This document shows positions 1-64,000 of a stretch of DNA of 64,000 nt, piece after piece. The notes below the pieces were generated by a model. It saw only the letters and a program-made list of their open reading frames with translations, was not told where the DNA came from and searched no databases. Made by a program: the position numbers and the translations under genes. Source of the DNA: Pseudomonadota bacterium (GTDB lineage Bacteria > Pseudomonadota > Gammaproteobacteria > Burkholderiales > Burkholderiaceae_C). How positions within the stretch are numbered: the first letter of the stretch is position 1; each line of letters begins with the position of its first letter. Where the stretch lies: positions 1-64,000 of the forward strand of contig JAIUPQ010000003.1 in NCBI GenBank assembly GCA_020161145.1. The letters run 5' to 3'.

Positions 1-299
1 CTTTCGGGTCATCAAGTGCCAGTTCGGCCACACCAAGGTGCGCTACCGGGGGCTCAAGAAGAACACGGCGCAACTGCACACGCTGTTTGCGCTGGGCAAT
101 CTGTGGCTGGTGCGCGGCAAGCTGCTGGGGGCTGCGGCATGAGTGCGGCCACTGCATTGGCAGACGGCGCCAAATGGGGGTGGCAGTGCCACTTCGGGGC
201 CATTGGGCCACTTTGCAACGTGGCCACCGTGCCGGAAATCAGGGCTCGCGCGGCAATGCCTCGGCTACCACGGCGGGGCGCGAGTTATTCAGACCTTCC
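1..299 (+). mobile_element. IS5-family insertion sequence, right-hand part
   Basis: Only the right part is in the window; the left end is beyond base 1. It contains the end of a transposase (2..142) and about 155 non-coding bases. The boundary at 299 is set by a terminal repeat at 281..299 that reads GGAAGGTCTGAATAACTCG on the minus strand, close to the IS5 end as I know it (GGAAGGTGCGAATAA). The next bases, TTAG at 300..303, fit the YTAR target preference of the IS5 group. The element sits inside the 3' end of an Rhs tip gene running the other way. The family call is from memory of the ends, without a database match. Confidence 0.8.
2..142 (+). CDS. IS5-family transposase, C-terminal fragment
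   Basis: Frame 2 is open from the window edge to a TGA at 140..142, giving 46 codons. The peptide contains FRVIKCQFG, KVRYRGLKKN and ALGNLWLVRGKL, the usual C-terminal signature of IS5-group DDE transposases, including the region around the catalytic glutamate-to-C-terminus helix. The N-terminal part and the DDE residues are outside the window, so activity cannot be judged. The stop lies about 157 bases before the IS end. Confidence 0.85.
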   Translation, partial: FRVIKCQFGHTKVRYRGLKKNTAQLHTLFALGNLWLVRGKLLGAAA

Positions 300-585
300 T
301 TAGACCTGGAGGCGATCCACCACGGTAATTTGGATTAAACTCGTACTTGATACACTTGCATGTTGTCGTCGCCGGGTCATACACGCTCACTTCGGGCGCC
401 TTTGAGCCCGACTGGAAGATGTTCCCATCACATGTCGTGCAGATCGACAGCACGCACATGGTGGCCTTCTTTAGTTCGTCCTCAGCCTCACAATTCCTAA
501 GACCGAAATAGCACTTAATCGTATCAAGCGCATCTTGACCCATGACCTGCCTCCGCTCGATATCTTTCTTTACTTGCTCCGGCAA
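289..585 (-). CDS. Rhs C-terminal tip of copy 1 (putative toxin domain), truncated
   Basis: This 98-residue reading frame is the variable tip following the Rhs core. It is Cys-rich (about eight Cys, including ICTTC and CKC) and lysine-rich, unlike the core. In frame it extends upstream as KKLPSPNQLPEQVKKD once the A tract at 604..609 is corrected. The last residues before the stop (LRKV) are encoded by the IS5 target and end, so the real terminus is missing. I do not recognise the toxin family. Its cognate immunity gene would be expected next on the minus strand, on the far side of the IS and outside the window. Confidence 0.5.
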   Translation of the reverse strand: MPEQVKKDIERRQVMGQDALDTIKCYFGLRNCEAEDELKKATMCVLSICTTCDGNIFQSGSKAPEVSVYDPATTTCKCIKYEFNPNYRGGSPPGLRKV

Positions 586-688
586 TTGATTTGGTGACGG
601 AAGTTTTTTCCGCGCCCAAAGTCCTTTGGAATCTTCCCTGCGAGCCCCTCCGGATCGATATAGCTGATCGGGTTCCCTTCAACATACG

Positions 689-1355
689 CATACCGATTCA
701 CCCCCCCTCAAGCCCAATCGGATCCTCCTGCGTATACCGCCCCGTGCTGGCATCGTAATACCGGTTCCAGTTGTAGTGCAGCCCCGTCTCCTGATCGAAG
801 TACTGCCCGGGCAGGCGCAGGTTGAGGGCGATGGTGGGTAGCTCGGGCGTGGGTGCCGGGGTGATGAGGCTGGCCTGGCCGAAGGGCGTGTAGCGCGCTG
901 CCCAGACCAGGCGGCCTTGCTTGTCGCTGGCCGCAATGGGCGTGCCCAGGTGGTCGTGGTGCAGGTAGGCGAAGGTGGCTTGCCCGTTGCTGTTTCGGGT
1001 CTTGACGAACAGCACCCCGGTGCTGAACGGCGCCTCGGGCCGCAGGCCGTACTGGGTGCTGATCTGCGGTGCGGCCGTCGCGCTCACCGTCAGGTCGGCC
1101 TGCAAGGTGATGGCTTGCGTGGCCTCGGCCAGCAGGCCCTCGTCGGCATACAGGTACAGCGTGCGCTGGGCCTGGACCAGGGGGGCGCCCTGGCGGTCGC
1201 GGTACTGCTCTTTCCACAGCCGCCGGTTCATGGGGTCGTAGCCGTAGCGCGCGGCCAGCGCGCCGTTGATCCGGACCTCGGTCAGGCGGTTGCTGCTGTC
1301 GTAGCCGAACGTGGTGATGAGGCTGCCCTCGGTGCGCTGGGTCAGGTTGCCGGCG
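689..1355. repeat. Rhs core direct repeat, copy 1
   Basis: This 667-base segment is nearly identical to 3440..4108 (669 bases), in the same orientation. The two-base length difference is accounted for by the C tract (7 here, 9 there), and the remaining differences I saw are substitutions. It encodes the last ~220 residues of the Rhs core up to the tip junction. Such repeats allow tip exchange by homologous recombination. A deletion between them would remove the SUKH gene and the copy-2 tip. Confidence 0.9.
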
Positions 1356-2109
1356 TCGTCCCAGGTGTAGCGTGGGGCATCGGGGCCGGTGCCGGCCTGG
1401 GTGAGGCGGTTGTTGGCGTCGTAGGCCCAGGCGCCGCTGGTGCGGCTGTGGCTGGTGCGGTTGGCCACGGCGTCCAGGCCGAAGGTTTCGGTGTCGGTGA
1501 TGGCGCCCGTGGTGGTGGCGGTGGTCAGGCGCAGCTCGTCGTCGTAGTCGAACGTGCTGCTGGTGCTGGTGCTGCCGGCGCTGCTGGTGTCGGTGCGGCT
1601 GCGACTGGTGAGCTCTTGCGCCAGGCCGTAGATGTGGCCCAGCTCCAGCAGGCTTTGCTGCGCGGGGGTGCGCACCTGCAGGGTTTGCAGGCTGAGCAGG
1701 CCGTCGTGGCTGGCCTCGCGGCTGCTGCCACCGGGCAGCGTGACTTTGGCCGGCTGCAGCCAGTCAAAGCGGTTGACGCTGAGCTCGCCTTCGCCGGGGA
1801 TGGTGAGGCTGGCCAGCTCGCCGTGCAGGCTGTAGCCGTAGGCCAGCTCGGTGCTGTCGGGCCAGGTCAGGGTGGTTTTCTTGCCGGCCAGGCTGTAGGT
1901 GTAGGCGTAGCCCAGGCTGGTGCTGCCGCCCTGGGGGTTGGGGTAGCTGACGGTTTCGCTGGTCTTGCGCCCGGCGTCGTCGTAGCTCAGGGTGGCGCTG
2001 CTGGTTTGCTGGCCGGCGGGGCGCCATTGAACACCTCCCCCGGCGCAATGTATTGCGAGATGCTCACGACGGCAGGTTGTATCACCAGCGCGGCGGACGA
2101 CACGTTGGG

Positions 2110-2571
2110 TCATCGCCATTCGTACCTCCGAGTCTCTAGGGCATTTACCCAATCCACGAGCTTGTAGTCGCGACGGACAAGCTCTTCAATGAACGCCAAG
2201 AAATCTTTTGACATTTCAGCGAAGGTAGGCCCTGACCGAGACAAGAAGAAAATACGTCCGCTAGCATCAAAGGCGTAAAAGTTGCCTAGGATATCCTGGG
2301 CAAACAGCGCGCTGCCTTTCAACTGGCCACTCTCAATCCTTTTCAACCATTCCCTTCGGAAGCTCAACTCATCACCAATATCCCCATAGCCAACGGCAAG
2401 GAGCCAGTTACGAAGATCATTGGGTAACGATATGCCGATTTCTTCCTCCAGCTTGCTCAGTTCAGCGGATGACGTCTCTACATGCAATTTGAATACGGGC
2501 CTTCCCCGAAGCAAGCCCTTCCGACTTGTCGAGAGCAGGGTATTGACGAGCGCGTCGATCTCCTGGGTCAT
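2110..2571 (-). CDS. SUKH (SMI1/KNR4) family immunity protein
   Basis: Encodes 153 residues from ATG 2571 (MTQEIDALVNTLL); the frame stays open upstream to 2688, but that part overlaps another small gene. The stretch ELSKLEEEIGISLPNDLRNW followed by a Gly-containing loop is the N-terminal SMI1/KNR4 signature. The rest (FYAFDASGRIFFL, FAEMSKDFLAFIEEL) matches the fold's later strands and last helix. SUKH proteins are immunity proteins against polymorphic toxins such as Rhs and CDI tips. Its position directly downstream of the copy-2 tip and before the copy-1 core is the expected toxin-immunity-orphan order. The region is visibly more AT-rich than the chromosome around it, which fits horizontal origin. 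Confidence 0.8.
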   Translation of the reverse strand: MTQEIDALVNTLLSTSRKGLLRGRPVFKLHVETSSAELSKLEEEIGISLPNDLRNWLLAVGYGDIGDELSFRREWLKRIESGQLKGSALFAQDILGNFYAFDASGRIFFLSRSGPTFAEMSKDFLAFIEELVRRDYKLVDWVNALETRRYEWR

Positions 2572-2608
2572 TGACTGCACTCGCAGGTATTCGTAGCCCA
2601 GCATGCTG

Positions 2609-2833
2609 TCACCTATCGCACCTACAACCATTCCAGACACCTCGAGAAACGAAATGTGCGACCCCATCAGAAAATCCTTGGGCAACACATATTTCGTGGC
2701 ACTTTTTATTTGCAGCGCTTAGCTTGGAAAACCCAATACAGGCCACAACAATAAATGCAAAAGCAAATATGCAAACCAGATCAACCTTGCCGCCCACCAC
2801 GCCTTCCCCGTATGTCAAAAATCCTCCCAACAA
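2609..2833 (-). CDS. Small cysteine-rich membrane-anchored protein
   Basis: Up to 74 residues, overlapping the end of the upstream membrane ORF by about 50 bases and ending 38 bases before the SUKH start. It has one strong hydrophobic segment (LVCIFAFAFIVVACIGF), then a short tail with spaced Cys (CHEIC, CRCDR). The true start may be one of the internal GTG codons after residue 10. It resembles a signal-anchored peptide rather than a shadow ORF, because base composition and hydrophobic pattern are coherent and no better frame competes here. Function is unknown; a role as second immunity factor or island peptide is only inference from position. Confidence 0.4.
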   Translation of the reverse strand: MLGGFLTYGEGVVGGKVDLVCIFAFAFIVVACIGFSKLSAANKKCHEICVAQGFSDGVAHFVSRGVWNGCRCDR

Positions 2834-3119
2834 CCAATAACACTAGTGTAATCAAGTTTAGACTGGGGCCATAAATAATCTCATAACCGAGAAGCAAGAT
2901 CACAACACAAGGCAACCCCCATGTAAAAAACGGATGGAGGACATGATCTCTGCTTATTACATAAATCGCCGCAATCAGATATAAAGCCTGCGCAACAAAT
3001 ATCCACCCCACCGGACTAATCGCAAGTCCTGAAATTCCACCCACACTGAGAATAGACAAAATAAGACTGACATTGAACACCAAGGCCCAAAAATAGAACA
3101 AAAATCCCGTCTTTCTCAT
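2781..3119 (-). CDS. Four-helix membrane domain following Rhs copy-2 tip (separate gene or tip extension)
   Basis: From ATG 3119 there are 112 residues with four predicted transmembrane stretches (FWALVFNVSLILSIL, GWIFVAQALYLIAAIY, WGLPCVVILLLGYEI, NLITLVLLVVGRIF) and a basic C-terminus. The same frame is open upstream through the Rhs tip, so this could be the membrane part of one long tip or an independent protein. There is no convincing ribosome-binding site before ATG 3119, which favours continuity. A membrane protein just after a tip could also be an immunity protein. I cannot decide between these. Confidence 0.5.
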   Translation of the reverse strand: MRKTGFLFYFWALVFNVSLILSILSVGGISGLAISPVGWIFVAQALYLIAAIYVISRDHVLHPFFTWGLPCVVILLLGYEIIYGPSLNLITLVLLVVGRIFDIRGRRGGRQG

Positions 3120-3439
3120 GTTTTTATTACTGATTACCACCGAGCACCCCCCAATGGTTTCAGCGGTAGATGTTGGCGATGGCGCTGAGGGCTTGGTATT
3201 GAAGAATCCACCATCAAGTATGGTAGTCCATAGCAAAACCAGATCAGTGCAGTATTTTACACAGACGCCAAAACGATTTCGACTATCTTGATCTTCAGGA
3301 CAAAACCCGCCCTCATTGCATCTATCAAGACACTGTTTGTAGAAATACGCACCAACCCCGATCACCACCGCAGGAACGACGACCTGCCACCACCGTCCAT
3401 CTGGATCAATTCGGGAAATCGGGTTTCCACCCGTGTACA

Positions 3440-4108
3440 CATACCGATTCACCCCCCCCCTTAAGCCCGATGGGATCCTCCTGCGTATACCGCCCCGTGC
3501 TTGGATCGTAATACCGGTTCCAGTTGTAATGCAGCCCCGTCTCCGGATCGAAGTACTGCCCGGGCAGGCGCAGGTTGAGGGCGATGGTGGGTAGCTCGGG
3601 CGTGGGCGCCGGAGTGATGAGGCTGGCCTGGCCGAAGGGCGTGTAGCGCGCCGCCCAGACCAGGCGGCCCTGCTTGTCACTGGCCGCAATGGGCGTGCCC
3701 AGGTGGTCGTGGTGCAGGTAGGCGAAGCTGTCCTGGCCGTTGCTGTTTCGGGTCTTGACGAACAGGGTGCCGGTGGTGAACGGCGCATCCGGCCGCAGGC
3801 CGTACTGGGTGCTGATCTGCGGCGCGGCCGTCGCGCTCACCGGCAGGTCGGCCTGCAAGGTGATGGCTTGCGTGGCCTCGGCCAGCAGGCCCTCGTCGGC
3901 ATACAGGTACAGCGTGCGCTGGGCCTGGGCCAGGGGGGTGCCCTGGCGGTCGCGGTACTGCTCCCGCCAGAGGCGCCGGCTCTGCGGGTCGTAGCCGTAG
4001 CGTGCGGCCAGCGCGCCGTTGATCTGGACCTCGGCCAGGCGGTTGCTGCTGTCGTAGCCGAACGTGGTGACCAGGCTGCCCTCGGTGCGCTGGGTCAGGT
4101 TGCCGGCG
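3440..4108. repeat. Rhs core direct repeat, copy 2
   Basis: Partner of 689..1355, 669 bases, same orientation. It encodes the same C-terminal core with scattered substitutions (for example QETGLHY versus PETGLHY, and LYADEGLLAEATQ shared). The homology breaks sharply at 4108/1355, just past the codons for AGNLTQ, marking a recombination or duplication junction. Confidence 0.9.
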
Positions 4109-4477
4109 CGGCGGCGGGTGGTGGCCGAGGTCTTGCGGGTTCCTCGTCGTGGGCGAACTGGCTGATGGTGCTGCCCAGGCTGGGCATGCGGTCGCGGGAG
4201 GTCTCGCTCACTCGGCGTCACTCAGGCATCCCCCGCTCCAGCACACAGAAGAACGGCGTCAGTTCCGTATGCGCAAGGAAAAAGCACCACCGCAGGAAAC
4301 GTCGGCTTCCCAACCCCATGGTTGACGCCGTGCCCCACAGACGAACCAAGGGCCCGCGCAGAGAGTGCAGCTTTCCAGCGCTTCGAATTCGGCGCGACCA
4401 CCCGAATCAGGCCGACGAGGTCGCAGATCAGAAGAGCGGTCATAACCCGTCGCGTCAGCATGGAGCGGCTGCGTTGA
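4109..4477. other. Junction and spacer without a supported gene
   Basis: The first ~110 bases still look like degraded Rhs repeat coding (minus strand) but in shifting frames. The remainder to 4477 contains only an open frame (4222..4548, minus) with no recognisable domain, which overlaps the end of the lipoprotein gene. I see no RNA gene, CRISPR array or intact IS here. It probably marks the edge of the Rhs island. Confidence 0.5.
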
Positions 4478-5536
4478 TCATCCTTCGCTCGCCATCCCAG
4501 CGCCACCCGCCTCGGCAGGCAATTGCCAGTCGCGCGGACAGCCTGCACCTGTGCCCACGGCAGCCATCCAGTCGGCCAGCGCCGGGCCCAGCCAGTCCAC
4601 GCGCATGGGCAAGGTCAGGTGGTCGTGGCCCGGCACGGCTACGTAGCGCACCCGCGCGTGGCCGGCCGCCAGCGCCTGGCTGGCTGCTGCGGGCAGCAGC
4701 CGGTCATCGCTGCCGTGCAGGATCAGCGTGCAGGTCTGGCTCTGGCCCACGGCCGCCCGCAGGTCGATGGCGCGCAAGTTCAGCCCCAGCCGGTCGTTGG
4801 CGGCGTCGATCAACGGCTCCAGCCGCCCTCCGCTGTAGTAGCTGGCCAACCAGCCGATGGGGCCGCTTGCGTCGGCTGTGCGGCGCAGGGCGGCTCGCAC
4901 GGCATCGGCCGCGTTGACATAGGGTTGCAGGGCGATGATGCCGCGCACCTGGCCGGCCAGCGCCCGCTCGGTCAGCAAGGCGGTGGTGGCGCCATACGAG
5001 ACGCCCAGCAGAAACACCGGCGGCTTGAGCCGGCCCTGGTCGCGCAGCGCCGTCAGCAGGCCCGCCACGTCGGCGGCCTCGCGCGGCCCATAGCCCACCG
5101 GTGCGGGGCTGGATTGGCCGTGGTGGCGCAAGTCCACGCTGATGCCGTGCCAGCCCTGCTGCGACAGCGCGAACGCCCAGGGCAGCATGCTGGCGCCGTC
5201 CAGGCCCCAGCCGTGCAGGTACACCACGGTGCCCACCTCGGGCAGCGGCTCGGGCTGGCCGCTGAGCTCAAAATCAAAGCCGGCGCCGTTGCCCTGGCGC
5301 TGGAACACGTACTGAAACCCGCGCCGCGCGGCGGGCACGTTGCGCCAGGCCAGTTGCACACCATCCGGCGCCTGCCAGGTGGCGGTGGTGACGCCGGTGT
5401 GCGCCTCCATGTCGGCCTGGTAAGCCATCGGCGCTGCGGCGGGCGGCGTCACGATCTGCTGCACCGCCAGCTGCACGCAACCGGTCAGCAACAGGCTAAG
5501 CCCTGCCACCACCAAACCAACACCCCGGCTCGCCAT
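4478..5536 (-). CDS. Alpha/beta-hydrolase lipoprotein
   Basis: About 352 residues from ATG 5536 (MASRGVGLVV). A longer start at 5584 would overlap xdhC and lacks a signal peptide. The N-terminus is a lipoprotein signal with lipobox LTGC at residues 17-20, so the protein is likely membrane-anchored in the envelope. The fold signature is complete: an HGWGLDG oxyanion region, nucleophile elbow GVSYGA, acidic residue in HGSDDRLLP, and a catalytic His in GHDHLT. Substrate is unknown; esterase or lysophospholipase-like activity is the family default. It lies 31 bases after xdhC on the same strand and may be co-transcribed with the molybdenum hydroxylase genes. Confidence 0.8.
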   Translation of the reverse strand: MASRGVGLVVAGLSLLLTGCVQLAVQQIVTPPAAAPMAYQADMEAHTGVTTATWQAPDGVQLAWRNVPAARRGFQYVFQRQGNGAGFDFELSGQPEPLPEVGTVVYLHGWGLDGASMLPWAFALSQQGWHGISVDLRHHGQSSPAPVGYGPREAADVAGLLTALRDQGRLKPPVFLLGVSYGATTALLTERALAGQVRGIIALQPYVNAADAVRAALRRTADASGPIGWLASYYSGGRLEPLIDAANDRLGLNLRAIDLRAAVGQSQTCTLILHGSDDRLLPAAASQALAAGHARVRYVAVPGHDHLTLPMRVDWLGPALADWMAAVGTGAGCPRDWQLPAEAGGAGMASEG

Positions 5537-5567
5537 CAGGGCGCCCGAGGTGGCCCGGCCAGGGCCC

Positions 5568-6587
5568 TCACGCCGGCATCTCACCGCTCAGCGCGGCACC
5601 GGCCACGGCGCGCGACGCGACCCACGCCTCCCAGCGCGCCGCGTCCACCCCGTTTCTGACCGCCGTCATTTCGGCCAGGATGGCCACCGCGATCTCGGGC
5701 GGGGTGTGGCTGCCGATGGGCAGGCCGATGGGGCCGTGCAGGCGCGCCAGTTCGGCGGCCGAGAAGTCGAAGTGCGTGGCCAGTCGCTCGCGCCGGCGGG
5801 CGTTGTTCAGGCGCGAGCCGAGGGCGCCCACGTAGAAGGCGGGTGAGCGCAGCGCCTCAAGCAGCACCATGTCGTCCAGCTTGGGGTCGTGGGTGAGCGC
5901 CACCACCGCGCAGCGGGTGTCCGGCGCCATGGCGAGCAGGGCATCGTCGGGCATGTCGCTGACCAGCCGTGTGCCCGGCACATCCCAGCCGGGGCCATAG
6001 GCCTCGCGCGGGTCGCAGACGGTGATGTCGTAGTCCAGCGCCTGCGCCATCGGGGCCAGGTAGCGCGAGATCTGCCCCGCCCCGACGATGAACAGCCGCC
6101 ATCGGGGGCCGTGCACGGTGGTCAGATGGCTGCCATCCCACTGCAGCGCATCGCCGCGCTGGGCCTCAAGCAGCCTGACGCCGCCACCGGCCAGGTCAAC
6201 CCGCCGCCGCACCAGGTCACCCCGATCCAGTAGCTGGGCCAGGGCCCGCAGCAACGCCGCGTCGGGCGCGGGCTCCACCACCAGCTCCAGTGTGCCGCCG
6301 CAGGGCAGGCCGAAGCGCGCCGCTTCGTCCGGGGTCACGCCGTACACCAGCTTGAAGGGGGCTGCTGCCGCCAGCCGGCCGGTGCGCATGCGCTCGATCA
6401 GGTCGTCCTCCACGCACCCGCCCGAGACGGAGCCCGCCACCTGGCCGTCGTCGCGCAACGCCAGCCACGAGCCGGGCGGGCGCGGCGCCGAGCCCCAGGT
6501 GCGCGCCACCGTCACCAGCGCGAAGCGCCGCCCCTCATCCGCCCAGCGGCACGCGGCGGCCAGCACCTGCAGATCGGTGCTGTCCAT
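5568..6587 (-). CDS. XdhC/CoxI-family molybdenum cofactor insertion protein
   Basis: 339 residues. The N-terminal XdhC domain has [16 protein letters not shown] and the Cys motif [13 protein letters not shown]. The C-terminal Rossmann-like domain has [12 protein letters not shown] (about residue 170) and the family block [16 protein letters not shown] (about 240). XdhC proteins bind molybdopterin cofactor, promote its sulfuration and deliver it to xanthine-dehydrogenase-type enzymes. The start ATG overlaps the stop of the upstream large subunit gene (TGATG), which implies translational coupling and a client of exactly that enzyme. Confidence 0.93.
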
Positions 6588-8770
6588 CAGGCGCGCAGGT
6601 CTTCGGTGCGGATGGGCAGGCTGCGCAGGCGCTTGCCCGTGGCGGCGGCCACGGCGTTGACCACGGCGGGGGCCACCGGCGGTACGGCGGGCTCGCCCAT
6701 GCCGGTGGGCGGCTCGGCGGAGGCCACGATGTGGACCTCGACCCGGGGCATCTCGTTGATGCGGATCGGGGCGTAGTCGTGGAAGTTGGACTGCTCGACG
6801 GCGCCGTCTTTGAGCGTGATGGCGCCGTGCAGCACCGCCGAGAGGCCGAACCCCACCGAGCCCTCGGCCTGGGCCCGGACGATGTCGGGGTTGATGGCGA
6901 CACCGCAGTCCACGGCGCAGACGATGCGATCGACCTTGAGGCTGCCATCCGCCTTGACCGTCACCTCGGCCACCTGGGCGATGTAGCTGCGGAAGGACTC
7001 GTGCACCGCCACGCCCCGGCCGCGCCGCTCGCCAGGCGCTGCGGGGGGCAGCGGCGTGCCCCAGCCGGCTTTGTCTGCCGCGAGCTTGAGCACGGCGGCA
7101 TGCCGCGGGTGCTTGCCCAGCAGAGACAGCCGGAACGCCACCGGATCCTGCCCGGCGGCCTGGGCCAATTCATCGACGAAGGTCTCCGTCGAGAACGCGG
7201 TGTGGGTCGAGCCCACCGAGCGCCACCACAGCACCGGCACCCCGATGTCTTGCGGCGTGTGCAAGTCCACCAGCAGGTTGGGAATGGCGTACGGCAGGCT
7301 GGAGGCGCCTTCGACCGACACGGGATCGATGCCGTCCTTCATCATTGCCCCGAAGGCCGTGCCCCCCAGGATCGACTGCCCCACCAGCCGATGCCGCCAG
7401 CCCGTCACGCGGCCTTGCGCGTCCAGCGCCGCTTCGAGGGTGTGGTGGAATGCCGGGCGGTAATAGCCGGCGCGCATGTCGTCCTCGCGCAGCCACACGA
7501 GCTTGACGGGTGCTTTGCCGCCATGGGCCTTGACGATGTGGGCGGCTTCCAGCACGTAGTCCGAGGCGGAGCTGGCCCGGCGGCCGAAGCTGCCGCCGGC
7601 GTACAGCATGTGCAGTTGCACCTGCTCGGGCTTGAGGCCAAACAGCGTGGCGACGTTCATCTGGTCCAGCGTGTGCATCTGCTCGCCGTTCCAGACTTCG
7701 CAGCCGTCCTTGTTCAGGCGCACCACGCAGTTCATGGGCTCCATGGCCGCATGCGCCAGGTAGGGGAAGTCGTAGGCCGCACGCAGGGTGCGGGCCGGTG
7801 CGGCGAACGCGGCTTCGGGGTCACCCTCTTTGCGCGCCACGGCGCCGGGAGATTTGGCCAGCTCACGGTAGCGCGCCAGGATCTGCTCGCTGCCGAGCTT
7901 GAACGCACCCGACTCGTCCCACTCGACCTGTAAGGCATCGCGCCCTTTCTTGGCGCTCCAGGTGTCGCGCGCCAGCACCGCCACCCCGGTGGGGATCTGC
8001 ACCACGTCCACCACGCCCGCGACTGCCCGCGCCTTGCTGGCGTCAAAGGACTTGACCTTGGCGCCGAAGCGCGGCGCATGCGCCACCACAGCGGTGAGCA
8101 TGCCGGGCAGGTGCACGTCCTGGGTGAAGCGGGCCTTGCCATTGACCTTGTCGGCCGAATCCTTGCGCGGGGCCCGTTTGCCGATGAGCTTGAAGTCCTT
8201 GGGGTCTTTGAGCGTGACGTCGGCCGGCACCGCCTGCCCAGCCGCCGCCGCTGCGAGCCGGCCAAAGCTGGCCTGGCGCCGCGAGGGCGCGTGCGTCACC
8301 AGGCCGTCGCTGACCTTGATCTCGGCCGCTGGCACCTTCCACTGCTGGGCCGCTGCCGCCACCAGCATGGCCCGCGCAGAGGCGCCGGCCTTGCGCAGCT
8401 GCTCCCACGAGTTGGCCATGGCCGTGCTGCCGCCCGTGCCCTGCATGGGCCCGAACAGCAGGTTGTTGTAGCGCTTGGCGTCGGCCGGGGCGGCTTCCAC
8501 CCGCACCTGCGGCCAGGCTGCGTCCAGCTCCTCGGCCAGGATGGTGGCCAGCCCGGTGTAGGTGCCCTGCCCCATCTCCAGGTGTTTGCAGATCACCGTC
8601 ACCGTGTTGTCGCTGCCGATGCGCACGAACGCGTTGGGCTCGAATGCCGCTGCGCCGGTGCCTGCTGCGGCGCTGTGCGCCTGCGGCAGGTAGACGGCCA
8701 GCGTCAACCCCGCAGCCCCTTGCAGGAAGTGGCGACGGCTTTCGTTTTCAATGCGAATGGTGTTCGTCAT
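6587..8770 (-). CDS. Molybdopterin-binding large subunit, isoquinoline 1-oxidoreductase (IorB)-like
   Basis: 727 residues from ATG 8770, preceded by GGAGG; a longer frame exists but is a shadow of the small subunit. A twin-arginine signal ([11 protein letters not shown], residues ~10-20) indicates Tat export, as in IorB-type enzymes, which split the large subunit differently from XdhB. Family motifs include [51 protein letters not shown], and [11 protein letters not shown] near the C-terminus. [17 protein letters not shown] has the Glu expected to act as catalytic base. It probably hydroxylates an N-heterocycle or oxidises an aldehyde in the periplasm; the substrate cannot be inferred. Confidence 0.9.
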
Positions 8771-8786
8771 GATAGTGTCCTCCGGT

Positions 8787-9251
8787 TCAGGCCAGGGCCT
8801 TGGCGGCCTCATGGATGGCGGCGCGGATGCGGACATAGGTCGCGCAGCGGCAGAGGTTGCCGGCCATGGCGTCGTCGATGTCGGTGTCGGTGGGTTTGCG
8901 GTTTTTCTCGAGCAACGCCACGGCACTCATGATCTGGCCCGACTGGCAATAGCCGCACTGCACCACGTCCAGCCGTTCCCAGGCCTGCTGGACCACCTGG
9001 GCCACGCGCGCCTGGCCCACGCCCTCGATGGTGGTGACCTTTTTGCCGGCCGCCGCCGACACGGCCGTCACGCAGGATCGAATCGGCTGGCCGTCCAGAT
9101 GCACGGTGCAGGCGCCGCACAGCGACATGCCGCAGCCGAACTTGGTGCCCGTGAGCTGCAAGGTGTCACGCAGCACCCACAGCAACGGGGTATCCGGGTC
9201 GGCATCGACCTGGGTCGGCTTGCCGTTCAGGGTGAATGTGATCGCTGGCAT
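8787..9251 (-). CDS. 2Fe-2S small subunit of molybdenum hydroxylase, IorA-like
   Basis: 154 residues, the normal length for this family. The N-terminal plant-type cluster uses [12 protein letters not shown] plus an earlier or later Cys (RSCVTAV). The C-terminal helical domain carries the second cluster in [11 protein letters not shown] and [11 protein letters not shown]. It passes electrons from the molybdenum site of the large subunit encoded 16 bases downstream. It has no Tat signal, so it would be carried out with the large subunit (hitch-hiker export), or the complex is cytoplasmic-facing. Confidence 0.93.
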
Positions 9252-9294
9252 ATGCAGTCCTCCTGACTGGTTGGGTAACGCTGGCTTGAGGCCC

Positions 9295-10020
9295 TTACCG
9301 GGCGAGTGATCCCGGCGGGGCTTCCATGAGACGACGGGTGACGATCATGCCTTGGGTGGCATGCAGGTACTTCTGGAAGTGCGGCGTGTCGCGATGGCGC
9401 AGATAGGCGCCTTCGTCGGCATAGATCTCGAAGAAGCGGATGTGGTTGGGGCGCTCCTTCAGCGCCACCGCGTAGATCGCGAACACCCCCGGCTCCAGGC
9501 GGATGGATGCCTCGATCTCTTCGGCAACGATGGCCTTGTAGGCATCCAGCTGAGCGGGGTCGATCTCCAGCTCGGCCATGCGGACCACGGCCGTGGGTGG
9601 CGGCAGCTGCGGCTTGGCCCCCAGCATGACCGGCACGGCCTCAAACAGCGCATAGCCCTTCAGCAACGGCCTGGAGGCATCGCGGAACGCCTGGTAGTGC
9701 GCAGACGCCAGATGGGTCTTGTAGGCGCTCTCGTCGGCGTAGACCTCCAGCACGCGGACGCGGCCCGGCTGGTCTTTGTCGCTCGCCCAGTAGAACGCCC
9801 GCACCCCGGCCTCACGGCGGCTCGCCCGCAGGTTGTCTTGCCCCAGCTCAACGAAACGGTCCATGCGGGCGGGGTCCACGTCCAGTTGCGACCACCGCAC
9901 ATAGGCGGACGATGCGGTGTCTGCGGTCAAGGGCGGGTCACCGGCCTGCGCCAGACCGCAAGCAATGAGCCATGCGAAGGGCAATTGGCGTAGCCGCTGC
10001 ATCCAGAGTGAGGCTTTCAT
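9295..10020 (-). CDS. Exported tandem ABM-domain (antibiotic biosynthesis monooxygenase-like) protein
   Basis: About 241 residues from ATG 10020; an upstream TTG at 10041 would overlap the adh stop. It begins with a Sec signal peptide ([13 protein letters not shown]). Two repeats of ~95 residues follow, each with [16 protein letters not shown]-type and [16 protein letters not shown]-type starts and later ...[19 protein letters not shown]-type ends, the hallmark of ABM/dimeric alpha-beta barrel domains. Tandem ABM proteins can form a pseudo-dimer in one chain. Single-domain relatives include quinol oxidases, heme oxygenases and proteins with no known catalysis, so activity is open. It is encoded between the hydroxylase and an alcohol dehydrogenase. 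Confidence 0.8.
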
Positions 10021-10037
10021 GGCGACCATGGCTGGAT

Positions 10038-11105
10038 TCAACCATGGCCTGCGCCAGGGCGCCCCAGCGACGCCATGTCGATGACGAACCGGTACTTGAC
10101 GTCGCTCTTGAGCATGCGGTCGTAGGCTGCATTGATGTCCTGTATGGCCATCATCTCGATGTCGGAAACGATACCGTGCTGGCCGCAGAAGTCCAGCATC
10201 TGCTGCGTCTCATGGATGCCGCCGATGAAGGAGCCGGTCAGCACCCTGCGGCCATGTAGCAACGGCCCGGCCGTCACGGGCGGCTCAAGCGGGCCGAAAT
10301 AGCCGACCAGCACCAGCACGCCCTCAAAGCCAAGGGTCGCCATAAACGGGTTGACGTCGTGGACGTAGGGCACGGTATCGATGATCACATCGAACTTGCC
10401 GCCGACCGCCGCCAACTGATCCGCGTGGCCGGACAAGACGACGTGATCGGCGCCCAGCGCACGCGCGTCTGCCGCCTTGTCGGCAGAGCGGGTGAACAGC
10501 GTCACCTCGGCACCCAGCGCCTTGGCGAGCTTGATGGCCATGTGGCCCAACCCGCCCAGGCCCACAACGCCGACCTTGCTGCCTGGGCCCACCTTCCACT
10601 GCCGCAGCGGCGACCAGGTGGTGATGCCCGCGCACAGCAGCGGCGCTGCGGCGGCAGGATCAAGGCCATCGGGCACATGCAGCACGAACCGGTCTGGCGC
10701 CACGATCCGCTCGGAATAGCCGCCGTAGTTGCGCATGCCATCACGGCGATCGAGAAAGCCGTAGGTGAAGGTCGCCCCTTCGTGGCAGGCCTGCTCCAGG
10801 CCCAGCGTGCAGGCCGGGCAGTGGCCGCAGGAGTCAACCATGCAGCCGACACCGACGATGTCGCCGGCCTTGAAGCGCGTCACCTGCGCGCCGACATGGC
10901 TCACCCGGCCGACGATTTCGTGTCCCGGAACGACGGGATACGCCGTGACCCCGCCGTGGTTGCGCGCGAAGTGCAGATCGGTATGGCAGACCCCGCAATA
11001 GAGGATGTCGATCACCACATCGTCCGGGCGCGGTGTGCGGCGCTGGAACGCGAAGGGGGCGAGTGGATCCGTGGGGGTGTGGGCTGCGTAGCCTTGGACG
11101 TACAT
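10038..11105 (-). CDS. Zinc-dependent alcohol dehydrogenase, CAD/YahK-like
   Basis: 355 residues. The catalytic zinc site is C-G-V-C-H-T-D near residue 38 with GHEIVGRV further on, and the structural zinc lobe is CGHCPACTLGLEQAC. The Rossmann fold shows VGVVGLGGLGHMAIKLAKALGA, and the following residues (LFTRSADKAADA) suit NADPH, as in YahK and yeast ADH6. Such enzymes reduce a broad range of aldehydes to alcohols. It begins the run of genes toward xdhC and could remove aldehydes made or used by the IorAB-like enzyme; that link is inference. Confidence 0.9.
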   Translation of the reverse strand: MYVQGYAAHTPTDPLAPFAFQRRTPRPDDVVIDILYCGVCHTDLHFARNHGGVTAYPVVPGHEIVGRVSHVGAQVTRFKAGDIVGVGCMVDSCGHCPACTLGLEQACHEGATFTYGFLDRRDGMRNYGGYSERIVAPDRFVLHVPDGLDPAAAAPLLCAGITTWSPLRQWKVGPGSKVGVVGLGGLGHMAIKLAKALGAEVTLFTRSADKAADARALGADHVVLSGHADQLAAVGGKFDVIIDTVPYVHDVNPFMATLGFEGVLVLVGYFGPLEPPVTAGPLLHGRRVLTGSFIGGIHETQQMLDFCGQHGIVSDIEMMAIQDINAAYDRMLKSDVKYRFVIDMASLGRPGAGHG

Positions 11106-11126
11106 GTCAAAACTCCTGTTCCATGT

Positions 11127-11270
11127 TCATGGTTTGCGCGAAGCCGGACGCAAGCCGAAAAGCCGCTCGGCATTGCCGTGCGCCATCAAGGCCTTGTCCC
11201 CGTTGCTGACCGGCAGGCGCTCGATGACGTCCGCGCGCCGCCACCTGGGGGGCTTGCCAGGGCAAGGTGG
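11127..11270 (-). pseudogene. Amidohydrolase-family C-terminal remnant
   Basis: Between the alcohol dehydrogenase and the DJ-1 gene, one minus-strand frame reads ADVIERLPVSNGDKALMAHG then NAERLFGLRP and stops at 11127. That is the standard ending of amidohydrolase-2 (metal-dependent hydrolase) proteins. Nothing of the metal-binding body remains. Upstream residues resembling TLPWQAP appear in a different frame, so there is also a frameshift. It is a scar of a gene lost when the DJ-1 gene arrived or was rearranged. Confidence 0.65.
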
Positions 11271-11276
11271 CCTCTT

Positions 11277-11990
11277 TCAGGCGTCGACGGTCGATGGCGC
11301 CAGCAGCGCATCGCGCAGCGCTTCACCCAGGCTGGCGGCCGATTGGGGATTCTGGCCAGTGATGAGCCGCCCTTCGACCACCACGTTGTTGGCCCAGTTG
11401 GGGGCGTTCTGGTGGCGTGCGCCGCGTGCGTTGAGGGTGGACGCGAGCAGGAAGGGCACCGCCTGGGTGGATTGCACGGCCTCTTCTTCGCCATTGGTAA
11501 AGGCAGCCACGCGCTTGCCTGCCACCAGCAGGCTGCCGTCAGCGCGGCGCGCGTTGACCAGCGCAGCCGGGCCGTGGCAGACCGCTGAGACGATGCCGCC
11601 TGCGGCGTCGATGTCGCGAATGGCTTTTTGCGCGGCGGCGCTGTCGGGGAAGTCCCACATCGTGCCGTGACCACCCGCGAAGAAGATGGCCGAGTAATGC
11701 GAGGGATCGATGTCGTCCAGGCACAGCGTATGGGCGATGGCGCTGCGGAACTCGGTATCGGCCCAGTAGCGGGCGTTCACCGGGTCACTCAAGTCCTCCA
11801 GTCCGTCCAGTGGCGCGGGGCCTCCCTGGATGGAGGCGATCTCCACGCGGATGCCCGCCGCCTGAAGCTTGTCCAGCGGGTGCGTGACTTCAGCCAGGTT
11901 GAAGCCAGTGGCGATGCCGGTGGCCCCCTTGACTGGGCAACTGGTGACCACGAAGAGGACGGGTTTGAGTTCGGATGCTTGTGGGGTCAT
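11277..11990 (-). CDS. DJ-1/PfpI (Hsp31-like class I glutamine amidotransferase fold) protein
   Basis: 237 residues from ATG 11990; the longer frame to 12311 is antisense-type shadow of the neighbouring YCII gene. The nucleophile elbow is AVCHGPAALV, with the Glu/His context FFAGGHGTMWDFPD upstream and EIASIQGGP near the N-terminus, as in Hsp31/glyoxalase III-like members. These act on methylglyoxal-type carbonyls or as chaperone/deglycases. It follows the YCII-like gene by 32 bases and ends just before the amidohydrolase remnant. Confidence 0.9.
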   Translation of the reverse strand: MTPQASELKPVLFVVTSCPVKGATGIATGFNLAEVTHPLDKLQAAGIRVEIASIQGGPAPLDGLEDLSDPVNARYWADTEFRSAIAHTLCLDDIDPSHYSAIFFAGGHGTMWDFPDSAAAQKAIRDIDAAGGIVSAVCHGPAALVNARRADGSLLVAGKRVAAFTNGEEEAVQSTQAVPFLLASTLNARGARHQNAPNWANNVVVEGRLITGQNPQSAASLGEALRDALLAPSTVDA

Positions 11991-12022
11991 GGTTGTTTGT
12001 TTGCGTGTTCGGGTCTGGCCGC

Positions 12023-12322
12023 TCAGGCATGGCCCGGTGCGAACAGCAGCTCCCAGTTGGTGAATGGGCCCAGGGGGATGACGTCCCAGCCGATGAGGCC
12101 GGCCTCGGCCAGCGGGAACTCGCCCAGTGCCTTGCGGGCGGCCTCGATCGAGTCGGCTTCGGCAATGACGGCCACGCCGGGGCGGTCCTGGCGGAAATAG
12201 ATGTCGCGCACGACGCCGCTCTTGTAGAGCTGCCAGCAGTGGCGCGCCTCGTCCTGCATGTGCGGCATGTACTGCGCCATGGTGGCGCCGGGCTGGGGGA
12301 TGTCGAGACAAAGAAATTTCAT
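12023..12322 (-). CDS. YCII-related / muconolactone-isomerase-like small protein
   Basis: 99 residues with a ferredoxin-like alpha-beta pattern. The central part (VVRDIYFRQDRPGVAVIAEA, then ARKALGEFPLAEAGLIGWD) matches small proteins annotated as YCII-related or superoxide-dismutase-like. These form dimeric alpha-beta barrels and are often found beside oxidoreductases and LysR regulators; catalytic roles are mostly unproven. It is the first gene of the minus-strand unit divergent from lysR, so it is the likely direct target of that regulator. Confidence 0.75.
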   Translation of the reverse strand: MKFLCLDIPQPGATMAQYMPHMQDEARHCWQLYKSGVVRDIYFRQDRPGVAVIAEADSIEAARKALGEFPLAEAGLIGWDVIPLGPFTNWELLFAPGHA

Positions 12323-12519
12323 GATGAGACTCCAGTGATGGATGGGAAAGGATGGGAAAGCGGATCAGGCAAACGGGCTTCGTTCGGCGCTTGGTCGCCG
12401 CGCCGTGGGTCAGTTCAGGGGCATGGACGCCGCCAGATTTGTCGCCTTGAATTCCCGATTAAGCGCATGGGTGTCATGTTAAAGTAGAACCGTACGATCC
12501 AATGTAGAAGCAGATTCCC
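12323..12519. promoter_or_regulatory. Divergent regulatory region between YCII-like gene and lysR
   Basis: This 197-base gap separates two divergent genes, the classical LysR arrangement. Just before lysR are two direct GTAGAA elements (about 12486 and 12505) flanking the palindrome CGTACG. These are plausible parts of a LysR-type binding site, though no textbook T-N11-A dyad is obvious. I could not place convincing -35/-10 boxes for either gene. Confidence 0.4.
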
Positions 12520-13485
12520 ATGCGAAACGAACCCAATTCACCAATGCCATTGGCCGGCGCGCAGCCAGAGCACCAGGAGCGGCTGGATGGCGTCACCGTG
12601 TTCGTGGAGGTCGTGCGTCTGGGCGGTTTTGCGCGCGCAGCAGCCCATCTGGGGCTGACGCGCTCAGCCGTGGGCAAGGCGGTGGCGCGGCTGGAGGCGC
12701 GGCTGGCCACACGCTTGTTCCATCGCACCACGCGCGTGCAAAGCCTCACCGACGACGGCCAGATCTACCACGAGCACTGCCTGCGCGCGCTGGCCGAGTT
12801 GCAGGCCGCCGAGGCCCAGATGGAATCCGGCCGGCGTGAGGTGGCCGGGCGGCTGCGCGTCTCGATGCCAGTGCTTTTTGGCCGGCTGTGCGTCGCACCC
12901 ATCCTGCTGAATCTGGCGCAACAACACCCCACGCTGGAGTTGCATCTGAGCTTCAGCGACCGGCCCGTGGACGTGTTGGCGGAGGGTTTCGATCTGGCCA
13001 TCCGAAGCGGCGTGCTGGGAGCCGACAGCGAGGGGCTGCGCGCACGCAAACTGGGAGTGCAGCGCAAGCTGGTGTGCGCCTCGCCGGCCTACCTGGCCGC
13101 ACATGGGCAGCCGCTGAACACAGCCGACCTGGCCGCCCACAGCACCCTGCTTTACCGGCGCGCCGACCGCATCGACTTCTGGCAGTTGCCCGACGCCACG
13201 GGCCGTATCGTGGAGATGCCGCTCGCCTCGCGCCTGCATCTGGACGATCTGCAGGCCATTGCGGACGCGGCAGCGGCCGGTCTGGGCCTGGCGTGGTTGC
13301 CCGAATGGCTGGCACGGGATCGCCTGAGTTCAGGCGCGCTGGTGGCCGTGCTGGAGGATCAGGCCGGCGCGGCGATGGATATCCACGCCCTCTGGCCTGC
13401 CGCGCCCCACATGCCGCTGCGGCTGCGCCTGGCGGTGGATGCGCTGATGGAACAACTGCCCGCAAGGGTGGCGGTCCGTGGGTAG
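12520..13485 (+). CDS. LysR-family transcriptional regulator
   Basis: 321 residues. The winged helix-turn-helix is at ~25-85 (DGVTVFVEVVRLGGFARAAA, SAVGKAVARLEARLATRLF, TTRVQSLTDDG). A periplasmic-binding-like effector domain follows, with the typical SFSDRPVDVLAEGFDLAIR block near residue 150. It diverges from the YCII/DJ-1 genes, and the unit may extend through adh and the molybdenum hydroxylase. The inducer cannot be predicted. A bidirectional terminator follows 39 bases after the stop. Confidence 0.93.
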   Translation: MRNEPNSPMPLAGAQPEHQERLDGVTVFVEVVRLGGFARAAAHLGLTRSAVGKAVARLEARLATRLFHRTTRVQSLTDDGQIYHEHCLRALAELQAAEAQMESGRREVAGRLRVSMPVLFGRLCVAPILLNLAQQHPTLELHLSFSDRPVDVLAEGFDLAIRSGVLGADSEGLRARKLGVQRKLVCASPAYLAAHGQPLNTADLAAHSTLLYRRADRIDFWQLPDATGRIVEMPLASRLHLDDLQAIADAAAAGLGLAWLPEWLARDRLSSGALVAVLEDQAGAAMDIHALWPAAPHMPLRLRLAVDALMEQLPARVAVRG

Positions 13486-13523
13486 GTGAAGGCGCTGAAG
13501 ACGTGCCGGATGCACCATGAAAA

Positions 13524-13551
13524 ACGGGTCATGCCTTGCGACATGACCCGT
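13524..13551. terminator. Bidirectional intrinsic terminator between lysR and tRNA-Pro
   Basis: A perfect 10-bp stem (ACGGGTCATG / CATGACCCGT) with an 8-base loop. On the minus strand it is followed by a run of T, ending tRNA-Pro transcripts. On the plus strand it is followed by a T/C-rich stretch and can end lysR. The two genes converge here. Confidence 0.88.
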
Positions 13552-13570
13552 TGATCTTTCTTCTTGTTGT

Positions 13571-13647
13571 TGGTCGGGGTGGCGGGATTCGAACTCGCGA
13601 CCCCTTGCACCCCATGCAAGTGCGCTACCAGGCTGCGCTACACCCCG
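13571..13647 (-). tRNA. tRNA-Pro (anticodon GGG)
   Basis: 77 bases with CCA encoded. The acceptor stem CGGGGTG pairs with CACCCCG, discriminator A, then CCA. The D arm contains AGCGCAGCCTGGTAGCGCA. The anticodon stem CTTGC/GCAAG has loop ATGGGGT, giving anticodon GGG. The T arm contains GTTCGAATC. It follows the merR-like gene on the same strand, a normal neighbour in this lineage, but it has its own likely promoter. Confidence 0.97.
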
Positions 13648-13659
13648 ACGAAAGATCAG

Positions 13660-13665
13660 ACTATA
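13660..13665 (-). promoter_or_regulatory. -10 element for tRNA-Pro
   Basis: The minus strand reads TATAGT, five of six matches to the sigma-70 -10 box, 12 bases before the mature tRNA 5' end. Transcription would start a few bases ahead of the tRNA. The -35 region is weak. Readthrough from the merR-like gene upstream is also possible. Confidence 0.55.
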
Positions 13666-13696
13666 GCAGTAAATCGGGCACCTGCAGCTTCAGGGT

Positions 13697-14089
13697 TCAG
13701 TCCACTTCGAGCTGCTGGCGCAGCGACACCAACTCGCTGCGGATCTGGGCCAGCGTCCAGGGTGCCGCCGGCGCGCTGGGCTGGGCGGCAGCGGCGGCAT
13801 CGACGAGGCCCACGCCCTCCCCTTCGGCCAGGCGGTTGCGCGCGCCGCTGATGGTGAAACCCTGGTCATACAGCAGGTTGCGGATGCGGCGCACCAGCAG
13901 CACTTCGTGGTGCTGGTAATAGCGGCGGTTGCCGCCGCGCTTCATGGGGCGCAGCTGCGAGAACTCCTGCTCCCAGTAGCGCAGCACATAGGGTTTGACG
14001 CCGCACAGCTCGGCCACCTCACCGATGGTGAAGTAGCGCTTGGCAGGAATGTCAGGCAGCTTGGTGGTGATGAGGCTGTCGGGAGTCAT
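13697..14089 (-). CDS. MerR-family regulator of the pheT-ihfA neighbourhood
   Basis: 130 residues. The winged-helix domain is near the N-terminus (YFTIGEVAELCGVKPYVLRY, then WEQEF, GGNRRYYQ), with dimerisation helix residues after LVRRIRNLLYDQGFTISGAR. It lacks the C-terminal Cys ligands of metal-sensing MerR proteins. This short type is almost always found directly after ihfA in beta- and gammaproteobacteria and has no established target. It lies 126 bases downstream of ihfA on the same strand, with an intergenic repeat-like sequence between. Confidence 0.9.
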   Translation of the reverse strand: MTPDSLITTKLPDIPAKRYFTIGEVAELCGVKPYVLRYWEQEFSQLRPMKRGGNRRYYQHHEVLLVRRIRNLLYDQGFTISGARNRLAEGEGVGLVDAAAAAQPSAPAAPWTLAQIRSELVSLRQQLEVD

Positions 14090-14215
14090 GTGGGTTCATC
14101 AGCCGCCGCTGGCCGGGCCCGACTGCATCGGTGCCGGCACAGAAGCGGCTGGGTCGAGCCGCCGTGAAAACCCCGCCCAGGGACAGCAACCGGGAGGGAA
14201 CGTGGGGGCACCAAT

Positions 14216-14578
14216 CTACTCGAACTCGCCGCCGGGTGGCGGCGCATCGCCCTGCACCACGGCCTTCAATTTTGGGCTGGCGTGAAAAGTGACCACCTCG
14301 CGTGCGGCGATCGGAATGGCCTCGCCGGTGCGTGGGTTGCGCCCGGGTCGCGCGGCTTTGTGGCGCACTTCGAAGTTGCCGAAACCCGCAATCTTGACGT
14401 CTTCTCCGGCCACCAGGTGGGCGCGGATGGTGTCGAAGAAGGTGTCCACCATTTCCTTGGATTCGCGCTTGTTCAGGCCGATGCGCTCGAACAGCAGATC
14501 GGCCAACTCGGCCTTGGTGAGCGTGGGGGTCTCAACCGAGGTCAGCAGCAGGCGCGGCGGGTCAACGGGTGTGGTCAT
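14216..14578 (-). CDS. ihfA: Integration host factor alpha subunit
   Basis: 120 residues, slightly longer than the usual ~100 because of an N-terminal extension ([19 protein letters not shown]) before [20 protein letters not shown]. The DNA-bending arm is intact: [20 protein letters not shown], with the conserved Pro in RPGRNP. IHF is a heterodimer with IhfB that bends DNA at promoters and recombination sites. The gene follows pheT by 4 bases, the standard operon partner. Confidence 0.97.
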
Positions 14579-14582
14579 GGCG

Positions 14583-16973
14583 TCAACCCCGCAGCCTGGC
14601 GCCCAGCGGCGCGGTGCGCGCGATGGCGGCCTGTACGGCCGCGTCGATGCGGGCGTCGGTCAGCGGTTGCGCGTCATCTTGCAAGGTCAGGCGCAGCGCC
14701 AGGCTGCGCTCGCCGCTGGGCAGTTTGTAGATGTCGAAGAGGCGCACGTCCTGCACCAGGCCTTCGGCATCGGCCGCCAAAGCCCCCACCAGGGCGTCGT
14801 GGGTGACGGCGTCGTCCACCACCAGCGCCACGTCGCGCTGCACGGCTTGCTGACGCGGCACGGGCCGGCCTTGCGGCACCGGCTGGCGGCGCACCGCCGC
14901 CAGATCCAGCTCGAACACCACGGGCGCATAGGGCAGCTCGTAGCCCTGGCGCCAGCGCGGATGCAACTCACCCACGTGGCCTATGGTCTGGCCGTCCACC
15001 ACCACGGCCGCCGCGCGGCCAGGGTGCAGGGCCGGGTGCTCGGCGGGCACGAAGGTGGCCACCTGCGGCGCCAGCAGCGCCTGCACATCGCCCTTGGCGT
15101 CGAAGAAGTCGGCGCGGCGCTCGGGCTGGCCCCATTGCGCCATGTCGGCCGGCCCCCACGCCAGGCCCGCCACGCGCATGGGCTGGTCTATGCCGGCCAC
15201 GGTCAACGGGCCGCTGGGCACGCCAGGGTCGCGGCGGAACACGCGGCCCACCTCGAACACGCGCACGCGCTCGGCCTTGCGCGCCAGGTTGTGGCGCAGC
15301 ACCTGCACCAGGCTGCCGATGAGGCTGGAGCGCATCACGGCCAATGGCGCGGCAATGGGGTTGAGCACGCGGATGGGGTCGGCATTGCCAGCCAGCTCGG
15401 CCTCCCAGCGCGCCTCGACGAAGCTGTAGTTGATGGTTTCCTGATAGCCCAGGTGGGCCAGTGCGTGGCGCACGGCATGGCTGCTGCGCAGGCCTTCGGT
15501 GGGCCAGCGCGCGGTGATGGCACCTTGCGGTGGCGTGTCCGGCAGGCGGGCATAGCCCAGCACGCGGATCACTTCCTCAATGAGGTCTTCTTCGAGCGTG
15601 AGATCGAACCGCCACGACGGCGGGGTGACGGTGAAGATGCCGCCCTCTTGCGTGTACGGCAGCGAGAGGCGCTGCAGCACCTCGGCGCATTCGGCCTCGC
15701 TGACCGGCATGCCGATGACCTTGGCCGCCCGCGCCACGCGCAGCCGCACGGGTTCGCGCACGGGCAGGGTCGCGATGGTGTCGGTGATGGGGCCGGCCTC
15801 GCCGCCGCAGATGGCCAGCACCAGCGCGGTGATGCGCTCCAGGTGCTCGGGGATGGAGGCGGCATCGACGCCGCGCTCGAAGCGGTGGCCAGCCTCGGTG
15901 GCAAAGCCCAGCCGGCGCGAGCGACCGGCCACGGCCTCGGGCCACCAGAAGGCGGCTTCGATGTAGACGTTGCGGGTGGCATCGCTCACGGCCGTGGCCT
16001 CGCCGCCCATGATGCCGGCCAGCGATTCGGGCTTTTCGGCGTCGGCGATCACGCCCACATCGGTCTGCAACTCAACGGTCTTGCCGTTGAGCAGCGCCAA
16101 CTGCTCACCGGCCCTGGCCCAGCGCACGTGCAGATCGCCCGCGATCCGGTCCAGATCGAAGATGTGCGACGGCCGGCCCAGCTCGAACATCACGTAGTTG
16201 GAGATGTCCACCAGCGGCGCCACGCTGCGCTGGCCGCAGCCGGCCAGGCGCTGCACCATCCACGCGGGTGTGCGGGCCTGGGGGTTGACGCCGCGCACGA
16301 TGCGGCCGGCAAACCGGCCGCACAGGTCGGGCGCCTCGATGTGCACGGGGCGCGTCTCGGCCAGGGGCGTGGCCACCGGTGGCATGGCCGGCACGGTCAA
16401 CGGGGCGCCAGTCAGCGCGGCCACCTCGCGCGCCACGCCCAGCACGCTGAGCGCGTGGCCCAGGTTGGGCGTGAGCTTGAGCGTGAAGAGGGTGTCGTCG
16501 AGGTTCAGGTGCGTGCGGATGCTCTGGCCCAGTGGCGCGTCGCCATCCAGCTCCAGCAGGCCGCCCTGCTCGTCGCTGATGCCCAGTTCACGGGCCGAGC
16601 ACAGCATGCCAAAACTCTCCACGCCGCGCAGCTTGCCCACCTTGATGGCGAACGGCTTGCCGTCCTCGCCGGGCGGCAGCAGCGCACCCACCTGGGCCAG
16701 CGGCACGCGGATGCCGGCACGCGCATTGGGCGCGCCGCAGACGATTTGCAGCGGCTCGCCGGCCCCCACGCTGACGCGGCACACGCGCAGCCGGTCGGCG
16801 CCCGGGTGGGGTTCGGCGCTGAGGATTTCAGCCACCACCACGCCTTCGAAGGGCGGCGCCACGGGGCGGGTGTCTTCCACCTCCATGCCGGCCATGGTCA
16901 GCAGGTCGGCCAGCTCGGTGGTGGTCAGCGGCGGGTTGCAAAAGCTACGCAACCAGGATTCAGGGAATTGCAT
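14583..16973 (-). CDS. pheT: Phenylalanine-tRNA ligase beta subunit
   Basis: 796 residues, normal for the family. Domains in order: N-terminal part [11 protein letters not shown]; an EMAP/tRNA-binding domain around 40-150 ([25 protein letters not shown]); B3/B4 editing domain around 210-370; B5 with FRRDPGV-type and [12 protein letters not shown] segments; and the C-terminal ferredoxin-fold anticodon-binding domain ([18 protein letters not shown]). It forms the alpha2-beta2 enzyme with PheS, whose gene lies 11 bases upstream. Confidence 0.97.
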
Positions 16974-16984
16974 GGGTGTGGGGC

Positions 16985-18028
16985 TTACTGAAACTGGGCA
17001 AGGAAACGCAGGTCGCCGTCAAAGAACTGGCGCAGATCGGCCACGCCGTAGCGCAGCATGGCCAGGCGATCCAGCCCCGAGCCGAAGGCAAAGCCGATGT
17101 GACGTTCGGGGTCCATCCCCATGTGGCGGATGACTTGCGGGTGCACCTGGCCGGCACCCGAGATTTCCAGCCAGCGGCCGGCCAGCGGGCCGCTGCCGAA
17201 CTGCACGTCGATCTCGGCGCTGGGCTCGGTGAACGGGAAGTAGCTGGGCCGAAAGCGCAGCGTGACGTCGTCGGTCTCGAAAAAGGCCCGCACGAAGTCC
17301 AGGTAGACGGCTTTCAGGTCCTTGAAGCTGACCGCCTCACCCACCCACAGGCCTTCGACCTGATGGAACATGGGCGAGTGGGTGGCGTCGGAGTCGACCC
17401 GGTAGGTGCGGCCCGGCGCGATGACGCGGATGTCGGGCATGTGGGCCGCACCGGCATGGCGCCTGGCATGGGCTTGCGCGTAGCGGATCTGCATGGGGCT
17501 GGTGTGCGGGCGCAGGTTGAGCCAGCGGCCGGCCTCGTCCTGCATGTCCACGTAGAACGTGTCCTGCATGGAGCGCGCGGGGTGGTTCTCGGGGTTGTTC
17601 AGCGCGGTGAAGCTCATCCAGTCGGTTTCGATCTCGGGGCCGTCGGCCACATCGAACCCCATGCTGGCGAAGATGGCCTCGACGCGCGCCATGGTGCGCG
17701 ACACCGGATGCAGGCCGCCGGCGCCACGCTGACGGCCGGGCAACGTCACGTCCAGCCGCTCAGCCTGCAACTGCGCCGCCAGCTCGGCATCGGCCAGCGC
17801 CTGCCGACGCGCCGTCAGCAAAGCCTCGATGCGCTGCTTGGCCTGGTTGATCTGGGCGCCACGGGTCTTCTTCTCGTCTGGTGCCAGCGCGGCCATGCCT
17901 TTGAGCAAGTCGGTCAGGCGGCCGGCCTTGCCGGTGTAGCGGGCCTTGGCGTCTTCCAGCTCGGCCGGAGCGCCCGCAGCGGCAAAGTCGCGCTCGGCTT
18001 GGGAAACCAGGTCGTCGAGGTCGTTCAT
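16985..18028 (-). CDS. pheS: Phenylalanine-tRNA ligase alpha subunit
   Basis: 347 residues from ATG 18028 ([15 protein letters not shown]); the longer frame to 18283 is a shadow of rplT. The N-terminal coiled coil (about 1-90) binds tRNA. The class II core carries motif 2 ([20 protein letters not shown]) and motif 3 ([17 protein letters not shown]). The Ala/Gly that sets amino-acid specificity is in this GSGLDR region. It is encoded between rplT and pheT. Confidence 0.97.
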
Positions 18029-18105
18029 CACGTCATACAAATGAAAAAAGGCCGCACCAGAAGGTGACGGCCTTGGCGCGAAACGCCCCTGAGGGCGTGC
18101 GCAAA

Positions 18106-18462
18106 TCAGCTGAGCTGGGCCTTCACCTTGGCAACCACGGCGCCAAAGGCGGCGGGGTCGTTGACGGCCATGTCGGCCAGCACCTTGCGATCGATGTCGA
18201 TCTGCGCCTTTTTCAGGCCCGCCATGAACTTGCTGTAGGTCAGACCCAGGCCGCGCGAGGCGGCGTTGATCCGGGCGATCCACAACTGGCGGAAGACGCG
18301 CTTCTTGGTACGGCGGTCACGGTACGCATACTGGCCCGCCTTCATCACCGCCTGTTTGGCGATGCGGAAGACGTTCTTGCGGCGACCACGGAAACCCTTG
18401 GCCAGGGCCAGGATTTTCTTGTGACGGGCGCGGGCGGTAACACCACGTTTGACGCGAGGCAT
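18106..18462 (-). CDS. rplT: 50S ribosomal protein L20
   Basis: 118 residues starting [20 protein letters not shown], with the conserved [21 protein letters not shown] and [17 protein letters not shown]. It is essential for 23S rRNA assembly and, in enterobacteria, represses the rpmI-rplT mRNA by binding it. It lies 21 bases after rpmI. Upstream pairing that would show the same control was not evident to me. Confidence 0.98.
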
Positions 18463-18483
18463 AGTTTTTCTCCTTCCTGACGA

Positions 18484-18687
18484 TCAAAGGCCGGCGAACG
18501 GCAGCATCTGGGCGATATGGCCCATATTGGTTTCGTGCACGTTGGCCGTGCCACGCAACTGACGCTTGTTCTTGGTGGACTTCTTGGTCAGGATGTGGCG
18601 CTTGAACGCCTGACCGCGCTTGACGGTGCCACCCGGACGCACGCGAAACCGCTTTTTCGCGCTGCTCTTGGTCTTCATTTTGGGCAT
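18484..18687 (-). CDS. rpmI: 50S ribosomal protein L35
   Basis: 67 residues starting [20 protein letters not shown] and ending [11 protein letters not shown], full length for the family. The frame is open further upstream to 18792, but the family start is the ATG at 18687. It is co-transcribed with infC and rplT. Confidence 0.97.
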
Positions 18688-18811
18688 GTGAGCTCCTTGG
18701 TTTGACACCCCGGCTGGGCGACACGGCGGCTGCCGTGCACTTGATGGCCTGCCAGGGCTTTTGCATGTGTGGCGGCGACCAACCAACCACACAGATTCTT
18801 GAATACCGCCT

Positions 18812-19360
18812 TTACTTCTTCTTGGGTGCCAGCACCATGATCATCTGGCGGCCTTCGAGCTTGGGCATGTGCTCGACCACGGCCACGTCGGCCAGTTCGT
18901 CGCGGATGCGCTCCAGAAGCCGCATACCGATCTCCTGGTGGGTGATCTCGCGGCCGCGGTAGCGCAGCGTGACCTTGCCCTTGTCACCATCCTCGGCAAT
19001 GAAGCGGCGCAGGTTGCGCATCTTGATGGTGTAGTCGCCTTCGTCGGTGCCCGGACGGAACTTGACTTCCTTGACCTCGACCACTTTTTGCTTGGCCTTC
19101 TGCTCCGACGCGCGCTTTTGCTCCTGGTACTTGAACTTGCCGTAGTCCATCAGCCGCACCACCGGCGGATCGGCCTGGGCCGCGATCTCGACCAGATCGA
19201 CATCGGCCTCGCCCGCCAGGCGCAGCGCATCCTGGATGCTGACGATACCCAGCGGCTCGTTGTCGATGCCGTTGAGGCGCACCTGCGGGGCCATGATTTC
19301 GCGATTCAAGCGGTGTTTGCGCTCGACGTTGGGCATCCGGCGGTCGAAGTACGTAGCGAT
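18812..19360 (-). CDS. infC: Translation initiation factor IF-3, likely ATC start
   Basis: The in-frame ATG at 19336 would give 174 residues. The frame, however, continues upstream as [20 protein letters not shown], matching the N-terminus I associate with comamonad IF-3, and its first codon is ATC at 19358..19360. A GAGG box lies nine bases before it. In Escherichia coli infC starts with AUU, and IF-3 represses its own synthesis by rejecting non-AUG starts, so an ATC start here implies the same autoregulation. The N domain has [14 protein letters not shown]. The C domain has [18 protein letters not shown] and ends MVLAPKKK. It is 99 bases downstream of thrS. Confidence 0.9.
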
Positions 19361-19459
19361 GGTGGGAACCCTCTTGTGAAGTAAAGCCTACGATTTTAAT
19401 AGATTTTGGGCACGGATGACCAAGCATCCGCGCCCGATGTGCGGCACAGGCGCAACGGC

Positions 19460-21367
19460 TCAGCGTCTTTGCGCCACGTCGGCCGCCAGTCTGGCCTCGA
19501 AATCGGCCAGGCTCATGACGCCCAGATCCTGGTTGCCGCGCGCCCGCACGGCCACGCTGCCGGCGGCTTTTTCCTTGTCGCCGACCACCAGAATGTAGGG
19601 CAGCTTCTGCAGCGCATGCTCGCGGATCTTGTAGGTGATCTTGTCGTGGCGCACGTCGGCCTCGGCGCGCAGGCCCTGCGCCTTGAGGCGGGCCACCACC
19701 TGCTGCACGTAGTCGGCCTGGGCATCGGTGATGGAGGCCACCACCACCTGCACCGGCGCCAGCCAAGCCGGCATGGCGCCGGCATGGTGTTCGATCAGCA
19801 TGCCGATGAAGCGCTCCATGCTGCCAATGATGGCCCGGTGCAGCATCACCGGCGTCTTGCGGCTGCCGTCCTCGGCCACGTATTCGGCGCCCAGCCGCGC
19901 CGGCACGTTGTGGTCGATCTGCATGGTGCCGCACTGCCACTGGCGGCCCAGTGCGTCCTTGAGCGTGTACTCGATCTTGGGCGCGTAGAACGCCCCGTCG
20001 CCGTGGGCGACCTCGAACTCGACGCCCGAGCGACGCAGCGCCTCCATCAGGATGCCCTCGGTCAGATCCCAGTATTCGTCCGTGCCGATGCGCGCGGCTG
20101 GGCGCGTGGCCACCTTGTAGATGATGTCGGTGAAGCCGAAATCGCGGTAGACCTTCTGCAGCAGCGTGGTGTAGGCCACGCATTCGTCCAGGATCTGCGC
20201 GTCGGTGCACATGATGTGGCCGTCGTCCTGCGTGAAGGCGCGCACGCGCATGATGCCGTGCAGGCCGCCCGACGGCTCGTTGCGGTGGCAGGCGCCGAAC
20301 TCGCCGTAGCGCAGCGGCAGGTCGCGGTAGCTCTTGATGCCCTGGTTGAAGATCAGCACGTGACCCGGGCAGTTCATGGGCTTGAGCGCGTACTCGCGCT
20401 TCTCGCTCTCGGTGATGAACATGGCCTCACGGTATTTGTCCCAGTGGCCGGATTTCTCCCACAGGCTTTTGTCCAGGATTTGCGGGCCACGCACCTCCTG
20501 GTAACCGTTGTCCTGGTAGACGCGGCGCATGTACTGCTCGACCTGCTGCCACAGCGTCCAGCCCTTGGGGTGCCAGAACACCGTGCCGGGCGCGGATTCG
20601 TCCATGTGGAACAGGTCCAGCTCGCGCCCCAGCTTGCGGTGGTCGCGCTTCTCGGCCTCTTCCAGCATGGTCAGGTACTGCTGCAACTCTTCTTTGGTGG
20701 CCCAGGCCGTGCCGTAGATGCGCTGCAGCATCTCGTTGCGATGGTCGCCGCGCCAATAGGCACCCGCCACCTTCATCAGCTTGAAGTGCTTGAGCTTGCC
20801 CGTGCTGGGCACGTGCGGGCCACGGCAAAGGTCTTCAAAAGCGCCCTCGCGGTAGAGGCTGACGTCCTGCCCTTCGGGGATGCTGCCGATGATCTCGGCC
20901 TTGTAGGCCTCGCCCATCTGCTTGAAGTGGGCCACGGCCTCGTCGCGCGGCAGCACGCGGCGCACCACGGGCTCATCCTTGCGGGCCAGCTCGGCCATCT
21001 TGTTCTCGATGGCCACCAGGTCTTCGGGCGTGAACGGACGCTTGTAGCTGAAGTCGTAATAAAAGCCGTTCTCGATCACCGGTCCGATGGTGACCTGGGC
21101 GTCGGGGAACAACTCCTTGACGGCGTAGGCCAGCAGGTGGGCCGTGCCGTGGCGGATCAGGTCCAGCCCGTCGGCATCCTTGGGCGTGACGATGGCCACG
21201 TTCGCATCCGCCGCAATGCGGTGCGAAAGGTCCACCAGTTGTCCGTTCACCTTGCCGCCCAGCGCCGACTTGGCCAGGCCGGGCCCAATGGCGGCAGCAA
21301 CGTCGCCCACCGTGGGCGCGGCCTCGAACTCACGGCGCGAGCCGTCGGGAAGCGTGATGGCAATCAT
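19460..21367 (-). CDS. thrS: Threonine-tRNA ligase
   Basis: 635 residues from ATG 21367 ([15 protein letters not shown]), preceded by GAGG at good spacing; an in-frame start six codons upstream lacks support. Domains: TGS (1-60); editing domain with [11 protein letters not shown] and [10 protein letters not shown]; class II core with motif 2 region [19 protein letters not shown], the zinc ligands (MNCPGH, H in DDGHI, and H in MQIDHN), and motif 3 [17 protein letters not shown]; then the anticodon-binding domain to the end. It is the first gene of the thrS-infC-rpmI-rplT-pheST-ihfA run and is preceded by a terminator-like hairpin. Confidence 0.97.
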
Positions 21368-21382
21368 GGGAAACCTCGAAAA

Positions 21383-21409
21383 CAAAAAAGCGCGGTGAAT
21401 GACCGCGCT
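21383..21409 (-). terminator. Intrinsic terminator in the thrS leader (candidate attenuator)
   Basis: On the minus strand AGCGCGGT, loop CATTC and ACCGCGCT form a perfect 8-bp stem followed by a run of six T including the last stem base. It ends only about 16 bases before the thrS ATG. No promoter fits between, so transcripts reaching thrS must pass it. Either it attenuates thrS or it is leaky. A CCGCGCG segment (about 21445..21452) just upstream can pair with the GCGCGG arm and would form a competing structure. Confidence 0.75.
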
Positions 21410-21455
21410 CTGGAGGAAAGGTGAAAACGGGGTGCAGGCGTGTTCGCGCGGCCGG

Positions 21456-21494
21456 CTAGCAGCAGGGGCAAGCGGGCGGAGTTCGCGGTGCCAT
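21456..21494 (-). CDS. Candidate leader peptide upstream of thrS
   Basis: A 12-codon ORF, ATG 21494 to TAG, reads [12 protein letters not shown]. It is Pro- and Cys-rich, with only one Thr codon, so it is not a classical threonine-counting leader. An AAAGG box lies 11 bases before the ATG, a long spacing. The stop codon abuts the CCGGCCGCGCG segment that could form an antiterminator against the downstream hairpin, so ribosome position on this ORF could control it. Translation is unproven. Confidence 0.3.
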
Positions 21495-21540
21495 AACCAG
21501 TTGTGCCTTTCTCGCTCTTGTGGGTTGAACTGAATGGGCG

Positions 21541-21568
21541 ATTTTACGGCAGCGGCTCGGCCTCAACA
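21541..21568 (-). promoter_or_regulatory. Weak sigma-70-like promoter for the thrS leader
   Basis: The minus strand has TGTTGA (21563..21568), a 16-base spacer and TAAAAT (21541..21546), the latter overlapping the patatin stop codon. The -10 matches five of six positions; the -35 is poor. A start near 21534 would give a ~165-base leader containing the small ORF and the hairpin. Transcription from the patatin operon could also supply the leader. Confidence 0.35.
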
Positions 21569-22584
21569 CAGGGCGCCTGCGTCAGCGCCGCGAATTCGTC
21601 GGCCAGCCGTTGGCATTCGGCCACGGCGGCGCGCCAGCGCGCGATGCGCACGGCGGGTTCGTGCAGGTGGGTGACGAAGTCCTGTCGGTCGGGCAACTTG
21701 CCGCCAGGCAGGCTGGCCACCCACTCGTCGCGCGGCGCGAGCAGCACCAGATTGGCCAGCGCCGGCGTGGCCCGGTGGCGGTGTGGCAGGCGCTGGTCCA
21801 GCCAGCCCGGAATCACCCGCGCCTGGGTGTGCGGGTACAGCACCAGCCCGTCGTCCAGCTGCGCATAGGGCAGGTGCAGGTGGTAGTCCACGATGCCGCC
21901 GTCCCAGTAGGTGCCGCGCGGCGCGCCGGGCGGCGTGGTCACCCCCAGCATCCAGGTCGGAATGGAACAACTGGCCAGCACCGCCTGCTGCAGGTTGGCG
22001 GCCGAGAGCGCCACCTGCCGCGTGCGGTAGTCGCGCAGCGCCAGCGGCAGCGCGTCGCGGGCATCGCCAAACACCACGCGCGTCAGCCAGGCCCCCATGG
22101 CGCGGCGTGCCACCACGTTGCTGGCTGCCGCACCGGCCAGCGCCCACGGCGAGCGCCAGGCGCTGCGGCTGGTGATGACGTGCAGCCGGTAGCGCGCCGA
22201 GGCCAGCACCTGTGCAGGGGCCAGCGATTGCGCCAGCAACGCGCCAAAGCCCTGGCTGACCTGGGTGGGCGTGGGCCGCTTCCCGGGCGCGGTGTCGTAG
22301 CGCTGGGTGATGTAGAGCTCGCCCAGTTGCGCCAATGCCGCGTCGGCATCGACCATGCAGGCCGCCGCCATGCGCCAGGCGCCGATGGAGGCACCCACCA
22401 GGTGCACGGGCCGCGCCGCGCCGTGCAGCCAGTGACCAAAGAGGAAGCGGTCCAGCGGCAGCAGCGCCAGCCCCTTGGGGCCACCGGCCGCGGCGGGCAC
22501 CAGGCGCACGTCGGCCGCGCGCAGGCCGCGCTCGCGCAGCACGGCGCGGGCGCGGGGGCCGGCCAGCACGCGCAGTGCCTTCAC
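21544..22584 (-). CDS. Patatin-like phospholipase
   Basis: 346 residues from GTG 22584, whose GTGA overlaps the stop of the upstream DUF2145 gene; longer frames upstream are shadows. Patatin features are [14 protein letters not shown] (oxyanion-type loop), the nucleophile elbow [10 protein letters not shown] and the catalytic Asp in [12 protein letters not shown], which together form a Ser-Asp dyad. It should be a lipid acyl hydrolase, with no signal peptide, so likely cytoplasmic. Translational coupling with the DUF2145 protein suggests a shared process. Confidence 0.9.
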
Positions 22585-23468
22585 AGCGGCAGCACCCGGT
22601 CGGTGGCGGCGGGTGTGCAGTCGGACGGTAGCGGTGGCCCGCCCTCGCGCACCACCAGGTGTTGCGCGGTGTGGCACAGCTCGATCTGCCGCGCGCCAGG
22701 CACCTGGGCCAGCGCAAACGCAGCCAGGGACTCTGGCGTGCTGACGCGGATGCGGGCGGCCTTGATGTCGGCCTCGGGGTGGTCGTCGGCATGCAGCCAG
22801 GGGCTGAACAGCGCCACCACCTGCACCAGCGGCGACGCCACGTCCACCGCGCTGGGGGCATAGCCAGCGGCCTGCAGCCAGCCTTGCGCGCGCTCGCGCA
22901 GCGCCGGGCCATCGGCCAGCGGCGCCCAGGCTGCGGCCAGCAGCTCGGCCACCCATTGATTGCAGTTCTGGTAGTGGGTGGCCCAGGCAAACGCATTGGC
23001 GCTGTAGCGTGCGGCCAGCAAGGCCTTGGCCAGCGCGTCATCCAGCGCGGCGGCGGCCGCTTGCGCACCTGCGGGGCCAGGCAGCAGCACCACGCTCAGG
23101 TGACCCAGGTCGGCATCGCCCATGCCCAGCACGAAACCGGGCAGGCCCTGGTCGTAGAGGCGCGGTAGCCCCTGGTCGCAATCGTAATAGAGCTGGCGCA
23201 CCGCCCAGGCCCCAGCGGGGTGGGCGCGCAGCGCCAGGCCCGCATGCGAGTAGGTCAGGCTCACGCGGCGCAGCTTCAGCCCTGAGCGGGCCACCAGCGC
23301 GGCGGGTGCGGTTGCCCCGTCCAGCACGCGCTGCAGGGCGGCGGCCACGCGCAGCAGGCGGTCTTGCTGCGCCGCATCGTGCGCATCGGTCTGGCCGCAG
23401 AACGCGGGCGACGCCCAGGCGGTGGTGGCGACCAGCCACAGCGCGGCCGCCAGCAAGCCATGGCGCAT
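22581..23468 (-). CDS. DUF2145 family exported protein
   Basis: 295 residues with an N-terminal signal peptide (LLAAALWLVATTAWA, then SPAFCGQ). The body carries SLTYSHAGLALRAHPAGAW and YQNCNQWVAELLAAAW, a Cys-His-containing pattern resembling papain-like/NlpC-P60 folds. This is how I recognise DUF2145; activity is unproven. The His in SHAG and Cys in NCNQW could form a catalytic pair. It is coupled at both ends: its ATG overlaps the stop of the upstream small gene, and its stop overlaps the patatin start. Confidence 0.75.
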   Translation of the reverse strand: MRHGLLAAALWLVATTAWASPAFCGQTDAHDAAQQDRLLRVAAALQRVLDGATAPAALVARSGLKLRRVSLTYSHAGLALRAHPAGAWAVRQLYYDCDQGLPRLYDQGLPGFVLGMGDADLGHLSVVLLPGPAGAQAAAAALDDALAKALLAARYSANAFAWATHYQNCNQWVAELLAAAWAPLADGPALRERAQGWLQAAGYAPSAVDVASPLVQVVALFSPWLHADDHPEADIKAARIRVSTPESLAAFALAQVPGARQIELCHTAQHLVVREGGPPLPSDCTPAATDRVLPL

Positions 23469-23890
23469 CAGACCGGCTGGGCGTCCAGTGCGCGGTACCA
23501 GTCGTCGGCCAGTGCCAGAAAGAAAGGCTGGCCGGCCTGGGCAAACGCCAGGCCATAGTCGCGCGCCTGCACGGCGATCACGCCGCCCACGGCCAGGCCT
23601 TGTTGATCAGCCACCGTCTGCGGCAGCGTCAGCGTGAAGGCCTCGCCCTGCCCCATGGGGGCCAGCGCCACCTGCACCCCGTCGCCCGCCCGGGCCAGGT
23701 GGGTGATGCGGTAGTCGCCCGCCGCCACCTGGCGCTGGTTGGACGAGTTGCTGGAGGCTTGCAGCGAATTCGACAGGCTGCCGACCGAGGCCGAGCCAGC
23801 GCTGGAGGCCGACGAGGCCCCGCTTTCGGCCTGGGCCAGCGGAGCGGCACCAAGTGCGGCAAGAAGGGGAATCAGGTGAGTGAGCTTCAT
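23468..23890 (-). CDS. Conserved exported protein of unknown function
   Basis: 140 residues from ATG 23890 (MKLTHLIPLLAALGAAPLA), which gives a clean signal peptide cleaved after AQA. A Ser-rich low-complexity stretch follows (about residues 22-50), then a beta-rich domain (AAGDYRITHLARAGDGVQVA, VGGVIAVQARDYGLAFA). I do not recognise a family. It is the first of three translationally coupled genes with DUF2145 and patatin, the only clue to its role. Confidence 0.65.
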   Translation of the reverse strand: MKLTHLIPLLAALGAAPLAQAESGASSASSAGSASVGSLSNSLQASSNSSNQRQVAAGDYRITHLARAGDGVQVALAPMGQGEAFTLTLPQTVADQQGLAVGGVIAVQARDYGLAFAQAGQPFFLALADDWYRALDAQPV

Positions 23891-23903
23891 GGTGGCTGGC
23901 ATC

Positions 23904-26225
<2,322 letters not shown>

Positions 26226-26314
26226 AACCAGTCTGTGAGAACCAAACAAATAGGCCTTCCGAAGAAGGCGCGGCGAGTGTAGCGCGGGGGCAGGCATGGA
26301 CAATGGCGGCCATC

Positions 26315-27079
26315 ATGACCAACCAACCTGCCGACACCCCCGAGGGCGAGCGCCTCTCGAAGATCATGGCCGCGCGCGGTCTGGCCTCACGCCGCGAGGC
26401 CGACGAGTGGATTGCCGCCGGCTGGGTGCGCGTGGACGGTCAACTGGCCCAACTGGGTCAGCGCGTGGCGGCCGACGCGCGCATCGACATCGACCCTGCC
26501 GCCAGCGCCCAGCAAGCCCACCGCGTCACCGTGCTGCTGCACAAACCCGTGGGCTATGTATCGGGTCAGGCCGAGGACGGCCACAAGCCGGCCGTCACGC
26601 TGGTGACCGCCGCCAACCGCTGGTCGGGTGACAAAACGCCGCTGCGCTTTGCGCCCGGCCACCTGCGTGGACTGGCGCCCGCAGGGCGGCTGGACATCGA
26701 CTCCACCGGCCTGCTGGTGCTGACGCAGGATGGGCGCATCGCCCGCCATCTGATCGGCGAGGACAGCAGTGTGGAAAAGGAATACCTGGTGCGCGTGGCA
26801 CGCCAGGACGGCGGCCCGCTGAACGAGGTTGATCTGGCGCCGCTGCGCCACGGCCTGCACCTGGATGGCCGCGCGCTGCGGCCGGCACAGGTGAGCTGGG
26901 CCAACGAGGCGCAACTGCGCTTTGCGCTGCGCGAGGGCCGCAAGCGCCAGATCCGCCGCATGTGCGAGCTGGTCGGGCTCAAGGTCACCGGCCTCAAGCG
27001 GGTGCGCATCGGCCGTGTGGCGCTGGGCCAGTTGCCACCGGGCCAGTGGCGCTATTTGCACGCGCAAGAGCGCTTCTAA
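26315..27079 (+). CDS. RsuA/RluF-family rRNA pseudouridine synthase
   Basis: 254 residues from ATG 26315; an ATG at 26303 is also possible. The N-terminal S4 domain is [20 protein letters not shown]. The catalytic domain has the RsuA/RluB/E/F signature [20 protein letters not shown] with the nucleophilic Asp in GRLD, and later [15 protein letters not shown] and LKRVRIG. The layout is closest to RluF (23S rRNA position 2604 in E. coli), but the family is hard to split by eye. It ends 4 bases before miaA. Confidence 0.88.
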
Positions 27080-27083
27080 GCCC

Positions 27084-28016
27084 ATGGACTGGATCGGCAT
27101 CGCCGGCCCCACCGCCGCCGGCAAGAGCGCCGCCGCGCTGGCGGTGGCCCAGCACCTGCCAGTGGAGATCGTCAGCGTGGACTCGGCCCTGGTGTACCGG
27201 GGCATGGACATCGGTACCGCCAAGCCCACTGCGGCCGAGCAGGCCCTGGCGCCCCACCACCTGATCGACCTGATGGCGCCCACCGGCTGCTACGACGCCG
27301 CCACCTTCGCCCGCGACGCCACGCGGCTGATTGCCGAGATCCGCGCACGCGGCCGGCTGCCGCTGTTGGTGGGCGGCACCATGCTGTACTTCAAGGCGCT
27401 GATCGACGGCATCGACGCCCTGCCCGGTGCCGATGCGGCCATTCGCACCCGGCTGGATGCCGAGGCCGCGGCCGACGGCTGGCCGGCGCTGCATGCGCGG
27501 CTGGCCCAGGTGGATGCAACCACCGCCGCGCGGCTGGCGCCCACCGACGCCCAGCGCATCCAGCGCGCGCTGGAGGTCTGGGAGCTGACCGGTCAGCCGC
27601 TGTCGGCGCTGCATCGACAACAGCCGGCGCCGCCCGTGCGCCACCACCTGTTGGCGCTGGAGCCCAACGACCGCGTCTGGCTGCATGCGCGCATCGCCCA
27701 GCGCTTTGACGCCATGCTGGACGCAGGCCTGATCGACGAGGTGCGTGCCCTGCGGGCGCGCGGCGACCTGCGGCCCGAGATGCCCGCCATGCGCTGCGTG
27801 GGCTACCGCCAGGCGTGGCAGGCGCTGGATGCGGGGCTGAGCGGCGCAGACTTGCGCGCCGACGTGCGCGAGCGCGGCGTGGCCGCCACGCGCCAGCTGG
27901 CCAAGCGCCAACTGACCTGGCTGCGCAGCCTGGCGCGCACGGTGGTACCGGCCGACGGGCCCGACCCCATGGGCCAGACCGTGGCTCAGGTGGTGATGCT
28001 GCGCGGCGTGCTCTGA
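27084..28016 (+). CDS. miaA: tRNA dimethylallyltransferase
   Basis: 310 residues starting [20 protein letters not shown], with the P-loop GPTAAGKS, the catalytic region [20 protein letters not shown] (Asp in VDS), [26 protein letters not shown] and the ending [14 protein letters not shown]. It isopentenylates A37 of tRNAs reading UNN codons. It is co-oriented with the pseudouridine synthase upstream, so the pair forms an RNA-modification unit. Its last 31 bases overlap the convergent GGDEF-like gene. Confidence 0.97.
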
Positions 28017-28780
28017 GGGTGAATGGGCGTGGCCCGCACGCAGTTGCGGCCGGCCTCCTTGGCTGCGGCCAGTGCGGCCTCGGCGTCGCCCAGCAGGCCT
28101 TCGACGGCGATCTGGCCCAGATGCACGTGGGCCACGCCCACGCTGACCGTGGCCACCACGGCGGCGTCTTCCCAGATGAAGGGCGTGCCGGCCACCTGTT
28201 GGCGGATGCGCTCGGCGGCGTCCAGCGCGCCCAGCGGGTCGGTGTGGGCCAGGAAGATGGCCAACTGACCGGGCGCGAAATGCGCGGGCATGTCGGACTG
28301 GCGCAGCGTGGCGTTGACGCGGCCGGTGATCTCGGTCTGCACCGCGTCGGCCGCACGCTGGCCCAGGTTGTGCTGGATGCGCTCCAGGTGATCGGTCTCA
28401 ATCAGCAGCATGGCGCCGTGGTCACCATACCGCCGGCAGCGCGACCACTCGCGATCGGCCAGGCGCATGAACTGGCGCTGGGTGTAGACGTTGGTCAGCT
28501 CGTCGCCGTCAAAGGCCATGGCCTCGCGCTGGGCCGACGAATGGGCCAGCGTGCGCGCCAGATGCAGCGCCAGCACCGCCGCCACCCAGGCCGGCACCAG
28601 GGCCAGCGCGCCCGCCAGCAAACCCGTGCGCAGCGGCGCATCGTCCAGCCCGACCATCACCAGCGCCACCACGCCCCCCACGGACAGCGCCGCGCTCAAC
28701 TTGAACGCCCAGGCCGACGTGGCATTGAAAGAAGCCAGGCGCAGCGGCCAGGCAGACACAGGAGCAGAGGAGGCAGACAT
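27986..28780 (-). CDS. Membrane protein with degenerate GGDEF domain
   Basis: 264 residues. Two transmembrane helices near the N-terminus ([33 protein letters not shown]) are followed by a GGDEF-fold domain (about 90-250) recognisable from [36 protein letters not shown] and [13 protein letters not shown]. The active-site signature is not GGDEF: the equivalent stretch is [11 protein letters not shown]. It should therefore be unable to make c-di-GMP and may sense or bind a nucleotide, or only signal by contact. Its 3' end overlaps miaA tail to tail. Confidence 0.75.
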
Positions 28781-28921
28781 GGCAGCGATTTCCTTGCAGA
28801 GCCCGCTAGGGCAGTTGAATCATAGTCGCAAGCCAGGTGCAACAGCAGGTCCGCCGCCGCTGCCGCATCGTGGCACTGCGCCCACCATAATCGGCACCTG
28901 ATCCTGCCGCTTGAGCCCGCC

Positions 28922-29749
28922 GTGACCGAGACCCCCCGCCCGAACCGACCCGTACGCCACCAATATGAAGACCTGATGCGCCAAGTGTTCACGCATGGCG
29001 TGGCCAAGGGCGACCGCACCGGCACCGGCACCCGCAGTGTGTTCGGCCACCAGATGCGGTTTGACCTGAACGAGGGTTTTCCGCTGGTCACCACCAAGAA
29101 GGTGTTCTGGAAGGCCGTGGTGGCCGAGTTGCTGTGGTTTCTGCGCGGCGACGACAACGTGGCCTGGCTGCACGAACAAGGCTGCACCATCTGGGACGAA
29201 TGGGCGCGCCCGGATGGCAGCCTGGGCCCCATTTACGGCGTGCAATGGCGCTCCTGGCCCACCCCCGACGGCGGCCATGTCGATCAGATCGCCGACGTGC
29301 TGCGCCAGTTGCGCGAAGACCCCAATTCGCGCCGCATCATCGTCAGCGCCTGGAACGTGGCCGAGCTGCCCAAGATGGCGCTGGCGCCCTGCCATGCCTT
29401 CTTCCAGTTCTACGTGGCGCAAGGCCGGCTCTCGTGCCAGCTCTATCAGCGCAGTGCCGACATCTTCCTGGGTGTGCCCTTCAATATCGCCAGTTATGCG
29501 CTGCTGACCCATATGCTGGCCCAGCAATGCGATCTGGCCGTGGGCGACTTCATTTGGACGGGTGGCGATTGCCACCTGTACAGCAACCATTTCGAGCAGG
29601 TGCAGACCCAGCTCACCCGCGAGCCCCTGCCCTACCCCGAACTGCGCATCGGCCGCAAACCGGCCACGCTGTTCGACTACACCCCCGGTGATTTCGAGCT
29701 GATCGACTACCGCCACCACCCCGCCATCGCGGCACCTGTGGCTGTTTGA
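28922..29749 (+). CDS. thyA: Thymidylate synthase
   Basis: 275 residues from GTG 28922; ATG 28976 is the next option but would cut the conserved RHQYEDLM. Signature residues are [12 protein letters not shown], the catalytic Cys in [31 protein letters not shown] and [13 protein letters not shown]. It methylates dUMP using methylene-tetrahydrofolate. A dihydrofolate reductase gene, often next to thyA, is absent here. Confidence 0.97.
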
Positions 29750-29873
29750 CAACAAAAAACCACGGTCATTTCTAGGTTTAGGACAGGCGCGCCAAACGGG
29801 CACTCTTCACGCTTACATTGCGCAACAGGGATGGTCACACTAAACCCAGTTGAATAGCCCACCGGGGTGTGCC

Positions 29874-30524
29874 ATGAATCACGAGATCCTGCCTTTTGTC
29901 GTCAGTAGCGTGCACTCGCCCGCTGATTTGCGCGACGCAGCCGCGTTGCGCAGCGAAGCCTACGGCCGCCACACCGAATCGCTGCGCAGCGCGCTGGCCC
30001 GTCCCGATCTGGTGGACCGCCGCCACGGCACGCTGGTGCTGCTGGTGCGCGACAAGGCCACGGGCGCCGCAGTGGGCACCGCCCGGATGCAGTTCAGCCA
30101 CCATGGCCCGTTGCCGCTGGACGCCTGCGTGACGCTCCCACCGACGCTGGCCCGGGCGCGGCGGGCCGAAATCACCCGCCTGGCCATCGCCCACGGCGCC
30201 GACGCGCGTGTGCGGCTGGCGCTGTTCAAGGCCTGCTGGCAGTACTGCGAGGCCGAGGACGTGGCGCATCTGGTCATTGCCGCACGCAGCGCCGCCTTGC
30301 TGCGCATCTACGGCCACCTGGGCATGACCACGCTGACCGACGCCGACGACTGGATCAACCTGCCCTACGCCGGCGACCTGCCGCACCGTGTGCGCACGCT
30401 GGACATGCGGTCGGTGTACGCGCTGTGGCGCGACGCCCACCACCCGGCCATGCCGTTCATGGTGGGCACGCACCACCCCGACATCCACGCGCCGCAGGCC
30501 CTGCCGCTGCCGCTGGCCGCCTGA
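29874..30524 (+). CDS. FeeM-like N-acyltransferase (GNAT fold)
   Basis: 216 residues from ATG 29874 (MNHEILPFVV). The sequence FRALRSEAYGRH-type start (DAAALRSEAYGRH), GTARMQFSHHG, then RAEITRLAIAH and LRIYGHLGM match N-acyl amino acid synthase FeeM and related acyl-homoserine-lactone-synthase-like GNAT proteins common in betaproteobacteria. These transfer an acyl group from acyl-ACP to an amine. It stands alone between thyA and the convergent DUF1501 gene. The acyl acceptor is unknown. Confidence 0.75.
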   Translation: MNHEILPFVVSSVHSPADLRDAAALRSEAYGRHTESLRSALARPDLVDRRHGTLVLLVRDKATGAAVGTARMQFSHHGPLPLDACVTLPPTLARARRAEITRLAIAHGADARVRLALFKACWQYCEAEDVAHLVIAARSAALLRIYGHLGMTTLTDADDWINLPYAGDLPHRVRTLDMRSVYALWRDAHHPAMPFMVGTHHPDIHAPQALPLPLAA

Positions 30525-30528
30525 CGCT

Positions 30529-30550
30529 GGGCAGGCCACCCGGCCTGCCC
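30529..30550. terminator. Hairpin between convergent FeeM-like and DUF1501 genes
   Basis: A perfect 9-bp stem (GGGCAGGCC / GGCCTGCCC) with a four-base loop, located 4 bases after the FeeM-like stop and 5 bases before the DUF1501 stop. The T tract on either side is poor, so termination may be weak, but the position fits a shared convergent terminator. Confidence 0.6.
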
Positions 30551-30555
30551 TGGGT

Positions 30556-31971
30556 TTACAGGAAGCCCAGCTTGGGCTGCTTGAAGGCGCCGATGTTGGG
30601 CAACGCCGTGGCCAGCTGGCTGTCGCTGACGCCAAACCAGCCCAGCAAGGTCGCCGCGTACTGGTCCACCGCCGAGGTGGGAATCCAGCGGCCCTGGTGG
30701 GCGCCCAGGTCACCCGCATCGTCGGGACCACCCAGTTGCAGCGTGGGGTAGGTGCCGTAGGTTTTGCCTCCCTTGACTGACCCGCCCAGCACCAGATGGT
30801 GGTTGCCCCAGGCGTGGTCGGTGCCGTCGCTGCCGTTGGGTGCCAACGTGCGGCCGAAGTCGCTTTGCGTAAAGCTGGTGACCACGCCGTCCAGGCCCAG
30901 GTTCTGCATGGCGGTGTGGAAGCAGTTCAGCGCGTCGCCCAGCTCGCGCAGCAGGTCGGCATGGGCGCCGAGTTGCTGGCCATGGGTGTCATAGCCGCCC
31001 TGGGAGGCGAAATACATCTGCCGATTGCCCTGCACCTGGGCGTTGTTGGCAATCAGCCGCGCGATCTGGTAGAGCTGCGCGGACAGGATGCCATTGACGC
31101 TGTTGCCCGAGATGAAGGGCGCAAACGCCGCGTCCACCACCTTGTTCGACTGTGCATCGCCCGGTCGCGACGACACCAGCGGATCCAGCCGGGTCGAGGT
31201 GGCCATGGCGTCGTTGTAATGGGCGACGTAGGCCGTGCGCAGCCCCAGGGTCTGGGACTGGGCATACAGCGCGTCCAGCGCCGCCTTGCGCCGCTGGGCG
31301 CCTTCCCAGACCAGTTCGGCCGGACGCATGTTGTCCAGCCCGAAGCCCCGGCCGGCCAGTGGCAGCACCAGCGGCGAGCGCCCCGCCTCGGCGCCGAAAC
31401 GCGTGGCGTCGGACACCGAGATGACCGGATTGGCGGTGCCCAGCACCGCGCAGCCGCGCCCGCCCCAGCCGGTGCGCTCCTGGATGGAGATGCCGGCGGT
31501 TTCCCACAGGGTCTGCTGGTCGCTGTGCGAGAACAGCGCATCGGGCCGGAACGGCGAGCCGTCCGGTGCGGCCAGAAACTCCGCCCGGGTGGTGGGCTTG
31601 CCCAGCGGGCCCACGTTGAACACCGGCGCCAGCGCGCCGCGCCGCCAATGGGGCAGCAGCGCCGAGAGGCTGGGGTGCAGGCCGTAGTCGGCGCCGCTCA
31701 GTGCCACCAGGCTGCTCTTGTCGAGCGCCAGCTTGCCACGCACCCCGCTGTACTGCCCGTAGCGCGTGACGTCCATGGGCACGATGGTGTTGGTGCCGTC
31801 GTTGCCGCCATACAGAAAGATGCTGACCAGGGCCTTGTAGTCGGCCGCGTGGGCGGCGCCCGTGCCCAGGGTCAGGTTGGCCAGCGTGCCGGCACCCAGG
31901 GCCGCAGCCACGGTGGCGCCCGAGCGGCCCAGCAATTGGCGGCGCGTGAGTGAAGGGGTCGAATGGGTCAT
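30556..31971 (-). CDS. Tat-exported DUF1501 protein
   Basis: 471 residues from ATG 31971, with GAGGAG upstream. It has a Tat-type signal (LTRRQLLGRSG, then a hydrophobic stretch ending GAAHA). The body follows the DUF1501 pattern, a sulfatase/alkaline-phosphatase-like fold: LVSIFLYGGNDGTNTIVPMD near the start, YDTHGQQLGAH in the middle, and SDFGRTLAPNGSDGTDHAWG near the end. The enzyme activity of this family is unknown. It is encoded 16 bases after its usual partner, the DUF1800 protein. Confidence 0.88.
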   Translation of the reverse strand: MTHSTPSLTRRQLLGRSGATVAAALGAGTLANLTLGTGAAHAADYKALVSIFLYGGNDGTNTIVPMDVTRYGQYSGVRGKLALDKSSLVALSGADYGLHPSLSALLPHWRRGALAPVFNVGPLGKPTTRAEFLAAPDGSPFRPDALFSHSDQQTLWETAGISIQERTGWGGRGCAVLGTANPVISVSDATRFGAEAGRSPLVLPLAGRGFGLDNMRPAELVWEGAQRRKAALDALYAQSQTLGLRTAYVAHYNDAMATSTRLDPLVSSRPGDAQSNKVVDAAFAPFISGNSVNGILSAQLYQIARLIANNAQVQGNRQMYFASQGGYDTHGQQLGAHADLLRELGDALNCFHTAMQNLGLDGVVTSFTQSDFGRTLAPNGSDGTDHAWGNHHLVLGGSVKGGKTYGTYPTLQLGGPDDAGDLGAHQGRWIPTSAVDQYAATLLGWFGVSDSQLATALPNIGAFKQPKLGFL

Positions 31972-31987
31972 GATGAAACTCCTCGCC

Positions 31988-33757
31988 TCAGCGTTGCACT
32001 TGATAGTCTGGCGAGGCCATGACCAGATAGAAGGCGGTACCCACACGCCACTCACGCCACTCGGACGTGTTCTCGGCGGCGTAGGCGTTGATGGCATCGA
32101 TGACCTTGCCGCGTGCCGGCTCGGCCAGCGGCTGGCCCAGCATCATGTTGGCCACGCGGTCCACCAGTGCGCCCGGGTTAGTCACCGAGTTGAAGAAGTC
32201 GGCCTTGCGCACATAGGTGCCGGTGGCGCCCGGAATGCTGCCGTCCTTGAACGGCACCCCGTTGGAGCCCAGGTAGATGTTGTTCAGGTAGTTCAGCCGC
32301 ACCAGCGCCGCATTGGTGCTGTGGATGCCGAACTCGGGCCCCGTCAGCTGCGTGCCGGCCACCGGGAACTCGGACGGGTAGAAGTTGAACACCGACGGCG
32401 CCATGAACACCATCTGCTGCAGCGAGGTGTCCCAGATCCAGTGCAGCGACGTGCTGTCGGTGCCGCCGTTGAGCGCGCGCAGCGCGCCCACCATCAACAG
32501 CACCGGCTCACGCAGGTGGCCCGCACGGTTGCCATTGGGTGCGGCCTGGCGGGCCTGACGGTCGAGCAGCACGGCGGCCACGGTGGCCGCCAGGTCGCCG
32601 CGCTTGCCGGCCCCGAAGCTGATGCCGTCCGCGCTGTAGCTGCCGCTGGTGAAGGCATCAGCCACACGGCGCACATAGGCCGCCGGCGGGTTGCTCATGA
32701 CCAGCTTCTCGATCAGCCGCTTGGCCATGAACGGCGCCATGTTGGGGTGCTGCATCAGGCTGTCCAGCACCGCCTCCAGCGCCGACGGCGCCGTGCTGCC
32801 AGCCGGCACCACCACGCTGGACAGCAGTTGCCGGCGGTTGGTGTCGTGATAGGGCGCGAACGGCGTCATGTCGCCGCCATAGGCTTCGCAGTTGGGACTG
32901 GAGCCACCGCACAGATAGCCGACCAGCCCGCCCACCGGATAGGTCCAGCCGGTCAGCGCGTAGGCGTACTCGCGCACGGTATTGTTGTCGTAGGTGGGCT
33001 TGCAACTGCCGCCCAGCAGGCTGCCGTCGGCGTTGAGCTGGCAAGGCCCCAGCGAGAACAGCTGCATCATCTCGCGCGCATAGTTCTCGTTGGGCGAGGC
33101 CTTGTTGTTGTTCACGTTGTCGAGGAACTTGCCCATGATGGGCGACAACGTCATCTGGCGCAGCACGTCGCGGTAGTTGCCAAACGCCAGATCAATCTGC
33201 TGGTTGTAGTGGCGCTTGAAGCCGTAGGTGCCGTTGCTCTGCGTGGTGTTGACCACGATGAGCTGCGACAGCGCAAAGGCCACGCGCTGGCGCAACTGGT
33301 CGGGCTGGAAGCTGGCGTTGCGGTAGAAGTCCCAGATCAGCGGGTCGATGCTGAAGTTGTCGCGCCAGCAGGTGGGGCTGTCTTTTTGCGGGGACTGGCT
33401 GCAATAGTCACCCCCCTTGGGCGTGTGCACCGGCGTGCTGCCACCTGCGTTGTAGCGCGAGGCCGGCAGGTTCATCTGTGCCTGCACCCAGCGGGCGCGG
33501 GTGGTGGCCTTGAGCTCGGCCACCAGCGCCTCATTGGGGCCAAACGTGGCCTGATGGGCCAGGCGCACGGCCTCTTGCTGTGACATCTTGGCTGTTGGCG
33601 CCTCGGCGGCGGTAGCCAGGCGGCGTGCGTCCGCGTCGCTGGCCAGGTCGGTGGATGCGGCGCTGTCGCCACGGCCGCCACCGCAGGCCGCCAGGGCGCC
33701 GGCCAGCAAAGCCGCGCCCGCCAGGCGCACCGGCCTGGTGAAGGAAAAAACAATCAT
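31988..33757 (-). CDS. DUF1800 lipoprotein
   Basis: 589 residues. The N-terminus is a lipoprotein signal with lipobox LAAC (GALAACGGG). DUF1800 features include ARLAHQATFGPNE-like (AVRLAHQATFGPNEALVAEL), the central NENYAREMMQLFSLGPCQL, EYAYALTGWTY, a long insertion with FIAYHD-type residues (PFAPYHDTNRRQ), and the C-terminal PSVFNFYPSEFP. Function is unknown. DUF1800 and DUF1501 genes are paired across many phyla, so the two proteins probably act together in the envelope. Confidence 0.87.
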   Translation of the reverse strand: MIVFSFTRPVRLAGAALLAGALAACGGGRGDSAASTDLASDADARRLATAAEAPTAKMSQQEAVRLAHQATFGPNEALVAELKATTRARWVQAQMNLPASRYNAGGSTPVHTPKGGDYCSQSPQKDSPTCWRDNFSIDPLIWDFYRNASFQPDQLRQRVAFALSQLIVVNTTQSNGTYGFKRHYNQQIDLAFGNYRDVLRQMTLSPIMGKFLDNVNNNKASPNENYAREMMQLFSLGPCQLNADGSLLGGSCKPTYDNNTVREYAYALTGWTYPVGGLVGYLCGGSSPNCEAYGGDMTPFAPYHDTNRRQLLSSVVVPAGSTAPSALEAVLDSLMQHPNMAPFMAKRLIEKLVMSNPPAAYVRRVADAFTSGSYSADGISFGAGKRGDLAATVAAVLLDRQARQAAPNGNRAGHLREPVLLMVGALRALNGGTDSTSLHWIWDTSLQQMVFMAPSVFNFYPSEFPVAGTQLTGPEFGIHSTNAALVRLNYLNNIYLGSNGVPFKDGSIPGATGTYVRKADFFNSVTNPGALVDRVANMMLGQPLAEPARGKVIDAINAYAAENTSEWREWRVGTAFYLVMASPDYQVQR

Positions 33758-33930
33758 GAGTGGACTCTCTGCCTAAGGAACCGTCACGGCACTGCCGCAC
33801 CCAGTCAGGTGCGCTCGTGGCTGGGCGCTATCTTCAAGGCGCCCGCCGACGCGCTGTTTCTAAATGCGCGTCAACCCCCCATACAGGCGATGACAAACCG
33901 ACAGTTGGTGACAACTTAATGGATTTGCTC

Positions 33931-34845
33931 TCAATTCACTGCAAGGGGAACATCTGCGGCGGTGCGCTGGCGTTCGCGCAGCGCCAGCCATTCGTTGACC
34001 AGCAGCGCGCCGATGACCAGCGGGCCACCGATGAAGGCCGCCGGACCCGGTGCCTCGCCTGCGCCCACCCAGGCCAACAGCACGCCGAAGGTGACCTCCA
34101 GCAGCGACAGCAGCGCCATCTCGGGCGCCGGCAGCACGCGGCCCGCCGCCACCACCATCAGGCAGGGCACGGCCAGTTGAAACACGCCCAGACCGGCCAG
34201 CAGCGTCACGTCGTGCGCCGTGGCCGAAAAAGGCAGTGCCAACGGCAGCACGGCCAGCGCGCTGACCACGGCCCCCACCAGCACCGCCGGCAGCAGATCG
34301 ACCGGGGGCCGGTTGGCGGCCGTCTGGCTGGCGTGCTGCATCAGCGTCCAGTTGGTGGCGTTGGACAGCGGGACGCTGAAGGCCACCAGCGCCCCCAGCA
34401 TGGCACTGCCACCCGCCAGCGCCGCGCCGCCATACATCCAGACCATGCCGACGCCGGCCACCCCAATGGCCACCCAGGTGCGCCGGGCGACGTGCTGGCG
34501 CAGAAAAAAGCGCGCGAACACCGCCGTCAGCAGCGGCGCCGTGGCCATCACGATCAGCACCGTGGCCACGCGCGTCAGCGTCATGGCCACCATGAAGCCG
34601 GTGAAGCTCACGGCCCAGCAGGCACCCGAGGCCCACAGCGGCCAGCCCGCACGGCGCATCTGGGCAAACAGGCCCGGCCCGCGCAGCCACAGCAGGATGG
34701 CCAGCACCGTCACGGCGGTGACGGCCGAGCGCCAGAACGTGACCTCGAAGCTGCGCGCCGCGTCCAGAAAGCGCGTGACCATGCCGGCCGTGCTCCACAG
34801 GAAGGTGGCCAGCACCATCATCCAGACGGCGCGCAGATGCGTCAC
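33931..34845 (-). CDS. EamA/DMT-family transporter
   Basis: 304 residues with about ten hydrophobic helices in two EamA halves (LRAVWMMVLATFLWSTAGMV near the start; PLSNATNWTLMQHASQ at the join; PAPEMALLSLLEVTFGVLLA near the end). DMT transporters export metabolites or amino acids; the substrate cannot be told. It starts 4 bases after the typA stop, so it may be expressed from the typA operon. Confidence 0.88.
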   Translation of the reverse strand: MTHLRAVWMMVLATFLWSTAGMVTRFLDAARSFEVTFWRSAVTAVTVLAILLWLRGPGLFAQMRRAGWPLWASGACWAVSFTGFMVAMTLTRVATVLIVMATAPLLTAVFARFFLRQHVARRTWVAIGVAGVGMVWMYGGAALAGGSAMLGALVAFSVPLSNATNWTLMQHASQTAANRPPVDLLPAVLVGAVVSALAVLPLALPFSATAHDVTLLAGLGVFQLAVPCLMVVAAGRVLPAPEMALLSLLEVTFGVLLAWVGAGEAPGPAAFIGGPLVIGALLVNEWLALRERQRTAADVPLAVN

Positions 34846-34849
34846 GGCG

Positions 34850-36688
34850 TCAGCCTTCGCGCTGAGCGCGCTTGCGCTCGTGCTCCTTCAGATGGCGCTT
34901 GCGCAGGCGCACGCTCTTGGGTGTGATCTCGACCAGCTCGTCGTCCTCGATGAACTCGACGCCATACTCCAGCGTCAGCTCGATGGGCGGCGTGATCTTG
35001 ATGGCGTCTTCCTTGCCGCTGACACGGAAGTTGGTCAGCTGCTTGGTGCGCACGGCGTTGACCACCAGGTCGTTGTCGCGGCTGTGGATGCCCACGATCA
35101 TGCCCTCGTAGACGGGGTCGCCCGCGCGCACGAACATGCGGCCCCGGTCGTCGAGCTTGCCCAGCGCGTAGGTGACGATTTCGCCGTCGTCCTGGCTGAT
35201 GAGCACGCCGTTCTTGCGCCCGCCGATCTCGCCCTTGTAGGCCTCGTAGCCGTCAAAGATGTTGGCGATCAGGCCCGAGCCGCGCGTGAGGTTCATGAAC
35301 TCGTTGGCAAAGCCAATCAGGCCACGCGCCGGGATGCGGTACTCCAGGCGCACGCGGCCACGGCCGTCCGGCTCCATGTTGACCAACTCGCCCTTGCGCT
35401 CGCCCAGCGCCTGCATGACGCCGCCCTGGTGGCCTTCCTCGATGTCGGTGGTGACCAGCTCGATGGGCTCGTGGCGCTCGCCATCCACATCGTGAAAGAC
35501 CACGCGCGGCTTGGAGACGGCCAGCTCGTAGCCCTCGCGGCGCATGTTCTCCAGCAGGATGGTCAGGTGCAGCTCGCCGCGGCCCGAGACTTCGAAAATG
35601 CCGTCCTCGTCGGTCTCCTTGACGCGCAGCGCCACGTTGGATTGCAGCTCTTTTTGCAGCCGGTCCCAGATCTGGCGGCTGGTGACGTACTTGCCCTCGC
35701 GGCCCGCCAAGGGGCTGGTGTTGACGCAGAAGTTCATCGTCAGCGTGGGCTCGTCCACCTTCAGCATGGGCAGCGGCTGCGGATCGAGCGGGTCGGTCAC
35801 GGTGACGCCGATGCCGATGTCCTCGATGCCGTTGATCAGCACGATGTCGCCCGGACCCGCCTCGGGCGTCTGCATGCGGTCCAGCCCCTGGAAGGTCAGC
35901 ACCTGGTTGACGCGGCCCTTGTAGTTCTTGCCGTCCTCGCCTTCCATGACCAGCACGTCCTGGCCCGGCTTGACGGTGCCGGCGCTGATGCGCCCCACCC
36001 CGATGCGGCCCACGAACGTGGAGTAGTCCAGCGCCGAGATCTGCAGCTGCAGCGGCGCGGCCGCATCGCCCTGGTGCGGCGTCACGTGCTTGAGGATGGT
36101 GTTGAACAGCGCGGCCATGTCCGGCCCCCATTGCGCGCCCGGCTCGCCCTCTTCCAGCGACGACCAGCCGTTGATGCCCGAGGCGTAGACCACCGGGAAG
36201 TCCAGCTGCTCATCGGTGGCGCCCAGTTTGTCGAACAGATCGAACGCGGCGTTGATCACCTTGTCGGGGTTGGCGCCGGGCTTGTCCACCTTGTTGACCA
36301 CGACGATGGGGTTGAGCCCCAGCGCCAGCGCCTTCTTGGTGACGAAGCGGGTCTGCGGCATGGGGCCTTCCTGCGCGTCGATCAGCAGCACCACGCCATC
36401 GACCATGGACAGCGCCCGCTCCACCTCGCCGCCAAAGTCGGCGTGGCCCGGGGTATCGACGATGTTGATGTGCGTGCCCTGCCATGAGACGGCACAGTTC
36501 TTGGCCAGGATGGTGATGCCGCGCTCGCGTTCGATGGCGTTGCTGTCCATCACCGTGTCCACGACTTTCTCGTGCTCGGCAAAGGTGCCGCTCTGGCGCA
36601 GCAGTTGGTCAACCAGCGTGGTCTTGCCATGGTCGACGTGGGCGATGATGGCGACGTTGCGGATCTGGTGGGTGTCGGGACGGCTCAT
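34850..36688 (-). CDS. typA: Ribosome-associated GTPase TypA/BipA
   Basis: 612 residues. The G domain shows [15 protein letters not shown] (G1), RGITILAKN (G2), [15 protein letters not shown] (G3) and [10 protein letters not shown] (G4). EF-G-like domains III and V follow, with the BipA-specific C-terminal domain containing [20 protein letters not shown] and [20 protein letters not shown]. It helps large-subunit assembly and growth under stress or cold. Its ATG overlaps the truB stop. Confidence 0.97.
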
Positions 36689-37659
36689 GAGAGGCTCTCG
36701 GTTCTGGAATAGGGGTTCATCAGCAGCGCCGCCACTTCCGGCGGGCTGAGCAGGCGATCGGCGATCAGCTCGCCGCCCTGCAGGTGTGCACTGCCCAGCA
36801 GGGCGTGCGGTTCGGGACCGTAGACGCGCACCTGCGGCGCGTCGGGCAGGTTGACGCGGCGGCGCTGGCCGGCCAGGAAGCGCGCAGCCTCGGTCTCGGG
36901 CAGTTGCAGCAGCGGCCAGTCGGCCAACAGGCAGTCCGGCGGCATCAGGTGCGCCAGGCGCGCCTCGTCGGGCATGGCCTGCAGCGCATCCAGCGTGATG
37001 GCGGCCGCCACGTTGAGCGCACCGCTGCCGGTACGCCGCAGCGCAGCCAGATGGGCGCCGCAGCCCAGATGGGTGCCGATGTCTTCAGCCAGCGTGCGCA
37101 CGTAAGTGCCTTTGCTGCAGCGCACGCCCAGCGTCAGCAAGGCCAGCTCGGGCACCCAGGTCAGGACTTCCAGCGCGTGGATGGTGACGGCGCGCGGCTC
37201 GCGCGCCACCGTCTGGCCCTGGCGGGCATAGGTGTAGAGCGCCCGGCCATCCACCTTGAGCGCCGACTGCATGGGCGGCGTCTGGGTGATGGCGCCGGTG
37301 AAGGCCGCACAGGCGGCGCTGATGTCGGCCAGTTGCACGTGAACCGGCGCCCGGCTGATGACGGCGCCCTCGCGGTCGCCCCCTTCGCGGCACTCGCCCA
37401 GCTGCAACGTGGCTTCGTAGTGCTTGTCGGCGTCCAGGCTGACCTGGGCGAACTTGGTGGCGGCGCCAAAACACAGCGGCAGCAGGCCGGTGGCCAGCGG
37501 ATCCAGCGTGCCGGTGTGGCCCGCCTTTTGCGCCCGCAGCAAACCCTTGACCTTTTGCAGCGCATCGTTGCTGGACCAGCCCAGCGGCTTGTCCAGCAAC
37601 AACACGCCATGCAGCGCGCGGCGCGGCAGGCGGGCGGGTTTGGCGGCGTCGTCGCGCAT
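36685..37659 (-). CDS. truB: tRNA pseudouridine-55 synthase
   Basis: 324 residues. The TruB signature is [20 protein letters not shown], then the catalytic motif [18 protein letters not shown] with the nucleophilic Asp, [17 protein letters not shown] and [18 protein letters not shown]-terminal PUA-like region follows ([18 protein letters not shown]). The ATG overlaps the rbfA stop, the typical rbfA-truB coupling. Confidence 0.97.
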
Positions 37660-38024
37660 CAGTCGTCCTGGGCCCGCGTGGCGTTGGCGCGCTGGATCAA
37701 GGCATTGAGCTCGGCCGCGCGCTCGGTGGTGGGGTCGAACTTGAAATGCAGCGTGGGCACGGTGTGGATCGTGAGCCGCTTGAACAAGCCGTTGCGCACG
37801 AAGCCGGCGGCCTGATTGAGCGCCACCTCGGCCTCGTGCGGGTCACCGGTAAGCACCGAGAAGGCAATCTTGGCGTGCGCATAGTCGGGCGTCACGTCCA
37901 CGGCGTGGATGGTGACGATGCCGATGCGCGGGTCTTTGAGCTCGCGAATCAACTCGGCCACATCGCGCTGGATCTGGTCGGCCACGCGCAGGCTGCGATG
38001 GGAAGCGCTGGGTTTGTGTCTCAT
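37659..38024 (-). CDS. rbfA: Ribosome-binding factor A
   Basis: 121 residues from ATG 38024 ([19 protein letters not shown]); the frame begins earlier without support. The KH-like fold shows [20 protein letters not shown], then [17 protein letters not shown] and the ending [20 protein letters not shown]. RbfA helps mature the 30S subunit 5' end, especially in the cold. It is downstream of infB after a 114-base gap containing an intergenic repeat. Confidence 0.96.
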
Positions 38025-38039
38025 CTTCGGTACTCCGCA

Positions 38040-38138
38040 AACTGAACGCCCCGCCAAAGAGGCGGGGCGCTACCTAGGTCCAGGTGCGGATCCGGCTTGG
38101 CCGGGCCGCAGCCTGCCCCCCTCGTGGGAGCGTGGGGG
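38040..38138. repeat. Intergenic repeat and hairpins between infB and rbfA
   Basis: Contains a GCCCCGCC/GGCGGGGC hairpin and then GGATCCGGCTTGGCCGG followed by a C-rich/G-rich dyad ending GGGAGCGTGGGGG directly at the infB stop. The same arrangement recurs at about 54254..54324 and 57834..57904, each time directly against the stop of a minus-strand gene. It is a dispersed repeat able to form RNA hairpins. Confidence 0.6.
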
Positions 38139-41081
<2,943 letters not shown>

Positions 41082-41130
41082 GCTTGTGTTTCCTCGATCT
41101 TCTGCATGCCGGAGGTGGGTGGAGCGGACC

Positions 41131-42615
41131 TCAGGCGTTGTTCTCGAACCAGTGCGCGCGGGCCTTCATGATCAGCGCCTGCGCCGCCTCGGCTTCCATA
41201 CCGGTGATCTCCACCAGCTCGTCGCCGGCCAGATCGGCCAGGTCGTCGCGGGTGGCAATGCCGGCATCGGCCAGCTTGGCGATCCAGGCGGGTGTCAGGC
41301 CTTCCAGGTCGCGCAAATCCTGCGACACGGCCTCGACCTTCTCCTCGCGCACGATCTCCATGGTCAGCAGCGCGTCCTTGGCACGGTTGCGCAACTCGCC
41401 CACGGTGTCTTCGTCGAAGCCCTCGATCTCCAGCATCTCCTGCAGCGGCACATAGGCCACTTCTTCCAGGCTGGCAAAGCCCTCGGCGATCAGGATGTCG
41501 GCGACTTCCTCGTCCACGTCGAGCTTGTCGACGAACAGCTTGCGCACGGAGTCGGACTCTTCGGCCTGCTTGGCCGCCGACTCCTCGGCCGTCATGATGT
41601 TGATGCGCCAGCCCGTCAGCTCGCTGGCCAGGCGCACGTTCTGGCCGCCCCGGCCGATGGCGATGGCGAGGTTTTCCTCGTCCACCACCACGTCCATGGC
41701 ATGCCGCTCTTCGTCAACCACGATGGACTGCACGTTGGCCGGTGCCAGCGCGCCGATGACGAACTGCGCCGGGTCTTCACTCCACAGCACGATGTCCACG
41801 CGCTCGCCCGCCAGCTCGTTGGTGACGGCCGTCACGCGCGAGCCGCGCACGCCCACGCAGGTGCCGATGGGATCGACCCGCTTGTCGTACGAGACGACGG
41901 CGATCTTGGCCCGGCTGCCCGGGTCGCGGGCGGCGTTCTTGATCTCCAGCAGGCCTTGCTCGATCTCGGGCACCTCCTGGCCGAACAGCTCAATCATGAA
42001 GCCCGGCGCCGAGCGCGACAGCATGATTTGCGCACCGCGCGCGGTCGGGTCCACCCCGGCGATGTAGGCCCGCACGCGGTCGCCCGAGCGCAGGTTTTCC
42101 TTGGGGATCATCTCGCCGCGCTTGAGACGCCCTTCGACGCGGCCGCTCTCGACGATGATGTCGCCCTTGTCCAGCCGCTTGACGGTGCCCACGAAAATCT
42201 TGTCGCCGCGCGAGAGGAATTCGTTGAGCAGCTGCTCGCGCTCGGCGTCGCGGATTTTCTGCAGGATGACCTGCTTGGCCGCCTGGGCGCCAATGCGGCC
42301 AATGGGCACCGACTCGATGGCCTTCTCGATGAAGTCGCCCTCTTCCAGCTCGGGAATGTCCTCGATGGCGTCGGACAGCAGCTCTTCGGCATCGGGGTTT
42401 TGCAGGCCGGCCGAATCGGGCACCACCAGCCAGCGACGGAAGGTCTCGTGCTCGCCGGTGTCGCGGTCCACGGCCACGCGGATGTCCACCTCGCCGCCAA
42501 TCAGGCGCTTGGTGGCCGAGGCGAGCGCGGCCTCCACCGCACCGAAGACCACGTCGCGCTCGACGTTCTTCTCGCGGGAAATCGCGTCAACCAGCATCAG
42601 CATCTCGCGGTTCAT
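41131..42615 (-). CDS. nusA: Transcription termination/antitermination protein NusA
   Basis: 494 residues. The N domain starts [20 protein letters not shown]. The S1 domain ([18 protein letters not shown]), KH domains ([19 protein letters not shown], then [20 protein letters not shown]) and two acidic C-terminal repeats ([40 protein letters not shown]) follow, as in proteobacterial NusA. Its ATG overlaps the rimP stop. NusA can control its own operon through leader terminators, relevant to the hairpin upstream of rimP. Confidence 0.98.
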
Positions 42616-43130
42616 TGTTCTTGCCCTCCGTCAGTCGGCTCAGCGGGTTGTTTGGGTTGTGAATCTGTTGATTTGCGGGTGCCGCGTTTGAAATCCAGTA
42701 CCGGCACCAGGCGCGCCTCGCGAATCTCGTCATACGTGGCAGCCAGCACCTGCTCGGTCTTGCCGCCCGCGACCAGCAGCTCGCAGCCGGTCTCGTTGGC
42801 CGCGCGCAGCAGGCCGCTCCATTTCTTGCGGCCCTCAAAGGGCAGCTTCAACGTCAGCAGCACCTGCGCGCCCATGAAGCGCACAAAATGCGCGGGGGTG
42901 CGCAGCGGCCGGTCCAGGCCCGGCGAAGACACTTCCAGCCGCGCGTAGTCGGCGCCTGCCACCTCCAGCGCATACTGGAGCTGGCGCGTCACGGCCTCGC
43001 AGTCGTCCACCGTGATGGCCTGACCGTCCAGCCGGTCGATGGTGACGCGCAGCAACCCGCCGCCGACACGTTCCTCGTCGACCAGCTCATAGCCCATGCC
43101 CACCACCGTCGTCTCGACCGCTTGACTCAA
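42612..43130 (-). CDS. rimP: Ribosome maturation factor RimP, likely TTG start
   Basis: 172 residues. The first usable codon in frame is TTG 43130 (then [20 protein letters not shown]), with GGCAAGG close by and AGAGG further out; no ATG lies in the right place. Conserved blocks are [20 protein letters not shown], the [16 protein letters not shown] motif and a C-terminal SH3-like barrel. An unusually long tail ([20 protein letters not shown]) is low complexity. RimP is needed for 30S maturation and heads the rimP-nusA-infB operon. Confidence 0.93.
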
Positions 43131-43171
43131 CGCCTTGCCACCTCTTCTAGACCTGCAAAAAACGCCAACGC

Positions 43172-43203
43172 AAAAAAAATGGGCAGCAATGCACCGCCCA
43201 TTT
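43172..43203 (-). terminator. Intrinsic terminator in the rimP-nusA-infB leader (candidate attenuator)
   Basis: On the minus strand AAATGGGC and GCCCATTT form an 8-bp stem around an 11-base loop, followed by a run of T (up to eight bases from 43179 down to 43172). It lies downstream of a good promoter (43226..43254) and 42 bases before the rimP TTG. It is therefore inside the transcript and must be read through for expression. NusA and rimP leaders are known sites of feedback termination in other proteobacteria; here the mechanism is inferred. Confidence 0.8.
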
Positions 43204-43225
43204 CAGGATATTCAGCGAAGCTAGG

Positions 43226-43254
43226 AGTATAGCCCGAAACCCGTCACACTTCAA
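43226..43254 (-). promoter_or_regulatory. Sigma-70 promoter of the rimP-nusA-infB operon
   Basis: The minus strand reads TTGAAG (43249..43254), a 17-base spacer and TATACT (43226..43231). That is four of six and five of six matches with ideal spacing. The transcription start should be near 43219, about 16 bases before the terminator-like hairpin. It lies back to back with the fabI upstream region. Confidence 0.8.
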
Positions 43255-43310
43255 GACAACCCATGCCAGAATGCCTGCTGTATCACCACAACGACGAACT
43301 GGAGCGCCCC

Positions 43311-44096
43311 ATGGGATTCCTCACCGGCAAGCGCCTTTTGATCACTGGCGTGCTCAACAACCGCTCCATCGCCTATGGCATCGCCAATGCCTGTCACCGC
43401 GAGGGGGCCGAGCTGGCCTTCAGCTACCAGGGCGAGCGCTTCAAGGCGCGCATGGAAGAGACGGCGGCCGAATTCGGCTCCAAACTGGCCATTCCCTGCG
43501 ACGTGGCCGACGACGCGCAGATCACCGAACTGTTTGCCGAACTCGGCCGCCATTGGCCGCAATTCGACGGTTTCGTCCATGCCATCGCCTACGCCCCGCG
43601 CGAGGCCATTGCCGGCGATTTTCTGGACGGGTTCTCACGCGAGGGCTTTCGCACCGCGCACGAAATCTCGGCCTACAGCTTCCCCGCCATGGCCAAGGCG
43701 GCGTTGCCGCATCTGCGTGAGGGCGCGTCGCTCTTGACGCTTTCTTACCTGGGCGCCGTGCGCTACGTGCCCAACTACAACACCATGGGCCTGGCCAAGG
43801 CCTCGCTGGAAGCCAGCGTGCGCTTCCTGGCGCAAAGCCTGGGCGCGCGCGGCATGCGCGTCAACGGCATCTCGGCCGGCCCGGTGCGCACACTGGCCGC
43901 CTCGGGCATCAAGGACTTTGGCAAGATGCTGGCCGATTTCGCCGCCACCGCGCCCATCCGCCGCCCGGTCACCATCGAGGACATCGGCAACGCCGCTGCC
44001 TTCCTGCTGTCCGATCTGGCAGCCGGCGTCAGCGCCGAGGTCATGTACGTGGACGGCGGCTTCAGCCAGATGATGGGCGGCCCGCAAGGCCAGTAA
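43311..44096 (+). CDS. fabI: Enoyl-[acyl-carrier-protein] reductase (NADH), FabI type
   Basis: 261 residues from ATG 43311 with GGAG seven bases upstream; the frame opens earlier at 43263 without support. FabI hallmarks are [19 protein letters not shown] (NADH-binding, SIAYGIA type), [11 protein letters not shown], and the catalytic Tyr-x6-Lys in [25 protein letters not shown] and the ending VDGGFSQM also fit. It catalyses the last step of each fatty acid elongation cycle and is the triclosan-type target. Confidence 0.97.
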
Positions 44097-44099
44097 TGT

Positions 44100-44975
44100 T
44101 CAGCGGCGCGCCGCCAGCCGCCAGCGCAGCCTGGTGAGTTGGCGGTACAGCAGCGGCGGCGTCCAGTCGCGCAGCGTCTCCCAGGCGCGCAGCTGGTTGG
44201 CTTCGCGTTGCACCGCCGGCAAGTCCTGGGGCCGGGCCACATACACCGTGTCCTTGTCCGGCACCTCACTGCGGATGGCACGCGACGCCGTGTAGTAGTA
44301 CAGCGCCAGCGAGCGCCGCGCCACGCCCTCGGGCGTCTGCAGCGGGTCCGGATGGCCGTGCCAGGTGTCGGCATCGGTGCGGAACACCACGCAGCGATTG
44401 AGCAGCGGGCTGACCCGGGCCATGCAGGTGCGCATGTCGCGGCTCCACAGCTCCAGGTGGCCCAGCCAGGCCTCGTCCCAGACCTCGTTGAGGTAGATGA
44501 TGAGGTTGAGCCGCCGCTGCAGATGCAGTTGCGCATGGATGCGGAAGTCCGCGTGCACACCCAGCATGCCGCCCCGCGTGGTCTCGTGGTAGCCACCGCC
44601 CAGAAAATACGGATCGGGCAGCAGCGCCTCGATGCCCGTCAGCCCCTCCAGAAACTGGAGCATGGGCCGCGAGTTGAGAAACCAGAACAGTTCGCGCGCC
44701 GCCTGGTTGCTGTCCTCCGGCATGATCTGGCGCTTGTGCAGGCCCGCGTAGCCAGCCTCAAACACCCCGTCCGAGACCTGCGCCCCAGCCGGAAAGCCGG
44801 CCAGCGCCTGCGCCAACACCGATGGGGGCAGAAAGTCCTCCAGCACGGTATGCGGGAATGGCTGCGCGCCCTCAAAGTCCGCATGCAGCATGGCGCCCAA
44901 CTGGCGCGCCTCGGTGGGCGCCATGACGAGGCCGTCGGCCACGTCGATGGGCAGGGTGACGCTGGGGTAGCTCAC
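44100..44975 (-). CDS. 2OG-Fe(II) oxygenase family protein
   Basis: 291 residues from GTG 44975, which has GGGAAG upstream; an ATG at 45038 is possible. The double-stranded beta-helix metal site is GVHADF (His-x-Asp) with the distal His in DADTWHGHPDPL and the 2OG-binding Arg in RRSLALYYYT. The preceding RRLNLIIYLNEVWDE is typical of prolyl-hydroxylase-like members. The substrate is unknown; relatives act on proteins or small molecules. It ends 3 bases from the convergent fabI stop. Confidence 0.82.
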   Translation of the reverse strand: MSYPSVTLPIDVADGLVMAPTEARQLGAMLHADFEGAQPFPHTVLEDFLPPSVLAQALAGFPAGAQVSDGVFEAGYAGLHKRQIMPEDSNQAARELFWFLNSRPMLQFLEGLTGIEALLPDPYFLGGGYHETTRGGMLGVHADFRIHAQLHLQRRLNLIIYLNEVWDEAWLGHLELWSRDMRTCMARVSPLLNRCVVFRTDADTWHGHPDPLQTPEGVARRSLALYYYTASRAIRSEVPDKDTVYVARPQDLPAVQREANQLRAWETLRDWTPPLLYRQLTRLRWRLAARR

Positions 44976-45147
44976 GGGTCTTCCCTCCACACAACGCGCG
45001 GCAGGATGCGGCCAGCGCGCGCGCAAGCCAGGGCTCATGCGGCCAGCTCAAGGCCTCGCGCGCGGCGACGGCCGCCACCGCATGTGCACTGTACCCAAGT
45101 GGCGGCGTCTATAGTGCCGCCCTCCAACGTGTCTCCCCTCTTTGCCC

Positions 45148-46101
45148 GTGTTCAAACGTTTGATGCCGTTTCGCCTGCAAGCGGCCAGCCTGCCCGACCT
45201 GGACGGTGCCCGCGATGCGCTGGCCGCCCAGTTGTTCACCCCTTGCGGCCTCAGCCAGCCACAGTCCATTGGCTTCGTGCCCCCGCGCGGCGTGGACCAT
45301 GCGCCGCTGATCGAGGCCGTGGCCGGCGGCCGCCACTGGTTGCTGCAGGTGCGCAGCCAGCAGCGGCTGCTGCCGGCCAGCGTGGTGCGCGAGCAGGTGC
45401 AGGAGGCGGCCGAGCGCATCGAGGCCGAAACCGGCCGCAAGCCCGGCCGCAAGGCGCTGGCCGAGTTGAAGGAAGAAGTCGTCCACCGCCTGCTGCCGCA
45501 GGCCTTCACCAAAACGGTGGAGCAGCGCATCTGGCTGGACCTGCATGGCGGCTGGCTGCTGCTGGACGCCGGCAGCATGGCCAAGGCCGATGCCCTCATC
45601 TCGCTGCTGGTGGCTGCCCTGCCCGGCCTGGCCGTGGCCCCGCTGCACACGGCCGAATCGCCCGCAGCCTGCATGACCGCCTGGCTGCTGGACGGCGTGG
45701 CGCCCGAGGGCTTCAGCATCGGCCGCGACACCGAACTGCGCAGCCCCGGCGACGAACGCGCCACCGTGCGCTACGTGCGCCACGCGCTGGAAGGCGACGA
45801 CGTGCGCGCCCATCTGCAGGAGGGCAAGCGCCCCACCCGGCTGGCGCTGGCCTGGCGCGACCGCGTGGCCCTGACCCTGACCGAGACGCTGACGCTCAAA
45901 GGCGTGGCGCTGCTGGACGTGGTGCTGGAGCAGCGCGGCAGCCCCCAGGGTGCCGACGAAGCCTTTGACGCCGACGCCGCGCTCACCGTGCTGGAGCTGG
46001 GGCCGCTGCTGCCGGCGCTGGTGGAGGCGCTGGGTGGCGAGGCTGCGCCCGGCACACCCGGCACTCAGCCGGCGGCCAGCGCCGTCAGCACGTCCGGGTA
46101 A
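45148..46101 (+). CDS. rdgC: Recombination-associated protein RdgC
   Basis: 317 residues from GTG 45148, giving the family start FKRLMPFRLQAASL; a TTG two codons earlier is also in frame. Conserved blocks include FVPPRGVDHAPLIEAVAG, VNEKI-like helix VVREQVQEAAERIEAETGRK, RKALAELKEEVVHRLLPQAF and IWLDLHGGWLLLDAGSMAKA. RdgC forms a ring on duplex DNA and limits RecA action. It overlaps the convergent epimerase-like gene by 37 bases. Confidence 0.95.
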   Translation: MFKRLMPFRLQAASLPDLDGARDALAAQLFTPCGLSQPQSIGFVPPRGVDHAPLIEAVAGGRHWLLQVRSQQRLLPASVVREQVQEAAERIEAETGRKPGRKALAELKEEVVHRLLPQAFTKTVEQRIWLDLHGGWLLLDAGSMAKADALISLLVAALPGLAVAPLHTAESPAACMTAWLLDGVAPEGFSIGRDTELRSPGDERATVRYVRHALEGDDVRAHLQEGKRPTRLALAWRDRVALTLTETLTLKGVALLDVVLEQRGSPQGADEAFDADAALTVLELGPLLPALVEALGGEAAPGTPGTQPAASAVSTSG

Positions 46102-46967
46102 CGCAGCACCACGCGCAGCTCGCGCGTCAGCCGCGTGGTGGTCAGCCGGCGCGACTCCAGCCAGAAACTCAGTTGCGTGGACGTCAGTTGCGCCCGCGCC
46201 TGGGCCAGGGTCAGGCGGGGCGGCGGCGGCAGGCCCAGTGCGGCGGCCACCGCCTCGAAGTGGGCGCCCATCGTGCGCTGGCTGGTATCGGCCACGTGGT
46301 AGATGCGCTGCGGGGCCCCGCGCCACAGCGCGGCGATGCAGGCCCGCGCCAGGTCGTCGGCATGAATGTGGTTGGTGTACACGTCGTCGGCCGGTGCCAG
46401 CACCGGCGCGCCGCGCCGCAGGCGCTCACGCGGATCGCCCCCGGGCCGGTCCAGCGCGTAAATGCCCGGCACCCGCAGCACGCTGGCCACCACGCCCTGC
46501 ATGCGGCCCCAGCGGCGCCAGCCCTGCTCGGCGTCCACCCGGCGGCGGGCGCGGTCGGTAGCGGGTGCGGTGGCGCGGGTCTCGGCCACCCAGGCACCGC
46601 CGGCATCGCCATAGACGCCGGTGGTGCTGACGTACACCGCGCGCAGCGGGTGACCGCGCAGCGCCCGCGTCAAGGCCCGGGTGCGGGTATCGCGCTCGCC
46701 CTGCCCCTGCGGCGGCGCCAGGTGCAGCACGCGCTGCGCCAGCGCGGCCAGGCGTGCCAGCGTGGCCGGTGCATCCAGATCGCCCGCCAGCGGCGTGATG
46801 CCTTGCGCGCGCAAGGCGGCGGCGCGTGCCGGCTCGCGGTTCAGCGCCAGCACGCGCCAATGCGCGCCCAGATGGCGGCGCACGCGCAGCCCCACGTCAC
46901 CGCAGCCGACGATGAGCAGCCGTGCATGGCGCGCGCGCAGGCGGGAGGCAAGAGGCATCGGGGACAA
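46065..46967 (-). CDS. Extended SDR / NAD-dependent epimerase-like protein
   Basis: 300 residues. The Rossmann motif is RLLIVGCGDVGLRVRRHLG; the VYVSTTGVYGDAGGAWV block carries the catalytic Tyr region; DDVYTNHIHADDLARACIAA is the substrate/dimer segment typical of YeeZ-like epimerases in proteobacteria. The Tyr-x3-Lys motif is not clear (after VYGD there is no Lys at the right spacing), so classic catalysis is doubtful. It is divergent from the flavoprotein reductase gene. Confidence 0.8.
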   Translation of the reverse strand: MSPMPLASRLRARHARLLIVGCGDVGLRVRRHLGAHWRVLALNREPARAAALRAQGITPLAGDLDAPATLARLAALAQRVLHLAPPQGQGERDTRTRALTRALRGHPLRAVYVSTTGVYGDAGGAWVAETRATAPATDRARRRVDAEQGWRRWGRMQGVVASVLRVPGIYALDRPGGDPRERLRRGAPVLAPADDVYTNHIHADDLARACIAALWRGAPQRIYHVADTSQRTMGAHFEAVAAALGLPPPPRLTLAQARAQLTSTQLSFWLESRRLTTTRLTRELRVVLRYPDVLTALAAG

Positions 46968-46999
46968 TCGCGGGCTGTAGAAGAACTTTGCATTGCACC

Positions 47000-48031
47000 A
47001 TGAGCTTTCGCGTCACCTTGCAGCCCTCGCAGCGCCAGTTCGACGTGGCCGACGACGAGGCCATCCTGACCGCCGCCATCCGCGAGGGCATCGGCCTGCC
47101 CTATGGCTGCAAGGACGGCGCCTGCGGCTCGTGCAAAAGCCGGCTGCTGGAAGGCCGCGTGGTCCACGGCAGCCACCAGGCCAGCGCGCTGACCGAGGCC
47201 GAGGAAGCTGCCGGTCTCATCCTCACCTGCCGCGCCCGGCCGCAGACCGACTGCACCGTGGAGGCGCGCAGCGTGCCCGGCATGGGCGACTACCCCATCG
47301 TCAAAATGCCTGGCCGCATCCTCGCGCTGGAGCGCCCGGCGCCGGACGTGGCGCTGCTGCGGGTGCAACTGCCCGGCAACCAGAAGTTCGCCTGGCGCGC
47401 CGGGCAGTACGTGGAGTTCATCCTGCAAGGCGGCGTGCGACGCAGCTACTCCATGGCCAACGCGCCGCACCAGGTGGGCGAGCCGCCGTCCATCGAACTG
47501 CACGTGCGCCACATGCCCGGCGGCGTCTTCACCGACCACGTCTTCGGCGCCATGAAGGTCAAGGACATCGTGCGCATGGAAGGCCCGTTCGGCACCTTCT
47601 TCCTGCGTGAAGACAGCCGCGCGCCCGTGGTGCTGCTGGCCTCGGGCACGGGCTTTGCCCCCATCAAGGCCATCATCGAGCACATGCAGACGCTGGCCGA
47701 GCCACGCCCCACCGTGCTCTATTGGGGCGTGCGACGCCCCGCCGACCTCTACCTGCACGCCTGGGCCGAAGCCGCCGCCGCCAGCCTGCCCTGGCTGCGC
47801 TACGTGCCCGTGTGCTCCGAGCCCCGCCCCGAAGACGGCTGGTTGGGCCGCAGCGGCTTCGTCCACCAGGCCGTGATGGCCGACCTGCCCGACCTCTCGG
47901 CCCAGCAGGTCTACGCCTGCGGCGCCCCGGCCATGGTGCACGCCGCACAGACCGACTTCACCCAACGCTGCGGGCTGCCGGACGAGGCCTTCTTTGCGGA
48001 TGCGTTCACCAGTGAGGCGGATAAGCACTGA
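47000..48031 (+). CDS. 2Fe-2S/FAD/NAD(P)H oxidoreductase (CDP-6-deoxy-glucoseen-reductase type)
   Basis: 343 residues from ATG 47000. The N-terminal plant-type ferredoxin domain has PYGCKDGACGSCKSRLLEG and the last Cys in LTCRARPQTDC. The FAD domain has the RSYSMANAP motif and the NAD domain VVLLASGTGFAPIKAII, followed by VYACGAPAMVHAA. It transfers electrons from NAD(P)H to an oxygenase or other partner, probably in another locus. Although often annotated as CDP-6-deoxy-delta-3,4-glucoseen reductase, sugar metabolism is not indicated here. It is a paralogue in layout of the reductase at 53152..54201. Confidence 0.9.
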   Translation: MSFRVTLQPSQRQFDVADDEAILTAAIREGIGLPYGCKDGACGSCKSRLLEGRVVHGSHQASALTEAEEAAGLILTCRARPQTDCTVEARSVPGMGDYPIVKMPGRILALERPAPDVALLRVQLPGNQKFAWRAGQYVEFILQGGVRRSYSMANAPHQVGEPPSIELHVRHMPGGVFTDHVFGAMKVKDIVRMEGPFGTFFLREDSRAPVVLLASGTGFAPIKAIIEHMQTLAEPRPTVLYWGVRRPADLYLHAWAEAAAASLPWLRYVPVCSEPRPEDGWLGRSGFVHQAVMADLPDLSAQQVYACGAPAMVHAAQTDFTQRCGLPDEAFFADAFTSEADKH

Positions 48032-48033
48032 CC

Positions 48034-48228
48034 ATACGCACCCACATCGTCATCGATGACCGGTTGATGGCAGTCACGCTGAAAGCCACCGGCATCAAGA
48101 CCAAGCGGGGGGCGGTTGAACAAGGCCTGAGGACGCTGCTGCGGCTGCGCCAGCAAGCCGATTTGCGCAGGCTGCGAGGCAAGTACGCGTGGGAGGGTGA
48201 CCTCGACGCCATGCGGCGCGAGGCATGA
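48034..48228 (+). pseudogene. vapB: VapB-type antitoxin, start codon lost
   Basis: The frame encodes IRTHIVIDDRLMAVTLKATG, then IKTKRGAVEQGLRTLLRLRQ and a tail ending WEGDLDAMRREA. This is clearly a VapB ribbon-helix-helix antitoxin of the MRTxIVIDDxLM type. Where ATG is expected (48034) the codon is ATA. A TAA lies just upstream in frame, so only a weak CTG or internal TTG/ATG could be used; the latter would remove the DNA-binding strand. Its stop overlaps the vapC start (ATGA). Confidence 0.8.
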
Positions 48229-48626
48229 TCGCCGCCGATTCCTGCGTCGGGGTTGATTTCGATCGCAACACCCCCACGGCGCACGCCGAGTGACTGCGCC
48301 GCCAGCTGAGCAGCGAAGAACGTGTGGTGGGCGATCTGGCTCTGGCCGAGGTATTGCGTGGCTTCAAAGACGATCGCGGCTTCGAAGAAGCGCGCCGACT
48401 GCTGGGCCGGTTGGCGCAAGTGGCTATAGGGGGCGAGGCGCTGGCGATCGAGTCCGCCCACAACCACCGGCGCCTGCGCGCCCGAGGCGTCACCGTCCGC
48501 GGCACGGTGGACGTATTGATTGCCACCTGCTGCCTGACGCACGGATACCGGCTGCTGCACAGCGACCGGGATCTCGACGGGTTCACGGATCACCTGGGGT
48601 TGCGGGTGGTGAATTGCGTGGGCTGA
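48225..48626 (+). pseudogene. vapC: VapC-type PIN toxin, interrupted by a nonsense codon
   Basis: It starts MIAADSCVGVDF, the PIN N-terminus with the first catalytic Asp. TGA at 48291..48293 interrupts it after 22 codons, where CGA (Arg) would be expected. The same frame then continues as LRRQLSSEERVVGDLALAEV, AHNHRRLRARGVTVRGTVDV and RDLDGFTDHLGLRVV, covering the remaining acidic residues. One C-to-T change explains the damage. With the vapB start lesion, the module looks inactivated, toxin and antitoxin both. Confidence 0.85.
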
Positions 48627-48685
48627 CCTTGGCAGCGGTTGCTCTGGAGAAGGCGCCAGGCAGTCAGCGGCAGTCTGGCACCGCC

Positions 48686-48991
48686 TCAAGCAGCGGCAGA
48701 TGTACCTGCAACGGCCGCTTTGAACCAGGCAAGAAGAGATTCAACGTCACCCGGCAGCACTTCAAATCCACCGCTCACGCTGGATTGAAACTGATCGTTG
48801 TGGGTGATGTCGAGCCTTCCGATTGTGAAGATGACAGCCATATGGCCTTTGGTGTCGATATTCTTGATGGTGAGCAAAAACTCACTCGGCGACATGGCCG
48901 CGACCTCGGCCTGGCCGGTGAGTTTGAAGTTCAATTCCTCAAGCTCTGCGATGAAAGCCTGCACCTCTGGCCACTCTAGCCATACGTTCAT
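48686..48991 (-). CDS. Small hypothetical protein
   Basis: 101 residues from ATG 48991 (MNVWLEWPEVQAFIAELEEL). The composition and pattern look real: an amphipathic N-terminal helix, then strands (EFLLTIKNIDTKGHMAVIFT, IGRLDITHNDQF) and a C-terminal helix (DVESLLAWFKAAV). I do not recognise the family. Size and fold pattern resemble some immunity or single-domain accessory proteins. It sits next to a dead vapBC module, which suggests an accessory patch. The longer frame to 49120 has no support. Confidence 0.5.
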   Translation of the reverse strand: MNVWLEWPEVQAFIAELEELNFKLTGQAEVAAMSPSEFLLTIKNIDTKGHMAVIFTIGRLDITHNDQFQSSVSGGFEVLPGDVESLLAWFKAAVAGTSAAA

Positions 48992-49166
48992 CGTGGCAGC
49001 CGAGAACAAGGCGGACGACGCTTGAACCCGAACGTGAAGATCCGGCTCTCTAGGGCTCGAACTGGGAGTGCGATGCAAAAGGGTCAAACCAAGCTCGCCA
49101 CTTGTGCCGTGCAGTTGCATAGATTTGCCGTCTAGGTATCAAGTCTGAAGTGCACCACCCTGCCCC

Positions 49167-50506
49167 TCACATCCCCAAATACGCCGCCCTTACCCGCTCA
49201 TTGGCCAGCAGGTCACGCCCCCGCCCCGAGAGGCTGATGCGGCCGGTTTCCAGCACGTAGCCGGTGTCGGCGATGGAGAGGGCCGCGTGGGCGTTCTGCT
49301 CCACCAGCAGGATGGTGATGCCCTGGCTCTTCAGCGTCTTGACGACGCGGAAGATTTCTTCGATCAGCAGCGGCGCCAGGCCCATGCTGGGTTCGTCCAG
49401 CAGCAGCAGGCGCGGGCGGCCCATCAGGGCGCGGGCCATGGCCAGCATCTGCTGCTGGCCGCCCGACAGGGTGCCGGCGGGCAGCAGGCGCTTTTCCTTG
49501 AGGATGGGGAAAAGCGCGTAGGCCTTGTCCAGGTCGTCGGCCAGCTCGCTCCTGGGCCGGGTGTAGGCGCCCAGGCGCAGGTTGTCTTCGATGGTGAGTG
49601 GGCCGAACACCTGCCGCCCTTCGGGCACCTGGCAGATGCCGGCGCGCACGCGGGTGTCGGGGCGGCTGCGCTCGATGCGCTGGCCCTGGTAGCTGATGCT
49701 GCCCGCGCTGGCCGGCTGCACACCAGAGAGGGTGCGCAGCAGCGTGGTTTTGCCGGCGCCGTTGGCACCCACCAAGGCCACCAGTTCGCCCTGGTACACA
49801 TCCAGGTCGATGCCGCCCAGCGCCTGGATGCGGCCGTAGTGGCTGGCCAGGCCCCGCACCTCCAGCACCTTGGTGCCCAGGGGGGGCGCAGGCGTCGGCG
49901 ATGCCACGACGGGCGCCGGCGCGCCGGGCTGGGCCGCCAGCGCCACGTCGCCGCCCAGCCCCAGCGGCGCGGGCGTCAGCTGCACCAGTCGCGCCCGCAA
50001 CGCGGCGAACTCGGCCTGCGGCGCCTCACCGAAAAGCGGGTCGTCGTGGGCCAGGAAGGCGGCGTCGATTTCGGCCCAGTCGGCCGGCTGCAGCATGCGG
50101 CGGGCCAGCGGCAGGATGCTGCGCTCCTCCAGCCGGATGTGGGCGCGCAGCTGCTCGGCGTAGCCGTGCAGGCCGGCCGCCAGGCCCGGCTGCACCCCGC
50201 CCTCCACCACGCTTTGGGCTTGCGTCAGCAGGCGCTGGAGCACCACCGGCACGCTGCGGTGCTCGGACTCCAGTTGGGCCAGATCGACGTCGCCATCGGG
50301 CGTGCGCGTGCGCAGCAGCCTGAAGAGGTAGTCGTCCTCCTTGGGGTGGTGCAGGCGGTCGGCAAAGTCGTTCAGGTAGCCCAGCATGGCCACCACGGCG
50401 GCGGCGTCGGCCGACGTGGGCACCGCCAGCTGATCGGCCAGGGCGTCGAGCGCGGTGCTCACCCGCCACATGCTGCGGTGTTCGGCCTGGATGACCTCCA
50501 GTGCCT

Positions 50507-50510
<4 letters not shown>
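49167..50510 (-). CDS. livF: Hemerythrin-LivF fusion: ABC importer ATPase with N-terminal HHE domain
   Basis: 447 residues from GTG 50510, whose GTGA overlaps the livG stop. Residues 1-160 are a hemerythrin/HHE domain: His11 (QAEHRSMW), His54-His55 and Glu58 (LHHPKEDDYLF), His84 (ESEHRSVP), His124 and Glu128 (RAHIRLEERS) are the expected diiron ligands. A Pro/Ala-rich linker (about 176-213) leads to a full LivF ATPase (214-447) with Walker A GANGAGKTT, signature LSGGQQQML and Walker B LLLLDEPSMG. Ordinary LivF is about 235 residues, so the domain is an addition. It could let O2 or iron state tune uptake. Confidence 0.93.
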
Positions 50511-51260
<750 letters not shown>

Positions 51261-51268
<8 letters not shown>

Positions 51269-52205
51269 GTGTCCCCCCCTTGCGGCGCAGCTTGGCGGCC
51301 AGCGTGGGCACGATGCCCTTGGGCAGGAAGATCATGGTGGCCATCAGCACCGCGCCAAAGGCCACCGTCTCCCAGCCCTCGAAGGTGGACAGCAGTTGCG
51401 GCAGCAGCGTCAGCAGCAGCGCCCCGACGATGGAGCCAAACACCGACGCCATGCCGCCCACCACCACCATGGTCACCAGCTCGATGGAGTGGAAGAACCC
51501 GGCCACGCCGGGCGTGACGAAGGCCACGTAATGCGCGGTCAGGCTGCCCACCAGGCTGGCGATGACGGCCGAGACCACGAAGATGCGCACCTTGACCCGC
51601 ACGGTGTCCACGCCCACCACCTGCGCGGCCACCTCGGAGCCGTGAATGGCCTGCAGCGCGCGGCCGGCGGGCGAGTCGATGAGGTTGAGCGCCAGCCAGG
51701 TGGTCAGCCACAGCAGCACGGCGACGACCCCATACCAACTGGCCTCACCGGTCAACTCCAGTCCGCCCACGCCCAGCGTGGCCACCGCAATGCCGTCCGG
51801 CCCGCCGGTGTAGGCGGCCTCGTTGGTGATGACGATGGCGATGATGATGCCCAGGCCCAGCGTGGCCATGGCCAGGTAGTGGCCTTTGAGCTTGAGCACC
51901 GGCCGCGCAATGGCCAGGGCCAGCAGGCCCGAGGCCGCTGCCCCCGCCGCCATGGCCACCAGCGGCGGCCACTCGAACTGCCAGCCGGTGAGGATGCCGC
52001 TGGCGTAGGCGCCGATGCCCACAAAGCCGGCATGGCCCAGGCTGATCTGGCCGGTGTAGCCAATCAGCAGGTTCAGACCGATGACGACGATGGCATTGAG
52101 CATGACGCGGATGGCCACGTCGTACAGATACGGGTTGACCAGCGCCAGCGGCGCCACCGCCAGCAGCACGGCCAGCAGCGCCAGGCCCAGGGTGCGGGGC
52201 TTCAT
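51261..52205 (-). CDS. livM: ABC importer permease LivM
   Basis: 314 residues from ATG 52205 (MKPRTLGLALLAVLLAVAPL); the longer frame is not supported. It is hydrophobic throughout, about eight or nine helices, with the family block NLLIGYTGQISLGHAGFVGI near the N-terminus and the cytoplasmic coupling loop RVKVRIFVVSAVIASLVGSL. It forms the membrane channel with LivH. In this class substrates include branched amino acids but also aromatic acids and amides. Confidence 0.95.
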
Positions 52206-52263
52206 GGGACGACCCTGCGCACGGCGTGCTGCGGGATTCGCGCTTGGGAGCGGCCCGGCGCGC

Positions 52264-53139
52264 TCATACGCGCTCCGTGACCTTGGCGCCAAAGAGGCCG
52301 CGCGGCATGAAGAACAGCACGGCCAGAATCAGCACGAAGGGCACCGCATCTTTGTAGGCCGAGGAGATGTAGCCGGCCGTCATGGCCTCGACGATGCCCA
52401 GCAACAGCCCGCCCACGATGGCCCCGGCCCCGCTGCCCAGCCCGCCCAGCGTGGCGGCCACAAAGCCTTTGAGGCCCAGCATGATGCCCACGTCATACGA
52501 GGTGCTGGTGATGGGCGCGATCAAGATGCCGCCCACGGCGCCCAGCGCCCCGGCCAACGCAAAACTGGCCATCAGGATGCGCTGGGTGGGGATGCCCACC
52601 AGTTGCGCCGCCAGCTTGTTGTGCGAGGTGGCCAGCATGGCCTTGCCGGCCAGCGTGCGGTTGAAGAACCAGGCCAGCAGCACGCAGACCACCAGCGTCA
52701 CGCCCAGCACCCACAGGCTCTGCGGCAGCAGCGTGGCGCCCAGCACCTGGATGGGCGTCTCGCCCGAAAACGCCGGCAGCGCGTGCGCCCCCTTGCCCCA
52801 GATGACCTGCACCAGACCGCGTATGACCAGCGAGGCGCCGATGGTGATGATGATCAGCGTCACCACCTCGGCGTCCTTGGCCGGCTCGATGGCCAGCTTC
52901 TCCACCAGCACGCCCACCAGCGCCGTGGCCGCCACGGCGGCGGCAATGGCCAGCGGCAACGGCAGGCCCAGCCCCAGCAGCACCACCGTGGCCATGCCGC
53001 CCAGCATGATGAACTCGCCCTGGGCAAAGTTGATGACGCCGCTGGCGTTGTAGATGATGGAAAAACCCAGCGCCGCCAGCGCGTAGGTGGCGCCCACCGT
53101 CACGCCGGAAAACAGGAATTGCAGGAACGAGGCAAGCAC
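52264..53139 (-). CDS. livH: ABC importer permease LivH
   Basis: 291 residues starting MLASFLQFLFSGVTVGATYA, with IIYNASGVINFAQGEFIMLG near residue 30 and the coupling region RILMASFALAGALGAVGGIL, all standard for LivH. It heterodimerises with LivM. It lies 12 bases after the reductase gene, so importer and redox genes share one transcript. Confidence 0.95.
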   Translation of the reverse strand: MLASFLQFLFSGVTVGATYALAALGFSIIYNASGVINFAQGEFIMLGGMATVVLLGLGLPLPLAIAAAVAATALVGVLVEKLAIEPAKDAEVVTLIIITIGASLVIRGLVQVIWGKGAHALPAFSGETPIQVLGATLLPQSLWVLGVTLVVCVLLAWFFNRTLAGKAMLATSHNKLAAQLVGIPTQRILMASFALAGALGAVGGILIAPITSTSYDVGIMLGLKGFVAATLGGLGSGAGAIVGGLLLGIVEAMTAGYISSAYKDAVPFVLILAVLFFMPRGLFGAKVTERV

Positions 53140-53151
53140 GGCGGCTTCTCC

Positions 53152-54201
53152 TTACAGCAACTGGGACGACGGGGGCGTCTGCGGCGGGCTTTGAGGGTAA
53201 TAGCCTTCGGTGTGGGTCAGCTCCGGCTTGGCGCCCAACGCCTTGGCGGCGTTGACGCAGTCCTCGACGAAGGCCGGCGAGCCGGCCACGAAGAGGCTGT
53301 GCCGCGACAGGTCTTTGAACAGCGTGGGCAGCAGCGCCGGGATGCGGCCTTGCAGCACCTTGTCGTTCTGCGGCGGCTCGCGCGTCACCGTGGGCCGGTA
53401 GCGGAAGTTGCGGTGGCGCGCCGCCCACCACGCCATCAGGCCGGCGTCGTAGAGGTCGGCATGGGTGGCGGCCGACATCATCAGCGTCACCGGCTCCGAG
53501 TAGCTGCGCCGCAGCGCCGCCTCGGCCAGCGACAGGATGGGCGCCAGCCCCGAGCCCGCCGCCAGGCACAGCACCGGCGTCTCCACCGACGGATCGCCGA
53601 TGAAGGTGCCGTAAGGCCCGTTGAGCGACACCCGGGTGCCGGGGTGCAGGCTCTCATGCACCCAGCCGCTGGTGTTGCCCTCGTCCTGGCGCGTGATCTG
53701 CAACACCAGCTCGCCATCCACGCGCGGCGCGTTGGCAATCGAGTAGCTGCGCAGCGGCACGCCGCCGTCGGGGTCGCCCAGCATCAGGTACTGGCCGGGC
53801 CAGTAGCGCATGCCCTCGCGCACCGGGCGCAGCCGCAGCTCCACGATGCGCGGGGTGCGCTGGATGCGGTCCACCACCATATAGGGCTGCTTCTCGCGCG
53901 GCGGAAACAGCTTGGGCCGGGCGTCCTCGGTGCCCCACTCGATGACCAGCTCGTCCGACAGCGGCTTGGCCATGCACATGAGGCCAAAGCCCTGCTTGCG
54001 CTCATCGGGCGACAGCGCCATGTCCAGCACAAAGCCCTGGTCGAACTGCCCGCCGATCACCTTGACCTTGCACTCGCCGCAGGCGCCGGCACGGCAGTTG
54101 TTGGGCAGTGCATAGCCTGCCTTCTCCAGCGACTCCAGCACTGTGGCGCCCTCAGGACAAGGCACCAGATGACCCGAAGGATGCAACCGAATTTGTTTCA
54201 T
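53152..54201 (-). CDS. 2Fe-2S/FAD/NAD(P)H reductase, likely partner of the diiron protein
   Basis: 349 residues from ATG 54201 (MKQIRLHPSGHLVPC). The ferredoxin domain comes first (LPNNCRAGACGECKVKVIGG, then GLMCMAKPLS). An FAD domain with LRSYSIANAPR and an NAD domain with PVLCLAAGSGLAPILSLAE follow. This N-terminal-ferredoxin order is that of toluene/phenol monooxygenase reductases, not of PaaE, which has the cluster at the C-terminus. It is encoded directly after the ferritin-like diiron protein (about 120 bases apart, over an intergenic repeat), so it probably delivers electrons to it. Confidence 0.9.
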   Translation of the reverse strand: MKQIRLHPSGHLVPCPEGATVLESLEKAGYALPNNCRAGACGECKVKVIGGQFDQGFVLDMALSPDERKQGFGLMCMAKPLSDELVIEWGTEDARPKLFPPREKQPYMVVDRIQRTPRIVELRLRPVREGMRYWPGQYLMLGDPDGGVPLRSYSIANAPRVDGELVLQITRQDEGNTSGWVHESLHPGTRVSLNGPYGTFIGDPSVETPVLCLAAGSGLAPILSLAEAALRRSYSEPVTLMMSAATHADLYDAGLMAWWAARHRNFRYRPTVTREPPQNDKVLQGRIPALLPTLFKDLSRHSLFVAGSPAFVEDCVNAAKALGAKPELTHTEGYYPQSPPQTPPSSQLL

Positions 54202-54253
54202 GGCATTCAACGCAAACAAGCAACGCAAAGCACGATCGAAACCCGGTGGCGTG

Positions 54254-54324
54254 CGCGGAACCGGCTCTGCCGGTCCGCTGCGCGAGCCCCCTTGGGGGGC
54301 AGCGACCGGCAGGGAGCGTGGGGG
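54254..54324. repeat. Intergenic repeat after the diiron gene
   Basis: Between the diiron gene stop and the reductase start: an inverted CCGGCTCTGCCGG-type element, a CCCCCTTGGGGGG dyad and the terminal GGGAGCGTGGGGGC against the stop codon. It is the same organisation as the copies after infB and after paaK. Confidence 0.6.
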
Positions 54325-55350
54325 CTAAAACACCGGGATGATGTCCACCATATCCGCGTCGCTCACCTCCTGCCCCGTGATGCCGACCTCGGGAATGGCG
54401 GGGAACGGGATGTCGTACTTGTCCAGCACGCCCTTGAGGTTGAGCATGGCCTGTTTCCAGTTCTCCTTCTTGGCCTCGTATTCGGGCACGAAGAAGCCGG
54501 CACCGCGCGCCACGGCCTCGACCTCGCGCTGGTAGGCGATGAAGTCGCTGGGGATGTCCCAGAAGTCTTCCGGCGGCTCGAACAACACGCCCGACAGGAA
54601 CAGGAAGCCCGCGCGGATCTGCTTGGTGATCAGCGGCTTGTCCGAGACGTCCATCTTGGGGTAGTCGCGCTCCATCAGCGACATGCAGATGGCCATGTGG
54701 CGGCCCTCGTCGCGGCCGATGTTGCGGAACGCCTCCTTGAACACCGGCTCGGTGCACTTGGCGGCCATCTGGTGAAAGATGGTGGCGGCGGCGATCTCGC
54801 CCATCAGGAAGGAGCTGAACAGCACGGCCAGCGAGTACTTGGGCACGGCGTTCTTGTAGCCAGCCCAGTAGCGGCCGCCGTTGTAGTACAGCCAGTGCGC
54901 GTTGCGTTGCGCCTTGCGGCCGATCTCGGTCTTGGGCGTGTAGGTCAGCGGGTCCGGATGCTCCAGCAGCTTGGTGATGGCCAGGCCGCAGATCTGCTCG
55001 TGGTTCTGCTCGTCGCGCGTGACGCTGAAGAAGCAGCGGCGCACGGCGTCTTCCTCGTGGGCCTCGTAGGTCTTGATCAGCGCGGCGGCAAACACCGGCG
55101 GCGCCGAGGCATCGAACACCGAGAGGATGGTCCACCAGTAGGCGATGGCCTCGCGCTCTTCCCACGAGTAGGTGCTGGGGTCGAACGAGTCCCAGTCCAG
55201 TTTCTTGGGATCCCAGTTCTCGCGCTGGGCGGCGTCCCAGATCTCTTCGAGTTTGGCCGTGTGGGCGTGCCAGCTCAGCGGGTAGACGTTGGGCTGCGGG
55301 GTGGCCGGCGGCAGCGGCATGGTTTTGGCCAGACTTTCATGTTTCGCCAT
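54325..55350 (-). CDS. Ferritin-like diiron-carboxylate protein, candidate oxygenase
   Basis: 341 residues from ATG 55350, with AAGAGGAG upstream; a TTG nine codons earlier is less likely. Two Glu-x-x-His motifs, DEQNHE (Glu114/His117) and DEGRHM (Glu215/His218), are preceded at 30-34 residues by Asp80 (VFDASAPP) and Glu185 (MGEIAAAT). That is the four-helix diiron layout of ribonucleotide reductase R2, AurF-like N-oxygenases and ferritin-like oxygenases. It lacks the length and marks of PaaA, BoxB or the large toluene monooxygenase subunit. Placed between livK and a 2Fe-2S/FAD reductase in a unit with PaaK and thiolase, it is probably the oxygenase of the pathway. The exact family is unresolved. 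Confidence 0.78.
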   Translation of the reverse strand: MAKHESLAKTMPLPPATPQPNVYPLSWHAHTAKLEEIWDAAQRENWDPKKLDWDSFDPSTYSWEEREAIAYWWTILSVFDASAPPVFAAALIKTYEAHEEDAVRRCFFSVTRDEQNHEQICGLAITKLLEHPDPLTYTPKTEIGRKAQRNAHWLYYNGGRYWAGYKNAVPKYSLAVLFSSFLMGEIAAATIFHQMAAKCTEPVFKEAFRNIGRDEGRHMAICMSLMERDYPKMDVSDKPLITKQIRAGFLFLSGVLFEPPEDFWDIPSDFIAYQREVEAVARGAGFFVPEYEAKKENWKQAMLNLKGVLDKYDIPFPAIPEVGITGQEVSDADMVDIIPVF

Positions 55351-55385
55351 GGTGCGAATCTCCTCTTGGGTCAACAATCAACGAT

Positions 55386-56540
55386 TCAAGGGACGACGAC
55401 CCAGTCGCCCTTTTTCACTTCCAGCATGCGGAAGGCGGACAGATCCAGCCCCATGTGGTCGGTGGGGCTCATGGTGAAGAGGCCGGTGACGCCCATCTGG
55501 CCTTTGGTGGCCTCCAGTGCGGCGCGCACCTTGGCACCGTCGGTGCCGCCTGCGCGCTTGATGGCGTCCACGGCCAGGGCCAGCGCGTCGTGCGCATAGC
55601 CGCCAAAGGTGGAGGGCTCTTGCTTGTAGCGGTCGCGATAGGCCTTGGCGTAGGCCGTGGCCACGGCTTTTTGCGGATCGCTGGCCGGCAGCGCGTCGGC
55701 GACCAGCAACGCAGGCGACGGCAGGCGCACGCCCTCGGCGGCCGCGCCGGCCAGCTTCAGGTACTCGTCCGAGGCCACACCATGCGACTGGTATTGCGGC
55801 TGCTTGAGGCCCAACTGGGCGATGTTCTTGCTGACCACGGCCGGCCCCTGGCCCAGGCCGAAGACGAAGATGGCCTGCACGCCGGGGACGTTGCGGATCT
55901 TGGTCAGCTGGGCCGTCACGTCGGCGTCCTTGGGGCCGTAGGTTTCGTCGGCCACCAGCTCGATGCCCATCCTGGGCGCCACGACCTGCGTCTCTTTGCG
56001 GCCCGACTGGCCGAAGCCGCTGGTCTCCGACAGCAGCGCCACCTTGGTGATGCCCCGTTTTTTCATGTCGGCAAACACCTTCTCGGCCGCCATGCGGTCG
56101 GTGTGGGGCGTCTTGAAGACCCACTTCTTGACCGGCTCGACCACCACCACCCCGCCGGCCAGCGAGATGAAGGGCACGCCTGCCTTCTCGACCAGTGGCG
56201 CCATGGCCATGGTGGCGCCGGTGGTGGTGCCGCCGATGAGCAGATCGACCTTGTCCGAATCGAGCAGCCGCTTGGCAAAGCCGTTGGCCTTGCCGGCCTC
56301 GCCGCCGTCGTCGTAATGCACCAGCGTGAGCTTGCGGCCCAGCACGCCGCCGGCGGCGTTCAGGCGCTCGATCTCCATTTGCAGCGTCTTGAGCTCGGGC
56401 TCGCCCAGGAAGGCGGCCGGGCCGGTGATGGAGAGCACCGAGCCGATCTTGATGTCGGCCCCTTGGGCCCAGGCCGGGGCCGCGCCGGCCACCAGCGTGG
56501 CCGCTGCGAGTTGAATCAGGGTGCGCTTGCGCAGAATCAT
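55386..56540 (-). CDS. livK: ABC importer substrate-binding protein (LivK/periplasmic family)
   Basis: 384 residues from ATG 56540; the frame to 56627 lacks support. The signal peptide is LIQLAAATLVAGAAPAWAQG. The mature protein has the type I binding fold: IKIGSVLSITGPAAFLGEPE, then LIGGTTTGATMAMAPLVEKA and VALLSETSGFGQSGRKETQV. This subfamily is common for aromatic and other carboxylates as well as amino acids, so the substrate is not given by homology. It should feed the LivHMGF importer encoded just downstream. Confidence 0.9.
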   Translation of the reverse strand: MILRKRTLIQLAAATLVAGAAPAWAQGADIKIGSVLSITGPAAFLGEPELKTLQMEIERLNAAGGVLGRKLTLVHYDDGGEAGKANGFAKRLLDSDKVDLLIGGTTTGATMAMAPLVEKAGVPFISLAGGVVVVEPVKKWVFKTPHTDRMAAEKVFADMKKRGITKVALLSETSGFGQSGRKETQVVAPRMGIELVADETYGPKDADVTAQLTKIRNVPGVQAIFVFGLGQGPAVVSKNIAQLGLKQPQYQSHGVASDEYLKLAGAAAEGVRLPSPALLVADALPASDPQKAVATAYAKAYRDRYKQEPSTFGGYAHDALALAVDAIKRAGGTDGAKVRAALEATKGQMGVTGLFTMSPTDHMGLDLSAFRMLEVKKGDWVVVP

Positions 56541-56568
56541 GCTCGGGTCTCCTTCATGGCAAAAGTCG

Positions 56569-57774
<1,206 letters not shown>

Positions 57775-57833
57775 ATAAAAAGTCCGATAGAGGCCAGGCT
57801 CCCCGCATCACTCAGCCAAACCAGGCGGCACCC

Positions 57834-57904
57834 ACGGATCCGGCTTGGCCGGTCCGTCGGGTGCGCCCCCTCGAGGGGGCCGGCGCAGCCGGTAGGGGGT
57901 GGTC
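57834..57904. repeat. Intergenic repeat after paaK
   Basis: GGATCCGGCTTGGCCGG followed by a CCCCCTCGAGGGGG dyad, then GCGCAGCCGGTAGGGGG adjoining the paaK stop. It matches the copy after infB closely at the GGATCCGGCTTGGCCGG part. Confidence 0.65.
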
Positions 57905-59221
57905 TCATTTTGGTCGTTTATCGAAGACCCGCCTGGCCTTGCCAGTGGTGGTGCGCTCGATGCTGCCGGCGGCCATCACGCGCACGCGGGTGGAGATGCC
58001 CACATAGGTCTTGATGGCGCGCTCCAGGCTGCGCCCCACCCCTTCGCTCTCCAGTGCCGACAGCCGCGTGGGCAGGTCGATGCGGGTCTCGACCAGCACG
58101 TCCAGCTGGTCCAGATGCCCCTCGCGCGTCAGCACCAGCTGGTAATGCGGCGCCAGCTCGGCCGCCTTGAGGATCAGCTCCTCGATCTGGGTGGGGAAGA
58201 CGTTGACGCCGCGGATGATCATCATGTCGTCCGAGCGGCCGGTGATCTTGTCCATGCGCCGCATGCTGCGCGAGGTGGGGGGCAGCAGCCGCGTCAGGTC
58301 GCGCGTGCGGTAGCGGATGACGGGCATGGCCTCTTTGGTCAGCGAGGTGAAGACCAGCTCGCCCTCTTCGCCATCGGGCAGCACGGCGCCCGTCTCGGGG
58401 TCGATGATCTCGGGGTAGAAATGGTCTTCCCAGATCACCGGGCCGTCTTTGCTTTCCACACACTCGCTGGCCACGCCCGGGCCCATGACCTCCGAGAGGC
58501 CATAGATGTCCACCGCGTCCAGGCCGGCGCGCCGCTCGATCTCGACGCGCATGGCCGGCGTCCAGGGTTCGGCGCCGAAGATGCCGATCTCGAGCGAGGT
58601 CTGCGCCGCGTCCAGGCCCTGGCGCTCCAGCTCCTCGATGATGTTGAGCATGTAGGACGGCGTCACCATGATGATGCGCGGCTTGAAGTCGGTGATGAGC
58701 TGCACCTGCTTTTCGGTCTGGCCGCCCGACATGGGCACCACCGTGCAGCCCAGCCGCTCGGCGCCGTAGTGCGCGCCCAGGCCGCCGGTGAACAGGCCGT
58801 AGCCGTAGGCGATGTGGCAGATGTCGCCCGCCCGCCCCCCGGCAGCGCGGATGGAGCGCGCCACCACGGTGGCCCAGGTCTCGATGTCGCCCCGGGTGTA
58901 GCCCACCACCGTGGGCTTGCCCGTGGTGCCCGACGAGGCGTGAATGCGCACCACCTGCTCGCGCGGCACGGCAAACAGGCCAAACGGGTAGTTGGCGCGC
59001 AAGTCCTGCTTGCCGGTGAAGGGAAACCTGGCCAGGTCTTCCAGCCGCCGGCAGTCGCTGGGGTGGACGCCGGCCGCATCGAACGCCTGCCGGTAATGCG
59101 GCACATGGTCGTAAGCCCGCTGGAGCGTGGCTTGCAGGCGCGCCAGTTGCAGCGCGGCGATCTCATCGCGGCTGGCGGTCTCGATGGGATCGAGTTCGTC
59201 TGGGCGCGGCACCTTGGCCAT
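57905..59221 (-). CDS. paaK: Phenylacetate-CoA ligase
   Basis: 438 residues from ATG 59221 with GGAG eight bases upstream; ATG 59254 is less supported. AMP-forming ligase motifs typical of PaaK are RIHASSGTTGKPTVVGYT (P-loop-like), MVTPSYMLNIIEELERQG, VDIYGLSEVMGPGVASEC, YRTRDLTRLLPP and SDDMMIIRGVNVFPTQIEEL. The C-terminal KARRVFD region is the usual end. It activates phenylacetate or a close analogue to its CoA thioester. It heads the unit with thiolase, diiron oxygenase, reductase and importer. Confidence 0.92.
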   Translation of the reverse strand: MAKVPRPDELDPIETASRDEIAALQLARLQATLQRAYDHVPHYRQAFDAAGVHPSDCRRLEDLARFPFTGKQDLRANYPFGLFAVPREQVVRIHASSGTTGKPTVVGYTRGDIETWATVVARSIRAAGGRAGDICHIAYGYGLFTGGLGAHYGAERLGCTVVPMSGGQTEKQVQLITDFKPRIIMVTPSYMLNIIEELERQGLDAAQTSLEIGIFGAEPWTPAMRVEIERRAGLDAVDIYGLSEVMGPGVASECVESKDGPVIWEDHFYPEIIDPETGAVLPDGEEGELVFTSLTKEAMPVIRYRTRDLTRLLPPTSRSMRRMDKITGRSDDMMIIRGVNVFPTQIEELILKAAELAPHYQLVLTREGHLDQLDVLVETRIDLPTRLSALESEGVGRSLERAIKTYVGISTRVRVMAAGSIERTTTGKARRVFDKRPK

Positions 59222-59278
59222 GACGGCATCTCCAAAGAGTCGATGGGCGGTCATCGTAAGAGGCCTGCCCCGCGCTGG

Positions 59279-59947
59279 CTAGGTGGGAAGTTCTGAGAGC
59301 GGGCGGGGGAAAACCCCAGGGCGTGCAGGGCCGTTGGCCGCCTTGGCCACGCCCACCCGAAACGTCTGGTACAGCCGCCCCTGGCCCAGCGAGCCGCCCC
59401 AGTGGTGGGTGGCCGAGTGCAGCAGGCCCGAGGGATAGGCCACCAGGCGGTTGGTGCGGTAGCCCACGCGGTCGATCTCCACCCAGCGCTCGCGGCGGCG
59501 GTAGTCGCGCACCAGCAGCGCCCGCAGCTCGGCCACTGTGCGGCCCAGGCGGCGGGCGTCGGCCGCCGTGGGCTGGGTGGTGAGGCCGGTGGCACGGTGC
59601 ATCCACAGCGAGGTGCCGCAGTTCACCGGCAGATCGGGCGTGAGGTAGACGACGGCTGTCACGTCGGTGAGCGGAAAGTCGCTGTGCACGCCGGGGATCT
59701 CGCGCGCGCGGCCCTGCGCCAGGCCCTGGTAGAAGACGCCGTTCTCGTCGGCCGGATCCTGATCCCAGCGGGTGATGGCCAGGCCCAGCGCCTGCTCCAG
59801 GCGCTCGCGCACGCCGTGCGGGTGGTAGACGGTGGTGGAGCGCAGGCCGGTGACGTGGGGCAGGCCGTGGTAGGTGGCGGCCTGGGCCGCACGCCAGGCC
59901 GACTGGCCACGGTAAAAGCCATCGCGGGCAATCAGAAAGGGGCGCAT
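59279..59947 (-). CDS. DUF6445-like / 2OG-oxygenase-fold protein
   Basis: 222 residues. There is a possible metal triad: His and Asp in PGVHSDFPLTD, a later His in LLHSATHHWGG, and the Arg in LYQTFRVGV. These sit in the order expected for Fe(II)/2OG dioxygenases. The N-terminus (FLIARDGFYRGQSAWRAA) and VVYLTPDLPVNCGTSLWMHR match proteins I know as DUF6445; that assignment is from memory. Its start lies 16 bases inside the upstream GNAT-like gene, so the two are translationally coupled and likely act in sequence. Confidence 0.6.
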   Translation of the reverse strand: MRPFLIARDGFYRGQSAWRAAQAATYHGLPHVTGLRSTTVYHPHGVRERLEQALGLAITRWDQDPADENGVFYQGLAQGRAREIPGVHSDFPLTDVTAVVYLTPDLPVNCGTSLWMHRATGLTTQPTAADARRLGRTVAELRALLVRDYRRRERWVEIDRVGYRTNRLVAYPSGLLHSATHHWGGSLGQGRLYQTFRVGVAKAANGPARPGVFPRPLSELPT

Positions 59948-61542
59948 GTGAGAAACCTCGTGAGCAGGCGCTGGTAGGCCATCAGATCGCGTGGCTTGGC
60001 GCGCACCATCTGCGCCAGCAGGTGGCGGCGCGGCGCATCGGCCACCGGCAGCGCGGCGGCCAGCAGCGCGACGTCGGTGAGCACACGGGCCTCGTCGGCG
60101 TTGACCCGGCCCTTGTAGCCGAAGCGGGCCAGCGCATCGGCCTCGGCCGCCGCACGGCAGCCGCCGTGCGCGCGCTGCACCCAGGGCGTGACGCGGGTGG
60201 TCAGGTCATAGAGATGGGGCGGACGCGGGCCGCCGAAGTTCAGTGCCACGTCGCTGCCGGTGAGCTTGATGAGGGTGGCGCGGCTGCTGCGCCGGCCCGG
60301 CCGGGCCGTGTTGAGCTGGTGCTCGCGCGCCGCCAGCGCGGCCAGCCTGGCATCCAGCGAGCGAAAACCGTAGCGGTGATAAAACCAGTAGGCGCCGCTG
60401 GCGATGCCGTCGGGGTTGTCCAGGCCGAACTGGTGGGCGTCCACCTCGAACCAGCGCACGCCGAACGCCTGGCGGTAGGTGCGCAGCAACTGGCACATCA
60501 GGTAGCCCGATTCGCCGCCCCGGTAGGGCTCGAACACATTCATGCCAAAGGCTGCGCGCTCGCCCAGCACCCAGGCGCCGCCGTACGCCACGGGCAAGCC
60601 GTTCTTGAACAAGGTGAAGCCCACGTAGCTCTCCAGCGGCAACTGGCGGGCGGGCACCATGCCGAAGAGGGCCACGGCAAGGCCCCGCTCCAGGTCGTAC
60701 ACCTGGAGTGCACGCGGGTCGGCATGGGTGGCGGGGTCGGTCTCGCGGGCGGTCAACATCATGGTCAGCTTGACCACGTCCAGCACCTGGGTGCGGGCGG
60801 CGGCGTCCAGCGGACGCGGCGCCGGCAGCGGCGTGTCCATCAGCGCGCGGGCGTCGAAGCGGCGCAGCAGCTCGCGCTGGGCAAAGAGCGGGCGCGCCAG
60901 CGGCAGCCGGTTGCCGGCCTTGGACAGGCTGCGGCGGGTGGGCGTGACGCACACGTAAAGGCCCAGCGCCTCAAACAGCGTGTCCTTGACGTAGGGCTGG
61001 CCGTCCAGCCGCGCCAGCTCGTCGATCAGGAACGGCAGGCGCCGCGCGGCGGGCACGCGCAGCACGTCCAGCAGCGCGTCGTTGGCCAGGCTGGCGGTGG
61101 TCTCGTTGCGCTCCAGGGCCGGCAGCGTCAGGCGCAGCACGGCGTTCAGGTCCAGCTGCGGGGCCTCCCAGCCGGACGGGGTCACGCGCAGGTCGGGTCG
61201 CGCCAGCAGCCAGCGCAGGCAGTCGTGCGAGAAGCGCGTGGTGGTGGATGCCCAGGGCAGGCCGTGACCATCCAGCGCCGCCAATCGGGCGCTGGGCAGC
61301 TTGCGCACAAAGGCCGCCAGCCGGTTCAGCTCGCGCACCACGGCGCGGTGCATGGCGGCGTCGCTGGGGTGGGCCAGCAAGAACAGCAGCAGCTCGTGCC
61401 AACGCAGCAGCGCCGGCCCGGCCCGCAGCGGCTGCGCCGTGCCGTGCGCCAGCGCGGCGGCCTTGGCCACGTGCGCCGCATCATCGAACCGGTGGCAGAC
61501 CGGCTCCAGTGCGGCCACGGCCACATCGAACGAGGTTGGCAT
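59932..61542 (-). CDS. Large protein with central GNAT-like domain
   Basis: 536 residues from ATG 61542 (MPTSFDVAVAALEPVCHRFD). The N-terminal ~270 residues are alpha-helical, without a family I know. The middle (about 300-400) looks like an acetyltransferase: YVGFTLFKNGLPVAYGGAWV, then NVFEPYRGGESGYLMCQLLR and GIASGAYWFYHRYGFRSLD are the usual core strands, acyl-CoA loop and C-terminal strand. A C-terminal helical tail ends PRDLMAYQRLLTRFL. Coupled with the downstream dioxygenase-like gene, it may be part of a small modification or biosynthetic pathway. Confidence 0.6.
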   Translation of the reverse strand: MPTSFDVAVAALEPVCHRFDDAAHVAKAAALAHGTAQPLRAGPALLRWHELLLFLLAHPSDAAMHRAVVRELNRLAAFVRKLPSARLAALDGHGLPWASTTTRFSHDCLRWLLARPDLRVTPSGWEAPQLDLNAVLRLTLPALERNETTASLANDALLDVLRVPAARRLPFLIDELARLDGQPYVKDTLFEALGLYVCVTPTRRSLSKAGNRLPLARPLFAQRELLRRFDARALMDTPLPAPRPLDAAARTQVLDVVKLTMMLTARETDPATHADPRALQVYDLERGLAVALFGMVPARQLPLESYVGFTLFKNGLPVAYGGAWVLGERAAFGMNVFEPYRGGESGYLMCQLLRTYRQAFGVRWFEVDAHQFGLDNPDGIASGAYWFYHRYGFRSLDARLAALAAREHQLNTARPGRRSSRATLIKLTGSDVALNFGGPRPPHLYDLTTRVTPWVQRAHGGCRAAAEADALARFGYKGRVNADEARVLTDVALLAAALPVADAPRRHLLAQMVRAKPRDLMAYQRLLTRFLTCAPF

Positions 61543-61629
61543 CGAAAACCCTCCTGGCTGCAGGCCATCCTCGCGCTGCGCACGGTGGGGCCGCAACCGG
61601 TGTTTTCCGAAAGCAGCCTGGGGTTTGTC

Positions 61630-62250
61630 CTAGTCCAACAGGCCTTGCCGCATCGCGTACTGCACGATTTCAGCGTTGCTGCCCACGCCCAGCTTGTCCA
61701 GCACCCGGCTGCGGTGTGAGCCTATGGTCTTGACCGACAGGCACAGCTGGCTGCCGATGTCGGTCAGCGACTGGCCATGGGCGATCTTGAGCATGATTTC
61801 GTACTCGCGCGGCGTCAGCTGCTCGTGGGCGTGGCCACTGGCGGCCTGCGCCCCCGGTGCGCCAAAGCCGGGCGTGACCCAGATGCCGCCGCAGGCCACG
61901 TGGCGGATGGCGCGCAGCAGCTCGTCGGGGCTGACGTCTTTGGACAGGTAGGCGTTGGCCCGCCCGCGCAGCGCCAGCCGCGCGTACTGCGGCTCCACGT
62001 ACATCGACAGCATGATGACGGGCAGCCGGGGCCACTCGGCGCGGATGGCGCCCAGGGTTTCGAGCCCATTGCGGCCGGCCATGTTGATGTCCAGCAGCAC
62101 CACGTGCACAGCCACGGTGCGGATCAGCGCCAGCGCGCTGGCGCCGTCGGCCGCCTCGGCCACGACGCGCACGTCGGTCTCGTCGGCCATCAGCCGGGCC
62201 ATGCCGGCGCGAAAAATGGTGTGGTCATCGACCACCAGCAAGTCGATCAT
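61630..62250 (-). CDS. NarL/LuxR-family response regulator
   Basis: 206 residues from ATG 62250. The receiver domain begins IDLLVVDDHTIFRAGMARLM with the phosphorylated Asp in VVLLDINMAG and a Lys in YLSKDVSPDELL. The C-terminal LuxR HTH is HEQLTPREYEIMLKIAHGQS, then VKTIGSHRSRVLDKLG. The start overlaps the histidine kinase stop (ATGA). Its target is unknown; the coupling identifies the kinase below as its partner. Confidence 0.95.
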   Translation of the reverse strand: MIDLLVVDDHTIFRAGMARLMADETDVRVVAEAADGASALALIRTVAVHVVLLDINMAGRNGLETLGAIRAEWPRLPVIMLSMYVEPQYARLALRGRANAYLSKDVSPDELLRAIRHVACGGIWVTPGFGAPGAQAASGHAHEQLTPREYEIMLKIAHGQSLTDIGSQLCLSVKTIGSHRSRVLDKLGVGSNAEIVQYAMRQGLLD

Positions 62251-63314
62251 GGCGCCGCCCCCGGCATGGGCACGGTCAGCACCACCTCGGTGCCGCCGCC
62301 CGGGGCCTCGCCCACGTGCAGCCGCCCGCCGATCTCGCGCGCGCGCTCGGCCATGCCAAAGAGGCCCAACGCGCCCTTGCGGTGCGCGGTGGCGTGCAGG
62401 CCCACGCCGTCGTCGGCCAGGCGCAGCGTGAAGGTGCTGGCGGTCTGCGCAATGCCCAGCGTCACCCGCTGCGCGCGGGCGTGGCGGGCCACGTTGGTCA
62501 GCGCCTCCTGCACGATGCGAAACACCTGGGTCGCGGCCTCGGCCGCCAGCGCGTCCGAAGGGCCGCTGCACTGCACCTCGGTGGCCACGTCGTGGCGTGC
62601 GCCAAAGCGCTCCAGCGCCTGGCGCAGCGCCGACTCCAGCCCCAGCAGGTCCAGCGTCACCGGCCGCAGCTCGTTGGAGATGGCGCGCACGGCGGCGATG
62701 CTGTCCTGCATCAGCGCGATCAAGTCGTTGGCGATGGCATGCACCTCGCCCTGGTCGGGCTGGGTGGTGCGCCGGGCGATGCGCGCCAGGTCGAACTTGG
62801 CCGAGCTGAGCATGCCGCCCAGCACGTCGTGCAGTTCGCGCGCCAGGTGGGCGCGCTCGGTCTCGCGCGCGGCGTTCACGTGCTGGGCCAGCTCGCGCAG
62901 CTGCTCGCGGTGGCGCTTGAGCTCCAGCGCCCGCTGCACGCTGTCGGTCACGTCCAGCGCCACGCCGGCCAGCGCCGGACGGCCCCGGCAGATCACGCGC
63001 GACGCATGCAGATCCAGGTGCACGATCTGGCCGTCGCTGCGCACGCCCTTGGTGTAGTAGTGGATGGACTGCACCGCCCCGCCCACGCGCAGCCGGTAGT
63101 TGCGCATCACCTCGTCCACCGAGTCCGGCGTCACGCAGTCCACCATGCGTCGGCCGATGAAGTCGTCGCGGGCATAGCCGAACATGGCGGCAAAGGTGTC
63201 GTTGGCATACATGAAGCGCTCGTCCAGCACCACGTAGACACCGGCCAGCGACTGCTCGACGATGCCCCGAAACGGCACGTCGTCAAAGCTCAATTCCGTG
63301 GATAGCTGGGGCAT
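62247..63314 (-). CDS. PAS-domain sensor histidine kinase, NarX/DegS type
   Basis: 355 residues from ATG 63314. A single PAS domain (about 10-130; VEQSLAGVYVVLDERFMYAN) leads to a HisKA_3 domain with phospho-accepting His in ERAHLARELHDVLGGMLSSA. A HATPase_c domain then has EALTNVARHARAQRV and DDGVGLHATAHRKGALGLFG. There are no transmembrane helices, so it senses a cytoplasmic signal, possibly redox or a small aromatic bound by PAS. It is encoded back to back with the moxR gene, only 33 bases apart. Confidence 0.93.
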   Translation of the reverse strand: MPQLSTELSFDDVPFRGIVEQSLAGVYVVLDERFMYANDTFAAMFGYARDDFIGRRMVDCVTPDSVDEVMRNYRLRVGGAVQSIHYYTKGVRSDGQIVHLDLHASRVICRGRPALAGVALDVTDSVQRALELKRHREQLRELAQHVNAARETERAHLARELHDVLGGMLSSAKFDLARIARRTTQPDQGEVHAIANDLIALMQDSIAAVRAISNELRPVTLDLLGLESALRQALERFGARHDVATEVQCSGPSDALAAEAATQVFRIVQEALTNVARHARAQRVTLGIAQTASTFTLRLADDGVGLHATAHRKGALGLFGMAERAREIGGRLHVGEAPGGGTEVVLTVPMPGAAP

Positions 63315-63347
63315 CGGCCCACTGTAGCCTGCGCTAAGGTAGCGGCC

Positions 63348-64000
63348 ATGCGTGATTCCCCCTCCACCCCCGCGCCGCTGCTGCGGTTGCGCAGCCAGCT
63401 GGGCCGCGTCATCCTGGGCAAGACGGCCGAGATCGACGACGCCCTGACCTGCCTGCTGGCCGGCGGCCATCTGTTGATCGAAGACGTGCCCGGCGTAGGC
63501 AAGACCACGCTGGCCCACGCGCTGGCGCTGTCCATGGGGCTGGCCTATGCCCGCGTGCAGTTCACCGCCGACCTGCTGCCGGCCGACCTGCTGGGCGTGA
63601 CCCTGCTCGACGCCGAGCGCCGCTTCGTCTTCCAGCCCGGCCCCGTGTTCACCCAGGTGCTGCTGGCCGACGAAATCAACCGCGCCGGCCCGCGCACCCA
63701 AAGCGCCCTGCTCGAAGCCATGGAGGAGCGCCAGGTCAGCGTCGAGGGCCAGACCCATGCGCTGCCCCAGCCCTTCTTCGTCATCGCCACCCAGAACCCG
63801 GCCCACCAGCTGGGCACCCACCCGCTGCCCGAGTCGCAGCTGGATCGCTTCATGATGCGCATCCGCCTGGGGCTGCCCGACGCGCTGGCCGAGCGCGCCA
63901 TCCTGCGCGGTGAAGACAGCCGCACGCTGCTGCGCGGCCTCACGCCCGCGTTGACGCCTACCGAGCTGCTGGCGCTGCAAGCCCAGGTGGGCCAGGTGCA
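63348..64000 (+). CDS. MoxR-family AAA ATPase (5' part, cut by window end)
   Basis: The frame is open from ATG 63348 to the window edge, 217 codons and counting. Walker A is DVPGVGKTTLAHALA, the Walker B/sensor region LLADEINRAGPRTQSALLEA, and FVIATQNPAHQLGTHPLPES then QLDRFMMRI are MoxR-specific. MoxR ATPases act as chaperones for maturing enzymes or cofactors, usually beside a DUF58 and von Willebrand gene downstream (not visible). The C-terminus lies outside the window. Confidence 0.93.
   Translation, partial: MRDSPSTPAPLLRLRSQLGRVILGKTAEIDDALTCLLAGGHLLIEDVPGVGKTTLAHALALSMGLAYARVQFTADLLPADLLGVTLLDAERRFVFQPGPVFTQVLLADEINRAGPRTQSALLEAMEERQVSVEGQTHALPQPFFVIATQNPAHQLGTHPLPESQLDRFMMRIRLGLPDALAERAILRGEDSRTLLRGLTPALTPTELLALQAQVGQV

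What the first reader, a model, noticed from the sequence alone, without database searches (positions are those of the whole stretch)
53152..59221. Possible new aromatic-acid pathway: importer, CoA ligase, thiolase, ferritin-like diiron oxygenase and reductase in one unit
paaK, thiolase, livK, a R2/ferritin-like diiron protein, an N-terminal-ferredoxin reductase and livHMGF are collinear and closely spaced. Classical phenylacetate degradation uses PaaABCDE epoxidase; none of its subunits or PaaFGHZ is in the window, and the diiron protein does not resemble PaaA or BoxB. An alternative oxygenase acting on an aryl-CoA or on the free acid is plausible.
Basis: partly seen in the sequence, partly recalled or inferred. 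Interest (0 to 1): 0.85.

Follow-up and report, generated by a model that had tools for sequence, protein, structure and literature searches.

The report
Candidate second phenylacetyl-CoA epoxidase pair
This gene pair looks like a previously unrecognised, simpler enzyme for the oxygen step that lets bacteria break open phenylacetate, and in some bacteria it seems to stand in for the well-known multi-part enzyme.

Summary
In detail: on the minus strand, 59221-49167 reads paaK, pcaF/paaJ, livK, a 341-aa diiron protein (DIIRON), a ferredoxin-type reductase (RED), livH, livM, livG and a hemerythrin-livF fusion. One correction: this genome has PaaA, C, D and E (contig C2), PaaG (C3) and PaaZ (C8) outside the window, and the window's paaK is its only one over the curated cut-off. 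So this is no new pathway; it is part of the phenylacetate (paa) pathway. The suggested alternative aryl-CoA oxygenase is well supported. DIIRON passes no Pfam or NCBIfam cut-off and has an R2-like predicted fold; RED follows it in 80 of 80 loci. Of 60 DIIRON+ genomes checked, 20 lack PaaA/PaaC; 19 of those 20 carry PaaN or full-length PaaZ, against 2 of 49 selected genomes lacking both oxygenases. In G210 one compact locus holds PaaK, PaaG, PaaH, PaaI, PaaN, PcaF, DIIRON, RED and a transporter, with DIIRON the only oxygenase candidate I recognised. Best reading: DIIRON-RED is a second, unrelated phenylacetyl-CoA epoxidase, here alongside PaaABCDE. Against exclusivity: PaaG-type genes also occur with neither enzyme, three times with PaaK nearby, and 15 of 52 full loci show no paa neighbour. 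No biochemistry exists.

The parts
57905..59221 (-). paaK, phenylacetate-CoA ligase (438 aa); only copy over the curated cut-off in the genome
   Evidence: TIGR02155 734.8 bits vs cut-off 646.3; own-genome search, 1 of 3 matches over the cut-off
56569..57774 (-). pcaF/paaJ, 3-oxoadipyl-CoA thiolase (401 aa)
   Evidence: TIGR02430 736 bits vs 597
55386..56540 (-). livK-type periplasmic binding protein (384 aa)
   Evidence: PF13458 207.5 bits
54325..55350 (-). DIIRON: R2-like putative diiron oxygenase (341 aa); predicted ligands D80, E114, H117, E185, E215, H218; C121 at the place of the R2 radical Tyr (R2 numbering recalled)
   Evidence: AF2 model pLDDT 86; best Foldseek matches are R2 and R2-like oxidases; these residues identical in 60 of 60 sequences; ligand roles inferred from spacing
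53152..54201 (-). RED: N-terminal [2Fe-2S] ferredoxin, FAD and NAD domains, cognate reductase (349 aa)
   Evidence: PF00111, PF00970, PF00175 over cut-off; downstream of DIIRON in 80 of 80 loci
52264..53139 (-). livH-type permease (291 aa)
   Evidence: PF02653 133.1 bits
51261..52205 (-). livM-type permease (314 aa)
   Evidence: PF02653 126.9 bits
50507..51268 (-). livG-type ATPase (253 aa)
   Evidence: PF00005 and PF12399
49167..50510 (-). hemerythrin (HHE)-LivF fusion ATPase, GTG start overlapping the livG stop
   Evidence: PF01814 56 bits and PF00005 106.3 bits in one frame; same two domains in L104

Best explanation
DIIRON (55350-54325) and RED (54201-53152) form a two-component, O2-dependent phenylacetyl-CoA ring epoxidase whose oxygenase is unrelated in sequence to PaaABC. 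Proposed mechanism: the Liv-type transporter brings in phenylacetate; PaaK makes phenylacetyl-CoA; NAD(P)H reduces RED (FAD, then [2Fe-2S]), RED reduces the DIIRON di-iron site, and the site activates O2 and makes 1,2-epoxyphenylacetyl-CoA; PaaG turns it into oxepin-CoA, PaaZ (or PaaN with a separate hydrolase) opens and oxidises it, and PcaF/PaaJ, PaaF and PaaH finish. In some bacteria the pair appears to be the only phenylacetyl-CoA oxygenase; in this genome it exists beside PaaABCDE. Shown here by computation: gene order, families, predicted fold, conservation, co-occurrence. Inferred: iron binding, electron flow, substrate, product, transport substrate.
For: (1) Twenty of 60 different DIIRON+ genomes lack PF05138 (PaaA/PaaC): 8 of 12 and 13 of 50 (no match at E <= 1e-20), one genome being in both. 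All 20 have a PaaG match at E <= 1e-80, 16 of them over the curated cut-off, and 19 of 20 have PaaN or full-length PaaZ, the miss being G506. Of 49 genomes with neither oxygenase, 2 do (39 picked for a PaaG match, 10 for lacking one). Fisher p about 1e-13 for 19/20 vs 2/49, on a selected sample and ignoring kinship. (2) In G210, G302, G401, G445 and G026, none with PF05138 over its cut-off, one locus holds PaaK, PaaG, PaaH, PaaI, PaaN, PcaF and LivK beside DIIRON-RED; in G210 those six enzymes are over curated cut-offs, and I recognised no other oxygenase among its frames. (3) PaaX lies directly upstream in many loci; 23 of 52 full loci hold one. (4) DIIRON-RED lies between paaK and paaA in Comamonas and Marinospirillum loci. 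(5) PaaA status changes 8 times on the DIIRON tree, at least 6 by starred branches. (6) R2-like model; six putative ligands identical in 60 of 60. (7) BoxB, a monomeric aryl-CoA epoxidase, is a precedent (PMC4498308 passages).
Against: No activity data. DIIRON often coexists with PaaABCDE: in this genome, in 4 of 12, and in 36 of 50 plus one with only a divergent PF05138 gene. PaaG is not exclusive: of 399 order-level genomes, 39 have a PaaG-type match (18 over cut-off) with neither PaaA nor DIIRON; of 15 such loci read, 3 also have PaaK nearby (G109, G231, G285), and G285 also has PaaN and a divergent lone PF05138 gene. So other solutions or missing sequence exist. 15 of 52 full loci have none of the nine paa genes near DIIRON; the single-contig genome G826 shows only weak paralogue matches (27-33% identity) within about 30 kb. 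Many PaaA-less genomes are MAGs, and completeness is not given for those, which also hid PF05138 matches weaker than 1e-20. Four of the 20 PaaG matches are below the curated cut-off. PaaF was not identified by a curated model in the locus checked.
Confidence: 0.72

Rival explanations
1. DIIRON-RED hydroxylates a related acid or CoA ester (for example phenylacetate to a hydroxyphenylacetate) feeding the homogentisate route.
For: In Azospirillum loci the pair sits beside a gene I took by eye for a fumarylacetoacetase, a homogentisate-dioxygenase-like gene and a FAD-monooxygenase gene (in L056 the FAD gene is over the cut-off of NF006002, the HGO-like one has only 76 bits vs 511, the FAH-like one no NCBIfam match at 1e-15).
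Against: Among the loci read, this context is almost only Azospirillum. The 20 PaaA-less genomes keep PaaG, and 19 keep PaaN or PaaZ, which such a route would not need.
Confidence: 0.1
2. DIIRON-RED supplies or protects the pathway (makes phenylacetate or its CoA ester from a precursor, or removes epoxide or peroxide) rather than attacking the ring.
For: It coexists with PaaABCDE in many genomes. PaaABCE itself can reverse epoxidation (PMC4498308 passages), so epoxide handling is a real need.
Against: In the PaaA-less loci read, I recognised no other oxygenase for the ring step; genes elsewhere in those genomes were not surveyed for one.
Confidence: 0.12
3. The pair is the low-oxygen partner of PaaABCE: same reaction, different O2 affinity or regulation. 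This refines the best explanation rather than excluding it.
For: Hosts named include Comamonas denitrificans, Azospirillum, Denitromonas, Pseudothauera, Magnetospirillum, Marinospirillum and Accumulibacter; a hemerythrin domain is fused to LivF. The lifestyle link is recalled, not tested.
Against: No expression or kinetic data; other named hosts (Paraburkholderia, Roseateles, Ideonella) are, as recalled, ordinary aerobes.
Confidence: 0.3
4. It is an AurF/CmlI/DnfA-type N-oxygenase acting on an aromatic amine or hydroxylamine.
For: All 52 members of the alignment show a weak AurF match, best E 1.3e-6; DnfA also sits with a ferredoxin-type reductase (PMC9478400 passages).
Against: AurF match of the window protein 16.2 bits vs cut-off 29.6; the third His of that family is Ile or Val in 60 of 60.
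Confidence: 0.04

Closest known systems
PaaABCE phenylacetyl-CoA epoxidase
   Same: Proposed reaction, regulator PaaX and neighbouring enzymes; oxygenase plus flavin/[2Fe-2S] reductase.
   Different: No PF05138 match for DIIRON; hhalign against an alignment of three PaaA sequences gives 0.5% (both profiles are shallow, so this is a weak test alone); one oxygenase gene instead of PaaA+PaaB+PaaC; RED has its ferredoxin domain at the N-terminus, PaaE at the C-terminus.
BoxB/BoxA benzoyl-CoA epoxidase
   Same: Single-subunit diiron epoxidase on an aryl-CoA with a separate reductase (PMC4498308 passages).
   Different: No BoxB model matched DIIRON and no BoxA model matched RED; BoxA carries two [4Fe-4S] clusters (same passages), RED one plant-type [2Fe-2S] domain.
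Ribonucleotide reductase R2 and R2-like ligand-binding oxidase (R2lox)
   Same: Best fold matches (E 6e-4, TM about 0.5); D-ExxH-E-ExxH spacing (R2 pattern recalled).
   Different: 11-18% identity in the 50 rows listed; the R2 radical-tyrosine place (recalled) is an invariant Cys121; dedicated reductase and paa gene context.
AurF/CmlI/DnfA arylamine or hydroxylamine oxygenases
   Same: Weak sequence kinship, likely diiron site.
   Different: Lacks the family's third histidine in 60 of 60.
Bacterial multicomponent monooxygenases (sMMO, toluene monooxygenases)
   Same: MmoC/BenC-like reductase, below those models' cut-offs.
   Different: No beta subunit or coupling protein among the genes of the unit.

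Membership tests
PaaA/PaaC family (PF05138) of PaaABCE | PF05138 domain | tested here: not met
   No hit for DIIRON, none among the families listed for 52 members; hhalign with three PaaA sequences 0.5%
PaaABCE | PaaA+PaaB+PaaC subunits encoded together | tested here: not met
   No such genes in the window unit; RED alone follows DIIRON
PaaABCE | Forms 1,2-epoxyphenylacetyl-CoA | not testable with these tools
   Needs an enzyme assay
Phenylacetate (paa) pathway locus | Phenylacetate-CoA ligase and pathway thiolase | tested here: met
   TIGR02155 and TIGR02430 over cut-off
BoxB/BoxA | BoxB-type oxygenase sequence, BoxA-type reductase | tested here: not met
   No BoxB or BoxA model listed for DIIRON or RED
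AurF/CmlI/DnfA | Seven-ligand site with HxxxExxH | tested here: not met
   I or V at the His position in 60 of 60
AurF/CmlI/DnfA | PF11583 over gathering score | tested here: not met
   16.2 vs 29.6 bits for the window protein
R2 / R2lox superfamily | R2-like fold | tested here: met
   Foldseek prob 1.00, E 6e-4, TM about 0.5, model pLDDT 86; predicted structure only
Ribonucleotide reductase R2 (NrdB/NrdF) | PF00268 over cut-off and radical tyrosine | tested here: not met
   PF00268 not listed for the window protein, matched at E <= 0.01 in 20 of 52 members; Cys121 in 60 of 60, Tyr position recalled
Bacterial multicomponent monooxygenase | Alpha/beta hydroxylase with coupling protein | tested here: not met
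   No such genes in the window unit
Diiron enzymes | Binds two irons | not testable with these tools
   Ligand pattern only

The most novel reading that the evidence does not exclude
DIIRON-RED is a second, evolutionarily unrelated class of phenylacetyl-CoA epoxidase: a single-subunit R2-like oxygenase with its own reductase, the sole ring oxygenase of the pathway in bacteria such as Accumulibacter and several Burkholderiales, and a parallel, perhaps low-oxygen, enzyme beside PaaABCE in others, including this comamonad. PaaA/PaaC would then not be a sufficient marker of the pathway.
Probability: 0.68. Interest if true: 0.85.

Novelty: new variant of a known kind. Interest (0 to 1): 0.76.

Why it matters
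Phenylacetyl-CoA epoxidation is the committing step of a central aromatic pathway. [quoted passage not shown]). Its last filter, however, kept only ligases co-localised with PaaABCDE (section 17 passage), so genomes like those found here would tend to be filtered out; the same paper does record a few rare configurations without core epoxidase subunits (passages). If the reading holds, marker-based prediction misses a class of degraders, and a single-subunit enzyme doing this chemistry would be a useful comparison with PaaABCE and BoxB and a possible biocatalyst.

Tried and rejected
Replacement of PaaABCDE in this genome: rejected, PaaA, C, D and E are on C2. PaaG as exclusive marker: a first test looked perfect (0 of 27 genomes with neither oxygenase had PaaG), but the order-wide sample broke it (39 of 327); I then used PaaN or full-length PaaZ. 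In one search, matches covering only about 504-509 of 664 positions (G109 and G449 over cut-off, G448, G475 and G445 below) were not counted as PaaZ. PaaA absence was judged at different thresholds: E 1e-3, 1e-20, 1e-40. Rows merged: G497 is G094, G500 is G013 and G510 is G052 (same places). G522 (a lone 83.9-bit PF05138 gene) was left out of the 20; with it the count is 20 of 21. AurF/DnfA identity: rejected. Sequence searches of solved structures gave nothing useful for DIIRON. A first tree read two loci on the wrong strand and was replaced. Paper searches for this protein or an alternative phenylacetyl-CoA epoxidase listed none that I recognised; most listed papers were seen only as listings, and the library holds only open-licence PMC papers. 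PMC9007349 (passages) reports an alternative oxepin-CoA hydrolase, not an epoxidase. PMC2653477, PMC6515984 and PMC9765128 (passages) did not mention this family in what I saw.
Full report
Observation. The nine genes lie on the minus strand as described, closely spaced. paaK and 3-oxoadipyl-CoA thiolase are over curated cut-offs; the rest are a Liv-type transporter, a Fer2-FAD-NAD reductase (RED) and a 341-aa protein (DIIRON) that passes no Pfam or NCBIfam cut-off (nearest: Rubrerythrin 22.6 vs 22.8 bits). The last gene is a hemerythrin-LivF fusion.

Genome context. PF05138 finds two genes on contig C2; PaaA, PaaC, PaaD and PaaE there are over curated cut-offs, with a PaaB-like frame between PaaA and PaaC. 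PaaG is on C3 (347 and 345.2 bits, at the cut-off of 345.15) and a full-length PaaZ on C8. The window's paaK is the only match over the cut-off (1 of 3 matches). The unit therefore belongs to a phenylacetate pathway whose genes are scattered.

The protein. An AlphaFold2 model from 52 sequences has mean pLDDT 86. The best solved folds are ribonucleotide reductase R2 and R2-like oxidases (E 6e-4, TM about 0.5). D80, E114, H117, E185, E215, H218 and C121 are identical in 60 of 60 sequences whose lowest pairwise identity is 69.6%. It is not PaaA-like (no PF05138 match; hhalign 0.5% against three PaaA sequences, shallow profiles) and lacks the third His of AurF/DnfA.

Distribution. DIIRON was found in 5 of 100 genomes of the family, 9 of 399 of the order and 2 of 329 of the phylum; the own genome is one of the matches each time. 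No weaker, distant matches were listed at the thresholds used. One scan of genome contigs gave 145 encoding stretches, of which the best 80 were kept. RED is downstream in 80 of 80. Of 52 loci of full length, 37 carry at least one and 17 at least three of nine paa genes; PaaX is in 23, PaaK in 16, PaaG in 15, PaaA in 9; 15 carry none. In Marinospirillum and Comamonas loci the pair lies between paaK and paaA; in Azospirillum it follows PaaX, next to the Liv genes.

Replacement test. DIIRON+ genomes checked for PF05138: 12, 50 of the 80 loci's genomes and the own one; three occur twice, leaving 60. No match over the cut-off was found in 8 of the 12, and no match at E <= 1e-20 in 13 of the 50; one is in both, leaving 20 of 60. 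A further one (G522) has only a divergent gene. All 20 have PaaG at E <= 1e-80, 16 over the curated cut-off. PaaN or full-length PaaZ is present in 19 of 20. Of 49 genomes with neither oxygenase that I chose for the same test, 39 because they had a PaaG match and 10 because they had none, 2 have PaaN: G285, with a divergent lone PF05138 gene, and G308, with a marginal score (592 vs 579 bits). Fisher p about 1e-13, not corrected for kinship or selection. Of ten PaaA+ genomes in that test (two of them DIIRON+), 8 have PaaN or full-length PaaZ. On the DIIRON tree PaaA status needs 8 changes, at least 6 by starred branches, so the pattern is not one event.

Order-wide check. In 399 genomes, PaaG matches occur in 106, PaaA/PaaC in 66 and DIIRON in 9; all 9 DIIRON+ have PaaG. 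Among PaaA-less genomes 6 of 6 DIIRON+ and 39 of 327 DIIRON- have PaaG (p 4.5e-6). Of 15 of those 39 loci read, 3 have PaaK near PaaG. So PaaG alone is not specific, and at least three genomes have PaaK and PaaG with neither DIIRON nor canonical PaaA found.

Loci. In G026, G302, G401, G445 and G210, none with PF05138 over cut-off, PaaN, PaaG, PaaH, PaaI, PaaK, PcaF and LivK stand beside DIIRON-RED. G210 (L104) is the most compact: livK-pcaF-paaK-paaI-paaH-paaG-paaN face DIIRON-RED-livHMG-HHE-livF, the six enzymes being over curated cut-offs. G315, with the same genus code, has the same locus with paaABCDE added after livK. The single-contig genome G826 has DIIRON-RED without clear paa neighbours.

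Mechanism. Shown by computation: families, order, conservation, co-occurrence, predicted fold. Inferred: electrons run NAD(P)H, FAD, [2Fe-2S], di-iron; O2 is activated there; phenylacetyl-CoA is epoxidised; PaaG and PaaZ or PaaN follow. BoxB shows that one diiron subunit can epoxidise an aryl-CoA (PMC4498308 passages).

Literature. PMC13186573 states that PaaA and PaaC are kept in all 825 ligase proteomes (section 33), but its context filter required PaaABCDE (passage). In Azospirillum, two strains with the complete paa cluster grow on phenylacetate and A. brasilense strains do not (PMC3899980 section 10); whether A. brasilense has DIIRON was not tested. That paper also classes paaA-E, paaN and paaJ there as horizontally acquired.

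Verdict. A good candidate for a second, unrelated phenylacetyl-CoA epoxidase, awaiting an enzyme assay.

Noticed in passing
50510-49167 (-): Hemerythrin (HHE) domain fused to the N-terminus of LivF; the same two domains in L104 downstream of DIIRON-RED-livHMG, and full-length similarity in L013 (447 of 447). Its role, perhaps O2 or redox sensing, is unknown.
   Followed up: partly
L115:8941-9579 and L108:16443-17156: A lone, divergent PF05138 (PaaA/PaaC-like) gene of 213-238 residues beside paaG/paaN/paaK in G285 and beside paaX/DIIRON in Azospirillum isscasi (58.9 and 81.7 bits): possibly a third oxygenase variant.
   Followed up: partly
L056:13027-18484: In Azospirillum the pair is flanked by a divergent homogentisate-dioxygenase-like gene (76 bits vs cut-off 511), a gene that I took by eye for a fumarylacetoacetase (no NCBIfam match at 1e-15) and a FAD monooxygenase.
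   Followed up: no
46997-48031 (+): A second Fer2-FAD-NAD reductase gene (MmoC/BenC-like, below those cut-offs) on the other strand downstream of the unit.
   Followed up: no
54256-54278, 57835-57857, 38087-38109 (-): A GC-rich palindromic repeat, three matches with up to 3 mismatches, 0.34 expected (1 of 100 shuffles reached 3); two lie between genes of the unit. The pattern was taken from the window itself.
   Followed up: partly
399 order-level genomes: 39 PaaG-type matches, 18 over the curated cut-off of TIGR02280, occur in genomes with neither canonical PaaA nor DIIRON: paralogues, or pathways with another oxygenase.
   Followed up: partly
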